Source of the DNA: Candidatus Yanofskybacteria bacterium RIFCSPLOWO2_02_FULL_44_18 | GTDB lineage: Bacteria; Patescibacteriota; Minisyncoccia; 2-02-FULL-40-12; GWA2-44-9 | Reading direction: 5' to 3' | NCBI GenBank assembly: GCA_001794755.1 | Contig: MGKT01000009.1 | Span: forward strand, 1 to 36,481 | DNA: 36,481 nt | In this document: one piece after another, positions 1-36,481 of the stretch | Position numbering within the stretch: position 1 is the first letter of the stretch | Layout of the letters: each line of letters begins with the position of its first letter | Notes under the pieces: generated by a model | The model's input: only the letters and a program-made list of their open reading frames with translations | Database searches by the model: none | What the model was told of the DNA's origin: nothing | Program-made: the position numbers and the translations under genes

Positions 1-1
1 G

Positions 2-103
2 TTGCTGGGCTTGGTGTTCAATGGGGAAAAACTGGCTAGACACCAATGGCTCGGTCTGATTATATGCTCAATCGCCGCCGTCATTTTGGCGATTATAGTT
101 TAA
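2..103 (+). CDS. C-terminal end of an EamA/DMT-like membrane transporter (partial)
   Basis: Reading frame 2 is open from the window edge to a TAA at 101-103 and encodes the last 33 residues of a membrane protein. The tail holds GEKLARHQWLG followed by one hydrophobic helix rich in I, A and V that ends at the C-terminus. This matches the last repeat of EamA-type drug/metabolite transporters, where a short GE-[RK]-L loop precedes the final helix. Only the tail is visible, so substrate and full domain content cannot be judged. Another small multidrug-type transporter remains possible. Confidence 0.5.
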   Translation: MLGLVFNGEKLARHQWLGLIICSIAAVILAIIV

Positions 104-169
104 AAAATAATAAAGAATACACAGCCACTTGGAATTGACTAAATATTTCAAACACATATCATTATATAA

Positions 170-367
170 ATGAAAAAGAAAATTAAAATAGGAAAAAACG
201 TTGAAATTGGAGCATTATTAGAGCATGTTGATGACAGGGTTACTTTGATTGCAGAGCAAAATGCGGATTTAAATGGGAAGGTAGATAGAATAGAGAAAAA
301 ACTTAACGTTATAGCAGAAGACGTAGAGGTGATAAAGATGGACATAGAATTTATTAAACATTGCTAA
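170..367 (+). CDS. Small hypothetical coiled-coil protein
   Basis: A 65-residue, highly charged protein. It has a Lys-rich start, then a heptad-like stretch from about residue 15 to the end (LLEHVDDRV, LIAEQNADL, VDRIEKKL, VIAEDVEVI), which suggests a single amphipathic helix or coiled coil. It has no membrane segment, and its one Cys is the last residue. There is no clear Shine-Dalgarno before the ATG. Similar short coiled-coil ORFs are common in Patescibacteria genomes, but I recognise no named family. The frame is supported by biased charged and hydrophobic periodicity and by a hairpin just after the stop. Function unknown. Confidence 0.5.
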   Translation: MKKKIKIGKNVEIGALLEHVDDRVTLIAEQNADLNGKVDRIEKKLNVIAEDVEVIKMDIEFIKHC

Positions 368-370
368 ATA

Positions 371-391
371 AAAAACCGGGTTAGTTCCCGG
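371..391 (-). terminator. Intrinsic terminator of the minus-strand gene at 381-734
   Basis: CCGGG (376-380) pairs with CCCGG (387-391) around a 6-nt loop. Read on the minus strand the hairpin is followed by TTTTTTATTT. The TAA stop of the minus gene lies within the loop. Read on the plus strand it is followed only by CATTTTC, so it could also weakly end the 170-367 transcript. Confidence 0.7.
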
Positions 392-734
392 CATTTTCAT
401 CCTTTTTTGGTTGATCAGGCTTGAGCATCAGTGAGGCAATGCCGAAGCCAAGGCCTGCGGCGACGGCCGTGGCGCTGCTGATTTTCAGAATCATATTCAA
501 CTTTTTCCTTTTTTCTTCCGATGTCTTTGCCCTCGTGTCTTCCCGCACCTGTTTAGTCATCGCCTCAAAAGTATTTTCATCATCATCTGACCAACCTGCT
601 TTGGCTTTTGCTCGTTTAATAAGCTCATCCGGCAAGTTCGCCATGAGGTAGTTGTAAGTGGTATGGAGCCCGCAATGGCGAGCAACTTCGATATACGCGA
701 TGAGCGATTTAATCGGATCATCTTGGATGGCCAT
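381..734 (-). CDS. Hypothetical protein with C-terminal membrane helix (orphan unit)
   Basis: A 117-residue protein of no family I recognise. Residues 1-75 are helical and charged. Residues about 82-105 form one hydrophobic helix (ISSATAVAAGLGFGIASLML) followed by a short polar tail, so it is probably a C-terminally anchored cytoplasmic protein. The start is well supported: GAGG lies 7 nt before the ATG, a promoter (TTGCAA, 17 bp, TATATA) lies at 759-787 on the minus strand, and exactly 24 nt separate the -10 box from the ATG. The leader carries CCAGT-A-C-TTTGAGGAA, shared with other orphan genes in this window. A terminator overlaps the stop, so this is a complete single-gene unit. Confidence 0.75.
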   Translation of the reverse strand: MAIQDDPIKSLIAYIEVARHCGLHTTYNYLMANLPDELIKRAKAKAGWSDDDENTFEAMTKQVREDTRAKTSEEKRKKLNMILKISSATAVAAGLGFGIASLMLKPDQPKKDENAGN

Positions 735-758
735 ATTTTCCTCAAAGTACTGGTTTCA

Positions 759-787
759 TATATATGCTTTCCAGCCGTATTTTGCAA
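759..787 (-). promoter_or_regulatory. Sigma70-type promoter and CCAGT leader for the gene at 381-734
   Basis: On the minus strand TTGCAA (782-787) is followed after 17 bp by TATATA (759-764). The 24 nt down to the ATG contain CCAGT and a GAGG Shine-Dalgarno. The spacing equals that of the units at 1345, 7243 and 19491. Confidence 0.65.
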
Positions 788-869
788 TCCGATTGGGATA
801 AGACTTGTTGCTTTATTAGGATGCCGAACTGGCGCATTTTTCGTTTATTATGTGCTTTTTCAACAATGG

Positions 870-898
870 TTGCTCTCGCCGTCATTGTCAATTAATAT
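870..898 (+). promoter_or_regulatory. Predicted leaderless promoter of msrB
   Basis: TTGCTC (870-875), 17-bp spacer, TAATAT (893-898). Only 6 nt lie between the -10 box and the ATG at 905, so transcription should start at or next to the initiation codon. This also argues for 905 rather than 899 as the msrB start. Confidence 0.5.
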
Positions 899-904
899 AT
901 GTAC

Positions 905-1276
905 ATGAAAAACGATTCGGAATTGTCGGATGAGTTAAAGCATGTGGCGCGTGGGGGCGGGACGGAGGCGCCTTTTTCGGGTAAGTACTGGGATGCGCAC
1001 GAGAAAGGCATGTACAGATGCGCGATATGCGGGAATGAGCTTTTTTCATCGAAGACTAAATTTAATTCCGGCACCGGCTGGCCGAGTTTTACCGATCCGG
1101 TGAATTTGGAAAATATCGAATTGAAACCGGACCACGCTCACGGCATGAACAGAACCGAAGTAAAATGCAAAAATTGCGGCGCGCATTTGGGCCATGTCTT
1201 TGACGACGGACCCCAAGACAAGGGAGGCAAAAGATATTGCATCAACTCGGTCTGCCTTGAGCTCGACGGAAAATAA
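905..1276 (+). CDS. msrB: Peptide-methionine (R)-S-oxide reductase
   Basis: Repairs oxidised methionine by reducing methionine-R-sulfoxide with thioredoxin-type electrons, in the cytoplasm. The protein is about 123 residues, a usual length for a stand-alone MsrB domain. The SelR fold signature is complete. Two zinc CxxC pairs are present (YRCAICG and EVKCKNCGAHLGHVF), with GTGWPSF between them and RYCINSV near the C-terminus holding the catalytic Cys. An ATG at 899 would add two residues. I prefer 905 because a -10 box ends 6 nt before it. The gene stands alone and fits the redox theme of this window (DsbA-like, TrxB-like, glutaredoxin, SOD). Confidence 0.95.
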   Translation: MKNDSELSDELKHVARGGGTEAPFSGKYWDAHEKGMYRCAICGNELFSSKTKFNSGTGWPSFTDPVNLENIELKPDHAHGMNRTEVKCKNCGAHLGHVFDDGPQDKGGKRYCINSVCLELDGK

Positions 1277-1291
1277 TACTGAAAAAACAGC

Positions 1292-1320
1292 TTTACATAC
1301 CAGCCGAGGTTTGTTTTAAT
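1292..1320 (+). promoter_or_regulatory. Sigma70-type promoter of the orphan gene at 1345
   Basis: TTTACA (1292-1297), 17-bp spacer, TTTAAT (1315-1320), then exactly 24 nt to the ATG. The leader contains TCAGTCCTTTAGGAG, close to the CCAGT...GGAGG leader of other orphan units. Confidence 0.6.
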
Positions 1321-1344
1321 AAGTCAGTCCTTTAGGAGATTAAA

Positions 1345-1806
1345 ATGAAGATAGCAAGGGTTTTTATCATTGTTTTCTCTCTGGCATTTTGCTTCTTCTC
1401 GGGGTTCATTTCGGGGGCGTTTACCGAAATGATTAGGAACCGCGAAAGCTTATCTGAAGCCAAATCCCTGTTTCCAAAATCGGAGATTCTTGTTACGACC
1501 CTGCCCGGAAATTACCATATGATGTATTCGTTTTGGCGGGATGACATGAGGGAACAGCTTCTCGTTGATTCCGATAACAAAGTCATTATCAGCATGTTTA
1601 ACGGTATTTGGTACCGGATGCATCACGGTATTATCGATTTTAGATATTCATCCGATCAAATCAAGGAAAAATACGAGCATCTGTTTTTGCAAGGCCGTCT
1701 GGCCGTTCTTCGAAAGCATCCCGAGCTCATCAGCAACCAGATATTCGCCGGACTCATAAGGCGAAGCGAAGAAGCCGAAGTGAGAAAAATTTCACCGAAG
1801 ACATAA
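1345..1806 (+). CDS. Hypothetical protein with N-terminal signal anchor
   Basis: 153 residues. After MKIAR comes a hydrophobic segment to about residue 28 (FIIVFSLAFCFFSGFISGAF) and then a soluble, charged domain, so the protein is probably exported or anchored with its domain outside. No lipobox is convincing and I recognise no family. The start is fixed by an AGGAG Shine-Dalgarno 7 nt upstream and a promoter at 1292-1320. A terminator overlaps the stop. It is a self-contained unit between msrB and dnaG and shares its leader architecture with five other orphan genes. Confidence 0.7.
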   Translation: MKIARVFIIVFSLAFCFFSGFISGAFTEMIRNRESLSEAKSLFPKSEILVTTLPGNYHMMYSFWRDDMREQLLVDSDNKVIISMFNGIWYRMHHGIIDFRYSSDQIKEKYEHLFLQGRLAVLRKHPELISNQIFAGLIRRSEEAEVRKISPKT

Positions 1807-1825
1807 GGGCATGGATGCCCTTTTT
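1805..1825 (+). terminator. Intrinsic terminator after the orphan gene at 1345
   Basis: AAGGGCA (1805-1811), loop TGGA, TGCCCTT (1816-1822), then a T run. It overlaps the TAA stop of the upstream gene and isolates that gene from dnaG. Confidence 0.7.
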
Positions 1826-1858
1826 GATTTAAATGATGTATGATGTAGGATATTTCCG

Positions 1859-3646
1859 ATGGAAGACAATATCTCAAAAATAAAAGAGAGGCTTGATATA
1901 GTTGACGTCATATCGGGATACATCAAAGTCCAAAAAGCGGGCGTAAATTACAAAGCCCGCTGTCCTTTCCATAACGAAAAAACCCCTTCTTTTTACATTT
2001 CCCCCGAAAGACAGATATGGCATTGCTTCGGCTGTAATCTCGGAGGCGATGTGTTCGGTTTCGTTAAAGAAATTGAAGGCATAGAATTCGGAGAATCTTT
2101 AAGAATTTTGGCTCAAAAAGCGGGAGTCGAGCTTCAAAAATACGATTCCGGCGTCCGAGATGAAAAATCCCGTCTCTATGACATAGCTGAAGCCTCATCG
2201 AAATTTTTTGAAAAACAGCTCCAACTGTCCAACATCGGCCAGCGGGCTCTGAAATATCTGTTCGACCGCGGCCTTAACCAGGAAACAATATCTGATTTTC
2301 GCGTTGGCTTTGCCCCCAATGACTGGAATGCTCTAAACACATATCTTAAATCATGCGGATACCACGAAACTGAAATATCGGCCGCCGGATTGGCTATTCC
2401 CAGGCAGACGGGCGGCGGCATATACGACCGCTTCCGATCCCGTATTACTTTTCCGGTCATGGATGCGCAAGGGCGGATTGTCGGCTTCTCGGGGCGCGTA
2501 TTCGAAGGGGAAGAAACGGAAGCGAAGTACATAAATACGCCGCAGACTTTGATATATGACAAAAGCATGGTAATATACGGGTTGCATAAGGCCAAGACAG
2601 AAATCCGCCAGTCGAACGTCTGCATCTTGGTAGAAGGCAACATAGATGCTCTGATGTCCCATCAGGGCGGCGTCCGCAACGCGGTGGCCACGTCGGGAAC
2701 GGCCCTGACCGACCGGCATTTGAAAATTATCCAGCGGTACACGGCCAATCTCAATTTCTGCTTCGATACGGATCGAGCCGGAAGCATGGCGACGAGGCGG
2801 GGTATCGCGTTGGCATTAGCCAATAATATGGATGTGAAAGTTGTGGCGCTTGATGATCCGGCTTGCAAAGATCCAGCCGACTATGTTTTAAAACACGGCC
2901 AAGGCTGGAAACAAAAAGTATCGGAGGCAAAGCCGGCCATTCAATTCTATTTTGACAATTTGAAATCTCATATTAATCCCTCGTCAGTCGAGGGCAAAAA
3001 AACCGCCATTGCGGCACTGGCTCCATTCATTAATCGTCTCGTCAGCAAAGTTGAGCGCGAACATTGGATAGGCCAGCTAGCCATTTTTCTAAAAACTAAA
3101 GAAGAAGCGTTAAAAGCCGATATTCAATCGGCCAAAGATGATTTGGCTGTTTTTGACAGCCAATACGTGAAGCCTATTTCTCAAAAAATCACCAAGCCTG
3201 AAGATTTGATACAGGACATATTCAGCGAAGCGATACTTTCTCTGATAATAGCCAAGCCGGATCTTTTTGGTACTGGACTCAACCAAATCCAGCCGGAAAC
3301 ATTGAGCCCATATACGGCAAGTGTCATATCTCATTTGAACGACATTGATTTCCAGAATTTTTCGTTCTCTGATTTTATAAAAAAATTTTCCGGGCCAGAG
3401 GCGATGAAACTCGAGTTCGCGTATTTGAGAGCCCAAGAGTTGTGGAACGGTTTCAGCGACGCCGAACTCAAAAGCGAATTCGATCTTTTATTGAAAAAAT
3501 TAAAAAGAAGATCACTCTTGGTCCAATTGTCTCAACTGGAGATGGACATCAAAGAGGCGGAGTTAACCCAGAACAGGGAATATCTCAAATCCCTGATTCA
3601 AACATTCAGCCGGCTAACGTCTGAATTAAACGCGGTTGAAGTTTAA
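1859..3646 (+). CDS. dnaG: DNA primase
   Basis: Makes RNA primers for the replisome. It is 595 residues, normal for bacterial DnaG. The N-terminal CHC2 zinc ribbon is complete (CPFHNEKTPSF, then HCFGCNLGGDVFGF, residues about 38-68). The TOPRIM catalytic core follows with VEGNIDALM (about 260) and the acidic FDTDRAGSMA (about 300). The C-terminal third is helical and poorly conserved, as expected for the DnaB-interacting domain. It is the first gene of an operon with rpoD (13-bp gap) and a phosphomannomutase. The dnaG-rpoD pairing recalls the bacterial macromolecular synthesis operon, here without rpsU. Confidence 0.97.
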   Translation: MEDNISKIKERLDIVDVISGYIKVQKAGVNYKARCPFHNEKTPSFYISPERQIWHCFGCNLGGDVFGFVKEIEGIEFGESLRILAQKAGVELQKYDSGVRDEKSRLYDIAEASSKFFEKQLQLSNIGQRALKYLFDRGLNQETISDFRVGFAPNDWNALNTYLKSCGYHETEISAAGLAIPRQTGGGIYDRFRSRITFPVMDAQGRIVGFSGRVFEGEETEAKYINTPQTLIYDKSMVIYGLHKAKTEIRQSNVCILVEGNIDALMSHQGGVRNAVATSGTALTDRHLKIIQRYTANLNFCFDTDRAGSMATRRGIALALANNMDVKVVALDDPACKDPADYVLKHGQGWKQKVSEAKPAIQFYFDNLKSHINPSSVEGKKTAIAALAPFINRLVSKVEREHWIGQLAIFLKTKEEALKADIQSAKDDLAVFDSQYVKPISQKITKPEDLIQDIFSEAILSLIIAKPDLFGTGLNQIQPETLSPYTASVISHLNDIDFQNFSFSDFIKKFSGPEAMKLEFAYLRAQELWNGFSDAELKSEFDLLLKKLKRRSLLVQLSQLEMDIKEAELTQNREYLKSLIQTFSRLTSELNAVEV

Positions 3647-3658
3647 ATAACGATTAAA

Positions 3659-4834
3659 ATGGCAAAAACAAAAAAGAAAACCAATAAGGGAAAAAAGAAA
3701 GCCGGAAAACAATCCAAGAAACCGGCCCAAAAATCAAGGCCGGCGAAAGATAAAGGCGTCATATCGGAGAGCGCCGTTTTACAGTTGATTGAAAAAGGCC
3801 GCCATCGCGGCTTTGTCACCCAGGCCGAAGTTTTAAACACTTTTCCCAATATTGAAAAAGACATCAAAGGCCTTGAAGCGCTATACGAGCGTCTAGAGGG
3901 AGCGAACATCAACATCATAGAATCGGGTCGGGTGTTTGAGGAGGAAAAAGTAAAAGAATACGACGAAAAGAAAAAAATAGAAACCGAATTCGGCGAATCA
4001 TCGACTTCGGATTCCGTCCAGATGTATTTGAAAGAAATCGGGCAATATTCGCTCTTGACGAGCGAAGAGGAGGTAGATCTGGCAAAAAGAATAGAGAAAA
4101 ATGACGAATCGGCAAGGCAGAAGCTCGCTCTCTCAAACCTTCGCCTGGTTGTTTCCATAGCCAAGAAATATGTCGGACGCTCGGCCAATCTGACTTTGCT
4201 TGATCTGATTCAGGAAGGCAACATCGGCTTGTTCAAGGCTGTTGAAAAGTTCGATTACAAGAAGGGGTATAAATTCTCGACATACGCAACGTGGTGGATT
4301 CGGCAGGCGATTACCAGAGCATTAGCCGATCAAGGCCGAACGATTCGCATCCCGGTCCATATGGTTGAAACAATAAATAAATACCAGCAGATTGTTAGAA
4401 GACTGGTTCAGGACTTAGGTCGGGAGCCGATGCCGGAAGAAATAGCTGCGGAAATGGGCGTTGATATCGACAAAATAAGACATATACAAAAAATATCCCA
4501 GGATACAATATCTCTGGAAACTCCAGTCGGGGATGAAGGCGAGGATTCGAGCCTCGAAGCGTTCATACCCGACGAGGACTCGGTATCTCCGTCAATGTCC
4601 GCGGCCAGGAAAATATTGAAAGCTTACATCAATGAAATTATCGCCGATCTGACCGTCAGAGAACAAAAGATACTGGATATGCGTTTCGGTTTGACTGACG
4701 GCGTAACTCACACTCTGGAAGAAGTCGGAAAAGTTTTCTCGGTTACCAGAGAAAGAATCAGGCAAATTGAGGCTAAAGCGCTGGATAAAATCAGACAGCA
4801 TCACAAGCTCTCCAAACTTAAGGGGTACGAATAG
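3659..4834 (+). CDS. rpoD: Primary RNA polymerase sigma factor (sigma70/RpoD)
   Basis: Directs RNA polymerase to housekeeping promoters. It has 391 residues. A Lys-rich N-terminal tail (about 35 aa) is followed by a short region 1.1-like segment and no long non-conserved insert. Region 1.2/2 starts near [11 protein letters not shown] and contains [26 protein letters not shown] and [18 protein letters not shown] (core binding, -10 recognition and melting). Region 3 follows with [13 protein letters not shown]. Region 4.2 is [20 protein letters not shown], the -35 reader. This agrees with the TTGACA/TATAAT-like promoters found in the window. Translation is probably coupled to dnaG just upstream. 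Confidence 0.97.
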
Positions 4835-4854
4835 TAAAAAACAAACTCAGGCAA

Positions 4855-6093
4855 ATGAACAGTTCTATTTTCAAGGATTACGACATAAGAGGCGTTTATG
4901 GCCGGGATTTTGACGACAGATTCGCTTTCGACTTGGGAAATAAGGTCGGCCAGCATTTTTCGGCCGATTCCTCGCCGGACAAAAACGTCGTCATTGTCGG
5001 CAAGGACGGCCGCCCGTCTTCAAATGCGATAGGCGAAAGGGTAATCGAGGGTTTGCTCAAATCCGGCGCTCATGTCGTATCCCTCGGCGAATGCTCGACG
5101 CCGCTCTTTTATTTTGTCGTAAAAAAATTTGGAGCGTCGGGAGGTATAATGGTAACCGCCTCTCATAATCAATCGGAATACAACGGATTTAAAATCGTCG
5201 GCCGGGAATCAAAATTAATATCGGGCGGAGAACTGAAGGAGCTTTTTGAATTTTATCCTCTGCAGATGCTGGAGGGGGGAGATTATGAAGAGAGGGATTT
5301 CACGACAGAGTACGCCGATGCCGTTATCAAGGTGGCCGATTTTGACAATGCCGACAAACGGCTTAACGGGGACATAATATACAAAGCTTCTCCGGGAGTG
5401 GGTAGAATTTTACGCGCCTTGGAATCAAAAGCGAATTTTAATTTTAAAGAAGCCGCTGCCACTATCGATCAGGAAGATTCGTTGAAAATTAAATACGACG
5501 ACGACGGAGACAGATTGGCTTTTGAAAATGCGGATTCATCGGCGATTTTCTGTATTGTCGCCGATGCCGTCTTGCCCAAAAAAATAGTTTTCGGCATGAC
5601 CGCGTCTCGGGCCGCACGAAAGTACGCGCGGAGCAAAGGATTTGAGGTAATAATGGCTAAGGTCGGTCATTCGAATATTCATCACATGATGCAAGGTTGC
5701 GGCGCCGATTTGGGCATTGAGGCGAGCGGACACATATATTTTAAATCATTTAATTTCCTTGAAGCGCCGGAACTGGCTCTGCTTATTGTTTTAAAACAAA
5801 TTATCGATTCCGGCCGTCGCCTGGAAGATCTCGCCGCGCAATATCCAGTTTTTCCAAGGGCGGAAAAAACGATTGATTCAAGTCAAATCCATGAAAAAAT
5901 CATCCAGCGCATCGGTGAAAAATTCTCCGACGGCGAGGCCGATTTTACCGACGGACTGACGGTGGAATACCCGGACTGGTGGTTTAATGTCCGCGCCTCG
6001 AATACTGAACCGGTGCTTCGATTGACGGTTGAAGCCGAAACAAAAAAACTTCTCGATGATAAATTTTCCGAACTCACGGCCGTCCTTGGATAA
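4855..6093 (+). CDS. manB: Phosphomannomutase/phosphoglucomutase (alpha-D-phosphohexomutase)
   Basis: Interconverts hexose 6-phosphate and 1-phosphate, feeding nucleotide-sugar and glycan synthesis in the cytoplasm. It has 412 residues. All four phosphohexomutase landmarks are visible: FKDYDIRGVYG at the start, the phosphoserine loop MVTASHNQSEYNGFK (about 99-113), the Mg loop YDDDGDRLAF (about 213), the sugar loop IEASGHIYF (about 287) and the phosphate loop RASNTEPVLRL near the end. The central region is shorter than in the 450-residue enzymes. It follows rpoD by 20 bp, so it is probably cotranscribed. Its last 20 bp overlap the convergent gene at 6074-6658. Substrate preference (Man or Glc) cannot be read from the sequence. 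Confidence 0.9.
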   Translation: MNSSIFKDYDIRGVYGRDFDDRFAFDLGNKVGQHFSADSSPDKNVVIVGKDGRPSSNAIGERVIEGLLKSGAHVVSLGECSTPLFYFVVKKFGASGGIMVTASHNQSEYNGFKIVGRESKLISGGELKELFEFYPLQMLEGGDYEERDFTTEYADAVIKVADFDNADKRLNGDIIYKASPGVGRILRALESKANFNFKEAAATIDQEDSLKIKYDDDGDRLAFENADSSAIFCIVADAVLPKKIVFGMTASRAARKYARSKGFEVIMAKVGHSNIHHMMQGCGADLGIEASGHIYFKSFNFLEAPELALLIVLKQIIDSGRRLEDLAAQYPVFPRAEKTIDSSQIHEKIIQRIGEKFSDGEADFTDGLTVEYPDWWFNVRASNTEPVLRLTVEAETKKLLDDKFSELTAVLG

Positions 6094-6658
6094 TTTTTGC
6101 TATTTTAGTTCTATATGCCGCGAACGCCGCCCCGGCCAATAAACCGGCAGTATTGGCTGCGATATCCGTGATTGAATCCCAGTCAAACAATTTTCCAAAG
6201 TAACCGACGCCGTATCTCGCGTAAAGCCAATATTCGATATATTCCCATATTATCCCAATAACAGCGATAACAACGAATAAAATCACCCCGGTTTTCTTTT
6301 TTGGCCAAGCGTAAACGGTTGAGAAAAGATTAAGAGCTGAAACAAACATTAGAAAGGGAATTATAAAATGGACGAAAATATCATAAGGGACAAACCATAC
6401 GCTCTTGCTCCAAGCCCCCAGCGTGCCGACGCTTGATGCGGCGAGACTGAACGCAATCGCATCCTGGAACTTGTCCCTCTCCGGAGACGGGGAGAATATT
6501 TTTGACGGCAATTCAATAATTAAAACAAAAAAGAACGCCAGAGATGCCATTAATTTCGGGCGGTAATACCAGGGCAAACGGGAGGGATCTATGGATAAAA
6601 TGGCAAATCCGCCGATTATTAATCCAACTTGAATTAAGACACGAAGGAGGAATCTCAT
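6074..6658 (-). CDS. Multi-pass membrane protein, YjdF/DUF2238-like
   Basis: 194 residues with about six hydrophobic helices. Conserved-looking polar positions are IIWEYIEYWLYAR (about 140) and DSITDIAANTAGLLAG (about 165). An acidic WEYxEY helix followed by a D-x-x-x-D-x-x-x-N-x-x-G helix is typical of the YjdF/DUF2238 and VanZ-like membrane families, whose functions are poorly known. The gene converges on the phosphomannomutase with a 20-bp overlap of coding ends. No Shine-Dalgarno is seen before the ATG. The family call is inference from motif shape. Confidence 0.7.
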   Translation of the reverse strand: MRFLLRVLIQVGLIIGGFAILSIDPSRLPWYYRPKLMASLAFFFVLIIELPSKIFSPSPERDKFQDAIAFSLAASSVGTLGAWSKSVWFVPYDIFVHFIIPFLMFVSALNLFSTVYAWPKKKTGVILFVVIAVIGIIWEYIEYWLYARYGVGYFGKLFDWDSITDIAANTAGLLAGAAFAAYRTKIAKIIQGRP

Positions 6659-6748
6659 ACTATTTAATATGACAACATATTAAATCATTACGGTCAATTT
6701 TGACAATTTTCATCAGGCCATGGTTCAATGGTGGCTCGCGCACAACAC

Positions 6749-7189
6749 ATGTCAGCCCTGCCATATATATACAAACAGCCCAATGACTGGACATGCGGAC
6801 CGGCCGTGGCCCGCATAATTTTGCATTTTTTCGGCCAGAAAAAGGATTTATGGGAAATAACGCGGGAACTGGGAACGACGCGGAGCGGCACTTCTAACAG
6901 CGATTTAAAGCGGCTCCTTGCCCGATACGACATTTCTTTCAAAGAAAAAAAAGGGGCTCGAATCAGCGATATCCGCCGTCTCGCGAAAAACAACTGGCTG
7001 GTTACGGCCTACTGGATTCCAAAGCACAAGGAATATCACTACTCGATTATTAAAAAAATCAATTCAAAGAGAATATTTTTTCATGATACATGGTACGGCC
7101 TGAATCACAGCTATACCATAAAGCATTTTATCAATAACTGGTGGGACGATGAAGCTAAATCGCCGTGGCTGCTGGCAATAAGAAAATAA
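6749..7189 (+). CDS. Peptidase C39-like (papain-fold) protein
   Basis: About 146 residues consisting almost wholly of one C39-like domain. The expected catalytic pattern is present: YKQPNDW then TCGPA (Gln oxyanion and Cys nucleophile, about residue 16), HYSII (His) and HDTWYG (Asp). C39 domains cleave double-Gly leader peptides when fused to ABC exporters. Stand-alone versions such as this lack the ABC and membrane parts, so the substrate is unknown. There is no signal peptide or membrane helix, so it is probably cytoplasmic. An upstream ATG at 6728 would add seven residues. I prefer 6749 because a possible promoter (TTGACA 6700-6705, TTCAAT 6724-6729) overlaps the upstream ATG. Confidence 0.75.
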   Translation: MSALPYIYKQPNDWTCGPAVARIILHFFGQKKDLWEITRELGTTRSGTSNSDLKRLLARYDISFKEKKGARISDIRRLAKNNWLVTAYWIPKHKEYHYSIIKKINSKRIFFHDTWYGLNHSYTIKHFINNWWDDEAKSPWLLAIRK

Positions 7190-7218
7190 TTGACAAGATT
7201 AACTTTTGATGTTAAATA
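7190..7218 (+). promoter_or_regulatory. Consensus sigma70 promoter and CCAGT leader of the gene at 7243
   Basis: TTGACA (7190-7195), 17-bp spacer, TAAATA (7213-7218), then 24 nt containing CCAGTTCTTGGAGGAA before the ATG. The -35 box matches consensus exactly. The leader is the clearest example of the shared orphan-gene module. Confidence 0.75.
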
Positions 7219-7242
7219 AGGGCCAGTTCTTGGAGGAAAAAT

Positions 7243-7959
7243 ATGGCCTTGGATCTCAACAGGATAATCGCTGGAATTGCCGACGGCGTCTTTGTAAGCG
7301 AAGGCAGAGTTCTGGACATGAATGACTTCAAAGCGCTTGTCACGTCAAAGCCGGATGAAGTCTACAAGTCACTTCTGGAATTTTTCGCCGAGGACGTTGA
7401 TTATTCTCTCGACAGTTTTATTAGTAACCTCGCAACGCTTATACTATGCCTGAACCATCTGCTCGAGATTGCCAAACGAATTAAGCCGGAGGAAGTCGAG
7501 AAAACGAAAAAAAAACTTCGAAGCGAAAATCTTGAAAAAGCGCGGGAAATCGCAAAAAAGCTAGTTTCAAACAATACTCCCAAAACCCCGAAAGCGGGTA
7601 CGGTCAGCGCTCCGTCTAAGAAACCGCCCGTGAGCCCGGAGGAATTGTTTATTTGCGTAAGAGTACTTAAGGCAATATTTTACAACGACGAAATGCCACC
7701 AAAGCCGGTAATTAATCTAAGCAAATCGAGGTTGCTGGCAAAGACAGATATTGCTCCTGAATCAATCGAGTCTCACGTCCGACGCGCCTTGGAGATTCTT
7801 GTCAATTTGTGGAACAAGAGAGATAGCTCTGACAAGACAGAACGACTCTTTCTTCGTTTGGTCGAACACATCAGAAATAACCATCAGCAGATTGAACCGA
7901 CTCGAGTCGTTAATTATTTGAAGACTCATGATAAATCGAGCGATCCGGTTAACGTTTAA
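7243..7959 (+). CDS. Hypothetical helical protein (orphan unit)
   Basis: 238 residues with no family I recognise. The protein is predicted helical, with a central charged stretch (about 85-110, EEVEKTKKKLRSENLEKARE) followed by a Pro/Thr/Lys-rich linker (about 110-130) that separates two helical halves. It has no membrane helix or signal peptide and only two Cys. The start is certain: GGAGG lies 6 nt before the ATG, with a consensus promoter at 7190-7218. A bidirectional terminator overlaps the stop. It is a single-gene unit between the C39-like gene and the convergent transglutaminase-like gene. Confidence 0.8.
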   Translation: MALDLNRIIAGIADGVFVSEGRVLDMNDFKALVTSKPDEVYKSLLEFFAEDVDYSLDSFISNLATLILCLNHLLEIAKRIKPEEVEKTKKKLRSENLEKAREIAKKLVSNNTPKTPKAGTVSAPSKKPPVSPEELFICVRVLKAIFYNDEMPPKPVINLSKSRLLAKTDIAPESIESHVRRALEILVNLWNKRDSSDKTERLFLRLVEHIRNNHQQIEPTRVVNYLKTHDKSSDPVNV

Positions 7960-7984
7960 TCCCGCCAAGCGGGATTTATTTTTT
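7958..7984. terminator. Bidirectional terminator between convergent genes
   Basis: AATCCCGC (7958-7965), loop CAA, GCGGGATT (7969-7976), then TATTTTTT. The hairpin contains the stop of the plus gene and touches the stop of the minus gene at 7976, so it can serve both strands. Confidence 0.8.
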
Positions 7985-8587
7985 CCACTCTCTCAATTTT
8001 CCGGCCTCGATTTCTATTTTGTCGGCTTTCCGGAGCGCAGATATCATGCTTCGGGATAATATGGGCGTATGCCTATATTTATCAATTTCGAAATATATAT
8101 CCCAAAGATTCCTGTCGGCCGTTATCCACTCCGTTCCGAATTTGCTCAAGTCAATGGGTACTGAAAATTCCCGAAGCGTCTTATCGCCGTTGTCTAAAAA
8201 ATATTCATGAAAATAAGAAAGAGCTAACTCACGGGCGTTTTTGTAAATCGGCTCACGATATCTTAAAACGGCGTAGTTTGTTTTACTGATTGCGCCCCAA
8301 TGCCCATTTTTTTTAAATAGCGCGACAACGTGGTCAAAGTCTTCGGAATTTGAACGCAAGTCGAATATAAGGGGTTTTTCGCCGTGATACCAAAGAATCG
8401 AGGCCGCCAAAAAAGCCCCTTCAACGCAATGGGCCATATTTTCTCTCAAGACCAGACGCGGCGAATAACATGTTTCTCCGGTTTTTTCAAAATTCTTGGG
8501 AATCGAATTTAAAAAATCCTGTATTTTCTTCGGAGAGTCCAATCTCTTAAAAATTTTTTCCTCCCCCGGGAGCAAATCAAGCTTCAT
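7976..8587 (-). CDS. Transglutaminase-like (papain-fold) protein
   Basis: 203 residues. The centre reads MAHCVEGAFLAASIL, then a stretch ending LIFDLRS, then DFDHVVALF and GAISKTNYAVLRYREP. This is the layout of transglutaminase-like folds: Cys54 at the start of a helix after an acidic/polar turn, His86 in a strand, and a polar third residue (Asn104 or a nearby Asp). It has no signal peptide or membrane helix. Activity could be proteolytic, acyl-transfer or lost. It is divergent from the cupredoxin operon and convergent with the orphan gene upstream. Family call from motif spacing only. Confidence 0.65.
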   Translation of the reverse strand: MKLDLLPGEEKIFKRLDSPKKIQDFLNSIPKNFEKTGETCYSPRLVLRENMAHCVEGAFLAASILWYHGEKPLIFDLRSNSEDFDHVVALFKKNGHWGAISKTNYAVLRYREPIYKNARELALSYFHEYFLDNGDKTLREFSVPIDLSKFGTEWITADRNLWDIYFEIDKYRHTPILSRSMISALRKADKIEIEAGKLREWKK

Positions 8588-8607
8588 ACTGTCTAAAGAA
8601 TAAGCAA

Positions 8608-8636
8608 TTAGACTATTTAATCAAGATATGTAAAAT
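8608..8636 (+). promoter_or_regulatory. Predicted leaderless promoter of the cupredoxin operon
   Basis: TTAGAC (8608-8613), 17-bp spacer, TAAAAT (8631-8636), then only 6 nt to the ATG at 8643. Transcription would begin at the start codon. No Shine-Dalgarno is present. Confidence 0.45.
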
Positions 8637-8642
8637 ATCAAT

Positions 8643-9122
8643 ATGAACAAAACAATAATTTCGCTGATAGTCATACTGGTCGTTTTGGTGGCAGGAGTCA
8701 TATATTTAACCCGCGAGGCTAATGACGAAGTTGCGGATGTATCGGCAACTCCGACAGATTCCCCAGCGTTGACGGCGACGCCGGTTTCGACAAGCTTACC
8801 ACAAGCAACTCCTACACCGACTCCCACACCCACAGCAACGCCGAAACCAAGCGCGTTGACAATCAAATATACCGACAACGGATATGTTCCCAAATCGGTG
8901 GAAATTTCCGCCGGCACCAAAGTAACTTTCGTAAACGAAAGCTCGAGACTTATGTGGACTGCTTCCAGTCCTCATCCGACTCATACCGATTTGCCGGCAT
9001 TTGACTCGAAGCAGGGGACGGCCATGGGCCAAAATTATGTTTTTACGTTTACTCAAAAAGGAACCTGGAGCTACCATAATCATATAAAAGCTTCTGATAC
9101 GGGAACAATAACAGTTAAGTGA
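8643..9122 (+). CDS. Membrane-anchored cupredoxin-like protein without Cys
   Basis: 159 residues. Residues about 5-22 form a signal anchor (IISLIVILVVLVAGVIYL). A Pro/Thr repeat linker follows (about 35-75, TPTPTPTPTATP). The C-terminal domain (about 76-159) has cupredoxin features: NGYVPKSVEISAGTKVTFVN, a His-rich loop (SPHPTHTDLP), FTFTQKGTWSYHNHI and GTITV. In classical type 1 copper proteins the loop after the Y strand carries Cys-His-Met. Here it reads YHNH and the whole protein has no Cys, so a blue-copper site is not possible. Other His-based copper binding is. It lies outside the membrane and is followed after 1 bp by an RnfD/FNR fusion, suggesting an electron-transfer or copper role. 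Confidence 0.85.
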   Translation: MNKTIISLIVILVVLVAGVIYLTREANDEVADVSATPTDSPALTATPVSTSLPQATPTPTPTPTATPKPSALTIKYTDNGYVPKSVEISAGTKVTFVNESSRLMWTASSPHPTHTDLPAFDSKQGTAMGQNYVFTFTQKGTWSYHNHIKASDTGTITVK

Positions 9123-9123
9123 T

Positions 9124-10548
9124 ATGAACATGTATCGGCTGATGCTTAATTTTTTGATTGCGGTTTTGGCCGCCGTCATCGGATTTAGCTTTTTTGGGAT
9201 TCTGCCGTATGGCGGATTGGATATATTATTCCAGACTCTAGTTTTTATTTTATTGTGCTGGGCTGCAAACAAAATATTCACCCAGATAGCGGGAATAAAG
9301 CCTAATCCGGAATCAGCCGTCATTACGGCGCTTATTCTTTCTTTAATATCCGGGCCATTCAACGTGTGGTCGGATTGGATAATACTTTTAATCATTGCCG
9401 CCTCGGCCATGGCCTCAAAATATGTTTTAGTCTGGAACAAAAGCCACATTTTTAATCCCGCCGCGGTGGGGGTTATTGCCGGAATGGTAATGGGATATCC
9501 GGCCAGCTGGTGGATAGGGAGCAAATACATACTGCCGGTAATATTATTGGGAGGATATATTGTTTTAAAAAAAATAAGAAACCTTCATTTAACGCTTTCT
9601 TTTCTTGCCGCCTACACGATTCTTCTGATTTTGACTCGGCCTCTTGGTCAATTGAGCGGCGTGTTTCTCGATTCGGCCATAATATTTTTTGCGTCAGTGA
9701 TGCTTGTGGAACCCCTTACATCGCCGCAGAATAAAGCAAAGAGAATATATTTTGGAATATTTGTGGCTCTTGCTCTCGTGATTTTCCAACGATTGGGCCT
9801 GGCCTATTCCCTGGAGCTTTCCTTGTTGTCGGGCAATATGTTGTCTCGAATATTGAGTCCGGATTTTCGAATGGCCGTTGTCTTGAAAAGAAAAGAATAT
9901 CTTAATCAAAGCATAATCGGATTTTGGTTTGACTCTTTAAGGCCGATTGTATTTCAGCCCGGCCAGTATCTGGAGTGGACGCTGAGCCATGACAAGCCTG
10001 ATAAGAGGGGAATAAGAAGATATTTTACCATCGCTTCTTCGCCGACCGAAAAAGAAATATTGTTAGCCACGAGGATTTCGGATCCGGGAAGCACATTTAA
10101 GAAAGAGCTGGCAAATATGAATCCGGGCCGGGAGATAACGACATCCAAAGTCAGCGGTGATTTTATTTTGCCTAAAGATACCAGCAGAAAACTCCTTTTT
10201 ATTGCCGGGGGAATTGGAATTACGCCGTATCGAAGCATGATAAAATTCATGTTGGATTCAAACGAAAAACGTGATATAATTTTGCTCTACGGCGCCAGAA
10301 ACAAAGAAGATTTTGTGTTCCGGAATCTTTTTTCTGAAGCTGAAAGAATCGGCCTGAAAAATATATATATTGAAGGCGGCATTGATTCCGAGGCCATTAA
10401 ACTGAATACTCCGGATTTTACGGAGAGAATCATATATATTTCGGGCCCCGAGCCGATGGTGGAAGCGGTAGTTGGGGAATTGAAAAGCATCGGCGTCAAA
10501 AAAACAATGATTAAAACGGACTATTTCCCGGGCTACGAAAAAATATGA
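9124..10548 (+). CDS. Fusion of RnfD/NqrB-like membrane domain with ferredoxin-NADP reductase domain
   Basis: 474 residues in two parts. Residues about 1-235 hold 8-9 hydrophobic helices with the RnfD/NqrB-type segments KPNPESAVITALILSL and HIFNPAAVGVI, and a late MLVEPLTSPQNKAKR motif. Residues about 245-474 are an FNR module: RRYFTIASSP binds flavin, LLFIAGGIGITPYRSMI binds the nicotinamide nucleotide, and ISGPEPMVEAV closes the fold. The product should move electrons between NAD(P)H and a membrane or extracytoplasmic acceptor. The cupredoxin encoded 1 bp upstream is the obvious candidate partner. The other Rnf/Nqr subunits are absent here. The next gene overlaps by 4 bp (ATGA). Confidence 0.88.
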   Translation: MNMYRLMLNFLIAVLAAVIGFSFFGILPYGGLDILFQTLVFILLCWAANKIFTQIAGIKPNPESAVITALILSLISGPFNVWSDWIILLIIAASAMASKYVLVWNKSHIFNPAAVGVIAGMVMGYPASWWIGSKYILPVILLGGYIVLKKIRNLHLTLSFLAAYTILLILTRPLGQLSGVFLDSAIIFFASVMLVEPLTSPQNKAKRIYFGIFVALALVIFQRLGLAYSLELSLLSGNMLSRILSPDFRMAVVLKRKEYLNQSIIGFWFDSLRPIVFQPGQYLEWTLSHDKPDKRGIRRYFTIASSPTEKEILLATRISDPGSTFKKELANMNPGREITTSKVSGDFILPKDTSRKLLFIAGGIGITPYRSMIKFMLDSNEKRDIILLYGARNKEDFVFRNLFSEAERIGLKNIYIEGGIDSEAIKLNTPDFTERIIYISGPEPMVEAVVGELKSIGVKKTMIKTDYFPGYEKI

Positions 10549-11063
10549 CATTAACCACGCACGCAGTCACTGGAGCGGTTATCGCCAAGCTGATGGCCGG
10601 CAATCCGCTGCTGGGTCTTTTTTTGGCTTTCTGCAGCCATTTTATTCTCGATGCTTTTCCCCATTGGGATTATCCTCTTAAATCGCACAATGAGGATAAA
10701 AAGAATCCATTGGACAGCACTATGTCCATTAACGGCCATTTCGTAAAAGATTTCTTGAATGTCAGCATGGACGGTATGCTTGGTTTAATCTTGTCCTTCA
10801 TCCTCGTGAGTCAACTCGAGTTTAACGCATATATTTTGGGCGCGGCTCTTGTGGCTCAACTGCCCGATGCTTTGCAGTTTGTTTACTGGCGCGTCCGACG
10901 GGAACCACTAACGTCGTTGCAGAAATTTCACATCTGGATTCACACGAAGAACAAGATGAGAAATATGAAATGGGTAAGCATATCAGCCCAGGCCTTGTTT
11001 ATCCTTCTTGTTACCGCTTCTTTTTGGGCCAACTCATATCCACTTGCGCAATTATTCAGGTAG
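10545..11063 (+). CDS. YdjM/DUF457-like membrane protein (putative metal-dependent hydrolase)
   Basis: 172 residues with about four hydrophobic helices. The N-terminus carries THAVTGAVIAKL, then AFCSHFILDAFPHWDY. That layout of His, His-x-x-x-Asp and PHWD is typical of the YdjM/DUF457 membrane family, often described as metal-dependent hydrolases. A later helix contains LPDALQFVYW. The start overlaps the preceding stop (ATGA), so it is translated with the RnfD/FNR fusion, though how a hydrolase would serve that operon is unclear. Some archaeal and CPR relatives are linked only to unknown envelope functions. Confidence 0.7.
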   Translation: MTLTTHAVTGAVIAKLMAGNPLLGLFLAFCSHFILDAFPHWDYPLKSHNEDKKNPLDSTMSINGHFVKDFLNVSMDGMLGLILSFILVSQLEFNAYILGAALVAQLPDALQFVYWRVRREPLTSLQKFHIWIHTKNKMRNMKWVSISAQALFILLVTASFWANSYPLAQLFR

Positions 11064-11077
11064 GATATTATTTCCAT

Positions 11078-11139
11078 GTGGGCTGGGGCGGGCCTCCTGA
11101 AAGACGACATTGCGACCCTCCATCCCTGCTTCAGCCCAC
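11078..11139 (+). other. Long imperfect hairpin downstream of the electron-transfer operon
   Basis: GTGGGCTG (11078-11085) pairs perfectly with CAGCCCAC (11132-11139), with further GGG/CCC pairing inside. It lies directly after the stop at 11063. It could protect the mRNA 3' end or be a small structured RNA. It lacks the SRP RNA signature and the AGCA-loop hairpin of the palindromic repeats. Confidence 0.4.
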
Positions 11140-11167
11140 GTTCTTTGTTTTCGTATCTTTCTCCCTT

Positions 11168-11190
11168 GCCCGGCCTCGCTGGGCTTTTTT
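11168..11190 (+). terminator. Intrinsic terminator
   Basis: GCCCGGC (11168-11174), loop CTC, GCTGGGC (11178-11184, one G-U pair), then TTTTTT. It probably ends the operon at 8643-11063. Confidence 0.75.
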
Positions 11191-11255
11191 ATTTCAATCA
11201 ATGAAAATCTTGGCTGGTCTTGACTCAAATTTGGTAATGGCTAGGATTATATAAA

Positions 11256-11573
11256 ATGACAATCAAACAACTCTCGAAAATAGCCGAGGAAATTAAGATG
11301 GCCTACGCTGAAGGGAATCGTAAAAAAGGAAGAAAGATCTGGGCCGCGCCTGAATACGCACAGGCTTTTGTCGGAGATGTGGGGGATCTTCTGAAGTACA
11401 TCGTGTCTTATACCGATAATCCCACGAAAGCGGGATATAAAAAAATAAGCCATGAACTGGCTGATTGCTTGTGGTCCGTGATTATCATTGCGCAGGAACT
11501 CGGCATTGATGTTGAACGCGAATACCTTATCAATATGGAATACCTGAAACAGAAACTATTCGAGAAAAGATGA
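11256..11573 (+). CDS. MazG-like nucleotide pyrophosphohydrolase domain protein
   Basis: 105 residues forming one helical domain. VGDVGDLLKYIV (about 39-50) corresponds to the MazG EVGEL helix, with both Glu replaced by Asp, and SHELADCLWSVIIIAQELGID (about 65-85) holds the downstream ExxD metal-binding helix. Small MazG-like proteins hydrolyse non-canonical or signalling nucleoside triphosphates. The Asp-for-Glu changes keep the charge. The ATG has a possible promoter (TTGACT 11220-11225, TAGGAT 11242-11247) ending 8 nt before it. The last 18 bp overlap the convergent gene. Confidence 0.8.
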   Translation: MTIKQLSKIAEEIKMAYAEGNRKKGRKIWAAPEYAQAFVGDVGDLLKYIVSYTDNPTKAGYKKISHELADCLWSVIIIAQELGIDVEREYLINMEYLKQKLFEKR

Positions 11574-12017
11574 TATTTCGACGGTGACCCTGTGTTCTAA
11601 TTTTGACTTTTCGCCTCTGAAAACAAATATATCCAATCCGGCTTCTTCTCCGACGGGCATATTTTGAGTTTGAAAACTGCCGTAAGCGTCGGCTCTTATG
11701 CGCCCGGCTTTTTTCTTGTCTTTGTATATGATTATACCTTCGCCGGGTTTAAAACCCGAGCCCTTAAACCATACTTCGCCGTTTGGCGGCACGGTATTTT
11801 GGCTGGGGTATACGACGACCGTATCAAATACGGCTGCCATCGGTGCCGAGGCGAAATTTCCTGATATCGCGCCCGGAATCGGAGGGGGTGTTTCTTTTGT
11901 CCACATTCGGCCGATTAATGCAGAAGAGTCGGGAGGGACGTGTTTAATAGAGCCGAGAACAGAATCACTTTGGGTAATAATTGCAATCGCGAATATCGGA
12001 TACATGACCTTCTTCAT
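11556..12017 (-). CDS. Exported protein with a small beta-rich (IPT/TIG-like) domain
   Basis: About 153 residues from the ATG at 12017 (MKKVMYPIFAIAIITQS), which gives a plausible signal peptide. An ATG at 12059 in the same frame would add 14 unlikely residues. The body has a Pro-rich linker (about 45-60) and then a beta-type domain with VYPSQNTVPPNGEVWFKGSG, FKPGEGIIIYKDKKKAGRI and DAYGSFQTQNMPVGEE. The V-x(n)-G-x-G-F-x-PGE pattern resembles immunoglobulin-like IPT/TIG or related surface domains. It is probably secreted or cell-surface. No Shine-Dalgarno. Convergent with the MazG-like gene. Confidence 0.65.
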   Translation of the reverse strand: MKKVMYPIFAIAIITQSDSVLGSIKHVPPDSSALIGRMWTKETPPPIPGAISGNFASAPMAAVFDTVVVYPSQNTVPPNGEVWFKGSGFKPGEGIIIYKDKKKAGRIRADAYGSFQTQNMPVGEEAGLDIFVFRGEKSKLEHRVTVEISSFLE

Positions 12018-12181
12018 AATTATAAATATGCAAATTTGAAATGACAGCACAATGAACAATCACGACTCATCGCCATTTCATCCGGACTCTTTATGATTGA
12101 TTAAATTAATACTCCTTGTATTTCGCTGGATGCTAATATCAATCAGGTGAAAACGGCGGGACATGAGGGGTGGATATTATT

Positions 12182-12322
12182 ATGCCAAGAAACACAAGAG
12201 GCCGGCGCGGCAAATCACGGGCGGCGCGCCGAGAACGAACCGCGGGACGAAGAAGCCGAGGCCGAGTAGCATCGGAAAGAGATGGACAAGGTCGATTCAT
12301 GGAAGAAGGGGAGATTATGTGA
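12182..12322 (+). CDS. Candidate small Arg-rich protein (46 aa)
   Basis: An ATG at 12182 opens 46 codons ending in TGA at 12320-12322. The N-terminal 30 residues contain 13 Arg and are rich in Gly and Ser. The C-terminus is acidic (FMEEGEIM). A purine-rich GAGGGGTGG lies about 8-16 nt upstream, and an 11-bp intrinsic terminator follows 3 bp after the stop. This gene-like framing, in an otherwise empty gap between divergent and convergent genes, is the main support. It could be a nucleic-acid-binding peptide or small basic stress protein. It could also be a chance ORF in GC-rich DNA. Confidence 0.4.
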   Translation: MPRNTRGRRGKSRAARRERTAGRRSRGRVASERDGQGRFMEEGEIM

Positions 12323-12325
12323 CAT

Positions 12326-12351
12326 AAAGAGCAGCCCAGCGGCTGCTCTTT
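12326..12351. terminator. Intrinsic terminator between convergent genes
   Basis: An 11-bp perfect stem, AAAGAGCAGCC (12326-12336) with GGCTGCTCTTT (12341-12351), and loop CAGC. It lies 3 bp after the small Arg-rich ORF and 17 bp beyond the stop of the histidine kinase gene on the other strand. Confidence 0.75.
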
Positions 12352-12367
12352 GCATTTCATGGAAAAA

Positions 12368-13297
12368 TTATCCGAATTTGGGGAAGCGGACGTGGAAAAC
12401 GGTGCCGCTGTCCATGGCGCTTTCCACATCTATTATCGCTTTGTGCCTCTCGGCTATTTTTTTGACAATCGTCAGACCCAATCCGGAACTGGACTTTGAT
12501 CTGATTCCGTCTCCGCCCTCGGCTTTATAAAAGGGATTAAAAATGTGGGGCAGGTCTTTTTCCGATATACCCACGCCAGTATCCCGGACATCCAGTTGGC
12601 AATATCCGAAATTCCTGTTTGAAACGGACACGTTTATGCGTCCGCCCTCGGGAGTATAGGTGATGGCGTTGCGAATAAGATTTATGGCCAATTGCTCAAT
12701 GGCAGTAGGGTTGCCCCATATCGGCGCCGGCTCGGCCCGGCTCATGCTTAGGCGTATATTTTTGGTAAGAGCAATATTATTCGTCTTTTCAACGATGTCT
12801 TTTACTATTTTGGACAAGTCAATTTTTGAAAAAGGAACCTCAACCGGTTTGGCGTCGTAATACGAAAGCTTGAGCAGGTTTTCAATCAGTTTCGACATGC
12901 GGTCAACTTCTTCCAGATTGCTTTCCAGCGTTCTGACCGCCTCTTTTGTCGTCAAATCCTTGCCTTCAAGAAGGGCGACATCCGTGTTTATCTTTATAAT
13001 CGACAGGGGCGTTCTTAATTCGTGAGAAGAATCGGCGATAAATCTTTTCTGGGCCCGGACGATTTGGCGTATCGGAGCCAGCGTCTCGGCCGAAAACATG
13101 TAGTTCATTAAAATTGTGCCGGCCGATATAATTATAAAAAGCAGTTTGTAATTATATCGGAATATGAAGAAGGATACGCCAATGAAGCCGATAAGAATGG
13201 CAGAATTAAGCACGACAAGGCGGAGGCGGGCTCGAAGAAAAGGGTCATCCTTTAATGCGGTACCCCACGCCTCTAATTGTTTCAAGAAGTTTTTCAT
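12368..13297 (-). CDS. Two-component sensor histidine kinase
   Basis: 309 residues. Two close hydrophobic helices lie at about 28-65 (VVLNSAILIGFIGVSFFIFR and LLFIIISAGTILMNYMF) with only a few residues between them, so there is no extracellular sensor domain. All HisKA/HATPase boxes are present: FIADSSHELRTPLSII (phospho-His), LAINLIRNAITYT (N), DTGVGIS (G1), FNPFYK (F) and GLGLTIVKKI (G2). It probably senses a membrane property or a partner protein and phosphorylates the adjacent response regulator. The proposed ATG overlaps the regulator gene by 53 bp. A shorter start is possible but would lose part of the cytoplasmic N-terminus. Confidence 0.93.
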   Translation of the reverse strand: MKNFLKQLEAWGTALKDDPFLRARLRLVVLNSAILIGFIGVSFFIFRYNYKLLFIIISAGTILMNYMFSAETLAPIRQIVRAQKRFIADSSHELRTPLSIIKINTDVALLEGKDLTTKEAVRTLESNLEEVDRMSKLIENLLKLSYYDAKPVEVPFSKIDLSKIVKDIVEKTNNIALTKNIRLSMSRAEPAPIWGNPTAIEQLAINLIRNAITYTPEGGRINVSVSNRNFGYCQLDVRDTGVGISEKDLPHIFNPFYKAEGGDGIRSKSSSGLGLTIVKKIAERHKAIIDVESAMDSGTVFHVRFPKFG

Positions 13298-13919
13298 TGT
13301 ATTCGCCGTCGACTTTCTTTCTCAAGTTCTTGATATGCACATCTACCACATTACTGAAAGAATCAAAAGCGAAGTCCCAGAGGTGGTCCAATATCTGCTC
13401 CCGCGTTAAAACCTGATTCGGGTGGCGCATAAGATACTCTAGCAGGCCAAATTCTTTTAGTGTCAAAGGTATCTCGCGGTTCAGTCTGGTGACCCGCCGC
13501 GTCGATGAGTTCAAGTTCAAATCTTTAATGTTCAATTCCACCGGCAGTACTTGCTCCGGGCGTCGTAGAAGGGCTCTGATTCTGGCTAGAAGCTCTTGAA
13601 AAGAAAAAGGCTTGACCAGATAGTCATCGGCCCCTTCGTCTAAAGCATAAACTTTGTCTTCGACCGCGTCCCGAGCGGTCAGAATCAGTATCGGGGTGAC
13701 AATATCGGCCTGGCGAACATTCTTGCAAACTTCGAAACCGTTTCTCTTGGGCAGCATCAGATCCAGGATTATCAGGTCGTAATCTTTATAATTTGTTTCG
13801 ATGCGCCTTTGTCCGGCCTCGCCGTCCATAAGATAGTCAACGGCGTAGCCTTCTTTTTCCAGGCCTCTTTTTAATGTTTCGGCCAATTTTTCTTCGTCCT
13901 CAACGATGAGTATTCGCAT
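13245..13919 (-). CDS. OmpR/PhoB-family response regulator
   Basis: 224 residues. The receiver domain has the acidic pair (VEDEE), the phospho-acceptor Asp in YDLIILDLMLPKRNG (about 53), TARDA and the conserved Lys in LVKPFSFQELLARI. The C-terminal winged helix includes LTLKEFGLLEYLMRHPNQVLTREQIL and SNVVDVHIKNLRKKV, ending RGVGYRIKG. It is a DNA-binding transcription regulator controlled by the kinase encoded just downstream. It is the first gene of the pair, with a promoter upstream on the minus strand. Targets are not deducible here, though a palindrome at 34112-34132 shows operator-like sites do occur. Confidence 0.95.
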   Translation of the reverse strand: MRILIVEDEEKLAETLKRGLEKEGYAVDYLMDGEAGQRRIETNYKDYDLIILDLMLPKRNGFEVCKNVRQADIVTPILILTARDAVEDKVYALDEGADDYLVKPFSFQELLARIRALLRRPEQVLPVELNIKDLNLNSSTRRVTRLNREIPLTLKEFGLLEYLMRHPNQVLTREQILDHLWDFAFDSFSNVVDVHIKNLRKKVDGEYNEKLLETIRGVGYRIKG

Positions 13920-13942
13920 GTTCTTTGTTTGTTATTTTTTAT

Positions 13943-13972
13943 CTAATATTCTTCAATTTAACATGAAGTCAA
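13943..13972 (-). promoter_or_regulatory. Putative promoter of the two-component operon
   Basis: On the minus strand TTGACT (13967-13972) is followed after 18 bp by TATTAG (13943-13948), leaving a 23-nt A-rich leader with no Shine-Dalgarno before the response regulator ATG. Confidence 0.45.
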
Positions 13973-14052
13973 AATGAATTTGCGTATATGAAAGATGAAT
14001 ATTATAAATTTCTAATGAATCATGCCCCCGATTCTTTCATGTGTCAACAAGT

Positions 14053-14080
14053 TTGCATGGGAGCCGTATTGATGTATATT
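14053..14080 (+). promoter_or_regulatory. Predicted leaderless promoter of the DsbA-like gene
   Basis: TTGCAT (14053-14058), 16-bp spacer with TG next to the -10, TATATT (14075-14080), then 6 nt to the ATG at 14087. Confidence 0.45.
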
Positions 14081-14086
14081 TAAAGC

Positions 14087-14788
14087 ATGGATGAAATACA
14101 AAACTCGGAAGCTGGCTCTCCGAAATGGAATCGGAACTGGATTATTCTCTCGGGTTCGATTCTGGCCGCGGCCGTGATGATAAGTAGCTCTCTTCTGTAT
14201 TCTCGAGAATTTGATTCGGGAAAAGCCCAGATAGCGCCCGAAAATAAAATCGAAGTCTCTGCTGACGATGATCCATATATGGGTTCAGATAAGGCGGAAG
14301 TGCTAATCATCGAATTCAGCGACTTTCAATGCCCGTACTGCCGGTCTTTCTCTGAAGACACACTACCTCAATTGAAAAAAGAATATATCGATACGGGCAA
14401 AGCCAGGTTGGTTTATCGCGATTTTCCTCTTTCATTTCACGCCGGCGCTGAACCGGCGGCCCAAGCCGGCCAATGCGCCTGGGATCAGGGAAAATTTTGG
14501 GAGTTTCACGATACAGCATTTGCCGAACAGGCCAAGCAGGGAAACGGCACGATTTCATTCGGCGTCAAAGAAGTAAAAAAATGGGCGGCCACAGCTGGCT
14601 TGAATATGACGGAATTTAATTCATGCTTTGATTCCGGAAAATATAGGGAAGAAGTGGCCAAGGACTTTGCGGACGGCGGAAAGGCCGGAGTTTCTGGTAC
14701 GCCCACGTTCTTCATCAATGGAACAAGAATCGTCGGAGCTCAGCCCTATGAAGTGTTTAAGTCCACCATTGACAGGGAGTTAGAATAA
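14087..14788 (+). CDS. Membrane-anchored DsbA/BdbD-like thiol-disulfide oxidoreductase
   Basis: 233 residues. A short cytoplasmic N-terminus is followed by a membrane anchor (about 19-41, IILSGSILAAAVMISSSLL) and an extracytoplasmic thioredoxin-fold domain with the helical DsbA insertion. The active site is FSDFQCPYCRSF (CPYC), VYRDFPLSFH follows, and the cis-Pro loop is GVSGTPTFFING. Two further Cys (QCAW and NSCFD) could form a structural disulfide. It probably oxidises or isomerises disulfides in exported proteins. The family is often called DsbA or thioredoxin_4 in CPR genomes. No DsbB or VKOR partner is in the window. Confidence 0.92.
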   Translation: MDEIQNSEAGSPKWNRNWIILSGSILAAAVMISSSLLYSREFDSGKAQIAPENKIEVSADDDPYMGSDKAEVLIIEFSDFQCPYCRSFSEDTLPQLKKEYIDTGKARLVYRDFPLSFHAGAEPAAQAGQCAWDQGKFWEFHDTAFAEQAKQGNGTISFGVKEVKKWAATAGLNMTEFNSCFDSGKYREEVAKDFADGGKAGVSGTPTFFINGTRIVGAQPYEVFKSTIDRELE

Positions 14789-14850
14789 TTCCCCCAGATA
14801 AGGCTTATTTTTATATATATTCGGTAAGATTGAATGTGCCAGACTAAAAA

Positions 14851-14879
14851 TTGACATATATATTGAGACATGTTATTGT
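14851..14879 (+). promoter_or_regulatory. Consensus sigma70 promoter of the orphan gene at 14905
   Basis: TTGACA (14851-14856), 17-bp spacer, TATTGT (14874-14879), then 25 nt to the ATG with leader GGTTCTTTGAAGGAG. Confidence 0.7.
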
Positions 14880-14904
14880 GTTTCGGTTCTTTGAAGGAGT
14901 CACA

Positions 14905-15225
14905 ATGGCACGAAATCTAATCGCATCGAATGGAAATGTTTATCGATATTATCTGGTAGGCGAAAGAAAAGTATTCAGTTCGGTAAACGAACTCAACTTA
15001 CCTGAAAGAGTCCTCGCTTTTCTGGAAACAGCAAAAGATATAAATTTTTCCAGCCGTCCCGCTAAATTTCATCATGTATCACTATTTTGGTGGTGCTTGC
15101 ATTGTTTAAGACGCCGTCATATTATTGAACACGCCAAAGTGGACGACGGTTATGTTCATTTGATAACAAAGATATGTCCGAGTTGCGGAGACGCACCTGT
15201 AAAACAAATCTATTGTGGCCCATAA
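14905..15225 (+). CDS. Hypothetical protein with C-terminal zinc-ribbon-like Cys pairs (orphan unit)
   Basis: 106 residues from the ATG at 14905, chosen because GAAGGAG lies 5 nt upstream and the promoter ends 25 nt upstream. An in-frame ATG at 14851 lies inside the promoter and is not credible. The C-terminal half contains CLHC and CPSC pairs about 30 residues apart, a possible zinc knuckle or ribbon, plus a Trp/Phe-rich strand before the first pair. I recognise no family. It is a single-gene unit with its own terminator at 15242 and belongs to the group of orphan genes with the shared leader. Confidence 0.7.
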   Translation: MARNLIASNGNVYRYYLVGERKVFSSVNELNLPERVLAFLETAKDINFSSRPAKFHHVSLFWWCLHCLRRRHIIEHAKVDDGYVHLITKICPSCGDAPVKQIYCGP

Positions 15226-15241
15226 CGATGTTTTTCTGGAT

Positions 15242-15263
15242 GCCGACATTTGTCGGCTCTTTT
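15242..15263 (+). terminator. Intrinsic terminator of the orphan gene at 14905
   Basis: GCCGACA (15242-15248), loop TT, TGTCGGC (15251-15257), then TCTTTT. It lies 16 bp after the stop. Confidence 0.7.
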
Positions 15264-15322
15264 CGTTTTATACATAGAACTTTATCCAGAAACGCAGTAA
15301 TAATGAGTATCTGGGCGGCCAT

Positions 15323-15351
15323 TTGCTATTTTCTTCATTTTCGTGTATTAT
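15323..15351 (+). promoter_or_regulatory. Putative promoter of the RRM protein gene
   Basis: TTGCTA (15323-15328), 17-bp spacer, TATTAT (15346-15351). A start near 15358 would give a 5' UTR of about 144 nt, unusually long for this window. Confidence 0.5.
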
Positions 15352-15393
15352 TATAGATATAGTAGGTATCTCGGGAAGTTTCGCTAAGTTTCG

Positions 15394-15432
15394 TACTGGT
15401 GAGAACTCGACGGGAGGTCGTTCCTACCAGTA
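15394..15432 (+). promoter_or_regulatory. Structured hairpin in the 5' UTR of the RRM gene
   Basis: TACTGGT (15394-15400) pairs with ACCAGTA (15426-15432). Inside, GAA and CGAC pair with GTCG and TTC around a GGGAG loop. The rest of this intergenic stretch (15264-15501) holds the promoter and no gene. A hairpin in the leader of an RNA-binding protein could be an autoregulatory or temperature-sensitive element. That is inference. Confidence 0.45.
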
Positions 15433-15501
15433 ATGAATAAAGAATCAAAAATAGGGCTGGAGATTTGAATCTCTCGTCCGATTTTCATTCTTATCAATAT
15501 A

Positions 15502-15843
15502 TTGAAAAAGTTATATGTCGGAAATCTTCCGTACACTGCGACCGATGACCAGCTGCGTGATATGTTCACCCAGCATGGAGCAGTTTCATCGGCGTCAGTT
15601 CTTATGGACAAGATGACCGGACGATCAAGAGGTTTTGGTTTCGTCGAGATGGAAAATGACGAGGAAGCCTTGAAAGCCGTCGATGCCTTAAACGGCACTG
15701 ATTTTGATGGCCGAAAGCTCGTTGTCAATGAAGCTCGACCGATGACCGAAAGAGCCCCTCGCCGAGGCGGATTCGGTGGCGGCGGAGGCGGCGGCGGATT
15801 CAGCCGAGGCGGAGGCCGAGGCGGATTCGGCGGCGGCTACTAA
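15502..15843 (+). CDS. Glycine-rich RRM RNA-binding protein
   Basis: 113 residues. One RNA recognition motif fills residues 1-82, with RNP2 (KKLYVGNLPY) and RNP1 (RSRGFGFVEM). A Gly/Arg-rich tail follows (about 90-113, RGG and GGGG repeats). It is built like the cold-induced Rbp proteins of cyanobacteria and the RRM proteins common in CPR. It probably binds RNA as a chaperone or regulator. The frame opens with TTG at 15502, and no ATG or Shine-Dalgarno is available at the right place. It has a strong terminator downstream and a long structured 5' UTR upstream. Confidence 0.93.
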   Translation: MKKLYVGNLPYTATDDQLRDMFTQHGAVSSASVLMDKMTGRSRGFGFVEMENDEEALKAVDALNGTDFDGRKLVVNEARPMTERAPRRGGFGGGGGGGGFSRGGGRGGFGGGY

Positions 15844-15848
15844 GCCTA

Positions 15849-15882
15849 AATCAAAAAGAGCCCGTAAGGGCTCTTTTTGATT
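15849..15882. terminator. Strong intrinsic terminator after the RRM gene
   Basis: A 15-bp perfect stem (15849-15863 with 15868-15882) around loop GTAA, with AAAAAGAGCCC on one arm and GGGCTCTTTTT on the other. It works in both directions by sequence. Confidence 0.85.
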
Positions 15883-15934
15883 GAATAAATTGATAAGATA
15901 TGATAATCTCACAGCCAGTTCTGGGAGGAAATCA
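15877..15934 (+). promoter_or_regulatory. Promoter and CCAGT leader of the orphan gene at 15935
   Basis: TTGATT (15877-15882) and TATGAT (15899-15904) are 16 bp apart. The leader contains GCCAGTTCTGGGAGGAA, nearly identical to that of the gene at 7243. Here the -10 to ATG distance is 27-30 nt, so the promoter position is less sure than the leader. Confidence 0.5.
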
Positions 15935-16327
15935 ATGACTGAGATTCCGATGATTAGTTTTGCATTGGCGATTCTTATTTGCGCCGTTTTGATGCTATTT
16001 CCTCTTCTCATCGGTGTAACGGGGAAATTTGGCAGGGGATGGGCCAAGAAAATGGCGGAGTCATTGTGTGCGAAGGAATGGTATGTCAAGTGTAACGATT
16101 TAAATCGTAAGCGCAGTAGATTAGTCCTAAATCTTAGAGAAACTAAATCCCGTACTCATATGGTTCTTCATTTGCCTCTGAATCATCCTGATATTCGAAA
16201 ATTGGTCGATCTTCAGGATTTGGACGTTGTAAAGTTCAGAATTACTGATCAACCGCAAAATTTTACGATTCCATACGATGTTTGCGCCTGGATTAGATTG
16301 GAATCCGTAACTCCCTGCCCATTTTAG
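15935..16327 (+). CDS. Hypothetical membrane-anchored protein (orphan unit)
   Basis: 130 residues. Residues about 6-28 are hydrophobic (MISFALAILICAVLMLFPLL), followed by a basic soluble domain with strand-like segments (SRLVLNLRE, HMVLHLPL, DVVKFRITDQ). The start is chosen by GGGAGG 7 nt upstream. An in-frame ATG at 15881 would read through the leader motif and is rejected. I recognise no family. It has its own terminator (16330-16348) and shares its leader with other orphan genes. The C-terminal domain could face either side of the membrane. Confidence 0.72.
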   Translation: MTEIPMISFALAILICAVLMLFPLLIGVTGKFGRGWAKKMAESLCAKEWYVKCNDLNRKRSRLVLNLRETKSRTHMVLHLPLNHPDIRKLVDLQDLDVVKFRITDQPQNFTIPYDVCAWIRLESVTPCPF

Positions 16328-16329
16328 AC

Positions 16330-16348
16330 AGCCCTTCGGGGCTTTTTA
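16330..16348 (+). terminator. Intrinsic terminator
   Basis: AGCCC, tetraloop TTCG, GGGCT (16330-16343), then TTTT. It lies 2 bp after the stop of the orphan gene. Confidence 0.65.
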
Positions 16349-16386
16349 ATTTGCCCGGAGCATGCCGTTTTGGTATTGTTTTATTT

Positions 16387-16722
16387 GTGTTCAGAATTCC
16401 AAAAAATGACGCCAAGTACCATTGGACAAATCATGTAGTGCGAAAAATGCTTTTCTACGGCCTTTCGCCGGATCGGGTAAAGCGAATAATACGGAGCCCA
16501 AAGAGAGTCGAGAAGGGAATTGTGCCTGAAACTATAGCTGTGATGCAGCCGGCCGGAACAAAGCAGAGACCTTATGAAATCTGGTCCATGTATTCCAAAA
16601 GGGGACAAAAGAAAATAATCATTACGGCCTGGCGGTATCCGGGCATAAGCCCGATTAGAGATGAAATACCGATACCGGCCGACATAATTTCAGAATTAAA
16701 ATCAGAAGGAATATTAAAATGA
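16387..16722 (+). CDS. DUF4258-like small basic protein
   Basis: 111 residues from a GTG at 16387. A TTG at 16351 in the same frame would add 12 residues that overlap the terminator region. YHWTNHVVRKMLFYGLSPDR then VKRIIRSPKRVEKGI matches the start of DUF4258-type domains (a His followed by a helix and a G-[IL]-S turn), a fold related to RelE/BrnT-like toxins. A conserved-looking KKIIITAWRYPG strand follows. There is no partner antitoxin gene. The stop overlaps the endonuclease IV start by 4 bp, so the two are cotranslated and a DNA- or RNA-related role is reasonable. Function unknown. Confidence 0.7.
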   Translation: MFRIPKNDAKYHWTNHVVRKMLFYGLSPDRVKRIIRSPKRVEKGIVPETIAVMQPAGTKQRPYEIWSMYSKRGQKKIIITAWRYPGISPIRDEIPIPADIISELKSEGILK

Positions 16723-17540
16723 AGATAGGCTGCCACGTTTCAATTGCCGGCGGAATAGAAAATGCTCCCCAGAGAGCGGCCGATTTGGGATGTGAAATTT
16801 TTCAAATCTTTTCGCGGTCACCTCGAGGCGGCCCGGCGCCGGCAATATCAGCTGATTCGGCCAGGGCTTTTAAGGATGGGATGAAAAAGCATAACCAGGA
16901 AAACTGCTACATCCACACTCCTTACTATATTAATTTCGCTTCATCTAATTTGGGAATAAGGCGTGCTGCTGCAAAAATTTGCCGCGAGGAGCTTGAGCGA
17001 GGGTCATTAATCGGCGCCAAGTATATTATGACCCATTTGGGGAGCGCCAAGGACATGGAACGCGCTGAAGCTGTAGGCCTAGTCGCCAAAGGCGTGGCCG
17101 AGGTCTTAAAAGGATACAAGGGGACAACGGAATTTTTACTCGAGATTTCAGCCGGAACAGGCAATATCATGGGCGACACGTTTGACGAGCTGGGGTACGT
17201 ATTGGATGAAGTTGACGGGATTGGAATTTGCGTTGATACCTGCCACATGTTCGCCACTGGCTACGATATTAAGTCTAAAGAAGGATTCAAAGACGTTATG
17301 AAAAAAATAAAAAAATTCGTCGGCAAAGACGCGATTAAACTTATTCACGCCAATGATTCCAAAATGGAACTGGGGGCGCGGCGGGACCGCCATGAGCATA
17401 TCGGCGACGGCAAAATCGGAAAAGAAGGTTTTATTAATATGATGAAGGAATTTTCTAATATTGATTTCGTACTGGAGACGGAACATGACAAAGTGGAAAA
17501 GGATATTGCAGTGCTAAAAAAAATAAGAGATAATATTTAG
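16719..17540 (+). CDS. nfo: Endonuclease IV (AP endonuclease)
   Basis: Cleaves DNA 5' to abasic sites in base excision repair, using a three-metal (Zn) centre in a TIM barrel. It has 273 residues, normal length. Signature segments are KIGCHVSIAGGIENA, IFSRSPRGG, IHTPYYINFAS, MTHLGS, FLLEISAGTGNIMG, GICVDTCHMFATGYDI, LIHANDSK, RRDRHEHIGDGKIG and FVLETEH. These supply the expected His, Glu and Asp ligands. The start overlaps the DUF4258-like stop (ATGA), and a DUF5652-like gene follows by 1 bp. Confidence 0.95.
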   Translation: MKIGCHVSIAGGIENAPQRAADLGCEIFQIFSRSPRGGPAPAISADSARAFKDGMKKHNQENCYIHTPYYINFASSNLGIRRAAAKICREELERGSLIGAKYIMTHLGSAKDMERAEAVGLVAKGVAEVLKGYKGTTEFLLEISAGTGNIMGDTFDELGYVLDEVDGIGICVDTCHMFATGYDIKSKEGFKDVMKKIKKFVGKDAIKLIHANDSKMELGARRDRHEHIGDGKIGKEGFINMMKEFSNIDFVLETEHDKVEKDIAVLKKIRDNI

Positions 17541-17541
17541 T

Positions 17542-17829
17542 ATGTATAGCTATTTTGGAAACTATGTAAATCAATGGTCGGGGCCATTTCCGATGATGGC
17601 CGGAGCGGCGTTCGGTCTTTTTATCGCAATAATAGCGATTTGGTCGCTTGTCTGGAAGGGCATGGCTTTGTGGAAAGCGGCCAGACTTGGACACAAGGGT
17701 TGGTTTGTGGCGTTGCTTATTATCAACACCGCCGGCATTTTGGATATCCTCTATATTTACGTTTTCTCAAAGAAATCTTCAATGCCGACAGCATCTCCAT
17801 CAGCTCCTCCAGCCGGTCCTCAAATCTAA
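17542..17829 (+). CDS. DUF5652-like small membrane protein
   Basis: 95 residues with two membrane helices (about 17-38 and 54-74). Between them WKGMALWKAARLGHKGWFVA leads into ALLIINTAGILDILYIYVFS, a pattern I associate with DUF5652, common in Patescibacteria and of unknown function. The tail is Pro/Ser-rich. It follows nfo by 1 bp and converges on tgt with a 2-bp gap. Confidence 0.7.
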   Translation: MYSYFGNYVNQWSGPFPMMAGAAFGLFIAIIAIWSLVWKGMALWKAARLGHKGWFVALLIINTAGILDILYIYVFSKKSSMPTASPSAPPAGPQI

Positions 17830-17831
17830 CA

Positions 17832-19025
17832 TCAGACTCTAAAATTTTTCAGAAACTCTTTTTTGAATTCAAAAAATTTACTCCTTTTTATTGAGGCGCG
17901 GATTTGGGAAAGAAGAGAGTTGAAAAATTTAATGTTGTGAATTGTGGCAAGTCGTTGCCCTTCTAATTTTTGTTGAGGTGTTCCTTTGAAAAGTTTGTGA
18001 ATCTTATTTTTTGAATAGATGCTCTTGCGAATATCGTAAAAGCCATTTTTGGCGTAAATCCGGCCGTGGCGTGCTTCACGCGTGGGAATAACGCAGTCGA
18101 ACATATCGACGCCGTTTTCTACGGCCGTGAAAATATCTTCCACCTTGCCGATACCAAGCAGGTGCCGCGGTTTTTTATCCGGCAAGTGGGGGATAATCCA
18201 TTTCAAGGTTTTTGACATTTCGTCTTTGCCGAAAGAGCCGCCGATGCCAAAGCCGTCAAACGGAAGCGACGCAATATATTTGGCGCTTTTCTGGCGCAGG
18301 TTTTTGTATTTTCCGCCCTGGATAATGCCAAACAATAACTGGCGGGGGTCATAATGTTTCAGACTCTCTTTAGCCCATCGATGCGTGCGTACCAGAGCTT
18401 CCTGGTTGTATTTTTTTCCGTCCAAAGGCGAGGTGCATTCGTCAAAGGCAAAGATAATGTCGGCGCCGATCCGGCTCTGCAATTCCATCGAGAGTTTTGG
18501 TCCAAGAAATCTTTTTTTACCGCCAACCGAAAAATATACCCCATTGTTTGTTATTTTAATATTTTTTCTTTTTAAATTTTTAATTTTCTCGGCCCGTTCT
18601 GACAATATTTTACCGACCTTATTTTCCAAGCCGAAGCCGAGCGAAAAAACCTGGAATCCACCGCTGTCGGTCATAGTGGGCATCATTATTTCCAGTTTGT
18701 TTGATAGGAATGAATGAGGCGACTGATCGCCGTTCGGAACTGCATAAAAAGTCTGTTGACTTTTTTGCTCTTTCTCGGCTACCCGTCTCCGAGTGTTCCT
18801 CAGGCGACCAGTCGACTCGTTTTGGGTGACATTCTGCCAAAGATGGTACGTGTTAGCGATGACGACTTGCGTACCGGTTTTTTTAATATCCAACGGTTCA
18901 AGTGTTTTTACGCTTCCATGCGTGGCAACGATAACATAAGACGGCGTTTTGATGACGCCGTGGGGGGTTTTCAGTAATCCGAGCCGGGCTCGGGAATTTT
19001 TATCTTTTTGCAATATTGTAAACAT
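17832..19025 (-). CDS. tgt: tRNA-guanine transglycosylase with in-frame palindromic insertion and no zinc cysteines
   Basis: Exchanges guanine-34 of GUN-anticodon tRNAs for queuine or preQ1. It has 397 residues. Core motifs are present: TDSGGFQVFSLG, IIFAFDECTSP, LLFGIIQGG, GFGIGGSFG and MFDCVIPTREARHGRIY (nucleophile Asp). Two oddities are seen. First, between NTYHLW and TDSGGFQ about 34 residues (70-103) are encoded by a palindromic repeat element at 18716-18818, in frame. Second, the C-terminal zinc site (CxCxxC plus His) is missing: the only Cys are in FDECTS and FDCVIP, and the segment before ATIHNI is shortened. It may be active without zinc or impaired. It ends 2 bp from the convergent DUF5652-like gene. 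Confidence 0.93.
   Translation of the reverse strand: MFTILQKDKNSRARLGLLKTPHGVIKTPSYVIVATHGSVKTLEPLDIKKTGTQVVIANTYHLWQNVTQNESTGRLRNTRRRVAEKEQKSQQTFYAVPNGDQSPHSFLSNKLEIMMPTMTDSGGFQVFSLGFGLENKVGKILSERAEKIKNLKRKNIKITNNGVYFSVGGKKRFLGPKLSMELQSRIGADIIFAFDECTSPLDGKKYNQEALVRTHRWAKESLKHYDPRQLLFGIIQGGKYKNLRQKSAKYIASLPFDGFGIGGSFGKDEMSKTLKWIIPHLPDKKPRHLLGIGKVEDIFTAVENGVDMFDCVIPTREARHGRIYAKNGFYDIRKSIYSKNKIHKLFKGTPQQKLEGQRLATIHNIKFFNSLLSQIRASIKRSKFFEFKKEFLKNFRV
18716..18818 (-). repeat. Palindromic repeat element, copy 1, inside tgt
   Basis: Outer arms at 18716-18731 and 18803-18818 are complementary at 14 of 16 positions, with one G-T wobble. The core at 18742-18768 is the family hairpin (GCA-AAAAAGTC, loop AACA here, GACTTTTT-A-TGC on the minus strand). 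An inner hairpin CTCGG/CCGAG lies beside it. It is read through in frame by tgt. The loop change AGCA to AACA is synonymous there (CAG to CAA). Confidence 0.85.
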
Positions 19026-19030
19026 ATATT

Positions 19031-19053
19031 AAAAAGGCCGCCTATGAGGCAGC
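19031..19053 (-). terminator. Intrinsic terminator of the orphan gene at 19042-19491
   Basis: On the minus strand GCTGCCT, loop CAT, AGGCGGC, then CTTTTT. It overlaps the TAG stop and lies just before the tgt start, so tgt may depend on read-through or its own promoter. Confidence 0.65.
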
Positions 19054-19491
19054 CGCGTAACGTCTTAAATCTTTGGTCATATTTTCATTGCATGCCTTGA
19101 ACATGTCATTCACAAATTTCAGAGTTTCCTCCATTTCAGATGGCTCGATTGCCAAATCATCCCTCAGAGATTTAAATGCGGCTTTCCTGTCCAGAATATA
19201 CCTATTTAAATCCTCGATTGTTTTAAGGGTTATATCTCTACGCTTCAGAACAAAGCGTATACAAGCGGAATGAAGAGCCACGCAGGTGTCGAGATTATAT
19301 CCTTCGGGGATTTCCAGAATTTTGCACTGTTCTGTAATCAGCATTTTACCTGCCAGGATTGCATCAACAAGCGTGACGCAATCATTGAGCGCCGACGGCA
19401 TTCTTGTTTCCAGATGCGATCGCTCGCCTCTTAATTTTGCCTTGATAATAGATGATACCACGATGAGGGACATGGAAAGATGCGGAAACAT
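19042..19491 (-). CDS. Hypothetical helical protein (orphan unit)
   Basis: 149 residues, all predicted helical, no membrane segment after the mildly hydrophobic start (MSLIVVSSIIKA). It has a repeated look of charged helices (LKTIEDLNRYILDRKAAFKS, MEETLKFVNDMFKACNE). I recognise no family. The start is fixed by GGAGG 6 nt upstream and a promoter at 19516-19544. A terminator covers the stop. It carries the GCCAGTACCTGGAGGAA leader shared with the orphan genes at 381, 7243 and 15935. Confidence 0.75.
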   Translation of the reverse strand: MFPHLSMSLIVVSSIIKAKLRGERSHLETRMPSALNDCVTLVDAILAGKMLITEQCKILEIPEGYNLDTCVALHSACIRFVLKRRDITLKTIEDLNRYILDRKAAFKSLRDDLAIEPSEMEETLKFVNDMFKACNENMTKDLRRYAAAS

Positions 19492-19515
19492 ACATTCCTC
19501 CAGGTACTGGCTGAT

Positions 19516-19544
19516 AATATACCATCAAAATGACATGTTTTCAA
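19516..19544 (-). promoter_or_regulatory. Sigma70 promoter and CCAGT leader of the orphan gene at 19491
   Basis: On the minus strand TTGAAA (19539-19544), 17-bp spacer, TATATT (19516-19521), then 24 nt to the ATG with CCAGT and GGAGG. Confidence 0.7.
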
Positions 19545-19557
19545 GATAATTTACGGA

Positions 19558-19695
19558 GCCGGTATGGCATCTGAGAAACGCCCGGAGGACGACTGGTGGT
19601 CGGATAAGGTTCCGGTGCGAAGCCCGGAATCTCTGTCGAGGTAGAGCAAAAAAGTCAGCAGACTTTTTATGTGGTTCCGAAGATGCCATACCGGC
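19558..19695 (+). repeat. Palindromic repeat element, copy 2
   Basis: Perfect 15-bp outer arms, GCCGGTATGGCATCT (19558-19572) and its complement (19681-19695). The family hairpin begins at 19646 (GCA, AAAAAGTC, AGCA, GACTTTTT). A larger variable internal part makes this the longest copy (138 bp). It fills the space between divergent genes. Confidence 0.85.
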
Positions 19696-19760
19696 GAAGT
19701 GTGAATGGTTTTGGATATGAGCGAATCGTGTGATATACTTTTTTCATTCAACATTAATAT

Positions 19761-19991
19761 ATGAATAACATTCTTATATACACGACGCCGACCTGTCACT
19801 TCTGTCACATGGCCAAAGAATATTTTAAATCCAAGGGTATAAAATACGAGGAAGTTGACTTGGCTAAGAATCCCGAAAGGGGACAGGAGGTAATCCAGAA
19901 AAGCGGACAATTTGGAGTGCCGGTTATAGAAATAAACGGAAAAATCGTCATCGGCTTTGACCGTCCGAAGATTGACGAGTATTTAAAATAA
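19761..19991 (+). CDS. Glutaredoxin-like protein (NrdH/YruB type)
   Basis: 76 residues, a minimal thioredoxin fold. The active site is TTPTCHFCHMAKEYF (CxxC at about 12-15), the cis-Pro segment is FGVPVIEINGK, and IGFD precedes the last helix. It probably reduces disulfides, with the TrxB-like reductase at 23882 as a possible electron donor. A -10 box TATACT (19734-19739) lies 21 nt upstream and there is no Shine-Dalgarno. SOD follows after 1 bp, suggesting an oxidative stress operon. Confidence 0.9.
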   Translation: MNNILIYTTPTCHFCHMAKEYFKSKGIKYEEVDLAKNPERGQEVIQKSGQFGVPVIEINGKIVIGFDRPKIDEYLK

Positions 19992-19992
19992 T

Positions 19993-20607
19993 ATGTCGAA
20001 AGAAATTAAACCATTGTCTTTTAAGACCGATTGCATTAAAGGTATTTCCCAAAAAACCATTGAAATTCACCATGGAAAGCTTTATGCAGGTTATGTAAAT
20101 AAAACTAATGAAATCAGCGAAAAACTCGGAGAACTGCGAAAAAGTGGAAAGGTTACGGGAAATCAAATCTATAGTGAATTGAGAGGACTTAAATTGGGCG
20201 AAACTTTTGCGCGTAATGGCTCGTATTTACATGAGAATTATTTTGCGATTTTGGGCGGTGATGGGGTGCCAACAGGGGAAGTAAAAGAAGCTATAGAAAA
20301 AAAGTTTGGCTCAATGAATGATTTCTTAGAATATTTTTCCCAATGTGGAATGGCGGCTCGCGGATGGGCGATTTTAGCGTGGGATATGAATGAACAAAGA
20401 TTGATGCAGTATAATTGCGATGCACAAAATCATGGGGGTGTCTGGGGGTGCATTCCGATTATTGCTATGGATGTTTATGAACATTCATATTTTATCGATA
20501 CTGGTTCAGATCGAGCTGCTTACATTAAGGCATTTTTTGAAAATCTTAACTGGAATAAGATAAATCAAATCTATCTGCAGGCTAGAGAATTTTCTCTAAA
20601 TTTATAA
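19993..20607 (+). CDS. Fe/Mn superoxide dismutase family protein
   Basis: 204 residues. Metal ligands expected for the family are visible: His in IEIHHGKLYAGYVN, His in GSYLHENYF, Asp and His in IIAMDVYEHSYF. ARGWAILAWD corresponds to the GWAW strand. The second-sphere Gln appears in DAQNHGG, the position typical of Mn enzymes, but metal choice cannot be settled by eye. The gene looks more AT-rich than its neighbours, with different codon choice, which may reflect transfer. It is cotranscribed with the glutaredoxin gene (1-bp gap). Confidence 0.9.
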   Translation: MSKEIKPLSFKTDCIKGISQKTIEIHHGKLYAGYVNKTNEISEKLGELRKSGKVTGNQIYSELRGLKLGETFARNGSYLHENYFAILGGDGVPTGEVKEAIEKKFGSMNDFLEYFSQCGMAARGWAILAWDMNEQRLMQYNCDAQNHGGVWGCIPIIAMDVYEHSYFIDTGSDRAAYIKAFFENLNWNKINQIYLQAREFSLNL

Positions 20608-20618
20608 TACATTATCAA

Positions 20619-20641
20619 GGGGCGCCAACGGGCGCTCTTTG
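20619..20641 (+). terminator. Putative terminator after SOD
   Basis: GCGCC, loop AACG, GGCGC (20622-20635), flanked by G-T/G-C pairs, then CTTTGATTTT. Moderate strength. Confidence 0.55.
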
Positions 20642-20678
20642 ATTTTATGTGGGAAATATCATAGAATCGCAGGGATTT

Positions 20679-21794
20679 ATGAATTCTGATTTAATCCAAT
20701 ACATTCAAGAAGCCAAGGTATCTGGGATGTCGGACGGCGAAATCCAGGCCGAATTGCTTTCAGTCGGCTGGAATCATGGCGATGTTCGACAGGCATTTTT
20801 GGATAATATTTCTCCGGAACTGGAAAATCCCCCAATTGAACAATCGGAAAAGATTGAAGCCGTTGTCTCCGTTCGAGGGTTGATAAAGCACTACGGCTCT
20901 GTTCGAGCCGTTGACGGCATTGATTTCGAAATTCCCAAAGGCAGTATTCTGGCCCTTTTGGGACCAAACGGGGCTGGCAAGACGACATTAGTAAGGATGC
21001 TTGGCACCTTAATCACGCCCGACAGCGGCCAAGCTTTAATCGGTGGACACGATGTTATTAAAAGTCCTGACGATGTTAGAAAAATTATCGGTCTGACTGG
21101 ACAATTTTCGGCCGTGGATATGGTTTTGACGGGCAGGGAAAACCTTGTAATGATTGGCCGCCTTTGCCATCTATCCAAACTGGAAGCGGAAAACAGGGCC
21201 AGGGAATTGCTAATCCGCTTCGGATTGTCCGATGCCGCCGACAGGCAGGTTAAAACATATTCCGGAGGCATGATGAGGAGATTGGACGTGGCGGCAAGCA
21301 TCATTGCTCATCCCGAAGTTCTTTTTTTGGATGAGCCGACGACCGGGCTCGACCCCCACGGCCGAATCGAACTGTGGCACATAATAAAGGAATTGGTGGC
21401 GAAGGACGTAACAGTTCTTCTGACCACGCAATATTTGGACGAGGCCGATCATTTAGCCGATCAGATAGTGGTTATCGACAAAGGAAAAATCATCGCCAAA
21501 GGAACATCCCAGGAACTAAAAGCTCAAGTCGGAGGCGATGTTTTGGAACTCCATTTAACCGACCATTCTCAAGCCCATCGGGCCGCGGCCGCGATTGAAG
21601 CTTTGGGAATTGAGAAACCCAGAATCGAAGAATTAGAGGCGCACATATTCATGCCTGTCCGCGGCGGAGCTTCAGTTTTAGCCGATGCCATACGTCGTCT
21701 GGATCAAGCAAGAATTGATTTAGCCGATATCGTCTTGAGGCGGCCCACACTTGACGATGTGTTTCTTAAACTGACCGGCCATGTCGCCGGATAA
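20679..21794 (+). CDS. ABC transporter ATP-binding protein (DrrA-like) with N-terminal UBA-like module
   Basis: 371 residues from the ATG at 20679. A GTG at 20649 would add ten residues across the terminator tail. Residues about 3-40 (LIQYIQEAKVSGMSDGEI, LLSVGWNHGDVRQAFLD) form the small three-helix UBA-like module frequent at the N-terminus of Parcubacterial membrane proteins. The ABC domain follows with GPNGAGKTT (Walker A), YSGGMMRRLDVA (signature), VLFLDEPTTGLD (Walker B) and a DrrA-type C-terminal domain ending RRPTLDDVFLKLTGH. It pairs with the permease encoded 3 bp downstream to export an unknown substrate. Confidence 0.93.
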   Translation: MNSDLIQYIQEAKVSGMSDGEIQAELLSVGWNHGDVRQAFLDNISPELENPPIEQSEKIEAVVSVRGLIKHYGSVRAVDGIDFEIPKGSILALLGPNGAGKTTLVRMLGTLITPDSGQALIGGHDVIKSPDDVRKIIGLTGQFSAVDMVLTGRENLVMIGRLCHLSKLEAENRARELLIRFGLSDAADRQVKTYSGGMMRRLDVAASIIAHPEVLFLDEPTTGLDPHGRIELWHIIKELVAKDVTVLLTTQYLDEADHLADQIVVIDKGKIIAKGTSQELKAQVGGDVLELHLTDHSQAHRAAAAIEALGIEKPRIEELEAHIFMPVRGGASVLADAIRRLDQARIDLADIVLRRPTLDDVFLKLTGHVAG

Positions 21795-21797
21795 TTT

Positions 21798-22550
21798 ATG
21801 AAGATTATTTCCGAAACTCTGATATTGGTGAAGAGAAGTTTAATCAGATACACTCGCGTGCCCCAGCTTTTGGTTTTTTCGACGATTCAGCCGGTGATGT
21901 TCGTTATTCTCTTTGCTTATGTTTTCGGCGGGGCGATAAAAACGAGCATAAATTATGTTGATTATCTTTTGCCGGGGATTTTGGTTCAAACGACTTTATT
22001 CGGGGCGATGATGACGGGTATCGGACTGGCGGACGATATCTCGCACGGCATGATAGATAGATTTCGATCTCTGCCGATGTCCCGCGGCGCGGTTCTGGCT
22101 GGAAGAACAATTTCTGATTTACTAAGAAATGTTTTTGTGATTTTTTTGATGGTCGGCGTGGGCTATATTATCGGCTATAGATTTGAGGGGACATTCATGG
22201 GCGCGCTCGGCGCCTTGTTTCTGATGCTGTTATTCGGTTTTGCATTTTCATGGATATCGGCCCTAATCGGAATTGCGGTTAAAGACGTCGAAACCGCCCA
22301 ATCAGCCGGATTCATATGGGTTTTCCCTTTGGCATTCATATCCTCGATATTCGTTCCTGTTGAAGGCATGCCGAAAATATTCCGATTATTCGCCGAAAAC
22401 AGCCCGATTACATACACCGTTGATGCGGTCAGGCGATTTTCCGTGAATCAGCCCGTCGATTACACATTCTGGGCTTCCATCATCTGGCTTGCCGCCATTT
22501 TGATTACTTTCATCCCTCTCGCTGTCAGGCAGTTCCGGAAAATATCGTAA
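21798..22550 (+). CDS. ABC-2 type permease (DrrB-like)
   Basis: 250 residues with six membrane helices in the ABC-2 layout. The N-terminal amphipathic segment is LILVKRSLIRYTRVPQLLVF. FAYVFGGAIKTSINYVDYLL precedes an extracellular loop, GLADDISHGMIDRFRSLPMS is the coupling-helix region, and the conserved FVPVEGMP/FAENSPITYTVDAVR lies near the end. It forms the exporter with the ATPase encoded immediately upstream. The substrate is unknown; relatives export drugs, lipids or polysaccharides. It converges on the PMT-family gene with a 5-bp gap. Confidence 0.92.
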   Translation: MKIISETLILVKRSLIRYTRVPQLLVFSTIQPVMFVILFAYVFGGAIKTSINYVDYLLPGILVQTTLFGAMMTGIGLADDISHGMIDRFRSLPMSRGAVLAGRTISDLLRNVFVIFLMVGVGYIIGYRFEGTFMGALGALFLMLLFGFAFSWISALIGIAVKDVETAQSAGFIWVFPLAFISSIFVPVEGMPKIFRLFAENSPITYTVDAVRRFSVNQPVDYTFWASIIWLAAILITFIPLAVRQFRKIS

Positions 22551-22555
22551 TTTGA

Positions 22556-23857
22556 TTATCTCCAGCTGGGGAGCCAGACGCGGGCGTTGTATTCGCGCGG
22601 GGAGAGATTTAAGCCATAGCTTAAAGGCGAGAAATATATAAAACTAACAGCGCTGGCAAAAATCAAAACCGGGGCTATCAGTTTTTTGTGCTGACTCTGA
22701 TCAATTAAATACGCCAATATCAATATGGCGAAAATGAAGGCAGAGAGGTAGTGGTATAGAAACATTACTCTCGGTATGCCGATGAAAGGCAGCAGATTTA
22801 AACCGACTCCGCCCAGAAGAATAATCAATATTTTGCGAGATTGGCCCGCACTCCATATCATGGAAATCAAGGCGTACATCAGTGCCGCGGTTGTTGACCA
22901 CCATATGATGGGATTGCCGAGAAAATATATTCTCTGATCGCCATTAACCCAGTAAAATATCGGCCGGGACATAAATGGCCATGTATACCATTTTGATCCG
23001 TAAGGATGAGTTGCTGTAAGCCTGGCGTTCGAAGTGTACATTTCCTCGTTTAATTCGGTGAATTTTTGAAAAAGATTACTTTTTTTAATCTCTCCATTTT
23101 TTTCATAAGCGCTGCCGGCCAGAGTTTTTTGAAATTCCAGACTCATGAATGCATCGCCGGCTCCAGATTTATTTAAAAGAGAAAAATGTATTGCAAATAC
23201 GGAAAAATATATTGCCGCGGGAATGAACAAAAAGGCGGTCATTTTTGGAATCAACGTCCTCCAGTCCCTGTCAGTATAAAAATAAATTGATTCCAGGATA
23301 AGGGGCAGGGCTAAAAAAGTTAAGCCGGTCCACTTGACCGATGCCGCTAAACCGCCAAATACAGCCATCCATACATATTTACGCTTGAAATACATGAGCA
23401 GAGCCGAAAAACCGAATAACAAGAGAAACGCGTCCATTAATATGAATCTTGATTGGACAAGCAAAGCGTTGTCCATCGACACAAGCATGCCCGCAAAAAA
23501 AGAAGCCGTTTTGCCAAAACCTATTTGCAAAGCCAGAAGGAATATAACGATGGGTAAAAGCATGCCGGCCAAACTTGGTAGAAATCTAAGTATTAAATAT
23601 TGCTTGTCCGGGTATTTTTCACCGATGTTGGCAAACGCGTATTCGGGTTCAAAATTGAATATTTTGGCAAATCCAGCCACGATTAATTTGCCTAACGGCG
23701 GGTGAATGTCAAAAAAATATTCGTGAGTGTAGTAGCCTGTGACAAACTTGCCGAAATGGACTTCATCAAAAACCGTTTCGCTGGGATGGCCAAAGTATGC
23801 AAAGTGTATTATCGCGCTTACAATGAGAAGGGCTAGAATTAATTGCTTGTTACTCAT
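22556..23857 (-). CDS. PMT-family (dolichyl-phosphate-mannose-protein mannosyltransferase-like) glycosyltransferase
   Basis: 433 residues with about ten membrane helices (GT-C fold). The first outer loop has the catalytic DE in ETVFDEVHFGKF, then THEYFFDIHPPLGKLIVA, the PMT hallmark. VQSRFILMDAFLLLF and WTGLTFLALPL follow. The product should transfer a lipid-linked sugar to exported proteins or glycans on the outer face. It is shorter than eukaryotic PMTs because it lacks the MIR domains. Its ATG is 24 bp from the divergent reductase start, and a -10-like TATCAT ends 7 nt before the ATG. Confidence 0.88.
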   Translation of the reverse strand: MSNKQLILALLIVSAIIHFAYFGHPSETVFDEVHFGKFVTGYYTHEYFFDIHPPLGKLIVAGFAKIFNFEPEYAFANIGEKYPDKQYLILRFLPSLAGMLLPIVIFLLALQIGFGKTASFFAGMLVSMDNALLVQSRFILMDAFLLLFGFSALLMYFKRKYVWMAVFGGLAASVKWTGLTFLALPLILESIYFYTDRDWRTLIPKMTAFLFIPAAIYFSVFAIHFSLLNKSGAGDAFMSLEFQKTLAGSAYEKNGEIKKSNLFQKFTELNEEMYTSNARLTATHPYGSKWYTWPFMSRPIFYWVNGDQRIYFLGNPIIWWSTTAALMYALISMIWSAGQSRKILIILLGGVGLNLLPFIGIPRVMFLYHYLSAFIFAILILAYLIDQSQHKKLIAPVLIFASAVSFIYFSPLSYGLNLSPREYNARVWLPSWR

Positions 23858-23874
23858 GAATGTTATGATACAAT
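23847..23874. promoter_or_regulatory. Overlapping divergent leaderless promoters (trxB-like / PMT)
   Basis: Plus strand: TTGTTA (23847-23852), 16-bp spacer, extended TGA-TACAAT (-10 at 23869-23874), 7 nt to the reductase ATG. Minus strand: TATCAT (23865-23870), 7 nt to the PMT ATG. The two -10 boxes overlap, so polymerase can occupy only one. Confidence 0.45.
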
Positions 23875-23881
23875 AATTTTC

Positions 23882-24850
23882 ATGTACGATCTAATAATCA
23901 TCGGCGGATCAGCGGCCTCGGCAACGGCCGGAATATATGCGGCCAGGCGCAAACTGAATTTCAAAATTATCACCAAAGAATTCGGCGGCGAAGTGGCGAC
24001 ATCGGGCGAAATCGGAAATTGGCCGGGGCAGATTCATACTGACGGCATTAAATTAGCGCAGGATTTTAAAGATCATCTTAAGTCGTACGGCATTGATCCG
24101 GAAGAGGGCGTTTGGGTTCAGAAAGTGACCAAAACAGAAGAGGGCAATTTCTGTATTACGACAATGAAAGACAGCCAACCGGTAATAGCCGCTGACAAGC
24201 TCGACAGCGCATCGGAGCCGGCTTTTAAGTGTGATTACGAAGCCAAATCAGTGATAATCGCAACCGGCGTCCATCCGCGGATGCTGGATGTATCGGGAGA
24301 AAAAGAATATAGAAACAAGGGAGTTTCTTATTGCACGACATGCGATGGCCCGTTATTTCCGGGCAAAGTTGTGGCAACAATCGGCGGAGGCAACGGCGCT
24401 TTGGAATCGGCGATAATGTTGGCCGGTATCGCCTCGAAAGTCTATTTGATAAACAAGAATCCAAAATTCAAAGGCGACGATATTTTGGTGGAGAAAATTC
24501 AGTCTTTGCCGAATGTGGAAGTGATTTACGGCGCTCTAACCGTAGAAATCACGGGAGAGCAATTTGTGAAGGGGATGAAGTATAAAGACCAAAATGGCGA
24601 AATTAAAGAATTGCAGATTGACGGCGCGTTTATCCACATCGGCAACACTCCCAATGCCGATATCGCGCCGGATGAGGTGGAAAAAAATATGTTCGGGAAT
24701 ATAATTGTAAACGGGCGATGCGAAACGAATACCCCGGGGCTTTACGCGGCGGGCGATGTTACGGACGTTGCCTTCAAACAGATTGTCATCGCCGCCGGTC
24801 AAGGCTGTATCGCCACATTGAGCGCGGTTGAATATTTGAATAGAAATTAA
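23882..24850 (+). CDS. trxB: Thioredoxin reductase-like flavoprotein
   Basis: 322 residues from the ATG at 23882, where the FAD-binding YDLIIIGGSAASATAGIYAA begins. An ATG at 23843 overlaps the divergent gene and is rejected. The redox Cys pair is in YCTTCDGPLFPGKVV. The nucleotide-binding loop is IGGGNGALESA and the C-terminal FAD motif is PGLYAAGDVTDV. The residues that bind the NADPH 2'-phosphate in typical TrxB (HRRxxFR) are replaced by NKNPKFKG, so NADPH specificity is doubtful. NADH, a flavodoxin or ferredoxin may be the donor. The likely partner is the glutaredoxin-like protein, MsrB or an unseen thioredoxin. Confidence 0.9.
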   Translation: MYDLIIIGGSAASATAGIYAARRKLNFKIITKEFGGEVATSGEIGNWPGQIHTDGIKLAQDFKDHLKSYGIDPEEGVWVQKVTKTEEGNFCITTMKDSQPVIAADKLDSASEPAFKCDYEAKSVIIATGVHPRMLDVSGEKEYRNKGVSYCTTCDGPLFPGKVVATIGGGNGALESAIMLAGIASKVYLINKNPKFKGDDILVEKIQSLPNVEVIYGALTVEITGEQFVKGMKYKDQNGEIKELQIDGAFIHIGNTPNADIAPDEVEKNMFGNIIVNGRCETNTPGLYAAGDVTDVAFKQIVIAAGQGCIATLSAVEYLNRN

Positions 24851-24860
24851 AATAAATAAG

Positions 24861-24967
24861 AGAGCAGCGGATTGCCTTGAGGAAAAATTACGCAGCGCGA
24901 CTGGCGCGAGCTAAGCAAAAATTCAGCAGAATTTTATGCGGGTTTCCGAAAGGTAATCCGCTGCTCT
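24861..24967 (+). repeat. Palindromic repeat element, copy 3
   Basis: Outer arms of 17 bp (24861-24877 and 24951-24967) with a single G-T wobble. The family hairpin at 24915-24939 has AAAATTC, AGCA, GAATTTT, that is, both arms changed together relative to AAAGTC/GACTTT in the other copies. It fills the whole gap between the reductase and rpiB. Confidence 0.85.
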
Positions 24968-24974
24968 TGAAAAT

Positions 24975-25415
24975 ATGGTCTATATTGGCGCTGATCACAG
25001 AGGATTTCATCTAAAGGAATTAATAAAGCACTGGCTTGACGATTTGGGTTATGAATACGAGGATTTGGGAGCGCACGAGCTTGATGCTAACGATGACTAT
25101 ACTCAATACGCCAAGCTTGTGGCCGAGAGAATATCCATTAATCCCGAAGACCGGGGGATAGTCATCTGCGGTTCGGGCGTTGGAGTTGATATTACGGCCA
25201 ACCGCTTTCCCGGAGTCAGAGCGGGCTTGGCCATCGATGCTGATCAGATTCATTCCGCACGCAACGACGATGATATAAACGTCTTGGCATTGGCCGCGGA
25301 TGAAATTCCCGAAGACGAAGCCAAACATATACTTGAAACTTTTTTGGAAACCGAATTTTCCAAAGAAGAAAAATATTTAAGAAGAATAGAAGACATGGAT
25401 GAGGAAATAGAATAA
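24975..25415 (+). CDS. rpiB: RpiB-type sugar-phosphate isomerase
   Basis: Isomerises ribose 5-phosphate and ribulose 5-phosphate, or, in relatives, galactose/allose 6-phosphate. It has 146 residues, normal length. YIGADHRGFHLKE, ERISINPEDRGIVICGSGVG (active-site Cys) and VRAGLAIDADQIHSARNDDDINVLAL are the RpiB/LacAB signatures, and the C-terminal tail is acidic. It is the first gene of a four-gene sugar-phosphate operon and overlaps the next start by 1 bp (TAATG). A palindromic repeat element ends 7 bp before its ATG, so its promoter may lie within or upstream of the repeat. Confidence 0.92.
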   Translation: MVYIGADHRGFHLKELIKHWLDDLGYEYEDLGAHELDANDDYTQYAKLVAERISINPEDRGIVICGSGVGVDITANRFPGVRAGLAIDADQIHSARNDDDINVLALAADEIPEDEAKHILETFLETEFSKEEKYLRRIEDMDEEIE

Positions 25416-26041
25416 TGGAAATAATACCTTCAATTTTGACTGATGACCCTGCCGATTTTAGGGAAAAGATAAAAAAGCTTGAGCTATTGGTTAAGAGAAT
25501 CGCTATTGATGTCGCCGACGGCACGCTGACTTCGAGCGCGACAGTTTCCGGATACGCGGAATTGAATTCAATTCAAACCGATTTAAATATTGACGCACAT
25601 TTAATGGTTAGAAATCCCGCCGCAATATTGGTCGAATGGTTAAAAACCAAGGCCGGCCGTTTTTTTATTCATTCCGAATCTGACGCGGATTCCGGCCGGC
25701 TTATTGACGATATTCATTCCGCCGGTAAAAAAATCGGACTCGTCTTGAATCCGGAGACGCCGATTGAAAAAATTGAGGTTTTTTTGAATAGGATAGATCT
25801 GGTCCAATTTATGGCCGTCAATCCCGGATTTGATGGCGGCCATTTTGTGGAGAGCGTGGTTGAAAAGATAAGAAATTTCCATGATAATTATCCGGATATG
25901 CCTATTGTCGTTGACGGCTCGGTTAACCCGGATACGATCCCAAAATTGATAGCTGCCGGTGCTTCTGAATTTGTCGTCGGAAGCTATATCTGGCAATCTC
26001 AAGACATAGGGCAAGCCATTAAAAAACTCCAAAATGTTTGA
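25415..26041 (+). CDS. Ribulose-phosphate 3-epimerase-like TIM barrel with altered metal site
   Basis: 208 residues. Epimerase features seen: IIPSILTDDPADF, IDAHLMVRNP, VQFMAVNPGFDGGHF, VVDGSVNPDTI and FVVGSYIW. In canonical Rpe the first metal motif is H-x-D-x-M-D-G. Here it reads A-I-D-V-A-D-G, so one metal-ligand His is lost, and the later H-x-E segment is IHSES. The Asp of the first motif, the HLM His and the VDG Asp remain. It may be a divergent epimerase (for example on hexose 6-phosphates, as AlsE) or changed in mechanism. It lies between rpiB and the kinase, overlapping both. Confidence 0.8.
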   Translation: MEIIPSILTDDPADFREKIKKLELLVKRIAIDVADGTLTSSATVSGYAELNSIQTDLNIDAHLMVRNPAAILVEWLKTKAGRFFIHSESDADSGRLIDDIHSAGKKIGLVLNPETPIEKIEVFLNRIDLVQFMAVNPGFDGGHFVESVVEKIRNFHDNYPDMPIVVDGSVNPDTIPKLIAAGASEFVVGSYIWQSQDIGQAIKKLQNV

Positions 26042-27011
26042 TGTGATTACAATCGGTTCGGCGACTCGTGACGTATTCATTACCAGTCCCGATTTTGTCA
26101 TTCTCAAAGACGAACGTTTTAAAACCGGATCCGCTTTAGCAATGACTTTGGGTACAAAAATTCATGTCGATAAAATAGTGATGACGCCGGGCGGCGGGGC
26201 GACGAATGTCGCGATTGGCCTTTCAAGGCAAGGGTTGGCGGCTTCCTGCGTTGCTATAATCGGCAAAGATATAGTCGGTGAGGAAATAAAAAATGCTCTA
26301 AATGCGGAAAATGTCGATACCCGGTTCTTTGTTACCCATGGTGACGATTTGAGCGGTTATTCGACTATTTTATTCGATGGCGCTTCCGGCGAACGAACGA
26401 TAGTTACGTATAAAGGCGAAGGCCAGCATTTCAGCAAAGACACGGTTGACGTAAGCAAGCTCGATGCAAAATGGATTTTCGTTGACAATGTCGGAGGGAA
26501 TATCGAGTTTATCGGAGAAATAATCAACCACGCCCGAGACAGAGGCATAAAACTGGCAACAAATCCGGGCACTCTGGAACTGGCGCTGGGATTTGAAAAG
26601 TTGCAGCCGCTTCTTTCGGCTTGCGAAATCGTTTTAATGAATCAAGAGGAAGCATCGTTGTTAAGCGGCATTGATTATAACGACGAGGCGGGAATATTCA
26701 AATTCATGGACGAAAAAATCGGCGGAATATTCGTGATGACCAAAGGCCGAGCGGGGGTTTCAGTTTCCGACGGCAAAAATATATACCGGGCAGGCATTCC
26801 CGATTCACCGGTAGTTGAACGCACTGGAGCCGGCGACGCTTTCAGCTCCGGATTTATATCCGAATATATTCGAAGCGGGGATATCCAAAAATCAATTCAG
26901 ATGGCGACAGCCAATTCATCTTCCGTGGTCACCAAATATGGCCCGATTGAAGGATTGCTGAAAGAAGATAATCCGGGGCAATGGCCCTTGGTTGATGTGG
27001 AAATAAAATGA
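26034..27011 (+). CDS. PfkB-family sugar kinase
   Basis: 325 residues, ribokinase fold. The two PfkB signatures are clear: GGGATNVAIGLSRQGLAASC near the start and ERTGAGDAFSSGFISEYI (catalytic Asp, anion hole) near the end. An insertion after DVFITS (about residues 20-50) resembles the lid region. The substrate is a phosphorylated or free sugar or a nucleoside and cannot be fixed by eye. The context (isomerase and epimerase before, aldolase after) makes fructose 6-phosphate or a related hexose phosphate the best guess. The start overlaps the epimerase by 8 bp and the stop overlaps the aldolase by 4 bp. Confidence 0.88.
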   Translation: MFDVITIGSATRDVFITSPDFVILKDERFKTGSALAMTLGTKIHVDKIVMTPGGGATNVAIGLSRQGLAASCVAIIGKDIVGEEIKNALNAENVDTRFFVTHGDDLSGYSTILFDGASGERTIVTYKGEGQHFSKDTVDVSKLDAKWIFVDNVGGNIEFIGEIINHARDRGIKLATNPGTLELALGFEKLQPLLSACEIVLMNQEEASLLSGIDYNDEAGIFKFMDEKIGGIFVMTKGRAGVSVSDGKNIYRAGIPDSPVVERTGAGDAFSSGFISEYIRSGDIQKSIQMATANSSSVVTKYGPIEGLLKEDNPGQWPLVDVEIK

Positions 27012-27856
27012 CTCTCAATGAATATTTTAAAATGGCCAAAGAAAACAAAACCGCTATCGGCCATTTTAATTTTTCGACGGAAGACGTTTTGAAAGCCATC
27101 GCATCGGCGGCTAAAGAAGCGGGCGCGTCTTGCGTCATGGTCGGCACGTCGGAAAGCGAAGCTGATTTCATCGGTTTGAAAGAAGCCGTGGCAATGGCAA
27201 AAGCCGTCGAAGACGATATTCAATTTCCGGTTTTTTTAAACGCCGATCATTTTAAATCTTTTGAAAAATGCAAAGAGGCCATTGACGCCGGTTATGGCTC
27301 CGTATTGATCGACGGCTCAAAAATGTCTTTTGCCGAAAATACGGCCGTGACAAAAAAAGTGGTGGAATATGCCAAAACAATCAACTCTGACATATCCGTC
27401 GAAGGCGAGCTCGGCTATTTGAAAGGCGGTTCACTGATTCAATCAAAAATGGAAATAAGCCCTTCTGACTATACGAAAACCGAAGAAGCTCGAATATTTT
27501 GCCAGGAAACGGGCATAAACCGCCTGGCCGTGGTATTTGGAAACATACACGGCATAGTTACGGAACAGAAAGAAAAATTAGACATCGAACATTTGATGAA
27601 AATAAGATTGGCGGTTCCCGATATGTTTTTGGTTCTGCATGGGGCTTCCGGCTTGTCTGACGGGGACATAAAAGAAAGCATTGAAAATGGAATAACCAAT
27701 GTCCACTTTAACACCGAGTTGAGAGTTGCGTATTCGGAGGCGTTGAGGGAGCAATTGTCCCAAAATCCCGATGAGACGACTCCGTATAAATATCTGGCTC
27801 CGGCGGCCCAGGAGGTTAAGGACCTGGTTATTAAAAAGCTTGCACTGATGGCTTAA
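27008..27856 (+). CDS. Class II fructose-bisphosphate (or tagatose-bisphosphate) aldolase
   Basis: 282 residues, Zn-dependent aldolase barrel. Zn and catalytic motifs: PVFLNADHFKS (Asp and first His), SVEGELGYLKGG, VVFGNIHGI (His) and LVLHGASGLSD (His), then ITNVHFNTELR. It cleaves a ketose 1,6-bisphosphate to DHAP and glyceraldehyde 3-phosphate. With RpiB, the epimerase-like protein and the PfkB kinase it forms a four-step module that could carry pentose or hexose phosphates into lower glycolysis. Whether the substrate is fructose or tagatose bisphosphate is not decidable here. Confidence 0.9.
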   Translation: MTLNEYFKMAKENKTAIGHFNFSTEDVLKAIASAAKEAGASCVMVGTSESEADFIGLKEAVAMAKAVEDDIQFPVFLNADHFKSFEKCKEAIDAGYGSVLIDGSKMSFAENTAVTKKVVEYAKTINSDISVEGELGYLKGGSLIQSKMEISPSDYTKTEEARIFCQETGINRLAVVFGNIHGIVTEQKEKLDIEHLMKIRLAVPDMFLVLHGASGLSDGDIKESIENGITNVHFNTELRVAYSEALREQLSQNPDETTPYKYLAPAAQEVKDLVIKKLALMA

Positions 27857-27888
27857 TTTGTGTTAATATATCAGGGCTTTAAATATAT

Positions 27889-28602
27889 ATGTCGGCCGCA
27901 AAGACTCACAATCAAAAAGTGGAACTGGACGCCCAGGTGCGGGCGGTTTTAGGTTCGGGTGTAAAGGCCCTGCGCCGACAGGGAGTGTTGCCCGGCGTTT
28001 TGTATGGAAAAGGACTGGAATCGCTCAATCTCCAGATTCCCCTAAAAGATTTTTCCGGCGTTTTAAAATCGGCCGGTGAATCGACTTTGGTTTATCTGAA
28101 TTTAGATGGTAAAACCTACCCGACCATTATTCACGACGTTGTTTACGATCCGGTGACGGATGAAGTTCTCCATGCCGATTTTTACAAGGTCCGTCTTGAT
28201 GAAAAAATCAAAGCCATGGTTCAAGCATCATTCGTCGGTGAATCGCCGGCTGTTAGGGATTTAGGCGGCATATTCATCAGGAACGTAAATGAGCTGGAAG
28301 TTGAAGCTCTGCCCCAAGATTTGCCCCATGAAATAACGGTTGATATTTCCAATTTGAAAAATTTCGGCGACCAGATTTTAGTAAAGGATATTAAATTAGA
28401 ATCCGGTGTTAAGCTCACGGCTAGCGAGGACGAAATTGTGGGCACGGTCCAAGAGCCCATTACCCAAGAACAGCTTGAGAAAGAACTTGAAACAAAGACC
28501 AGCATTGAAGATGTGGAAGTGATTGAGAAGAAGAAACCGGAGGATGAAGCAGTTGTTGAAGAGATGCCTGAATCCGCGCCGGATAAAGAACAAGAAAATT
28601 AA
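27889..28602 (+). CDS. rplY: 50S ribosomal protein L25 (general stress protein CTC/TL5 form)
   Basis: Binds 5S rRNA. It has 237 residues: an N-terminal L25 domain ([30 protein letters not shown]) and the C-terminal beta TL5 domain ([40 protein letters not shown]). A low-complexity acidic tail follows (about 195-237, rich in Glu and Lys). The long form is usual outside gamma-proteobacteria. It is followed after 2 bp by L31, forming a translation operon. No Shine-Dalgarno is evident. Confidence 0.94.
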
Positions 28603-28604
28603 AT

Positions 28605-28853
28605 ATGAAAAATATCCATCCCCAATATTATCCCGAGGCTAAAGTTAAATGTATTTGCGGGAACGCGTGGACAACCGGCTCGACACTGCCGGAAATTAGC
28701 GTCAGCATCTGCTCATCCTGCCACCCTTTCTATACCGGCAGCGAGAAAATCGTTGACACTCGCGGCCGAGTCGAAAAGTTCAGGAAACGTCTGGAAAAAG
28801 TTTCTCTAAAGAAAACTATCAAAAAAGTCGCGGCCAGAAAAAGTAGGCATTAA
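28605..28853 (+). CDS. rpmE: 50S ribosomal protein L31 (zinc-binding form)
   Basis: 82 residues. [20 protein letters not shown] and [20 protein letters not shown] are diagnostic. CxC plus CxxC give the zinc-binding C+ form. A basic C-terminal extension (about 60-82, [14 protein letters not shown]) goes beyond the standard 66-70 residues. It follows L25 by 2 bp, and a palindromic repeat element begins 10 bp after its stop. Confidence 0.95.
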
Positions 28854-28862
28854 TATGTCTTC

Positions 28863-28960
28863 GCCCGGTGTCATCTCAGGGCGTGCATAAAAAGTCTGCT
28901 GACTTTTTTGCTCGGACTCCTCGCCAGCCGCTCGTCGTGGTCCCTTCGATGACATCAGGC
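28863..28960 (-). repeat. Palindromic repeat element, copy 4
   Basis: Outer arms 28863-28875 and 28948-28960 (13 bp, one wobble and one mismatch). The 60 bp at 28885-28944 are the exact reverse complement of 29751-29810 in copy 5. The family hairpin is at 28885-28911. It ends 7 bp before the short prfA ORF. Confidence 0.9.
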
Positions 28961-28967
28961 TCATCAC

Positions 28968-29726
28968 ATGTCATATCAATATCAGCCTCAATTAAAGACC
29001 CACAATCCGGCCAATGAAGCGATTATAGAAATAAGGGCTGGAACGGGAGGTGACGAAGCGGCCCTTTTTGCGGCCGATGTTTTTGGAATGTACCGGAAAT
29101 ACGCGTTAAGCAAGGGCTGGAAATTTGATCTTATCGATCAAAACCAAATTAGCATCGGCGGATTCAAATCCGTTACTTTTGAAATCAGGGGCGAAGGCGC
29201 TTTTACAAAAATGAAGAACGAATCAGGCGTTCATCGCGTTCAAAGAGTCCCTGCGACGGAGAAAAGCGGGCGCGTCCACACCTCAACGGTGACAGTCGCC
29301 GTTTTACCGAAGGCGGCTGAAAGCGATGTCCAAATACGGCCCGATGAGATTGAAGTTTCATTTTCCCGAGCCGGAGGCCCCGGCGGACAGAATGTGAATA
29401 AAGTGGAAACCGCCGTCAGGGTGCTCCATAAGCCGACAGGCATTGTCGTTTCATCCCGACAGGAGAGATCCCAAGCCCAGAATAGGGAAAAAGCCATGGG
29501 AATCCTAAGGTCCAAATTAATGGCCATAAAACAGGAAGAGGCGACGGGCAACATAACCGAGGAAAGGCGAAAACAAATCGGAACCGGCGACAGGTCGGAA
29601 AAAATAAGAACATATAATTTCCCCCAGGATCGGATTACCGATCACAGAATAAAAAAAAGCTGGGGGAATATGTATAAAATCCTGGCCGGCAACCTCGATC
29701 CGGTATTTGATGCGCTTGGATCGTAA
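28968..29726 (+). CDS. prfA: Peptide chain release factor 1, short form lacking domain 1
   Basis: Recognises UAA/UAG and triggers peptide release. The catalytic loop [14 protein letters not shown] (GGQ) and the codon-reading motif [15 protein letters not shown] (PAT, RF1 type) are intact, as are [30 protein letters not shown] and [12 protein letters not shown]. It is only 252 residues, against about 360 for full-length RF1: the helical domain 1 (roughly the first 90-100 residues) is absent. Homology begins within 20 residues of the ATG. Palindromic element copy 4 ends 7 bp upstream and copy 5 begins 7 bp after the stop, in opposite orientation. It could be a natural short RF1 or a gene truncated by the insertion. 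Confidence 0.88.
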
Positions 29727-29733
29727 AAGCGGA

Positions 29734-29833
29734 GCCGGCATGGTATCAGAGGGACCACGACGAGCGGCTGGCGAGGAGTCCGAGCAAAAAAGTCAGCAGA
29801 CTTTTTATGCGTGCCCACTGATGCCATGCCGGC
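29734..29833 (+). repeat. Palindromic repeat element, copy 5
   Basis: 16-bp outer arms (29734-29749 and 29818-29833) with one G-T wobble. Its outer arm GCCGGCATGGTATC resembles copy 2 (GCCGGTATGGCATC). The 60-bp core (29751-29810) is identical to the reverse complement of copy 4. It lies between prfA and rpsB. Confidence 0.9.
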
Positions 29834-29842
29834 GTAGCATGT

Positions 29843-29871
29843 TTGATTAATTGTCTTAAATCGTATAAAAT
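29843..29871 (+). promoter_or_regulatory. Putative rpsB-tsf promoter
   Basis: TTGATT (29843-29848), 17-bp spacer, TAAAAT (29866-29871), then 9 nt to the rpsB ATG, predicting a nearly leaderless mRNA. It begins 9 bp after palindromic element copy 5. Confidence 0.5.
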
Positions 29872-29880
29872 AGCGAAGCT

Positions 29881-30567
29881 ATGAATACTCTCGAAAATAT
29901 ACAGATACCATATGAAGACATGCTCAAAGCAGGCATGCATTTTGGCCGCAAAAAGACTGTTTTTAACCCGGCTATGGAAAGATACGTCTTTACCGTCCGG
30001 GACGGCATCTGCATTATTGATCTTTTAAAGACCCAAGTTCAGCTTAACAACAGCGTTGAATACGTGAAGAAGACATTGCAGGGAAGCGGGATTATATTAT
30101 TCGTTGCTTTAACCAAACAGTCAGTCGAGACGACAAAAGATTTGGCCGACTCATTAAACATGCCCTATGTCTTGAATCGCTGGCTTGGCGGCACCCTTAC
30201 TAATTTTAAAGTCATATCCGGCCGCGTTAAAAAACTCGAAGAGATGGAAAAGGAAATGAAATCGCCCCAATTTGATAAATTCACGAAGAAAGAAAAGCTT
30301 TTATTCACGCGGGAACTGGAAAAAATGAGGACTCATTTTGAGGGCTTGAAGAAACTAAGCCGGATACCGGACGCCATATTCGTTTCTTCCTTGAAAGAAA
30401 GCGCTCTGCCGGTAAGAGAAGCGAAAAGAATCGGCGTTAAGATAATCGCCATTGCCAACACTGATTCCAGTCCGGAAGACGCTAATTATGTCATTCCGGC
30501 CAATGACCGATCCAAAAAGTCGGTTGATTTAATCCTCGAGGCTATAAAAAAGGAACTGGTTAAATAA
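29881..30567 (+). CDS. rpsB: 30S ribosomal protein S2
   Basis: 228 residues, normal length. MLKAGMHFGRKKTVFNPAME, YVFTVRDGICIIDLLKTQ, LNRWLGGTLTNFKVIS, RIPDAIFVSSLKE and IIAIANTDSSPEDANYVIPA are diagnostic S2 segments. It is the first gene of rpsB-tsf-TPR, each overlapping the next by 1 bp (TAATG), which implies translational coupling. Confidence 0.97.
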   Translation: MNTLENIQIPYEDMLKAGMHFGRKKTVFNPAMERYVFTVRDGICIIDLLKTQVQLNNSVEYVKKTLQGSGIILFVALTKQSVETTKDLADSLNMPYVLNRWLGGTLTNFKVISGRVKKLEEMEKEMKSPQFDKFTKKEKLLFTRELEKMRTHFEGLKKLSRIPDAIFVSSLKESALPVREAKRIGVKIIAIANTDSSPEDANYVIPANDRSKKSVDLILEAIKKELVK

Positions 30568-31013
30568 TGGACGCGAATAAAATTAAACAACTTAGAGATC
30601 AGACTGGGCTTTCGTTCGCCCAGATTAATAAAGCCTTATCCGCGGCCGGTGGCGATGAGGCCAAGGCTATTGAAATTCTAAAATCCCAAGCCGGCGACGT
30701 GGCCGCCAAAAAATCCGGCCGGGATGTAAATGAGGGAGTTATTGACTCGTACGTCCACTCTAACGGAAAAATCGGGGCAATGGTGGAACTTTTGTGTGAA
30801 ACGGATTTTGTCGCCAAAAATCAGGAATTTAAGAGTTTGGCTCATGATATTGTCATGCACATTACGGCCATGAAGCCGAATGATAATGAAGAACTTTTAG
30901 CCCAGCCGTTTGTAAAAAACCCCGCGGTTACGGTTGGAGAATTGATTACGCGAATAATTCAAAAGGTCGGTGAAAATATTAAAGTCGGCCGCTTCGAGAT
31001 ATTTGAAATATAA
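30567..31013 (+). CDS. tsf: Elongation factor Ts, short form
   Basis: Nucleotide exchange factor for EF-Tu. The N-terminal UBA-like domain (about 1-42, IKQLRDQTGLSFAQINKALS and a DEAKAIEILK segment) and the catalytic LLCETDFVAKNQEFKSLAHD are present. The protein ends at 148 residues with RFEIFEI. E. coli EF-Ts has 283 residues and Thermus about 196, so the second core subdomain and coiled coil are missing here. It overlaps rpsB by 1 bp, and the next gene overlaps its stop by 1 bp. No frameshift is evident. Confidence 0.95.
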   Translation: MDANKIKQLRDQTGLSFAQINKALSAAGGDEAKAIEILKSQAGDVAAKKSGRDVNEGVIDSYVHSNGKIGAMVELLCETDFVAKNQEFKSLAHDIVMHITAMKPNDNEELLAQPFVKNPAVTVGELITRIIQKVGENIKVGRFEIFEI

Positions 31014-31591
31014 TGTTTTTTATTATTCCATTTTCCATTATCCTAATTTCCGCCTTCGGCATTTGTTTTATTGTCTGGCGAAAAAGAACTTATCTTAATA
31101 AACTGACTCCTGAGGCGAATGAAGTGGGGGACAACCTTTTCTATGATTTTTTTCCAGAAGTAACGGATGGGTTTAAGAAATTTAACTGGCGGGAACATAA
31201 GGAATACCTGCTCAGTGAATTCGAAAAAAACCTGCGAAGGATAAGACTGTTTTCTCTTAAAATTGACCACGCCATGCTGGCGCTGATAAATAAAGTTAGA
31301 AATATCTCGGTAAGTTCGGAATCGGAAAAAGATAAAGATAGTGTGGTAAAAACTGAAACTCACAAAAACAAAACTAACGCTGTTGATGAGTTGAAAAAGA
31401 AAGAACAGGCGCTGATAATAGAAATTGCCAAAGACCCCAAAAACGCCGATTTGTATCTGGAGCTTGGCAATCTCTACACCAGCATTGATGATTCTAAGGA
31501 AGCCAAAGAGGCCTATGAAGCGGCCTTAAAACTTAGACCGGATGATTCACGCATTGCGTCTAAACTTTCCCGACTCGGTCCCTCGATTTAA
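31013..31591 (+). CDS. Membrane-anchored TPR protein
   Basis: 192 residues. An N-terminal helix (about 2-22, FFIIPFSIILISAFGICFIV) anchors it, followed by a charged helical middle and a C-terminal TPR pair (about 130-185, with ADLYLELGNLYTSIDDSKEA and YEAALKLRPDDSRIA). TPR domains scaffold protein complexes. The partner is unknown. It starts within the tsf stop (TAATG), so it is expressed with S2 and EF-Ts, though no direct link to translation is known to me. A tRNA gene follows 30 bp downstream. Confidence 0.85.
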   Translation: MFFIIPFSIILISAFGICFIVWRKRTYLNKLTPEANEVGDNLFYDFFPEVTDGFKKFNWREHKEYLLSEFEKNLRRIRLFSLKIDHAMLALINKVRNISVSSESEKDKDSVVKTETHKNKTNAVDELKKKEQALIIEIAKDPKNADLYLELGNLYTSIDDSKEAKEAYEAALKLRPDDSRIASKLSRLGPSI

Positions 31592-31621
31592 TCGTAGGTG
31601 TGTGGTAAAATATTACTAATT

Positions 31622-31693
31622 GCCAGGGTAGCTCAATGGCAGAGCAGGGCATTTGTAATGCTCAGGTTGGAGGTTCAAGTCCTCTCCCTGGCT
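31622..31693 (+). tRNA. tRNA-Thr (anticodon UGU)
   Basis: Cloverleaf complete: acceptor GCCAGGG/CCCTGGC, D-arm GCTC/GAGC, anticodon stem GGGCA/TGCTC with loop TTTGTAA (anticodon TGT), T-arm GGAGG/CCTCT with loop TTCAAGT, discriminator T. CCA is not encoded. A -10-like TAAAAT is at 31603-31608. Confidence 0.95.
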
Positions 31694-31817
31694 CAGTTGT
31701 TTGTGTCTTTGTACAATTTTTATTTAGGAATTTATCTTAACTCGCTGCATGGTCCGAAAGAGGTTTGATTTTATTTAGTTTGCCATTTACGGTATGGTAG
31801 AGTGGTCAATAATCGGG

Positions 31818-31823
31818 TATAAT
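31818..31823 (+). promoter_or_regulatory. -10 box of a predicted leaderless homing endonuclease mRNA
   Basis: A perfect TATAAT ends 6 nt before the ATG at 31830. The -35 region is weak. The remainder of 31694-31817 holds no recognised gene. Confidence 0.45.
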
Positions 31824-31829
31824 ACACTA

Positions 31830-32630
31830 ATGCCGAGAAAGTGGACTAATCAGGACACGCTTACTTACAGAAGACAATTGATCAGGCTTTATAGCAAAGA
31901 AAATTTGTCAATATTTGAAGTTGGGGAAAAACTTGGTCTGAGTTACCAGTGTATATTTCAGAGATTGAAACGTCTCGGTATTAAAATATCTCCTGAATCA
32001 AAAAAAGGATACACTAACAAGAGATCCTTGAATCGTTTACAGGAATCTCAAGACTTGGCTGAGTTTATAGGGATAATGTTGGGTGATGGACATATATCTC
32101 GGGAGCAGATTTTTGTCACATTGGGCAAGAAAGAAAAAGCATATGTTGCTTATGTAATCGAGCTTTTTAGAAGAGTATATGCGTGCGAACTAAAGTGTAT
32201 GCTAAACAAAAAAGGCCACCATGTTCTTTATATCGGTTTTAGGAATTTGGTAGATTATCTTTTGAGTATTGGATTAGTTATGAATAAGGTAAAAGAGCAG
32301 GTTAAAGTTCCAAGCTGGATTTTTAGGGATAGAAAGTATATAATTGGTTTCTTGAGAGGATTCTTTGATACTGATGGTTCTATATATAAGCTAAAGCATG
32401 GTATTCAAATATCCTTCTGCAACATGTCTATGCCTCTTCTGGATAACACTAGAACTGCTCTAATTTCCTTAGGATTTAGTCCTTCAAAAATTAGTTCAAA
32501 TCGTGTCTACCTAACGAAGAAAAAGGATTTACTAAGATATAAAAAAGAAATAGGTTCAGCAAACCCAACTAAAATGGAGAGAATCAATAAATGGGTAGGT
32601 ACGGAAGTAGCCAAACCGGGCACGCTGTAA
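31830..32630 (+). CDS. LAGLIDADG homing endonuclease with N-terminal HTH
   Basis: 266 residues from the ATG at 31830. Another ATG at 31794 lies upstream of the -10 box. Residues about 12-50 form an HTH (RLYSKENLSIFEVGEKLGLS then YQCIFQRLKRLGI). Two LAGLIDADG helices follow: LAEFIGIMLGDGHIS (about 76-90) and YIIGFLRGFFDTDGSIY (about 170-186), each ending in the catalytic Asp, so a single-chain nuclease. The gene is more AT-rich than its neighbours. Its last 38 bp lie inside the tRNA-Tyr gene, and its TAA stop is formed by the tRNA anticodon loop. It is free-standing, not inside the nearby intron, and may act on a tRNA locus. Confidence 0.92.
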   Translation: MPRKWTNQDTLTYRRQLIRLYSKENLSIFEVGEKLGLSYQCIFQRLKRLGIKISPESKKGYTNKRSLNRLQESQDLAEFIGIMLGDGHISREQIFVTLGKKEKAYVAYVIELFRRVYACELKCMLNKKGHHVLYIGFRNLVDYLLSIGLVMNKVKEQVKVPSWIFRDRKYIIGFLRGFFDTDGSIYKLKHGIQISFCNMSMPLLDNTRTALISLGFSPSKISSNRVYLTKKKDLLRYKKEIGSANPTKMERINKWVGTEVAKPGTL

Positions 32631-32676
32631 ACGTGCTGGCCATGTGCCTTCGGGGGTGCAAATCCCTCCCTGCCCA
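32593..32676 (+). tRNA. tRNA-Tyr (anticodon GUA)
   Basis: Type II tRNA: acceptor GGGTAGG/CCTGCCC (one G-U), D-stem CGG/CCG, anticodon stem GCACG/CGTGC with loop CTGTAAA (GTA), long variable arm GGC/GCC, T-stem GGGGG/CCCTC, discriminator A. The T-loop is TGCAAAT, with G instead of the usual U (pseudouridine) at position 55. The first 38 nt are also the coding end of the homing endonuclease. Confidence 0.92.
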
Positions 32677-32694
32677 CAGAATAGTACTTTAAAT

Positions 32695-32947
32695 GCCGAC
32701 GTAGCTCAGAGGTAGAGCAACTCCATGGTAAATAAATTGCCCACTATTTTAGTAATAGATTAGTGAATCCCGAATTACGGTTAAAAGCCAGCCAGGCTCA
32801 GACCGTTCCGCAGTAAGCGGACGAACGACTGACAAGGGGTCCGTACCAATAATGGCGGATAAGATACAGTCTAATCCTCTTATAGGTTGAAATAAAAAGA
32901 GGTACAAATGAAGGAGTAGGTCGTGAGTTCAATTCTCACCGTCGGCT
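32695..32947 (+). tRNA. tRNA-Thr (anticodon GGU), interrupted by a group I intron
   Basis: Exon 1 is 32695-32729 and exon 2 is 32911-32947. Joined, they give acceptor GCCGACG/CGTCGGC, D-arm GCTC/GAGC, anticodon stem ACTCC/GGAGT with loop ATGGTAA (anticodon GGT), T-arm GTGAG/CTCAC with loop TTCAATT, and discriminator T. The intron splits the anticodon loop directly after the anticodon. CCA is not encoded. Confidence 0.92.
32730..32910 (+). ncRNA. Group I self-splicing intron in the anticodon loop of tRNA-Thr(GGU)
   Basis: 181 nt, no ORF. The 5' splice site follows a U (exon ends ATGGT) and the intron ends in G (ACAAATG), both group I rules. Core pairings can be traced in order: P3 GACC, P4-P6 with CCGC/GCGG, P7 GACTG, P3' GGTC, P8, then AAGATACAGTC, the conserved J8/7 plus P7' (CAGTC pairs with GACTG). 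GCC near 32738 can pair with the exon GGT through a U-G wobble (P1). The small size, the absence of an ORF and the anticodon-loop site resemble bacterial tRNA introns of the IC3 type. Confidence 0.88.
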
Positions 32948-33115
32948 CAGTCGAGAAAATAATTTTAATTATTTTCGGGTGAGAATTGAAAGGCGGAGCG
33001 ATGTTTCAATCAGCAGATTGAAACCGCGAGACGGGGTCGCGACCGAGCCGAGCTGTGGAGAGGCGAGAGTGGTGACCAATTCTCACCGTCGGCTCAGTCG
33101 AGAAAATAATTTTAA
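32930..33115 (+). repeat. 39-bp direct repeats duplicating the tRNA-Thr 3' end, with nested palindromes
   Basis: 32930-32968 and 33077-33115 are identical over 39 bp. Each begins with 18 nt of the tRNA-Thr 3' end. Just after the first copy comes a partial inverted copy: GAAAATAATT/AATTATTTTC (32955-32976), then GGTGAGAATTGAA (32978-32990), the complement of 32928-32940. The interval also holds a hairpin with 9-bp arms and an AGCA loop (33003-33024) and the palindrome GGTCGCGACC (33035-33044). This resembles an insertion or recombination scar at a tRNA gene. Confidence 0.75.
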
Positions 33116-33191
33116 ATAAACATAAATCACGCTACGATTCAATATTGAAGGATACTTCAGCAGTGAATAAGTAAGGTGGTTTAACAAAAAA

Positions 33192-33356
33192 ATGCCGCAA
33201 GATAATTTATTGCGATTAAGGTGTACGGTTTGCAAGCACGCGAACTATTACACCACCAAGAACAAAAAAAAGGTAGAAAGAAAATTGGAATATCAAAAAT
33301 TTTGTAAATGGTGCAGGAATCGAACATCACATAAGGAGGTTAAATTGACGGGATAA
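33192..33356 (+). CDS. rpmG: 50S ribosomal protein L33
   Basis: 54 residues. MPQDNLLRLRCTVCKHANYY then TTKNKKKVERKLEYQKFCKW and CRNRTSHKEVK is the L33 pattern with two CxxC zinc pairs (C11xxC14, C38xxC41). AAGGTGG lies about 13 nt before the ATG. It lies between the tRNA-Thr and tRNA-Trp genes, an arrangement kept in many bacteria around tuf/secE/nusG, which are not seen here. The 33116-33191 stretch before it holds no other gene. Confidence 0.95.
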   Translation: MPQDNLLRLRCTVCKHANYYTTKNKKKVERKLEYQKFCKWCRNRTSHKEVKLTG

Positions 33357-33370
33357 TAAAAATCCCGCGT

Positions 33371-33441
33371 GGGGGCATAGGCTAACGGTAAACTGCTTCT
33401 CTCCAAAAGAAGATTTCCAGGTTCGAGTCCTGGTGCCCCCG
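33371..33441 (+). tRNA. tRNA-Trp (anticodon CCA)
   Basis: Acceptor GGGGGCA/TGCCCCC, anticodon stem CTTCT/AGAAG with loop CTCCAAA (CCA), T-arm CCAGG/CCTGG with loop TTCGAGT, discriminator G as expected for Trp. It starts 14 bp after the L33 stop, so the two are probably cotranscribed. Confidence 0.95.
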
Positions 33442-33478
33442 CCGTAAGAGATTGTACGCATTCACATCAGCGAGACAG

Positions 33479-33521
33479 AAATAAAAATGGCTCTATTTCT
33501 CGGAGTCATTTTTATTTTATC
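33479..33521. terminator. Terminator after the tRNA/L33 cluster
   Basis: 15-bp arms 33479-33493 and 33503-33517 with one G-T pair. AAATAAAAATG on the first arm and CATTTTTATTT on the second supply T runs for either strand. It lies between tRNA-Trp and the convergent HTH gene. Confidence 0.7.
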
Positions 33522-33559
33522 ATTACGCAAATAATTTTAATTGCATTATATATCCATTC

Positions 33560-33772
33560 CTAGAAATCAATTTTTAATTTACGTCCTTCGTCTCTGCTCT
33601 GATCGATTTGACGTATGATAATTTCGACGTCTTCAATTTTATATAACCTATAGTTATTCACAGGGTTGCGATGGGCGATAAGCTTTCCCTTCTGATCCCA
33701 GTTGCGAATCGTCAAGGGGCTTACGCCGAGCAATTGAGCTACCTCCTTAACAGTTAGGAATTTTTTTGGCAT
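33560..33772 (-). CDS. Small MerR-like/excisionase-type HTH DNA-binding protein
   Basis: 70 residues. FLTVKEVAQLLGVSPLTIRN then WDQKGKLIAHRNPVNNYRLY is the MerR-like winged helix (HTH_17 type), and a short basic tail follows. There is no effector domain. Such proteins act as excisionases, phage or plasmid regulators, or DNA-bending factors. It lies beside the AT-rich non-coding region 33773-34263, which contains an operator-like palindrome, so it may regulate itself or the surface protein gene. No Shine-Dalgarno. Confidence 0.85.
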   Translation of the reverse strand: MPKKFLTVKEVAQLLGVSPLTIRNWDQKGKLIAHRNPVNNYRLYKIEDVEIIIRQIDQSRDEGRKLKIDF

Positions 33773-34111
33773 AGAATCTCGAATATCATATATGTCATGT
33801 ATCAGAATATATCCTAAATAAAGATATATATGAGATTAGGACATTAAAAAATAATACTCTATTAAACTTATGATACTAATAATTATCAATGTTTATACAC
33901 TTACATTATATTACTCACTCTAAATGTCCGCAATGTGGATAACAAGACGAAAATTTTGGCGTATAAGATGACTGCCTTATATGCTCGATGAATAATTAAT
34001 CCTGGCAATAATAATTATCAACAAAAATATTTGATGTGATGGTAAACTTATATTGTTAAGTAGTGCTTATTTAGAGCGATTAATCGAGCTATCGGAATAG
34101 AGTGAAAACTA

Positions 34112-34132
34112 TATCCGATACGGTATCGGATA
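34112..34132. promoter_or_regulatory. Operator-like inverted repeat
   Basis: TATCCGATAC and GTATCGGATA are perfect 10-bp arms around a single G. The symmetric, non-terminator layout suggests a binding site for a dimeric regulator. The adjacent MerR-like protein is a candidate. Confidence 0.5.
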
Positions 34133-34163
34133 CAATCGCAAATGTTCTACCGAAAATAGAACG

Positions 34164-34192
34164 CCGAACCCCGGCGAAATGCCGGGGTTCGG
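34164..34192. other. GC-rich 12-bp hairpin upstream of the surface protein gene
   Basis: CCGAACCCCGGC (34164-34175), loop GAAAT, GCCGGGGTTCGG (34181-34192). No T run follows, so it may be a leader structure or a transcription barrier between the AT-rich region and the surface protein gene. Confidence 0.5.
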
Positions 34193-34263
34193 GGGAATGC
34201 TTTTAGCCAAGGCCTACATTTTTTTGCAGACCTTTAAGCTGTTGTAATCATACCATTTTCTTG

Positions 34264-36481
34264 ATGAAATTTGAAGGAAAAAAAGAGGCGTATATTTCTT
34301 TAAAGGAAGCGACCAAATTTTGTAATTATTCTCAAGAATATTTGAGCCTCATGGCCAGGAGAGGAATGATTCGGGCAAAAAAAATCGGCCGAAATTGGTT
34401 TGTTACGAAAGACTCACTCGATGAGTATTTAAAAAAACAAAGTGTTCTCGTTTCTCTTCCGAAAAACTTTGTTTTTAAAAATGGAATAGCAACTCTGACG
34501 GCGGCCGATAATTCGGCCGGCAACTCGGATGACATTATCAGTCAATTTGAAAGATTGAATTCAGCGCCGAAAATTGACGACGAACCGGTCGTATCAAAAC
34601 CGGTCGTCACACCCGCACCTCAACCACATCCCGATGTTCATAAGGACGACCGTGTGATTTCAAAACTCGATCGGCTGTCTGATTCTCTGCAGTCATACGC
34701 ACAGAGCATAACTTCCATCCTTCCGCGCATTGTTGAAAAAATTTCCGTTCGTGAGGAAAAATCTGATGTTGTCGGGCAGGCGTTGTCGCCCGAGGAAAAG
34801 GAATATATTTCTGTCCAATCTCAATCTTTTGGTTACAAGATTAAAAAGCTGAATTATGTCTCCAGGCACTCCCGCACAACCACAAGATTGACGGCGGTTT
34901 CGGTTGCTGCGATTGTGATTCTTTTTTTGCTCGTCGGGGGTTTCAGCTTCGGTAATATTGATAAAATGGCCCGTGAGTTTTATGAAACTTTTAAGGATGC
35001 CACGAGTATTCAGGGACATTTTGCCGGAACGCATGCAGACGAAGTTCTACTCTTAGATAAGTCAGGAAATATTTCCATTTTCGGCCACATTGAGACCCGC
35101 GGCCAGCTTCGATCATTCGCCGAGAATGGAATTGCTCCGATCGTTGTAGATTCTATGACGAAAGTTGAAAATTTGAACAGCGATTATTTTGATGATCTTG
35201 ATTCGAAAGATTTCACGCTCGCCTTCGTCACCAAGAACGGAAATATAACTTATGAGGATGTTTTTCTGGAAGGCAATGTGGAGGTTGGCAAAACATTGAC
35301 CGTCAATGGAGCAGTTAAACTTCTTGATTCGTTGACCGTACACGGAAAACTTGGAGTTTTTTCCGATGCCGTATTCGGCAAAGACATCACTCTCACGGCC
35401 GGCAGTTTGAATATTGATAAGGGGACGATAAAAATAAACGACACTCAGCTTGTTAAAAATCTTAATGCCGAATATTTGGACGGTATTAAGAAGGGCGATA
35501 TTAATTTGGATTTCGTAACCAGCAACGGTGCCGAAACCGGCCGATCTATCACCGTCGGGGGCATTAAAGTCCGTGGCCAGAGCGAATTTTACGCACCCGG
35601 ATTTTTCTATGACGGCGTCTGGGGCGAGAGCGGCGCCTTCGGCACCTTGGGCGTGGCCGGCGATACATCCATCGGCGACAACAGCAATCGTGACAAAGTT
35701 GATCTTCAGATTTATTCTAAAAATTTCACTTTGGATACTGACGGCAACGGGTCTTTTTCAGGCAATGTCGGCATCGGTGCGACGACGACCACATCAGACC
35801 TCGTCGTCAGTTCACGAGTCGAATCCAATCTTATTCCCTCAGGTTCTTATAATCTCGGCTCTACCGGTAATCGCTGGGCAAATCTTTTTGCCGACAACAT
35901 TACGATTACCAACGGCGCAAGTTTTCCCGGCGTGACCAGTGCTTCCTTCACGATTAATTCCGACAACACAAGTTCCGACTCCGAAGATTCATATTTATCA
36001 TTCGAGCGCGGAACGATTACTCCAAACGCTACGATTAAATGGAATTCTTCGGCAAACCGGTTTGAAATAAACGAACCCTTGAGAATTTCGAGCTCCTCAT
36101 TTACGGCTTGGGGAGATATAGTCCTCGGCAGCGCGTCTTCAAACACGCTGACGGTAAATACTTCGACGCTTTCGATTCCGAATAATTTGAATATAGACTC
36201 GGGCACGCTGTATATTGACGCTTCCGCCAACAGAATTGGCCTGGGTACGGCCAGCCCGACCACGGTTCTCGAAGTCCAAGGCACATCTTCCGCCTCCTAC
36301 GGCCTTTTCGGCACTCTGCAAGTCGGTGGGTTTTCGTCGGCGAGCTACAATCGGTTCGGGACTAACTCGACAACTCACACCAACTACATCACCGCATCCA
36401 ACGACCTTCTTGTTTCTGGCGACTTAGAAGTTGATGCCACGGCTTCATTCGATTCGTTTGTTCAAATCGGCAACCTGTTGT
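34264..36481 (+). CDS. Large surface fibre protein with cytoplasmic HTH and single membrane helix (5' part)
   Basis: Open from the ATG at 34264 to the window edge, at least 739 residues. Residues about 10-56 form an excisionase-like HTH (AYISLKEATKFCNYSQEYL, RRGMIRAKKIGRNWFVTKDS). A Pro-rich, charged linker and helix follow (about 95-200). One membrane helix lies at about 208-230 (LTAVSVAAIVILFLLVGGFS). The rest is repetitive beta-rich sequence typical of tail-fibre or adhesin stalks: LDGIKKGD-type turns, NGSFSGNVGIGATTTTSDLV, SYNLGSTGNRWANLF, NRIGLGTASPTTVLEVQG. The layout predicts a cell-surface fibre with its N-terminus in the cytoplasm. No signal peptidase site is needed. Composition is rich in Ser, Thr, Asn and Gly. 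Confidence 0.88.
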   Translation, partial: MKFEGKKEAYISLKEATKFCNYSQEYLSLMARRGMIRAKKIGRNWFVTKDSLDEYLKKQSVLVSLPKNFVFKNGIATLTAADNSAGNSDDIISQFERLNSAPKIDDEPVVSKPVVTPAPQPHPDVHKDDRVISKLDRLSDSLQSYAQSITSILPRIVEKISVREEKSDVVGQALSPEEKEYISVQSQSFGYKIKKLNYVSRHSRTTTRLTAVSVAAIVILFLLVGGFSFGNIDKMAREFYETFKDATSIQGHFAGTHADEVLLLDKSGNISIFGHIETRGQLRSFAENGIAPIVVDSMTKVENLNSDYFDDLDSKDFTLAFVTKNGNITYEDVFLEGNVEVGKTLTVNGAVKLLDSLTVHGKLGVFSDAVFGKDITLTAGSLNIDKGTIKINDTQLVKNLNAEYLDGIKKGDINLDFVTSNGAETGRSITVGGIKVRGQSEFYAPGFFYDGVWGESGAFGTLGVAGDTSIGDNSNRDKVDLQIYSKNFTLDTDGNGSFSGNVGIGATTTTSDLVVSSRVESNLIPSGSYNLGSTGNRWANLFADNITITNGASFPGVTSASFTINSDNTSSDSEDSYLSFERGTITPNATIKWNSSANRFEINEPLRISSSSFTAWGDIVLGSASSNTLTVNTSTLSIPNNLNIDSGTLYIDASANRIGLGTASPTTVLEVQGTSSASYGLFGTLQVGGFSSASYNRFGTNSTTHTNYITASNDLLVSGDLEVDATASFDSFVQIGNLL

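Follow-up and report, generated by a model that had tools for sequence, protein, structure and literature searches.

A stretch of the Candidatus Yanofskybacteria genome carries five palindromic elements within about 11 kb, which raises the question of what kind of element they are and how it came to occupy both the gaps between genes and the inside of one gene. The window, i.e., the whole stretch of DNA analyzed, spans 36,481 nucleotides. An initial annotation, made from its letters alone, had described five copies with a common plan and read them as a small mobile or structured element.

Five palindromes with a common branched fold

The element folds into a long stem, P1, formed by two arms, which opens into a three-way junction with two hairpins: P2, containing a GGA/GA internal loop, and P3, capped by an AGCA loop. 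All five copies lie at the places first described, shifted by a few nucleotides at most, and each folds far better than shuffled sequence (RNA-fold z of -6.6, -6.7, -8.4, -4.0, and -6.0 for copies 1 to 5, against 200 dinucleotide shuffles each). A window-wide inverted-repeat scan also returned copies 3, 2, and 5 (as its repeats I1, I3, and I4). The features are as follows:

17832-19025, minus strand: gene for tRNA-guanine transglycosylase (TGT), host gene of copy 1
18716-18818, minus strand: copy 1, in frame inside the TGT gene, element strand the same as gene strand; core model match 18736-18799
18746-18768, minus strand: P3 hairpin of copy 1, GCAAAAAAGTCAACAGACTTTTT
19556-19696, plus strand: copy 2, a variant with an enlarged P2 domain (AAGGTTCC...GGAATCTC); core model match 19575-19678
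19646-19668, plus strand: P3 hairpin of copy 2
24860-24969, plus strand: copy 3, with TTC/GAA in P3, flanked by a pyridine nucleotide-disulphide oxidoreductase-like gene and rpiB; core model match 24883-24946
28862-28963, minus strand: copy 4, between rpmE (L31) and prfA (RF-1); core model match 28879-28944
28889-28911, minus strand: P3 hairpin of copy 4
29732-29834, plus strand: copy 5, between prfA and rpsB (S2); core model match 29751-29816
29784-29806, plus strand: P3 hairpin of copy 5

The near-invariant hairpin of the initial annotation, its TTC/GAA change in copy 3, and outer arms that vary between copies and are complementary within each are all present. The accompanying description of copies that mostly fill intergenic gaps needs correction for copy 1, which lengthens the TGT loop between NTYHLW and PTMTDSGG, a loop of variable length among relatives. 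Copies 4 and 5 have almost identical inner cores in opposite orientations.

The core is both conserved in sequence and covarying. A covariation check of the fold, as had been proposed, revealed two-sided change at 21 of the 23 core pairs, with a covariation of 0.478 versus 0.165 for shuffled and at most 0.174 for slid comparisons; G.U pairs are nearly absent from P3. The arms behave differently from copy to copy. Pairing of a copy's own arms scored 44 versus 22-23 for swapped arms, and the extremes are found in genome G095, where uninterrupted perfect arms reach 40 and 33 bp and copies with identical cores contain arm indels that are compensated. In three other genomes (G124, G019, and G025), the arms are complementary only in part. 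Wobbles in the arms are one-sided, with 161 G.U versus 45 A.C (p 2e-16), which indicates that one strand folds; the direction of this excess is the same whichever side the neighboring stop codon is on. Long copies in distant genomes have the end sequence TTTGAATTACGAAA in common; such shared ends occur in a subset of copies, and in most copies the arms are variable.

Distribution and placement across Patescibacteria

Further copies, whose absence would have counted against the initial annotation, were found in the same genome, in relatives, and across the phylum. Beyond the window, the 631-kb source genome holds four or five more (two on C8, others on C2, C4, and C7). In the covariance-model search that had been suggested, model R1 detected 9 copies in the source genome and up to about 31 per relative, with matches in 17 of the 28 genomes of the window's family, and model R2 matched 75 of 384 genomes of the class and 28 of 380 genomes in a phylum-wide draw, other classes among them. 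A scan of 84,980 species genomes with the exact P3 pattern gave matches only in patescibacterial MAGs. Copies are about 100-150 bp long and numerous per genome, and the count in closely related genomes ranges from 0 to about 31. The Rfam covariance models did not match the element, two scans of viral contigs with narrow exact patterns did not detect it, and our literature search returned no paper describing palindromic elements in Patescibacteria. The five palindromes are members of a previously unnamed family of short interspersed elements across this phylum.

Palindromic, intergenic, multi-copy elements of which one strand folds, and which form inverted doublets in some genomes (G023), recall REP/REPIN sequences mobilized by RAYT (TnpA_REP, a Y1 HUH transposase), one of the analogues initially named. 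However, the corresponding family PF01797 is absent from the source genome, in agreement with the earlier remark that no RAYT gene was visible; the genomes that carry copies and lack it include G000 and G025 (100% complete), G023, and G017, whereas G005, G012, and G006, in which no copy was detected, do have it. The elements are, moreover, 100-150 bp rather than 20-40 bp long, branched in fold, and located inside genes as well. RAYT mobilization was rejected on this PF01797 distribution, and we regard it as very improbable.

In 46% of the 130 copies, a stop codon lies no more than 80 nt away on the R side (right arm), usually 18-30 nt from the core; the corresponding figures are 12% for the L side and 4.7% for random positions. 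In the commonest arrangement, the gene ending next to the copy runs antisense to the folded strand. Placement right after stop codons, together with the architecture of P3 as an A-run/stem/T-run hairpin, would be expected of intrinsic (bidirectional) transcription terminators that share a hairpin by chance. Yet no T-run follows the arms on either strand (at least five T in 8% and 3.5%, against 4.5% in the control), copies inside genes have frames open through them, and when the region was scanned for terminator-like signals, the P3 hairpins gave no match and the one hit, at the end of copy 5 (29825-29841), was short and marginal. With neither a T-run nor a terminator-like signal at these hairpins, we rejected terminators, which hardly merit consideration.

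In-frame copies occur in genes for TGT, UvrA, UvrC, LeuRS, another class I tRNA synthetase, MiaA, and DnaE, as well as for Dus, GT4, MPG glycosylase, and others. The exact insertion point could not be fixed in TGT and UvrA, whose respective loops vary in length among relatives. Junctions common to different genera amount to 12 same-side, same-orientation pairs among 7224 possible, a modest enrichment over a roughly estimated chance level. Among frames open through a copy, the element strand equals the gene strand in 15 of 18 cases and is antisense in 3, a bias that is not clean because the frame search picked open cases. This agreement, the RNA-like fold, and the one-sided wobbles would suit a small self-splicing or retrotransposing RNA, with the folded-strand RNA as mobile form and in-gene copies removed from mRNA. 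The three antisense cases speak against it, and the open frames throughout in-gene copies, along with a reading frame through the element that recurs in one genus, argue for translation instead of removal, rendering such an RNA improbable.

Insertion and persistence of copies

An empty-site comparison, also suggested at the outset, identified a TAATG gene overlap in G010 at the position where its congeners G025 and G027 carry the element. This clean empty site defines an insertion including both arms: here, the element inserted as arms plus core. Two other origins of the arms were rejected for this site, since the overlap leaves no room for a pre-existing target palindrome and no arm derived from the flank, as an inverted copy of it would be, was seen. 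It is the only clean empty site found in a comparison set of one genome per species, in which intergenic flanks have mostly diverged too far between species, and intergenic orthologs failed to align at most sites. The search for a target duplication, likewise proposed initially, found none: an apparent 7-bp repeat at one locus (L276) did not hold up, and a weak 8-nt register is mostly explained by an internal AGCGA motif.

Orthologous copies retain their pairing through compensatory change. In four ortholog pairs, 20 base pairs changed on both sides and 15 changed on one side are still paired, and 11 are broken. Such persistence, the RNA-like three-way junction with its strong covariation, and the asymmetry between G.U and A.C would fit a non-mobile, multi-copy class of structured regulatory or non-coding RNA that acts on neighbors, e.g., at 3' ends or as antisense RNA. 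We nevertheless consider this explanation unlikely. Close relatives differ between 0 and about 31 copies, neither the host genes nor the positions are constant, unrelated genes contain copies in frame, and an empty site exists; furthermore, P3 nearly lacks G.U pairs, and in the commonest arrangement ordinary mRNA would carry the other strand.

Proposed mode of spread and related elements

We favor, with a probability of roughly 0.7, one family of non-autonomous mobile palindromes that spread through the phylum and work like Rickettsia palindromic elements. Mobility itself is suggested by the number of copies, their patchy distribution, the near identity of cores within a genome, and the empty site, and the further copies, core covariation, and empty site support the initial interpretation of the five palindromes. 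A trans-acting factor may recognize the folded core of one strand, as RNA or single-stranded DNA, and propagate the element. The arms would then need only mutual complementarity, which might be preserved or restored if one arm served as the template for the other, either through fold-back synthesis during propagation or through template switching at replication. A copy inserted where it is harmless may persist across species divergence with its pairing maintained. No transposase or other mobilizing gene was identified, and PF01797 does not track copy number. A more specific version, which we regard as possible but doubtful, is a hairpin element able to regenerate its arms: the core alone would be faithfully inherited, and the 3' end of the folded core would prime copying of one arm into the other at each propagation. 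The fold-back step is suggested by the arm pattern, and the only partly complementary arms of G124, G019, and G025 speak against it.

Among the analogues initially named, the Rickettsia palindromic elements are brought closer by the in-frame copies. These are palindromes of about 105-150 bp with long stem-loops that occur in intergenic regions and in frame inside conserved protein genes, with no known transposase (PMC2229807, PMC10969869). The patescibacterial element is likewise a short palindrome found in both settings with no known transposase, and its recurrent reading frame, seen here in one genus, adds to the likeness. It differs in belonging to another phylum, in combining a conserved core, built as a three-way junction, with arms that are copy-specific and sometimes perfect, and in its phylum-wide occurrence and strong preference for one orientation just after stop codons. 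The comparison is one of behavior and implies neither sequence kinship nor membership; we treat the patescibacterial palindromes as a family of their own, far more widespread than the protein-coding palindromes of Rickettsia.

MITEs (ERIC, RUP, Correia/NEMIS) are also short, non-autonomous inverted-repeat elements, a likeness extended by the common end of long copies, but mobilization by a DDE transposase is unproven here: no target-site duplication was detected, no parent transposon was found, and the arms are mostly unconserved between copies. In integron attC sites, which lie directly after stop codons, what is recognized is a single strand of a palindrome whose structure is conserved and whose sequence varies. 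The present element appears similar in its one folded strand and its placement, whereas its inner core is conserved, its outer arms vary, and there is no cassette array.

Protein-coding palindromes are known from Rickettsia, Wolbachia, and one archaeon (Methanocaldococcus jannaschii); a phylum-wide patescibacterial family means that they are not confined to these organisms. Annotation is affected too, since UvrA, LeuRS, TGT, DnaE, and other proteins of these genomes carry inserts of about 30 residues that derive from the element. The combination of a faithful core, copy-specific and sometimes perfect arms, and one folded strand makes the spread of transposase-less palindromes directly testable, with hundreds of natural insertions available for comparison. 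Re-making of the arms, if true, would produce perfect yet copy-specific palindromes and represent rolling-hairpin-like movement without a known transposase in ultra-small bacteria.

Five window palindromes and their common fold

All five palindromes proposed in the initial annotation are present at the described places with the described plan, and each forms a far more stable structure than shuffled controls do (z -4.0 to -8.4). Every copy combines paired outer arms (P1) with a second hairpin (P2) and a near-invariant hairpin (P3), and its core-sense strand is defined by GCAAAAAAGTC-AGCA-GACTTTTT-A-TGC.

c1, 18716-18818, minus strand: in frame and stop-free within the gene for tRNA-guanine transglycosylase (PF01702, E 1e-88)
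c2, 19556-19696, plus strand: a small gene on one side, a superoxide dismutase gene on the other
c3, 24860-24969, plus strand: before rpiB
c4, 28862-28963, minus strand: with c5 among rpmE, prfA and rpsB
c5, 29732-29834, plus strand: with c4 among rpmE, prfA and rpsB

The copies had been thought mostly to fill whole intergenic gaps; c2-c5 do lie between genes, but c1 extends the tRNA-guanine transglycosylase loop between NTYHLW and PTMTDSGG, a loop of varying length among relatives. The enlarged P2 domain of 19556-19696, with AAGGTTC...GGAATC, recurs in loci L012 and L024 (genome G003) and L071, L080 and L081 (G014), a variant spanning three genera.

The covariation check proposed for the core gave a clear outcome across 26 diverse cores: P1-P2-P3 paired 84.5% of cells, against 65.6% in shuffled alignments; two-sided changes occurred at 21 of 23 pairs, and the covariation score was 0.478, compared with 0.165 for shuffled and 0.059-0.174 for slid alignments. 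P2 carries a conserved internal loop, GGA (or GCA) / GA, and P3 an AGCA loop with a bulged A. P3 is nearly all Watson-Crick: across the seven upper pairs, 4 of about 820 cells are G.U. Arm mismatches on the core-sense strand included 161 G.U and 45 A.C (p 2e-16), for which a strand-symmetric DNA process predicts 1:1, and the direction was the same for copies with a right-hand neighboring stop (85:16), a left-hand one (20:6) or none (50:18). The core-sense strand is therefore the folded and selected strand, independent of neighboring gene direction. The wobble bias fits well with this strand acting as RNA, while the near-absence of G.U from P3 fits at least as well with single-stranded DNA.

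Distribution across Patescibacteria

Covariance models and exact P3 searches recovered further copies in the same genome (two on contig C8 by exact search, one each on C2 and C4 by the first model, one on C7 by the second) and in patescibacterial relatives. The first model was positive in 17 of 28 genomes of the family, at 1 to 31 copies each, with only one weak match in the order outside it. A second model, built from 26 diverse sequences, found four copies in G044, from another family of the order, and was positive in at least 75 of 384 genomes and 51 of 294 genera of the class and in at least 28 of 380 genomes of a phylum-wide draw, at least 15 of them outside the class, all of them minimum counts, given the strict filters applied to searches over 40 genomes. 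The genomes compared, mostly MAGs, represent each species once, so the comparisons show differences between species and not gains between strains. When 84,980 species genomes were scanned with an exact pattern, the only matches were in patescibacterial MAGs (Yanofskybacteria, Wildermuthbacteria, Nomurabacteria and other Paceibacterota). No Rfam family matches the element, and a search of the open literature for papers with both 'palindromic element' and 'Patescibacteria' returned none.

Genomic placement and insertion

With genes called as simple open reading frames, a gene ended on the right-arm side in 60 of 130 copies, with the stop most often at the tip of that arm, 18-30 nt from the core; a stop lay on the left in 16 of 130, and random positions gave 4-5% per side. 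The folded strand is antisense to the ending gene in the more frequent, right-side arrangement. No T-run was found after the arms, and the copies are therefore not ordinary terminators. In G023 (L083, L084, L085, L086, L089), REPIN-like back-to-back inverted doublets have core starts ~128-189 bp apart, with c1/c2 and c4/c5 of the window forming looser minus/plus pairs; in G014 (L072-L079), a complete element lies between apparent 5' and 3' halves of another at several loci; and in G095 a copy with at least 33 bp of perfect arms immediately follows an apparent tRNA gene (L147, 6538-6608).

Eighteen open frames traverse a copy and extend at least 30 codons beyond it in both directions; 15 of them share the element's orientation, two come from one copy, and those in L314, L244 and L242, which lack a Pfam match, may be spurious. 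Pfam-confirmed hosts encode UvrA, UvrC, LeuRS, another class I tRNA synthetase, MiaA, DNA polymerase III alpha, dihydrouridine synthase, a GT4 glycosyltransferase, methylpurine-DNA glycosylase, HhH-GPD, PMT_2 and HrcA. In the genus of G110, G131 and G152, most fetched copies lie in genes, mostly in one reading frame and encoding peptides like KAQVLQDLAQRDGASRAILQQENMRVLAKPGAK, a share biased by fetching the best-scoring copies. The G110 LeuRS (L310:501-3512) contains a NUDIX domain after the editing domain (residues 394-519, PF00293, E 1e-12) besides its palindromic insert.

The suggested empty-site comparison succeeded at the fba junction, where G025 and G027 share an orthologous copy between a gene and fba. 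In their congener G010 the two genes overlap, element-free, as TAATG, and in the more distant G019 only a few bases separate them; arms and core were therefore inserted together, as one, at a site previously without a palindrome. A target-site duplication, also sought, could not be shown. Near both outer arm ends of many copies (e.g., L063, L099, L018, L040) an AGCGA / GAGCGA direct motif, identical on both sides and non-complementary, adds to a false 8-nt duplication signal.

Since insertion, the two fba-junction copies have diverged with pairing largely kept. Across four ortholog pairs (fba junction, LeuRS twice, MiaA), pairing survived at 20 pairs with two-sided change and at 15 with one-sided change, and was lost at 11. 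The upper P3 stem in LeuRS reads TTCTCC/GGAGAA, TCCCGC/GCGGGA and TTCGCC/GGCGAA in three species, altering the encoded residues and preserving the stem.

Arm complementarity and proposed mode of propagation

That arms vary between copies yet are complementary within each was borne out by a median complementarity of 44 for own arms versus 22-23 for arms exchanged between copies. Among copies with identical cores in the Wildermuthbacteria MAG G095, arms differ between copies by about a quarter (identity 0.73), whereas the two arms of one copy are 0.93 identical after reverse-complementing, with indels mirrored in both; in two copies Watson-Crick pairing runs uninterrupted for 40 and 33 bp. G025 has several same-core copies with unrelated-looking arms. 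In G124 and G019 the arms are less perfect and of a type characteristic of their subfamily. Long copies in distant genomes have the end sequence TTTGAATTACGAAA in common (L224-L249 in G095, L272 in G129, L276 in G203). Similar AATTACGAATTACG-like tracts are found at the corresponding variable positions of relatives that lack a copy there (the fba junction of G020, the GT loop of G027).

Patterns like these would be difficult to produce by selection on point mutations without a further process, and they suggest copying of one arm into the other. Complementarity might be kept by fold-back copying during propagation, by template switching at the replication of quasi-palindromes, or by selection for pairing and nothing more. 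Perfect arms that differ from copy to copy favor either of the first two, and the wobble bias shows that one-strand selection acts as well.

No RAYT gene had been visible, and PF01797, the family covered in looking for a trans-acting factor, is indeed absent from G000, G023, G025 and G017; movement is therefore not RAYT-driven, and among the analogues named initially, REP with RAYT falls away, whereas the likeness to Rickettsia palindromic elements (RPE) holds. RPE (105-146 bp) occur both in intergenic regions and, with the frame kept, within conserved genes (PMC2229807; PMC10969869), and PMC2229807 cites work on protein-coding palindromes of Wolbachia and Methanocaldococcus jannaschii. Likewise found between genes and in frame in protein genes, the patescibacterial element works like RPE, a likeness of mode that implies no kinship of sequence. 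Unlike RPE, it has a branched conserved core, copy-specific arms, a place after stop codons with an orientation bias, and a phylum-wide range. The further copies, core covariation and empty fba site uphold the initial view of a small mobile or structured element. The likeliest reading is a mobile but non-autonomous palindrome, with a folded core that a candidate trans-acting factor would recognize.

Follow-up and report, generated by a model that had tools for sequence, protein, structure and literature searches.

The tgt gene in the 36,481-nt window studied here, i.e., the whole stretch of a Candidatus Yanofskybacteria contig that was analysed, encodes a queuine tRNA-ribosyltransferase (Tgt) of 397 amino acids with some 34 additional residues between NTYHLW and TDSGGFQ, and the question is what this stretch is and how it came to lie there. 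A sequence-only reading had proposed that a palindromic element at 18716-18818 is inserted in frame inside tgt, and this was confirmed: in the segment, referred to as copy D, the outer arms pair together and the inner hairpin pairs, the hairpin is repeated elsewhere in the window, a covariance model recognises the whole segment, and the reading frame is open, without a stop codon, across residues 70-103. The claimed gain of about 34 residues without a broken frame was also borne out by the coordinates, with residue 70 beginning at 18818 and residue 103 finishing at 18717, so that 18716-18818 corresponds to residues 70-103 plus one base. The same applies to the proposed synonymous change in the hairpin loop, where AGCA to AACA converts codon CAG into CAA, both Gln. 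The GC content of copy D is 0.53, compared to 0.43 for the remainder of tgt, and the peptide that it encodes includes the residues around EQKSQQTFYAVPNG. We estimate a probability of roughly 0.74 that 18716-18818 represents one copy of a MITE/REP-like mobile repeat, non-autonomous, that occurs in the host's class of CPR bacteria. The features are listed in Table 1.

Table 1. Positions of tgt and of the repeat copies in the window
Feature	Positions	Strand	Evidence and remarks
Copy D (P1 arms, P2, and P3)	18716..18818	-	Element sense is tgt sense; fold; model R2, 75.7 bits
P3 hairpin of copy D (AACA loop, bulged A)	18742..18770	-	Repeat, 97% identical to 28884-28913; fold
tgt, queuine tRNA-ribosyltransferase, carrier of copy D	17832..19025	-	PF01702, E=1.4e-88; TIGR00430, 317 bits (cut-off 306.75)
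Copy A, intergenic, enlarged P2 region	19558..19695	+	Model, 49.1 bits; fold; divergent partner of D, 792 bp off
Copy E, upstream of rpiB, diverged	24861..24967	+	Model, 61.5 bits; fold
Copy C, upstream of prfA	28860..28962	-	Model, 75.3 bits; 89% inverted match to copy B
Copy B, downstream of prfA	29729..29838	+	Model, 86.9 bits; fold; divergent partner of C

The element is about 100-150 nt long, and one of its strands is predicted to fold as a three-way junction, in which P1 is a long helix, frequently interrupted close to the junction by a tandem GA/GA internal loop, P2 is a hairpin that varies between copies, and P3 is a conserved hairpin that has a bulged A and an AGNA loop. The three-way junction was the MFE structure in 155 of 173 copies, and GA/GA was the commonest inner loop (58 of the 173). 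RNA models R1 and then R2 were constructed from copies of the element. When sequences were aligned by cmsearch with R1 (alignment A4), 94.4% of the cells were paired compared to 65.1% after shuffling, with 524 versus 148 double-change cells, and the alignment of 24 distinct sequences from outside the family with R2 (A5) gave 96.2% versus 60.8%; both models carry the structure, so these pairing figures are inflated, and the A5 sequences, although from other genomes, were selected by the model, with an alignment that is not independent of the structure. Fitting alone is an unlikely source of the excess, because the excess is large, slid-register controls gave 38.9-52.2% (A4) and 38.9-50.8% (A5), and single-sequence folds made without a model produced the same helices. 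Wobble pairs showed a strand bias, with G.U to A.C ratios of 70:15 in A4 and 26:0 in A5, to which the fitting caveat also applies, and this bias suggests that it is the element-sense strand that would fold. In Rfam, the element had no match above the gathering threshold.

With the covariance model, five copies were found in the window and nine in the host genome. The scores in the window range from 86.9 to 49.1 bits (E 1e-21 to 5e-11); four of the five copies went into the first model, which makes the scores of these four non-independent. The P3 hairpin was found again at 19644-19688, 28884-28913, and 29782-29810, and in copy E it carries compensatory changes from GTC/GAC to TTC/GAA. Between copies C and B lies a prfA-like ORF (28968-29726, 252 aa), whose match to release factor 1 begins only at profile position 101 and scores below the cut-off. 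A mobile gene carried as cargo between paired copies was considered and rejected, since the enclosed genes look ordinary (prfA, and genes that we take by inspection to be yebC and dprA). Elsewhere in the window, at 32930-33118, the 3' end of tRNA-Thr is directly repeated over 42 bp at a distance of 147 bp, and this repeat surrounds a palindromic stretch that has an AGCA-loop hairpin at 33004. This palindrome near tRNA-Thr (32972-33118) was examined as a possible family member and discarded, as model R2 does not recognise it. The tRNA-Thr-like gene (32700-32942) has an anticodon loop split by about 190 nt that resemble a group I intron, with an Rfam RF00028 score of only 17.9 bits, below the cut-off, and a LAGLIDADG endonuclease ORF is located at 31794-32630 (PF14528, 4.6e-12), its end overlapping a tRNA at 32593-32676.

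Among 28 genomes of the family, 17 contained the element, with 165 copies in total and 1 to 31 copies per genome (E<=0.01). A first search of relatives had suggested a family-restricted element, but this was not upheld, as a broader model matches 15 other families: of 286 genomes sampled from the class, 33 matched at E<=0.001, 24 of these in the 15 other families, counts that are a lower bound given the strict filters. Ten named records (85 kb) yielded four matches, of which those in L048 (Paceibacterota) and L050 (Nomurabacteria) were strong and two were weak. As a non-CPR control, 548 kb of DNA surrounding tgt in other phyla gave no match up to E=1, and phage, plasmid, and viral collections, queried with two patterns and one blastn query, contained no copies.

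Whole units, arms included, are gained or lost between sister species. In genome G023, a copy lies between two genes that we take by inspection to be ruvB and yebC, whereas in G005 the corresponding stop and start nearly touch and in G017 the gap is about 14 nt. Likewise, opposite copy L250 of G021, the empty site in G012 has 7 nt from stop to start, and opposite L253 there is a short gap without the element, while opposite L128, G012 has a terminator-like hairpin that seems to be native. These empty-site comparisons are between sister species, with one genome per species. Loss of a copy is conceivable as the origin of an empty site; gain is favoured because the native gaps are short, and we read the differences between sister species as probable gains. 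In line with a MITE, the element is short, non-autonomous, and without an ORF of its own, and its insertion can be read from the empty sites. No reliable target-site duplication was seen, with a possible 9-bp repeat at L253 only. Copies occur in both orientations, and their arms are inverted repeats, yet these are frequently not common to different copies. Insertion into pre-existing palindromes was rejected as a general rule, as it was not seen at the empty sites of L205 and L250, although L128 does sit in a hairpin. Inverted target duplication as the source of the arms was also rejected, since a matching native arm is absent at the empty sites of relatives, the sequences that this comparison covers.

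Four of 173 examined copies sit in frame in recognised intact genes, namely tgt, a GT4 glycosyltransferase gene (G025), recG (G128), and mutY (G119), a genic share of about 2%, with several short ORFs over copies taken to be spurious; the majority of copies are intergenic. A UDP-glucose dehydrogenase gene was considered as the site of copy L214 and dismissed, since this copy is intergenic. In the recG copy, the outer palindrome may extend into native codons, as judged by inspection. A weaker fifth case is an antisense copy (25 bits, E=0.0006) in tgt of Nomurabacteria GW2011_GWE1_32_28 (record L052), which folds with P1, P2, and a P3 with an AGCA loop and lies in a different variable tgt loop; together with copy D, this indicates that two distinct tgt loops were struck in separate lineages. 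At the aligned sites (both tgt points and GT4), the insertion point is a hypervariable loop among relatives. CPR genomes are mostly coding, and a genic share near 2% thus indicates that insertion into genes, or survival there, is strongly disfavoured. Selection would almost always purge genic insertions, the survivors being those that keep the frame and, in tgt and GT4, those located in loops that would tolerate changes in length. Three of the four genic copies use the element frame with ..QQ.., whereas the recG copy is read in another frame. Because of this difference, and because the Nomurabacteria tgt copy is antisense, the element has no dedicated peptide.

To return to Tgt itself, the alignment showed that segment 70-103 is missing from 28 Tgts of the nearest genomes and from ten of named, mostly CPR, records. 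The expectation had been that relatives lack the segment and that the flanks align without a gap; the former was the case, but the latter was not, as relatives have, between NTYHLW and TDSGGFQ, a loop of highly variable length and sequence. In an AlphaFold2 model, run with an alignment of 28 sequences, the fold is confident outside residues 65-110 and two short segments (mean pLDDT 78.8, pTM 0.81), and the pLDDT below 50 over residues 65-110 is what a disordered loop would be expected to give. Transcription and translation would turn copy D into a disordered stretch of about 34 residues within the protein. The protein keeps the motifs DSGGFQ and DMFDCVIPTR. Copy D is probably one copy of a dispersed mobile repeat, accommodated in a naturally variable loop of Tgt. 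Of note, the part of Tgt encoded by 17832-18130 is without the zinc-binding cysteines CxCxxC, as in a few relatives, while most relatives keep this segment; the absence may reflect a relaxed constraint on the gene, which could account for tolerance of the insert. Also, Tgts of several Nomurabacteria-type records (L044, L046, and L050) carry long insertions in a second loop, which precedes ALFGIVQGG and is the site of the element in L052.

To see how arms relate to cores, we compared copies from the same genome with cores at least 95% identical. In G023, identity drops to about 0.3-0.4 within 8 nt of the core, and in G021 and G015 it declines more gradually, by about 12-20 nt from the core, while self-pairing per copy stays at about 0.8-0.9 or above for 16-20 bp. 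For 20-nt arms, self-complementarity was 0.69-0.91 by genome, versus a cross-complementarity between copies of 0.47-0.75, highest in G017. In G017, copies are near-identical over the entire unit, arms too, and homology in G014 runs beyond the arms, which, set against G023, G021, and G015, indicates that both modes exist. Plain copy-and-paste does not explain unrelated arms on near-identical cores, and this counts against the mobile-repeat explanation; possible explanations are gene conversion of cores, core exchange, or a rapid compensatory or template-switch correction of arms. Neighbouring copies within 1.2 kb form 17 pairs, compared to about 4 expected under uniform placement, and all but one of these pairs are divergent (16 of 17; binomial p = 3e-9 versus one in four), including D/A and C/B. 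A tentative and rather doubtful interpretation is that the repeat belongs to a CPR-specific mobile class, in which the folded core spreads or homogenises apart from the arms, each copy has its own self-complementary arms, and copies settle in divergent pairs.

Instead of a mobile repeat, the element might be a functional structured RNA, such as a terminator, an mRNA stabiliser, or an sRNA, that is under selection and was copied incidentally. The covariation and the G.U bias, from alignments fitted to the structure, argue for this, as do L128 and L245, which are terminator-like with A-run and T-run flanks, L128 moreover occupying the place of the terminator-like hairpin in the sister genome. 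However, the orientation to adjoining genes is near random and, if anything, antisense (56 antisense and 34 sense, in tandem contexts), the element is patchy among sister species, with orthologous sites compared in the same genus lacking a copy, and coding loops hold copies on either strand, and we consider a functional RNA unlikely. For a mobile repeat, a beneficial role would not be needed, and a trans-acting recombinase would recognise the folded single strand. No mobilising enzyme was found among the two profiles searched, Y1_Tnp (PF01797) and RVT_1. The bulged hairpin and the divergent dimers, in some of which the two members differ, as also happens in REP dimers (PMC3733652), would suit a REP-type element moved by a RAYT/IS200-like Y1 transposase that may have been lost or diverged (G023 is 86% complete). 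We give this little credence: Y1_Tnp is absent in the host genome (G000) and in the copy-rich G023, G025, and G017, whereas G005 has six Y1_Tnp matches and zero copies, and the size and fold are unlike those of REPs. Retro-mobilisation of an RNA element by a cellular reverse transcriptase, for which the RNA-like fold and the RVT_1 proteins common in the family could be cited, is very improbable, as RVT_1 was not found in G017, G021 (87% complete), and G015 despite 8, 18, and 18 copies. As far as these profiles see, neither enzyme is required, with incomplete genomes and diverged proteins as caveats.

Other alternatives concern the tgt segment alone. A big stable structure within a coding region might suggest that the insert is removed or bypassed at the RNA or translation level, as an intron or bypass element, but the frame is open, the length is neutral, and known splicing or bypass signatures are absent, which leaves hardly any room for this idea. 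The loop differs widely in length and sequence across the family, as it might if the segment were a native, lineage-specific loop with a secondary likeness to the repeat. This is extremely improbable in view of the 75.7-bit model score, the 97% identity of P3 to that of another copy, and the deviating GC content, and the repeat match brings it close to refutation.

With the segment read as a copy of a mobile repeat, known systems can be compared. Rickettsia palindromic elements (RPEs) and the WPEs of Wolbachia are likewise dispersed palindromes of about 100-150 bp, some in frame inside conserved genes; they occur in another phylum, and the likeness is at the level of description. RPEs form a long stem-loop (PMC2229807) instead of a three-way junction, and nearly half of those in R. 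conorii lie in ORFs (PMC10969869), a frequent coding position that the CPR element, at about 2%, does not share. The RPE-like character suggested by the sequence-only reading thus stood for dispersal, insertion, and in-frame uptake in conserved genes, but not for peptide creation as a defining trait, with 4 of 173 copies genic. Relative to RPEs, an independent origin appears to fit better than spread. REP, BIME, and REPIN elements resemble the CPR element as intergenic palindromes that often form inverted dimers, including dimers of unlike members. REPs are 20-40 bp long, most with a GTAG or CGTC tag (PMC3733652), and those of the GTAG type are linked to RAYT, the Y1 domain of which is absent from the host genome; the CPR element thus differs from RAYT-linked REPs in both size and transposase. 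Bacterial MITEs (ERIC/RU-1, NEMIS/Correia, YPAL/RU-2, and RUP) are about 100-200 bp long, with highly base-paired transcripts and occasional in-frame fusion (PMC2229807). Unlike in these, no terminal inverted repeat common to all copies and no clear target-site duplication were found in the CPR element, and its arms vary freely among copies. Integron attC sites may be likened to it in that structure rather than sequence is conserved and one strand is folded; the CPR element differs in that it is not found in cassette arrays. Taken together, the CPR element is probably a variant of the MITE/palindromic-repeat kind that acts in an RPE- or MITE-like manner, inserting and sometimes becoming coding. 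A description of it was not found in the open literature, which is a weak negative.

CPR bacteria are ultra-small, with small genomes that are considered streamlined, yet the repeat was found in no fewer than 16 families of a single class, and copies have entered core genes such as recG, mutY, and tgt. This adds another lineage, remote from Rickettsiales, with palindromes that turned coding in frame, and provides a natural insertion set with which to test the places where inserts are tolerated in proteins. Any model of spread has to account for the arm/core split and the divergent pairing, both of them measurable, and if there is indeed a class in which cores spread apart from arms, it would need a transposition or repair mechanism undescribed for MITEs or REPs.

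Follow-up and report, generated by a model that had tools for sequence, protein, structure and literature searches.

A LAGLIDADG endonuclease gene ending inside tRNA-Tyr in Candidatus Yanofskybacteria: a probable natural home-and-rescue element of tRNA genes

Introduction

Judged by analogy, the closest precedent for the locus described here appears to be the mORFs of fungal mitochondria. The accessible part of PMC3630166 describes them in Allomyces atp6 and in Glomus atp6, atp9, cox2 and nad3, where replacement 3′ gene ends are supplied and the native end is displaced. The likeness lies in an endonuclease ORF that has entered an essential gene and brought a replacement end for it, the native end being displaced and the hybrid gene expressed (PMC3630166). 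In contrast, the mORFs concern the 3′ end of mitochondrial protein genes, whereas here a tRNA 5′ half is involved, in bacteria and archaea and with many tRNA types; set against the mORFs as that part of the source presents them, compensatory rewriting of the D-arm is a feature of the tRNA elements (PMC3630166).

SegB of the T-even phages is an intron-free endonuclease located beside phage tRNAs. It resembles the enzyme considered here in being an intron-free homing endonuclease near tRNA genes, and it acts on the DNA of the tRNA region; it is, however, a phage enzyme, and neither a displaced tRNA piece nor a recoded tRNA is described in the accessible text of PMC13096335. Insertions in the rRNA genes of CPR bacteria similarly encode LAGLIDADG homing endonucleases, among which I-ShaI has been characterised experimentally, but these enzymes sit in rRNA insertions, over half of them group-I-like, and are mostly single-domain according to the portion of PMC11270868 available, in the main text of which the word tRNA does not occur. 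HomeR is an engineered home-and-rescue drive: its nuclease homes into an essential gene, and a rescue copy comes with it; as outlined in the accessible part of PMC7968924 it is synthetic, CRISPR-based and built for Drosophila, whereas the element proposed here is natural and travels with a tRNA. No description of tRNA-rescuing homing elements was found in the open literature searched, most subscription papers lying outside it.

The window analysed here is the whole 36,481-nucleotide stretch of Candidatus Yanofskybacteria DNA. Its LAGLIDADG gene, the tRNA-Tyr into which that gene runs and the related loci of other genomes very likely represent a natural home-and-rescue element, in which a free-standing endonuclease would cut tRNA D-arms and travel with a recoded tRNA 5′ half.

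Results

The endonuclease and its gene

The LAGLIDADG ORF occupies positions 31830–32630 of the forward strand (266 aa counting the stop), with an alternative in-frame ATG at 31794. It lies between an upstream tRNA-Thr(TGT) at 31622–31694 and an intact tRNA-Tyr(GTA) at 32593–32677, both on the forward strand and predicted by ARAGORN; Rfam places the latter at 32593–32676 with 45.6 bits, and BLAST returned a single tRNA-Tyr match in the genome (631 kb in 9 contigs). The ORF and tRNA-Tyr share 38 nt (32593–32630, forward strand), and the stop codon TAA (32628–32630) falls in the anticodon loop, so that the coordinates confirm the original prediction that the last 38 bp of the ORF are the 5′ half of tRNA-Tyr and that the anticodon loop supplies the stop. 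In the protein the shared segment codes for a C-terminal tail predicted to be disordered, residues 260–266 of the AlphaFold2 model having pLDDT values below 50 and the block 261–266 a mean of 41. No Rfam-recognised intron lies between tRNA-Thr and tRNA-Tyr; the gene is free-standing, as had been predicted, and an intron-encoded nuclease was rejected. An integrase-type tRNA-integrated element was likewise ruled out: the sole ORF of at least 60 aa between the upstream tRNA piece described below and tRNA-Tyr is the LAGLIDADG one, and the duplicated part is the tRNA 5′ portion.

The product carries a Pfam LAGLIDADG_3 domain (E 4e-12), and the AlphaFold2 model of the 266-aa protein has a pLDDT of 86. 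Foldseek identified intein and intron homing endonucleases as its closest folds, with I-Tsp061I, I-DmoI and PI-SceI among the matches, and its nearest named protein relatives belong to Parcubacteria and other CPR bacteria. Residues Gly-85, Asp-86 and Gly-87 and residues Asp-180, Thr-181, Asp-182 and Gly-183 are invariant in 11/11 homologues. By its motif aspartates, Asp-86 and Asp-182, and by its fold the protein is a two-motif LAGLIDADG homing endonuclease. An N-terminal helical part (residues 7–48; 31848–31973, forward strand), modelled as helices 7–23, 28–35 and 39–48, probably binds DNA. This predicted domain, together with WhiA structures among the Foldseek matches, would also suit a domesticated WhiA-like LAGLIDADG transcription factor that regulates tRNA genes and whose nuclease function is gone. 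WhiA has lost the LAGLIDADG motif aspartates, whereas both are invariant here, and the family is patchily distributed, with matches in 83/383 genomes class-wide (E≤1e-10) and signs of recent transfer; domestication of this kind is thus highly improbable, and the protein is taken below as an endonuclease.

A possible −10 element, TATAAT (31818–31823, forward strand; read from the sequence), ends 6 nt ahead of the ATG. A consensus promoter scan did not single it out, giving one other weak site at 31786–31813, and was uninformative, with 1 site found against 3.4 expected.

The junction with tRNA genes is constant

Each of the 37 distinct Tyr-clade ORFs adjoins tRNA-Tyr: 35 end inside it and two end 3 or 9 nt before it. 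Overlap lengths range from 6 to 54 nt, with 12 ORFs ending in the anticodon loop; because the overlap varies while the junction is constant, the position of the stop appears incidental. Among 58 relatives, the 6 full-length homologues all end inside tRNA-Tyr, and 14/14 full-length Tyr-clade ORFs abut tRNA-Tyr in the loci fetched class-wide. Homologues that stop before an unrelated sequence, named beforehand as the outcome that would speak for chance read-through, were not found among the 37 distinct Tyr-clade ORFs, and read-through by chance was rejected on the 35/37 that end inside tRNA-Tyr. The prediction of a free-standing nuclease tied to a tRNA locus from which it borrows its end was supported.

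The class-wide fetch comprised 30 given loci and 40 further rows of the match table, very large intein-like open frames and some of the weakest rows being left out; 68 of 79 fetched rows abut a tRNA, 11 of these 3′ of tRNA-Leu, in a sample that is not random and was counted by hand. An independent scan of named genomes took every ORF at E≤1e-8 in the genome loci returned (79 loci) and a proximity window of −150 to +60 nt around the stop. A same-strand tRNA was present at the stop of 69/81 family ORFs, compared with 17/271 control ORFs in those loci. Single-protein queries against genome and viral contigs returned nothing, and it was an alignment query that found relatives there. The nuclease-free loci that hold both tRNAs (n=41) have tRNA-Thr(TGT) followed by tRNA-Tyr at a median gap of 49 nt; the gap is 898 nt in the window.

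A displaced tRNA 5′ piece lies upstream of the nuclease gene

Upstream of the ORF, aligned to nuclease-free tRNA-Tyr, the sequence TGGTAGAGTGGTCAAT (31795–31810, forward strand) is a putative relic of the displaced 5′ half of the ancestral tRNA-Tyr and plausibly extends over 31791–31817. Its 16 nucleotides are all identical to positions 8–23 of a nuclease-free tRNA-Tyr, its score was reached by 0/200 shuffles (p=1/201), and it fits tRNA-Tyr (score 32) better than tRNA-Trp (28, next best) or tRNA-Thr (26). Taken alone the window relic is suggestive of a tRNA-Tyr piece, and the comparative pattern carries the claim. Sequences ahead of the nuclease start codons correspond to roughly the initial 26 nt of tRNA-Tyr. 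A relic scored on tRNA columns 11–23 is present in 28/35 distinct Tyr loci; the 7 others fall below the threshold, some still with a recognisable piece. T8, an invariant tRNA base outside the scoring columns, is T in 28/28 relics, and the acceptor part (positions 1–7) is lost from Tyr relics. The upstream sequences of a clade match its own tRNA type better than do the upstream sequences of the remaining clades (p=1e-5 for Tyr, 2e-5 for Gln and 0.008 for Ser), and single-locus relics reach p≤0.05 at 8/15 Tyr, 8/10 Gln and 14/29 Ser loci; the relic of several Ser loci takes in the start codon of the nuclease gene. A replacement end with a displaced native end, as in the mORFs, is thus seen at 28/35 Tyr loci and in the Gln and Ser relics, the targets being tRNA genes of bacteria and archaea and not mitochondrial protein-coding genes.

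Relics end at about tRNA position 23–27, which places the insertion point there. The ancestral tRNA-Tyr appears to have been split and then rebuilt, so that the expectation of a gene wedged against the tRNA without splitting it holds for the intact downstream tRNA-Tyr and fails for the ancestral one, whose 5′ relic remains upstream. The conserved relic may also act as an operator for repression of the nuclease gene by its own product, a role that its place just upstream of TATAAT would suit; autorepression is known for I-TevI. No convincing relic was seen where a different nuclease occupies this tRNA-Tyr site (L022, L025, L027 and L044).

The D-arm of the resident tRNA is rewritten

Identity of the D-arm (positions 8–26) to nuclease-free tRNAs is lower in nuclease-bearing than in nuclease-free loci for all three families, with means of 0.63 vs 0.81 in Gln (p=3e-5) and 0.53 vs 0.73 in Ser (p=1e-10), and 0.50 vs 0.71 in Tyr (p=2e-12), the p-values overstating independence since nuclease-bearing sequences are mutually related. 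The baselines exclude tRNAs with a nuclease match upstream (6 Tyr, 2 Gln and 3 Ser). Acceptor stems barely differ (p 0.04 Tyr, 0.13 Gln and 0.54 Ser), a slight difference appearing for Tyr by nearest-neighbour identity (0.91 vs 0.97, p=5e-5). The tRNA-Tyr D-stem is still 96.3% paired in an alignment of 37 rows (35 nuclease-bearing tRNA-Tyr and two other tRNAs), with two-sided changes at all three pairs, and with its base pairs retained the rebuilt tRNA should work.

At tRNA position 19 (32611, forward strand) the alignment has C in the window tRNA-Tyr and T in the relic, a putative immunity change. By motif count the D-loop T at this position is present in 4/15 nuclease-bearing vs 75/91 nuclease-free tRNA-Tyr (p=3e-5); some nuclease-free genes also have C or A, and two of the 16 nuclease-free rows counted as lacking the T (L167 and one from L151) are there through a miss of the motif or the annotation. 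The nuclease-bearing loci that retain the T are L052, L057, L058 and L089. Inspected by eye, the 12 loci with a visible relic keep T[CT]AA in 11 relics and have lost it in 11 resident tRNAs, L052 being the exception in both counts. L057, L058 and L089 have no visible relic and a resident tRNA that keeps T[CT]AA, which fits a changed nuclease specificity, a degenerate nuclease or a different insertion. At tRNA-Gln, two of ten loci (L013 and L097) have D-arms that look unrecoded in the alignment. The resident 5′ half of tRNA-Tyr thus seems to be an element-borne replacement with a rewritten D-arm. As a separate observation, the D-arm of the L044 tRNA-Tyr resembles those behind LAGLIDADG genes and is perhaps the scar of a lost element.

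The same loci could be read as the work of an ordinary free-standing homing endonuclease inserting beside the 5′ edge of the tRNA, with the overlap a by-product, the upstream piece a binding site and the D-arm change a co-conversion of foreign tRNA alleles unrelated to immunity. That tRNA-Tyr differs in both halves between bearing and nuclease-free congeners would suit this reading, as would relics that keep T8 and the D-arm and drop the acceptor part in the manner of a protein-binding site. It is, however, unlikely: across three tRNA families most of the difference falls in the D-arm, with little or none in the acceptor stem, and the upstream piece contains the invariant T8 and is specific to the tRNA type. 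Home-and-rescue, with a recoded 5′ half, remains the preferred reading.

Signs of transfer as a single block

Two genomes of the same genus, G024 and G018, share 57% identity over the upstream gene region, 63% over tRNA-Thr and 67% over the spacer. The figure rises to 88–92% across the relic, the nuclease gene and tRNA-Tyr, and is 79% and less beyond tRNA-Tyr; farther pieces are 66–76% identical, save one downstream 132-nt piece at 89%. In Nomurabacteria, the alignment of L266 with L282 covers 924 nt, beginning at the relic and finishing with tRNA-Tyr, and nothing else aligns over about 2 kb on each side; the other genome pairs compared alongside gave a less clear pattern. These alignments show signs of recent transfer and indicate that relic, nuclease gene and tRNA travel as one block.

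Within two genera, tRNA-Tyr identity is 63–74% when a bearing species is compared with a non-bearing one (3 pairs) and 98–100% in 10/13 pairs of non-bearing species. Two of the three exceptional non-bearing pairs involve G020 and the third is G009/G019; in G020 a different ORF, possibly also a nuclease gene, occupies the tRNA-Tyr site. This comparison of few pairs suggests that the whole tRNA-Tyr, beyond the 5′ half alone, was replaced, and the fall in identity cannot be assigned to the 5′ half specifically. The contrast is given little weight because neighbouring tRNA-Thr genes vary as much.

Nuclease clades follow tRNA types

On a tree of 144 proteins (126 labelled, intein counted as a state), tRNA type changes 10 times for 10 states, compared with a mean of 61.5 after shuffling; the tree was built quickly, and many of its forks have weak support. 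Ser and Gln(CTG) have clades of their own, and Leu(GAG) shares a small one with Phe. Another clade sits just 3′ of tRNA-Leu(CAA), in a mirror image of the 5′ arrangement, and its displaced 3′ pieces lie downstream, reaching p≤0.05 at 5/10 Leu loci. Relatives at tRNAs were also found in Omnitrophota, Planctomycetales, Bdellovibrio and DPANN archaea. The viral-contig scan returned 39 relatives, all in intein-like ORFs of 658–1525 aa and none at tRNAs; a recent phage origin was rejected on these grounds.

Lone family members abut a predicted tRNA-Trp in a Pacearchaeota locus (L322), a tRNA-Pro(AGG) in Nanoarchaeota (L338) and a tRNA-Arg(GCG) in Patescibacteria (L328), hinting at further tRNA targets. 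At L010, L011, L074 and L312 a predicted tRNA-Ser with anticodon ACT occurs near tRNA-Ser-associated nucleases. At L033 (genome G048) a GIY-YIG ORF (Pfam E 5e-17) lies beside tRNA-Tyr, on its upstream side, flanked by two partial tRNA-Tyr copies, and is possibly a second nuclease type of similar habit; SegB is also a GIY-YIG protein. Between tRNA-Thr and tRNA-Tyr, L044 has an HNH ORF (Pfam E 3e-4, under the curated cut-off), L027 an ORF that resembles it with no Pfam match, and L025 an ORF that also has no Pfam match.

The neighbouring tRNA-Thr(GGU)

Directly behind the anticodon, the next tRNA, tRNA-Thr(GGU) at 32696–32950, contains an insert. The group I intron originally predicted in this tRNA is reflected in an Rfam signal at 32720–32889, a weak match whose 17.9 bits lie under the gathering score of 50. 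This signal is what favours collaborative homing, in which the nuclease would have left the group I intron of tRNA-Thr(GGU) and would mobilise it in trans. The nuclease lies, however, upstream of an uninterrupted tRNA-Thr(GGU) in L002 and L003, the relic fits tRNA-Tyr better than tRNA-Thr, relic and recoded D-arm both point to tRNA-Tyr as the target, and sister nucleases occur at other tRNAs, the target following the nuclease tree. Escape from an intron, which the original prediction had offered as one of two origins, is on this evidence the least probable of the readings considered, and scarcely credible.

The 3′ end of tRNA-Thr(GGU) (32930–32971) is duplicated 147 bp downstream (33077–33118) around a GC-rich, repeat-like stretch; L008 has a similar one ('ttgaaaggcgga...cgatgt...') close to its tRNA-Lys. 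Together, the GC-rich stretch and the duplicated tRNA end could represent a small mobile element associated with tRNA 3′ ends.

Discussion

In the mechanism proposed for the home-and-rescue element, the LAGLIDADG endonuclease would recognise and cut the D-arm region of nuclease-free tRNA-Tyr genes, and the break would be repaired from a nuclease-bearing chromosome, the nuclease gene entering at about tRNA position 23–26. Repair would also bring in a tRNA 5′ half with a rewritten D-arm, the form found at the junction; the recipient's own 5′ piece would stay upstream as the relic, where such a piece lies, and the downstream tRNA would be whole again, as it is in the window. The rewritten D-arm would no longer match the target, and through this mismatch the element would spare itself from being cut. 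The ORF meets no stop codon ahead of the tRNA and reads into the gene that would have been rescued. The same plan is seen at tRNA-Ser and tRNA-Gln in sister nucleases, and in mirror image 3′ of tRNA-Leu(CAA).

A wider reading, held with less confidence and still favoured, is that such loci form an unrecognised class of natural home-and-rescue elements that parasitise essential tRNA genes throughout CPR bacteria and have relatives in Omnitrophota, Planctomycetales, Bdellovibrio and DPANN archaea. Every clade would be dedicated to one tRNA, in 5′ and mirror 3′ versions, the recoded tRNA halves carried along would have replaced and diversified host D-arms repeatedly, and the relic would possibly serve as an operator.

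The rescue copy of HomeR is reportedly recoded. If the present interpretation is true, nature would have reached this engineered design, a nuclease attacking an essential gene coupled to a recoded rescue, and genomes would reveal how such drives fare over long periods (resistance, loss and scars). The odd D-arms of CPR tRNAs would be explained, and a nuclease family with specificities for conserved tRNA D-arms would be on offer.
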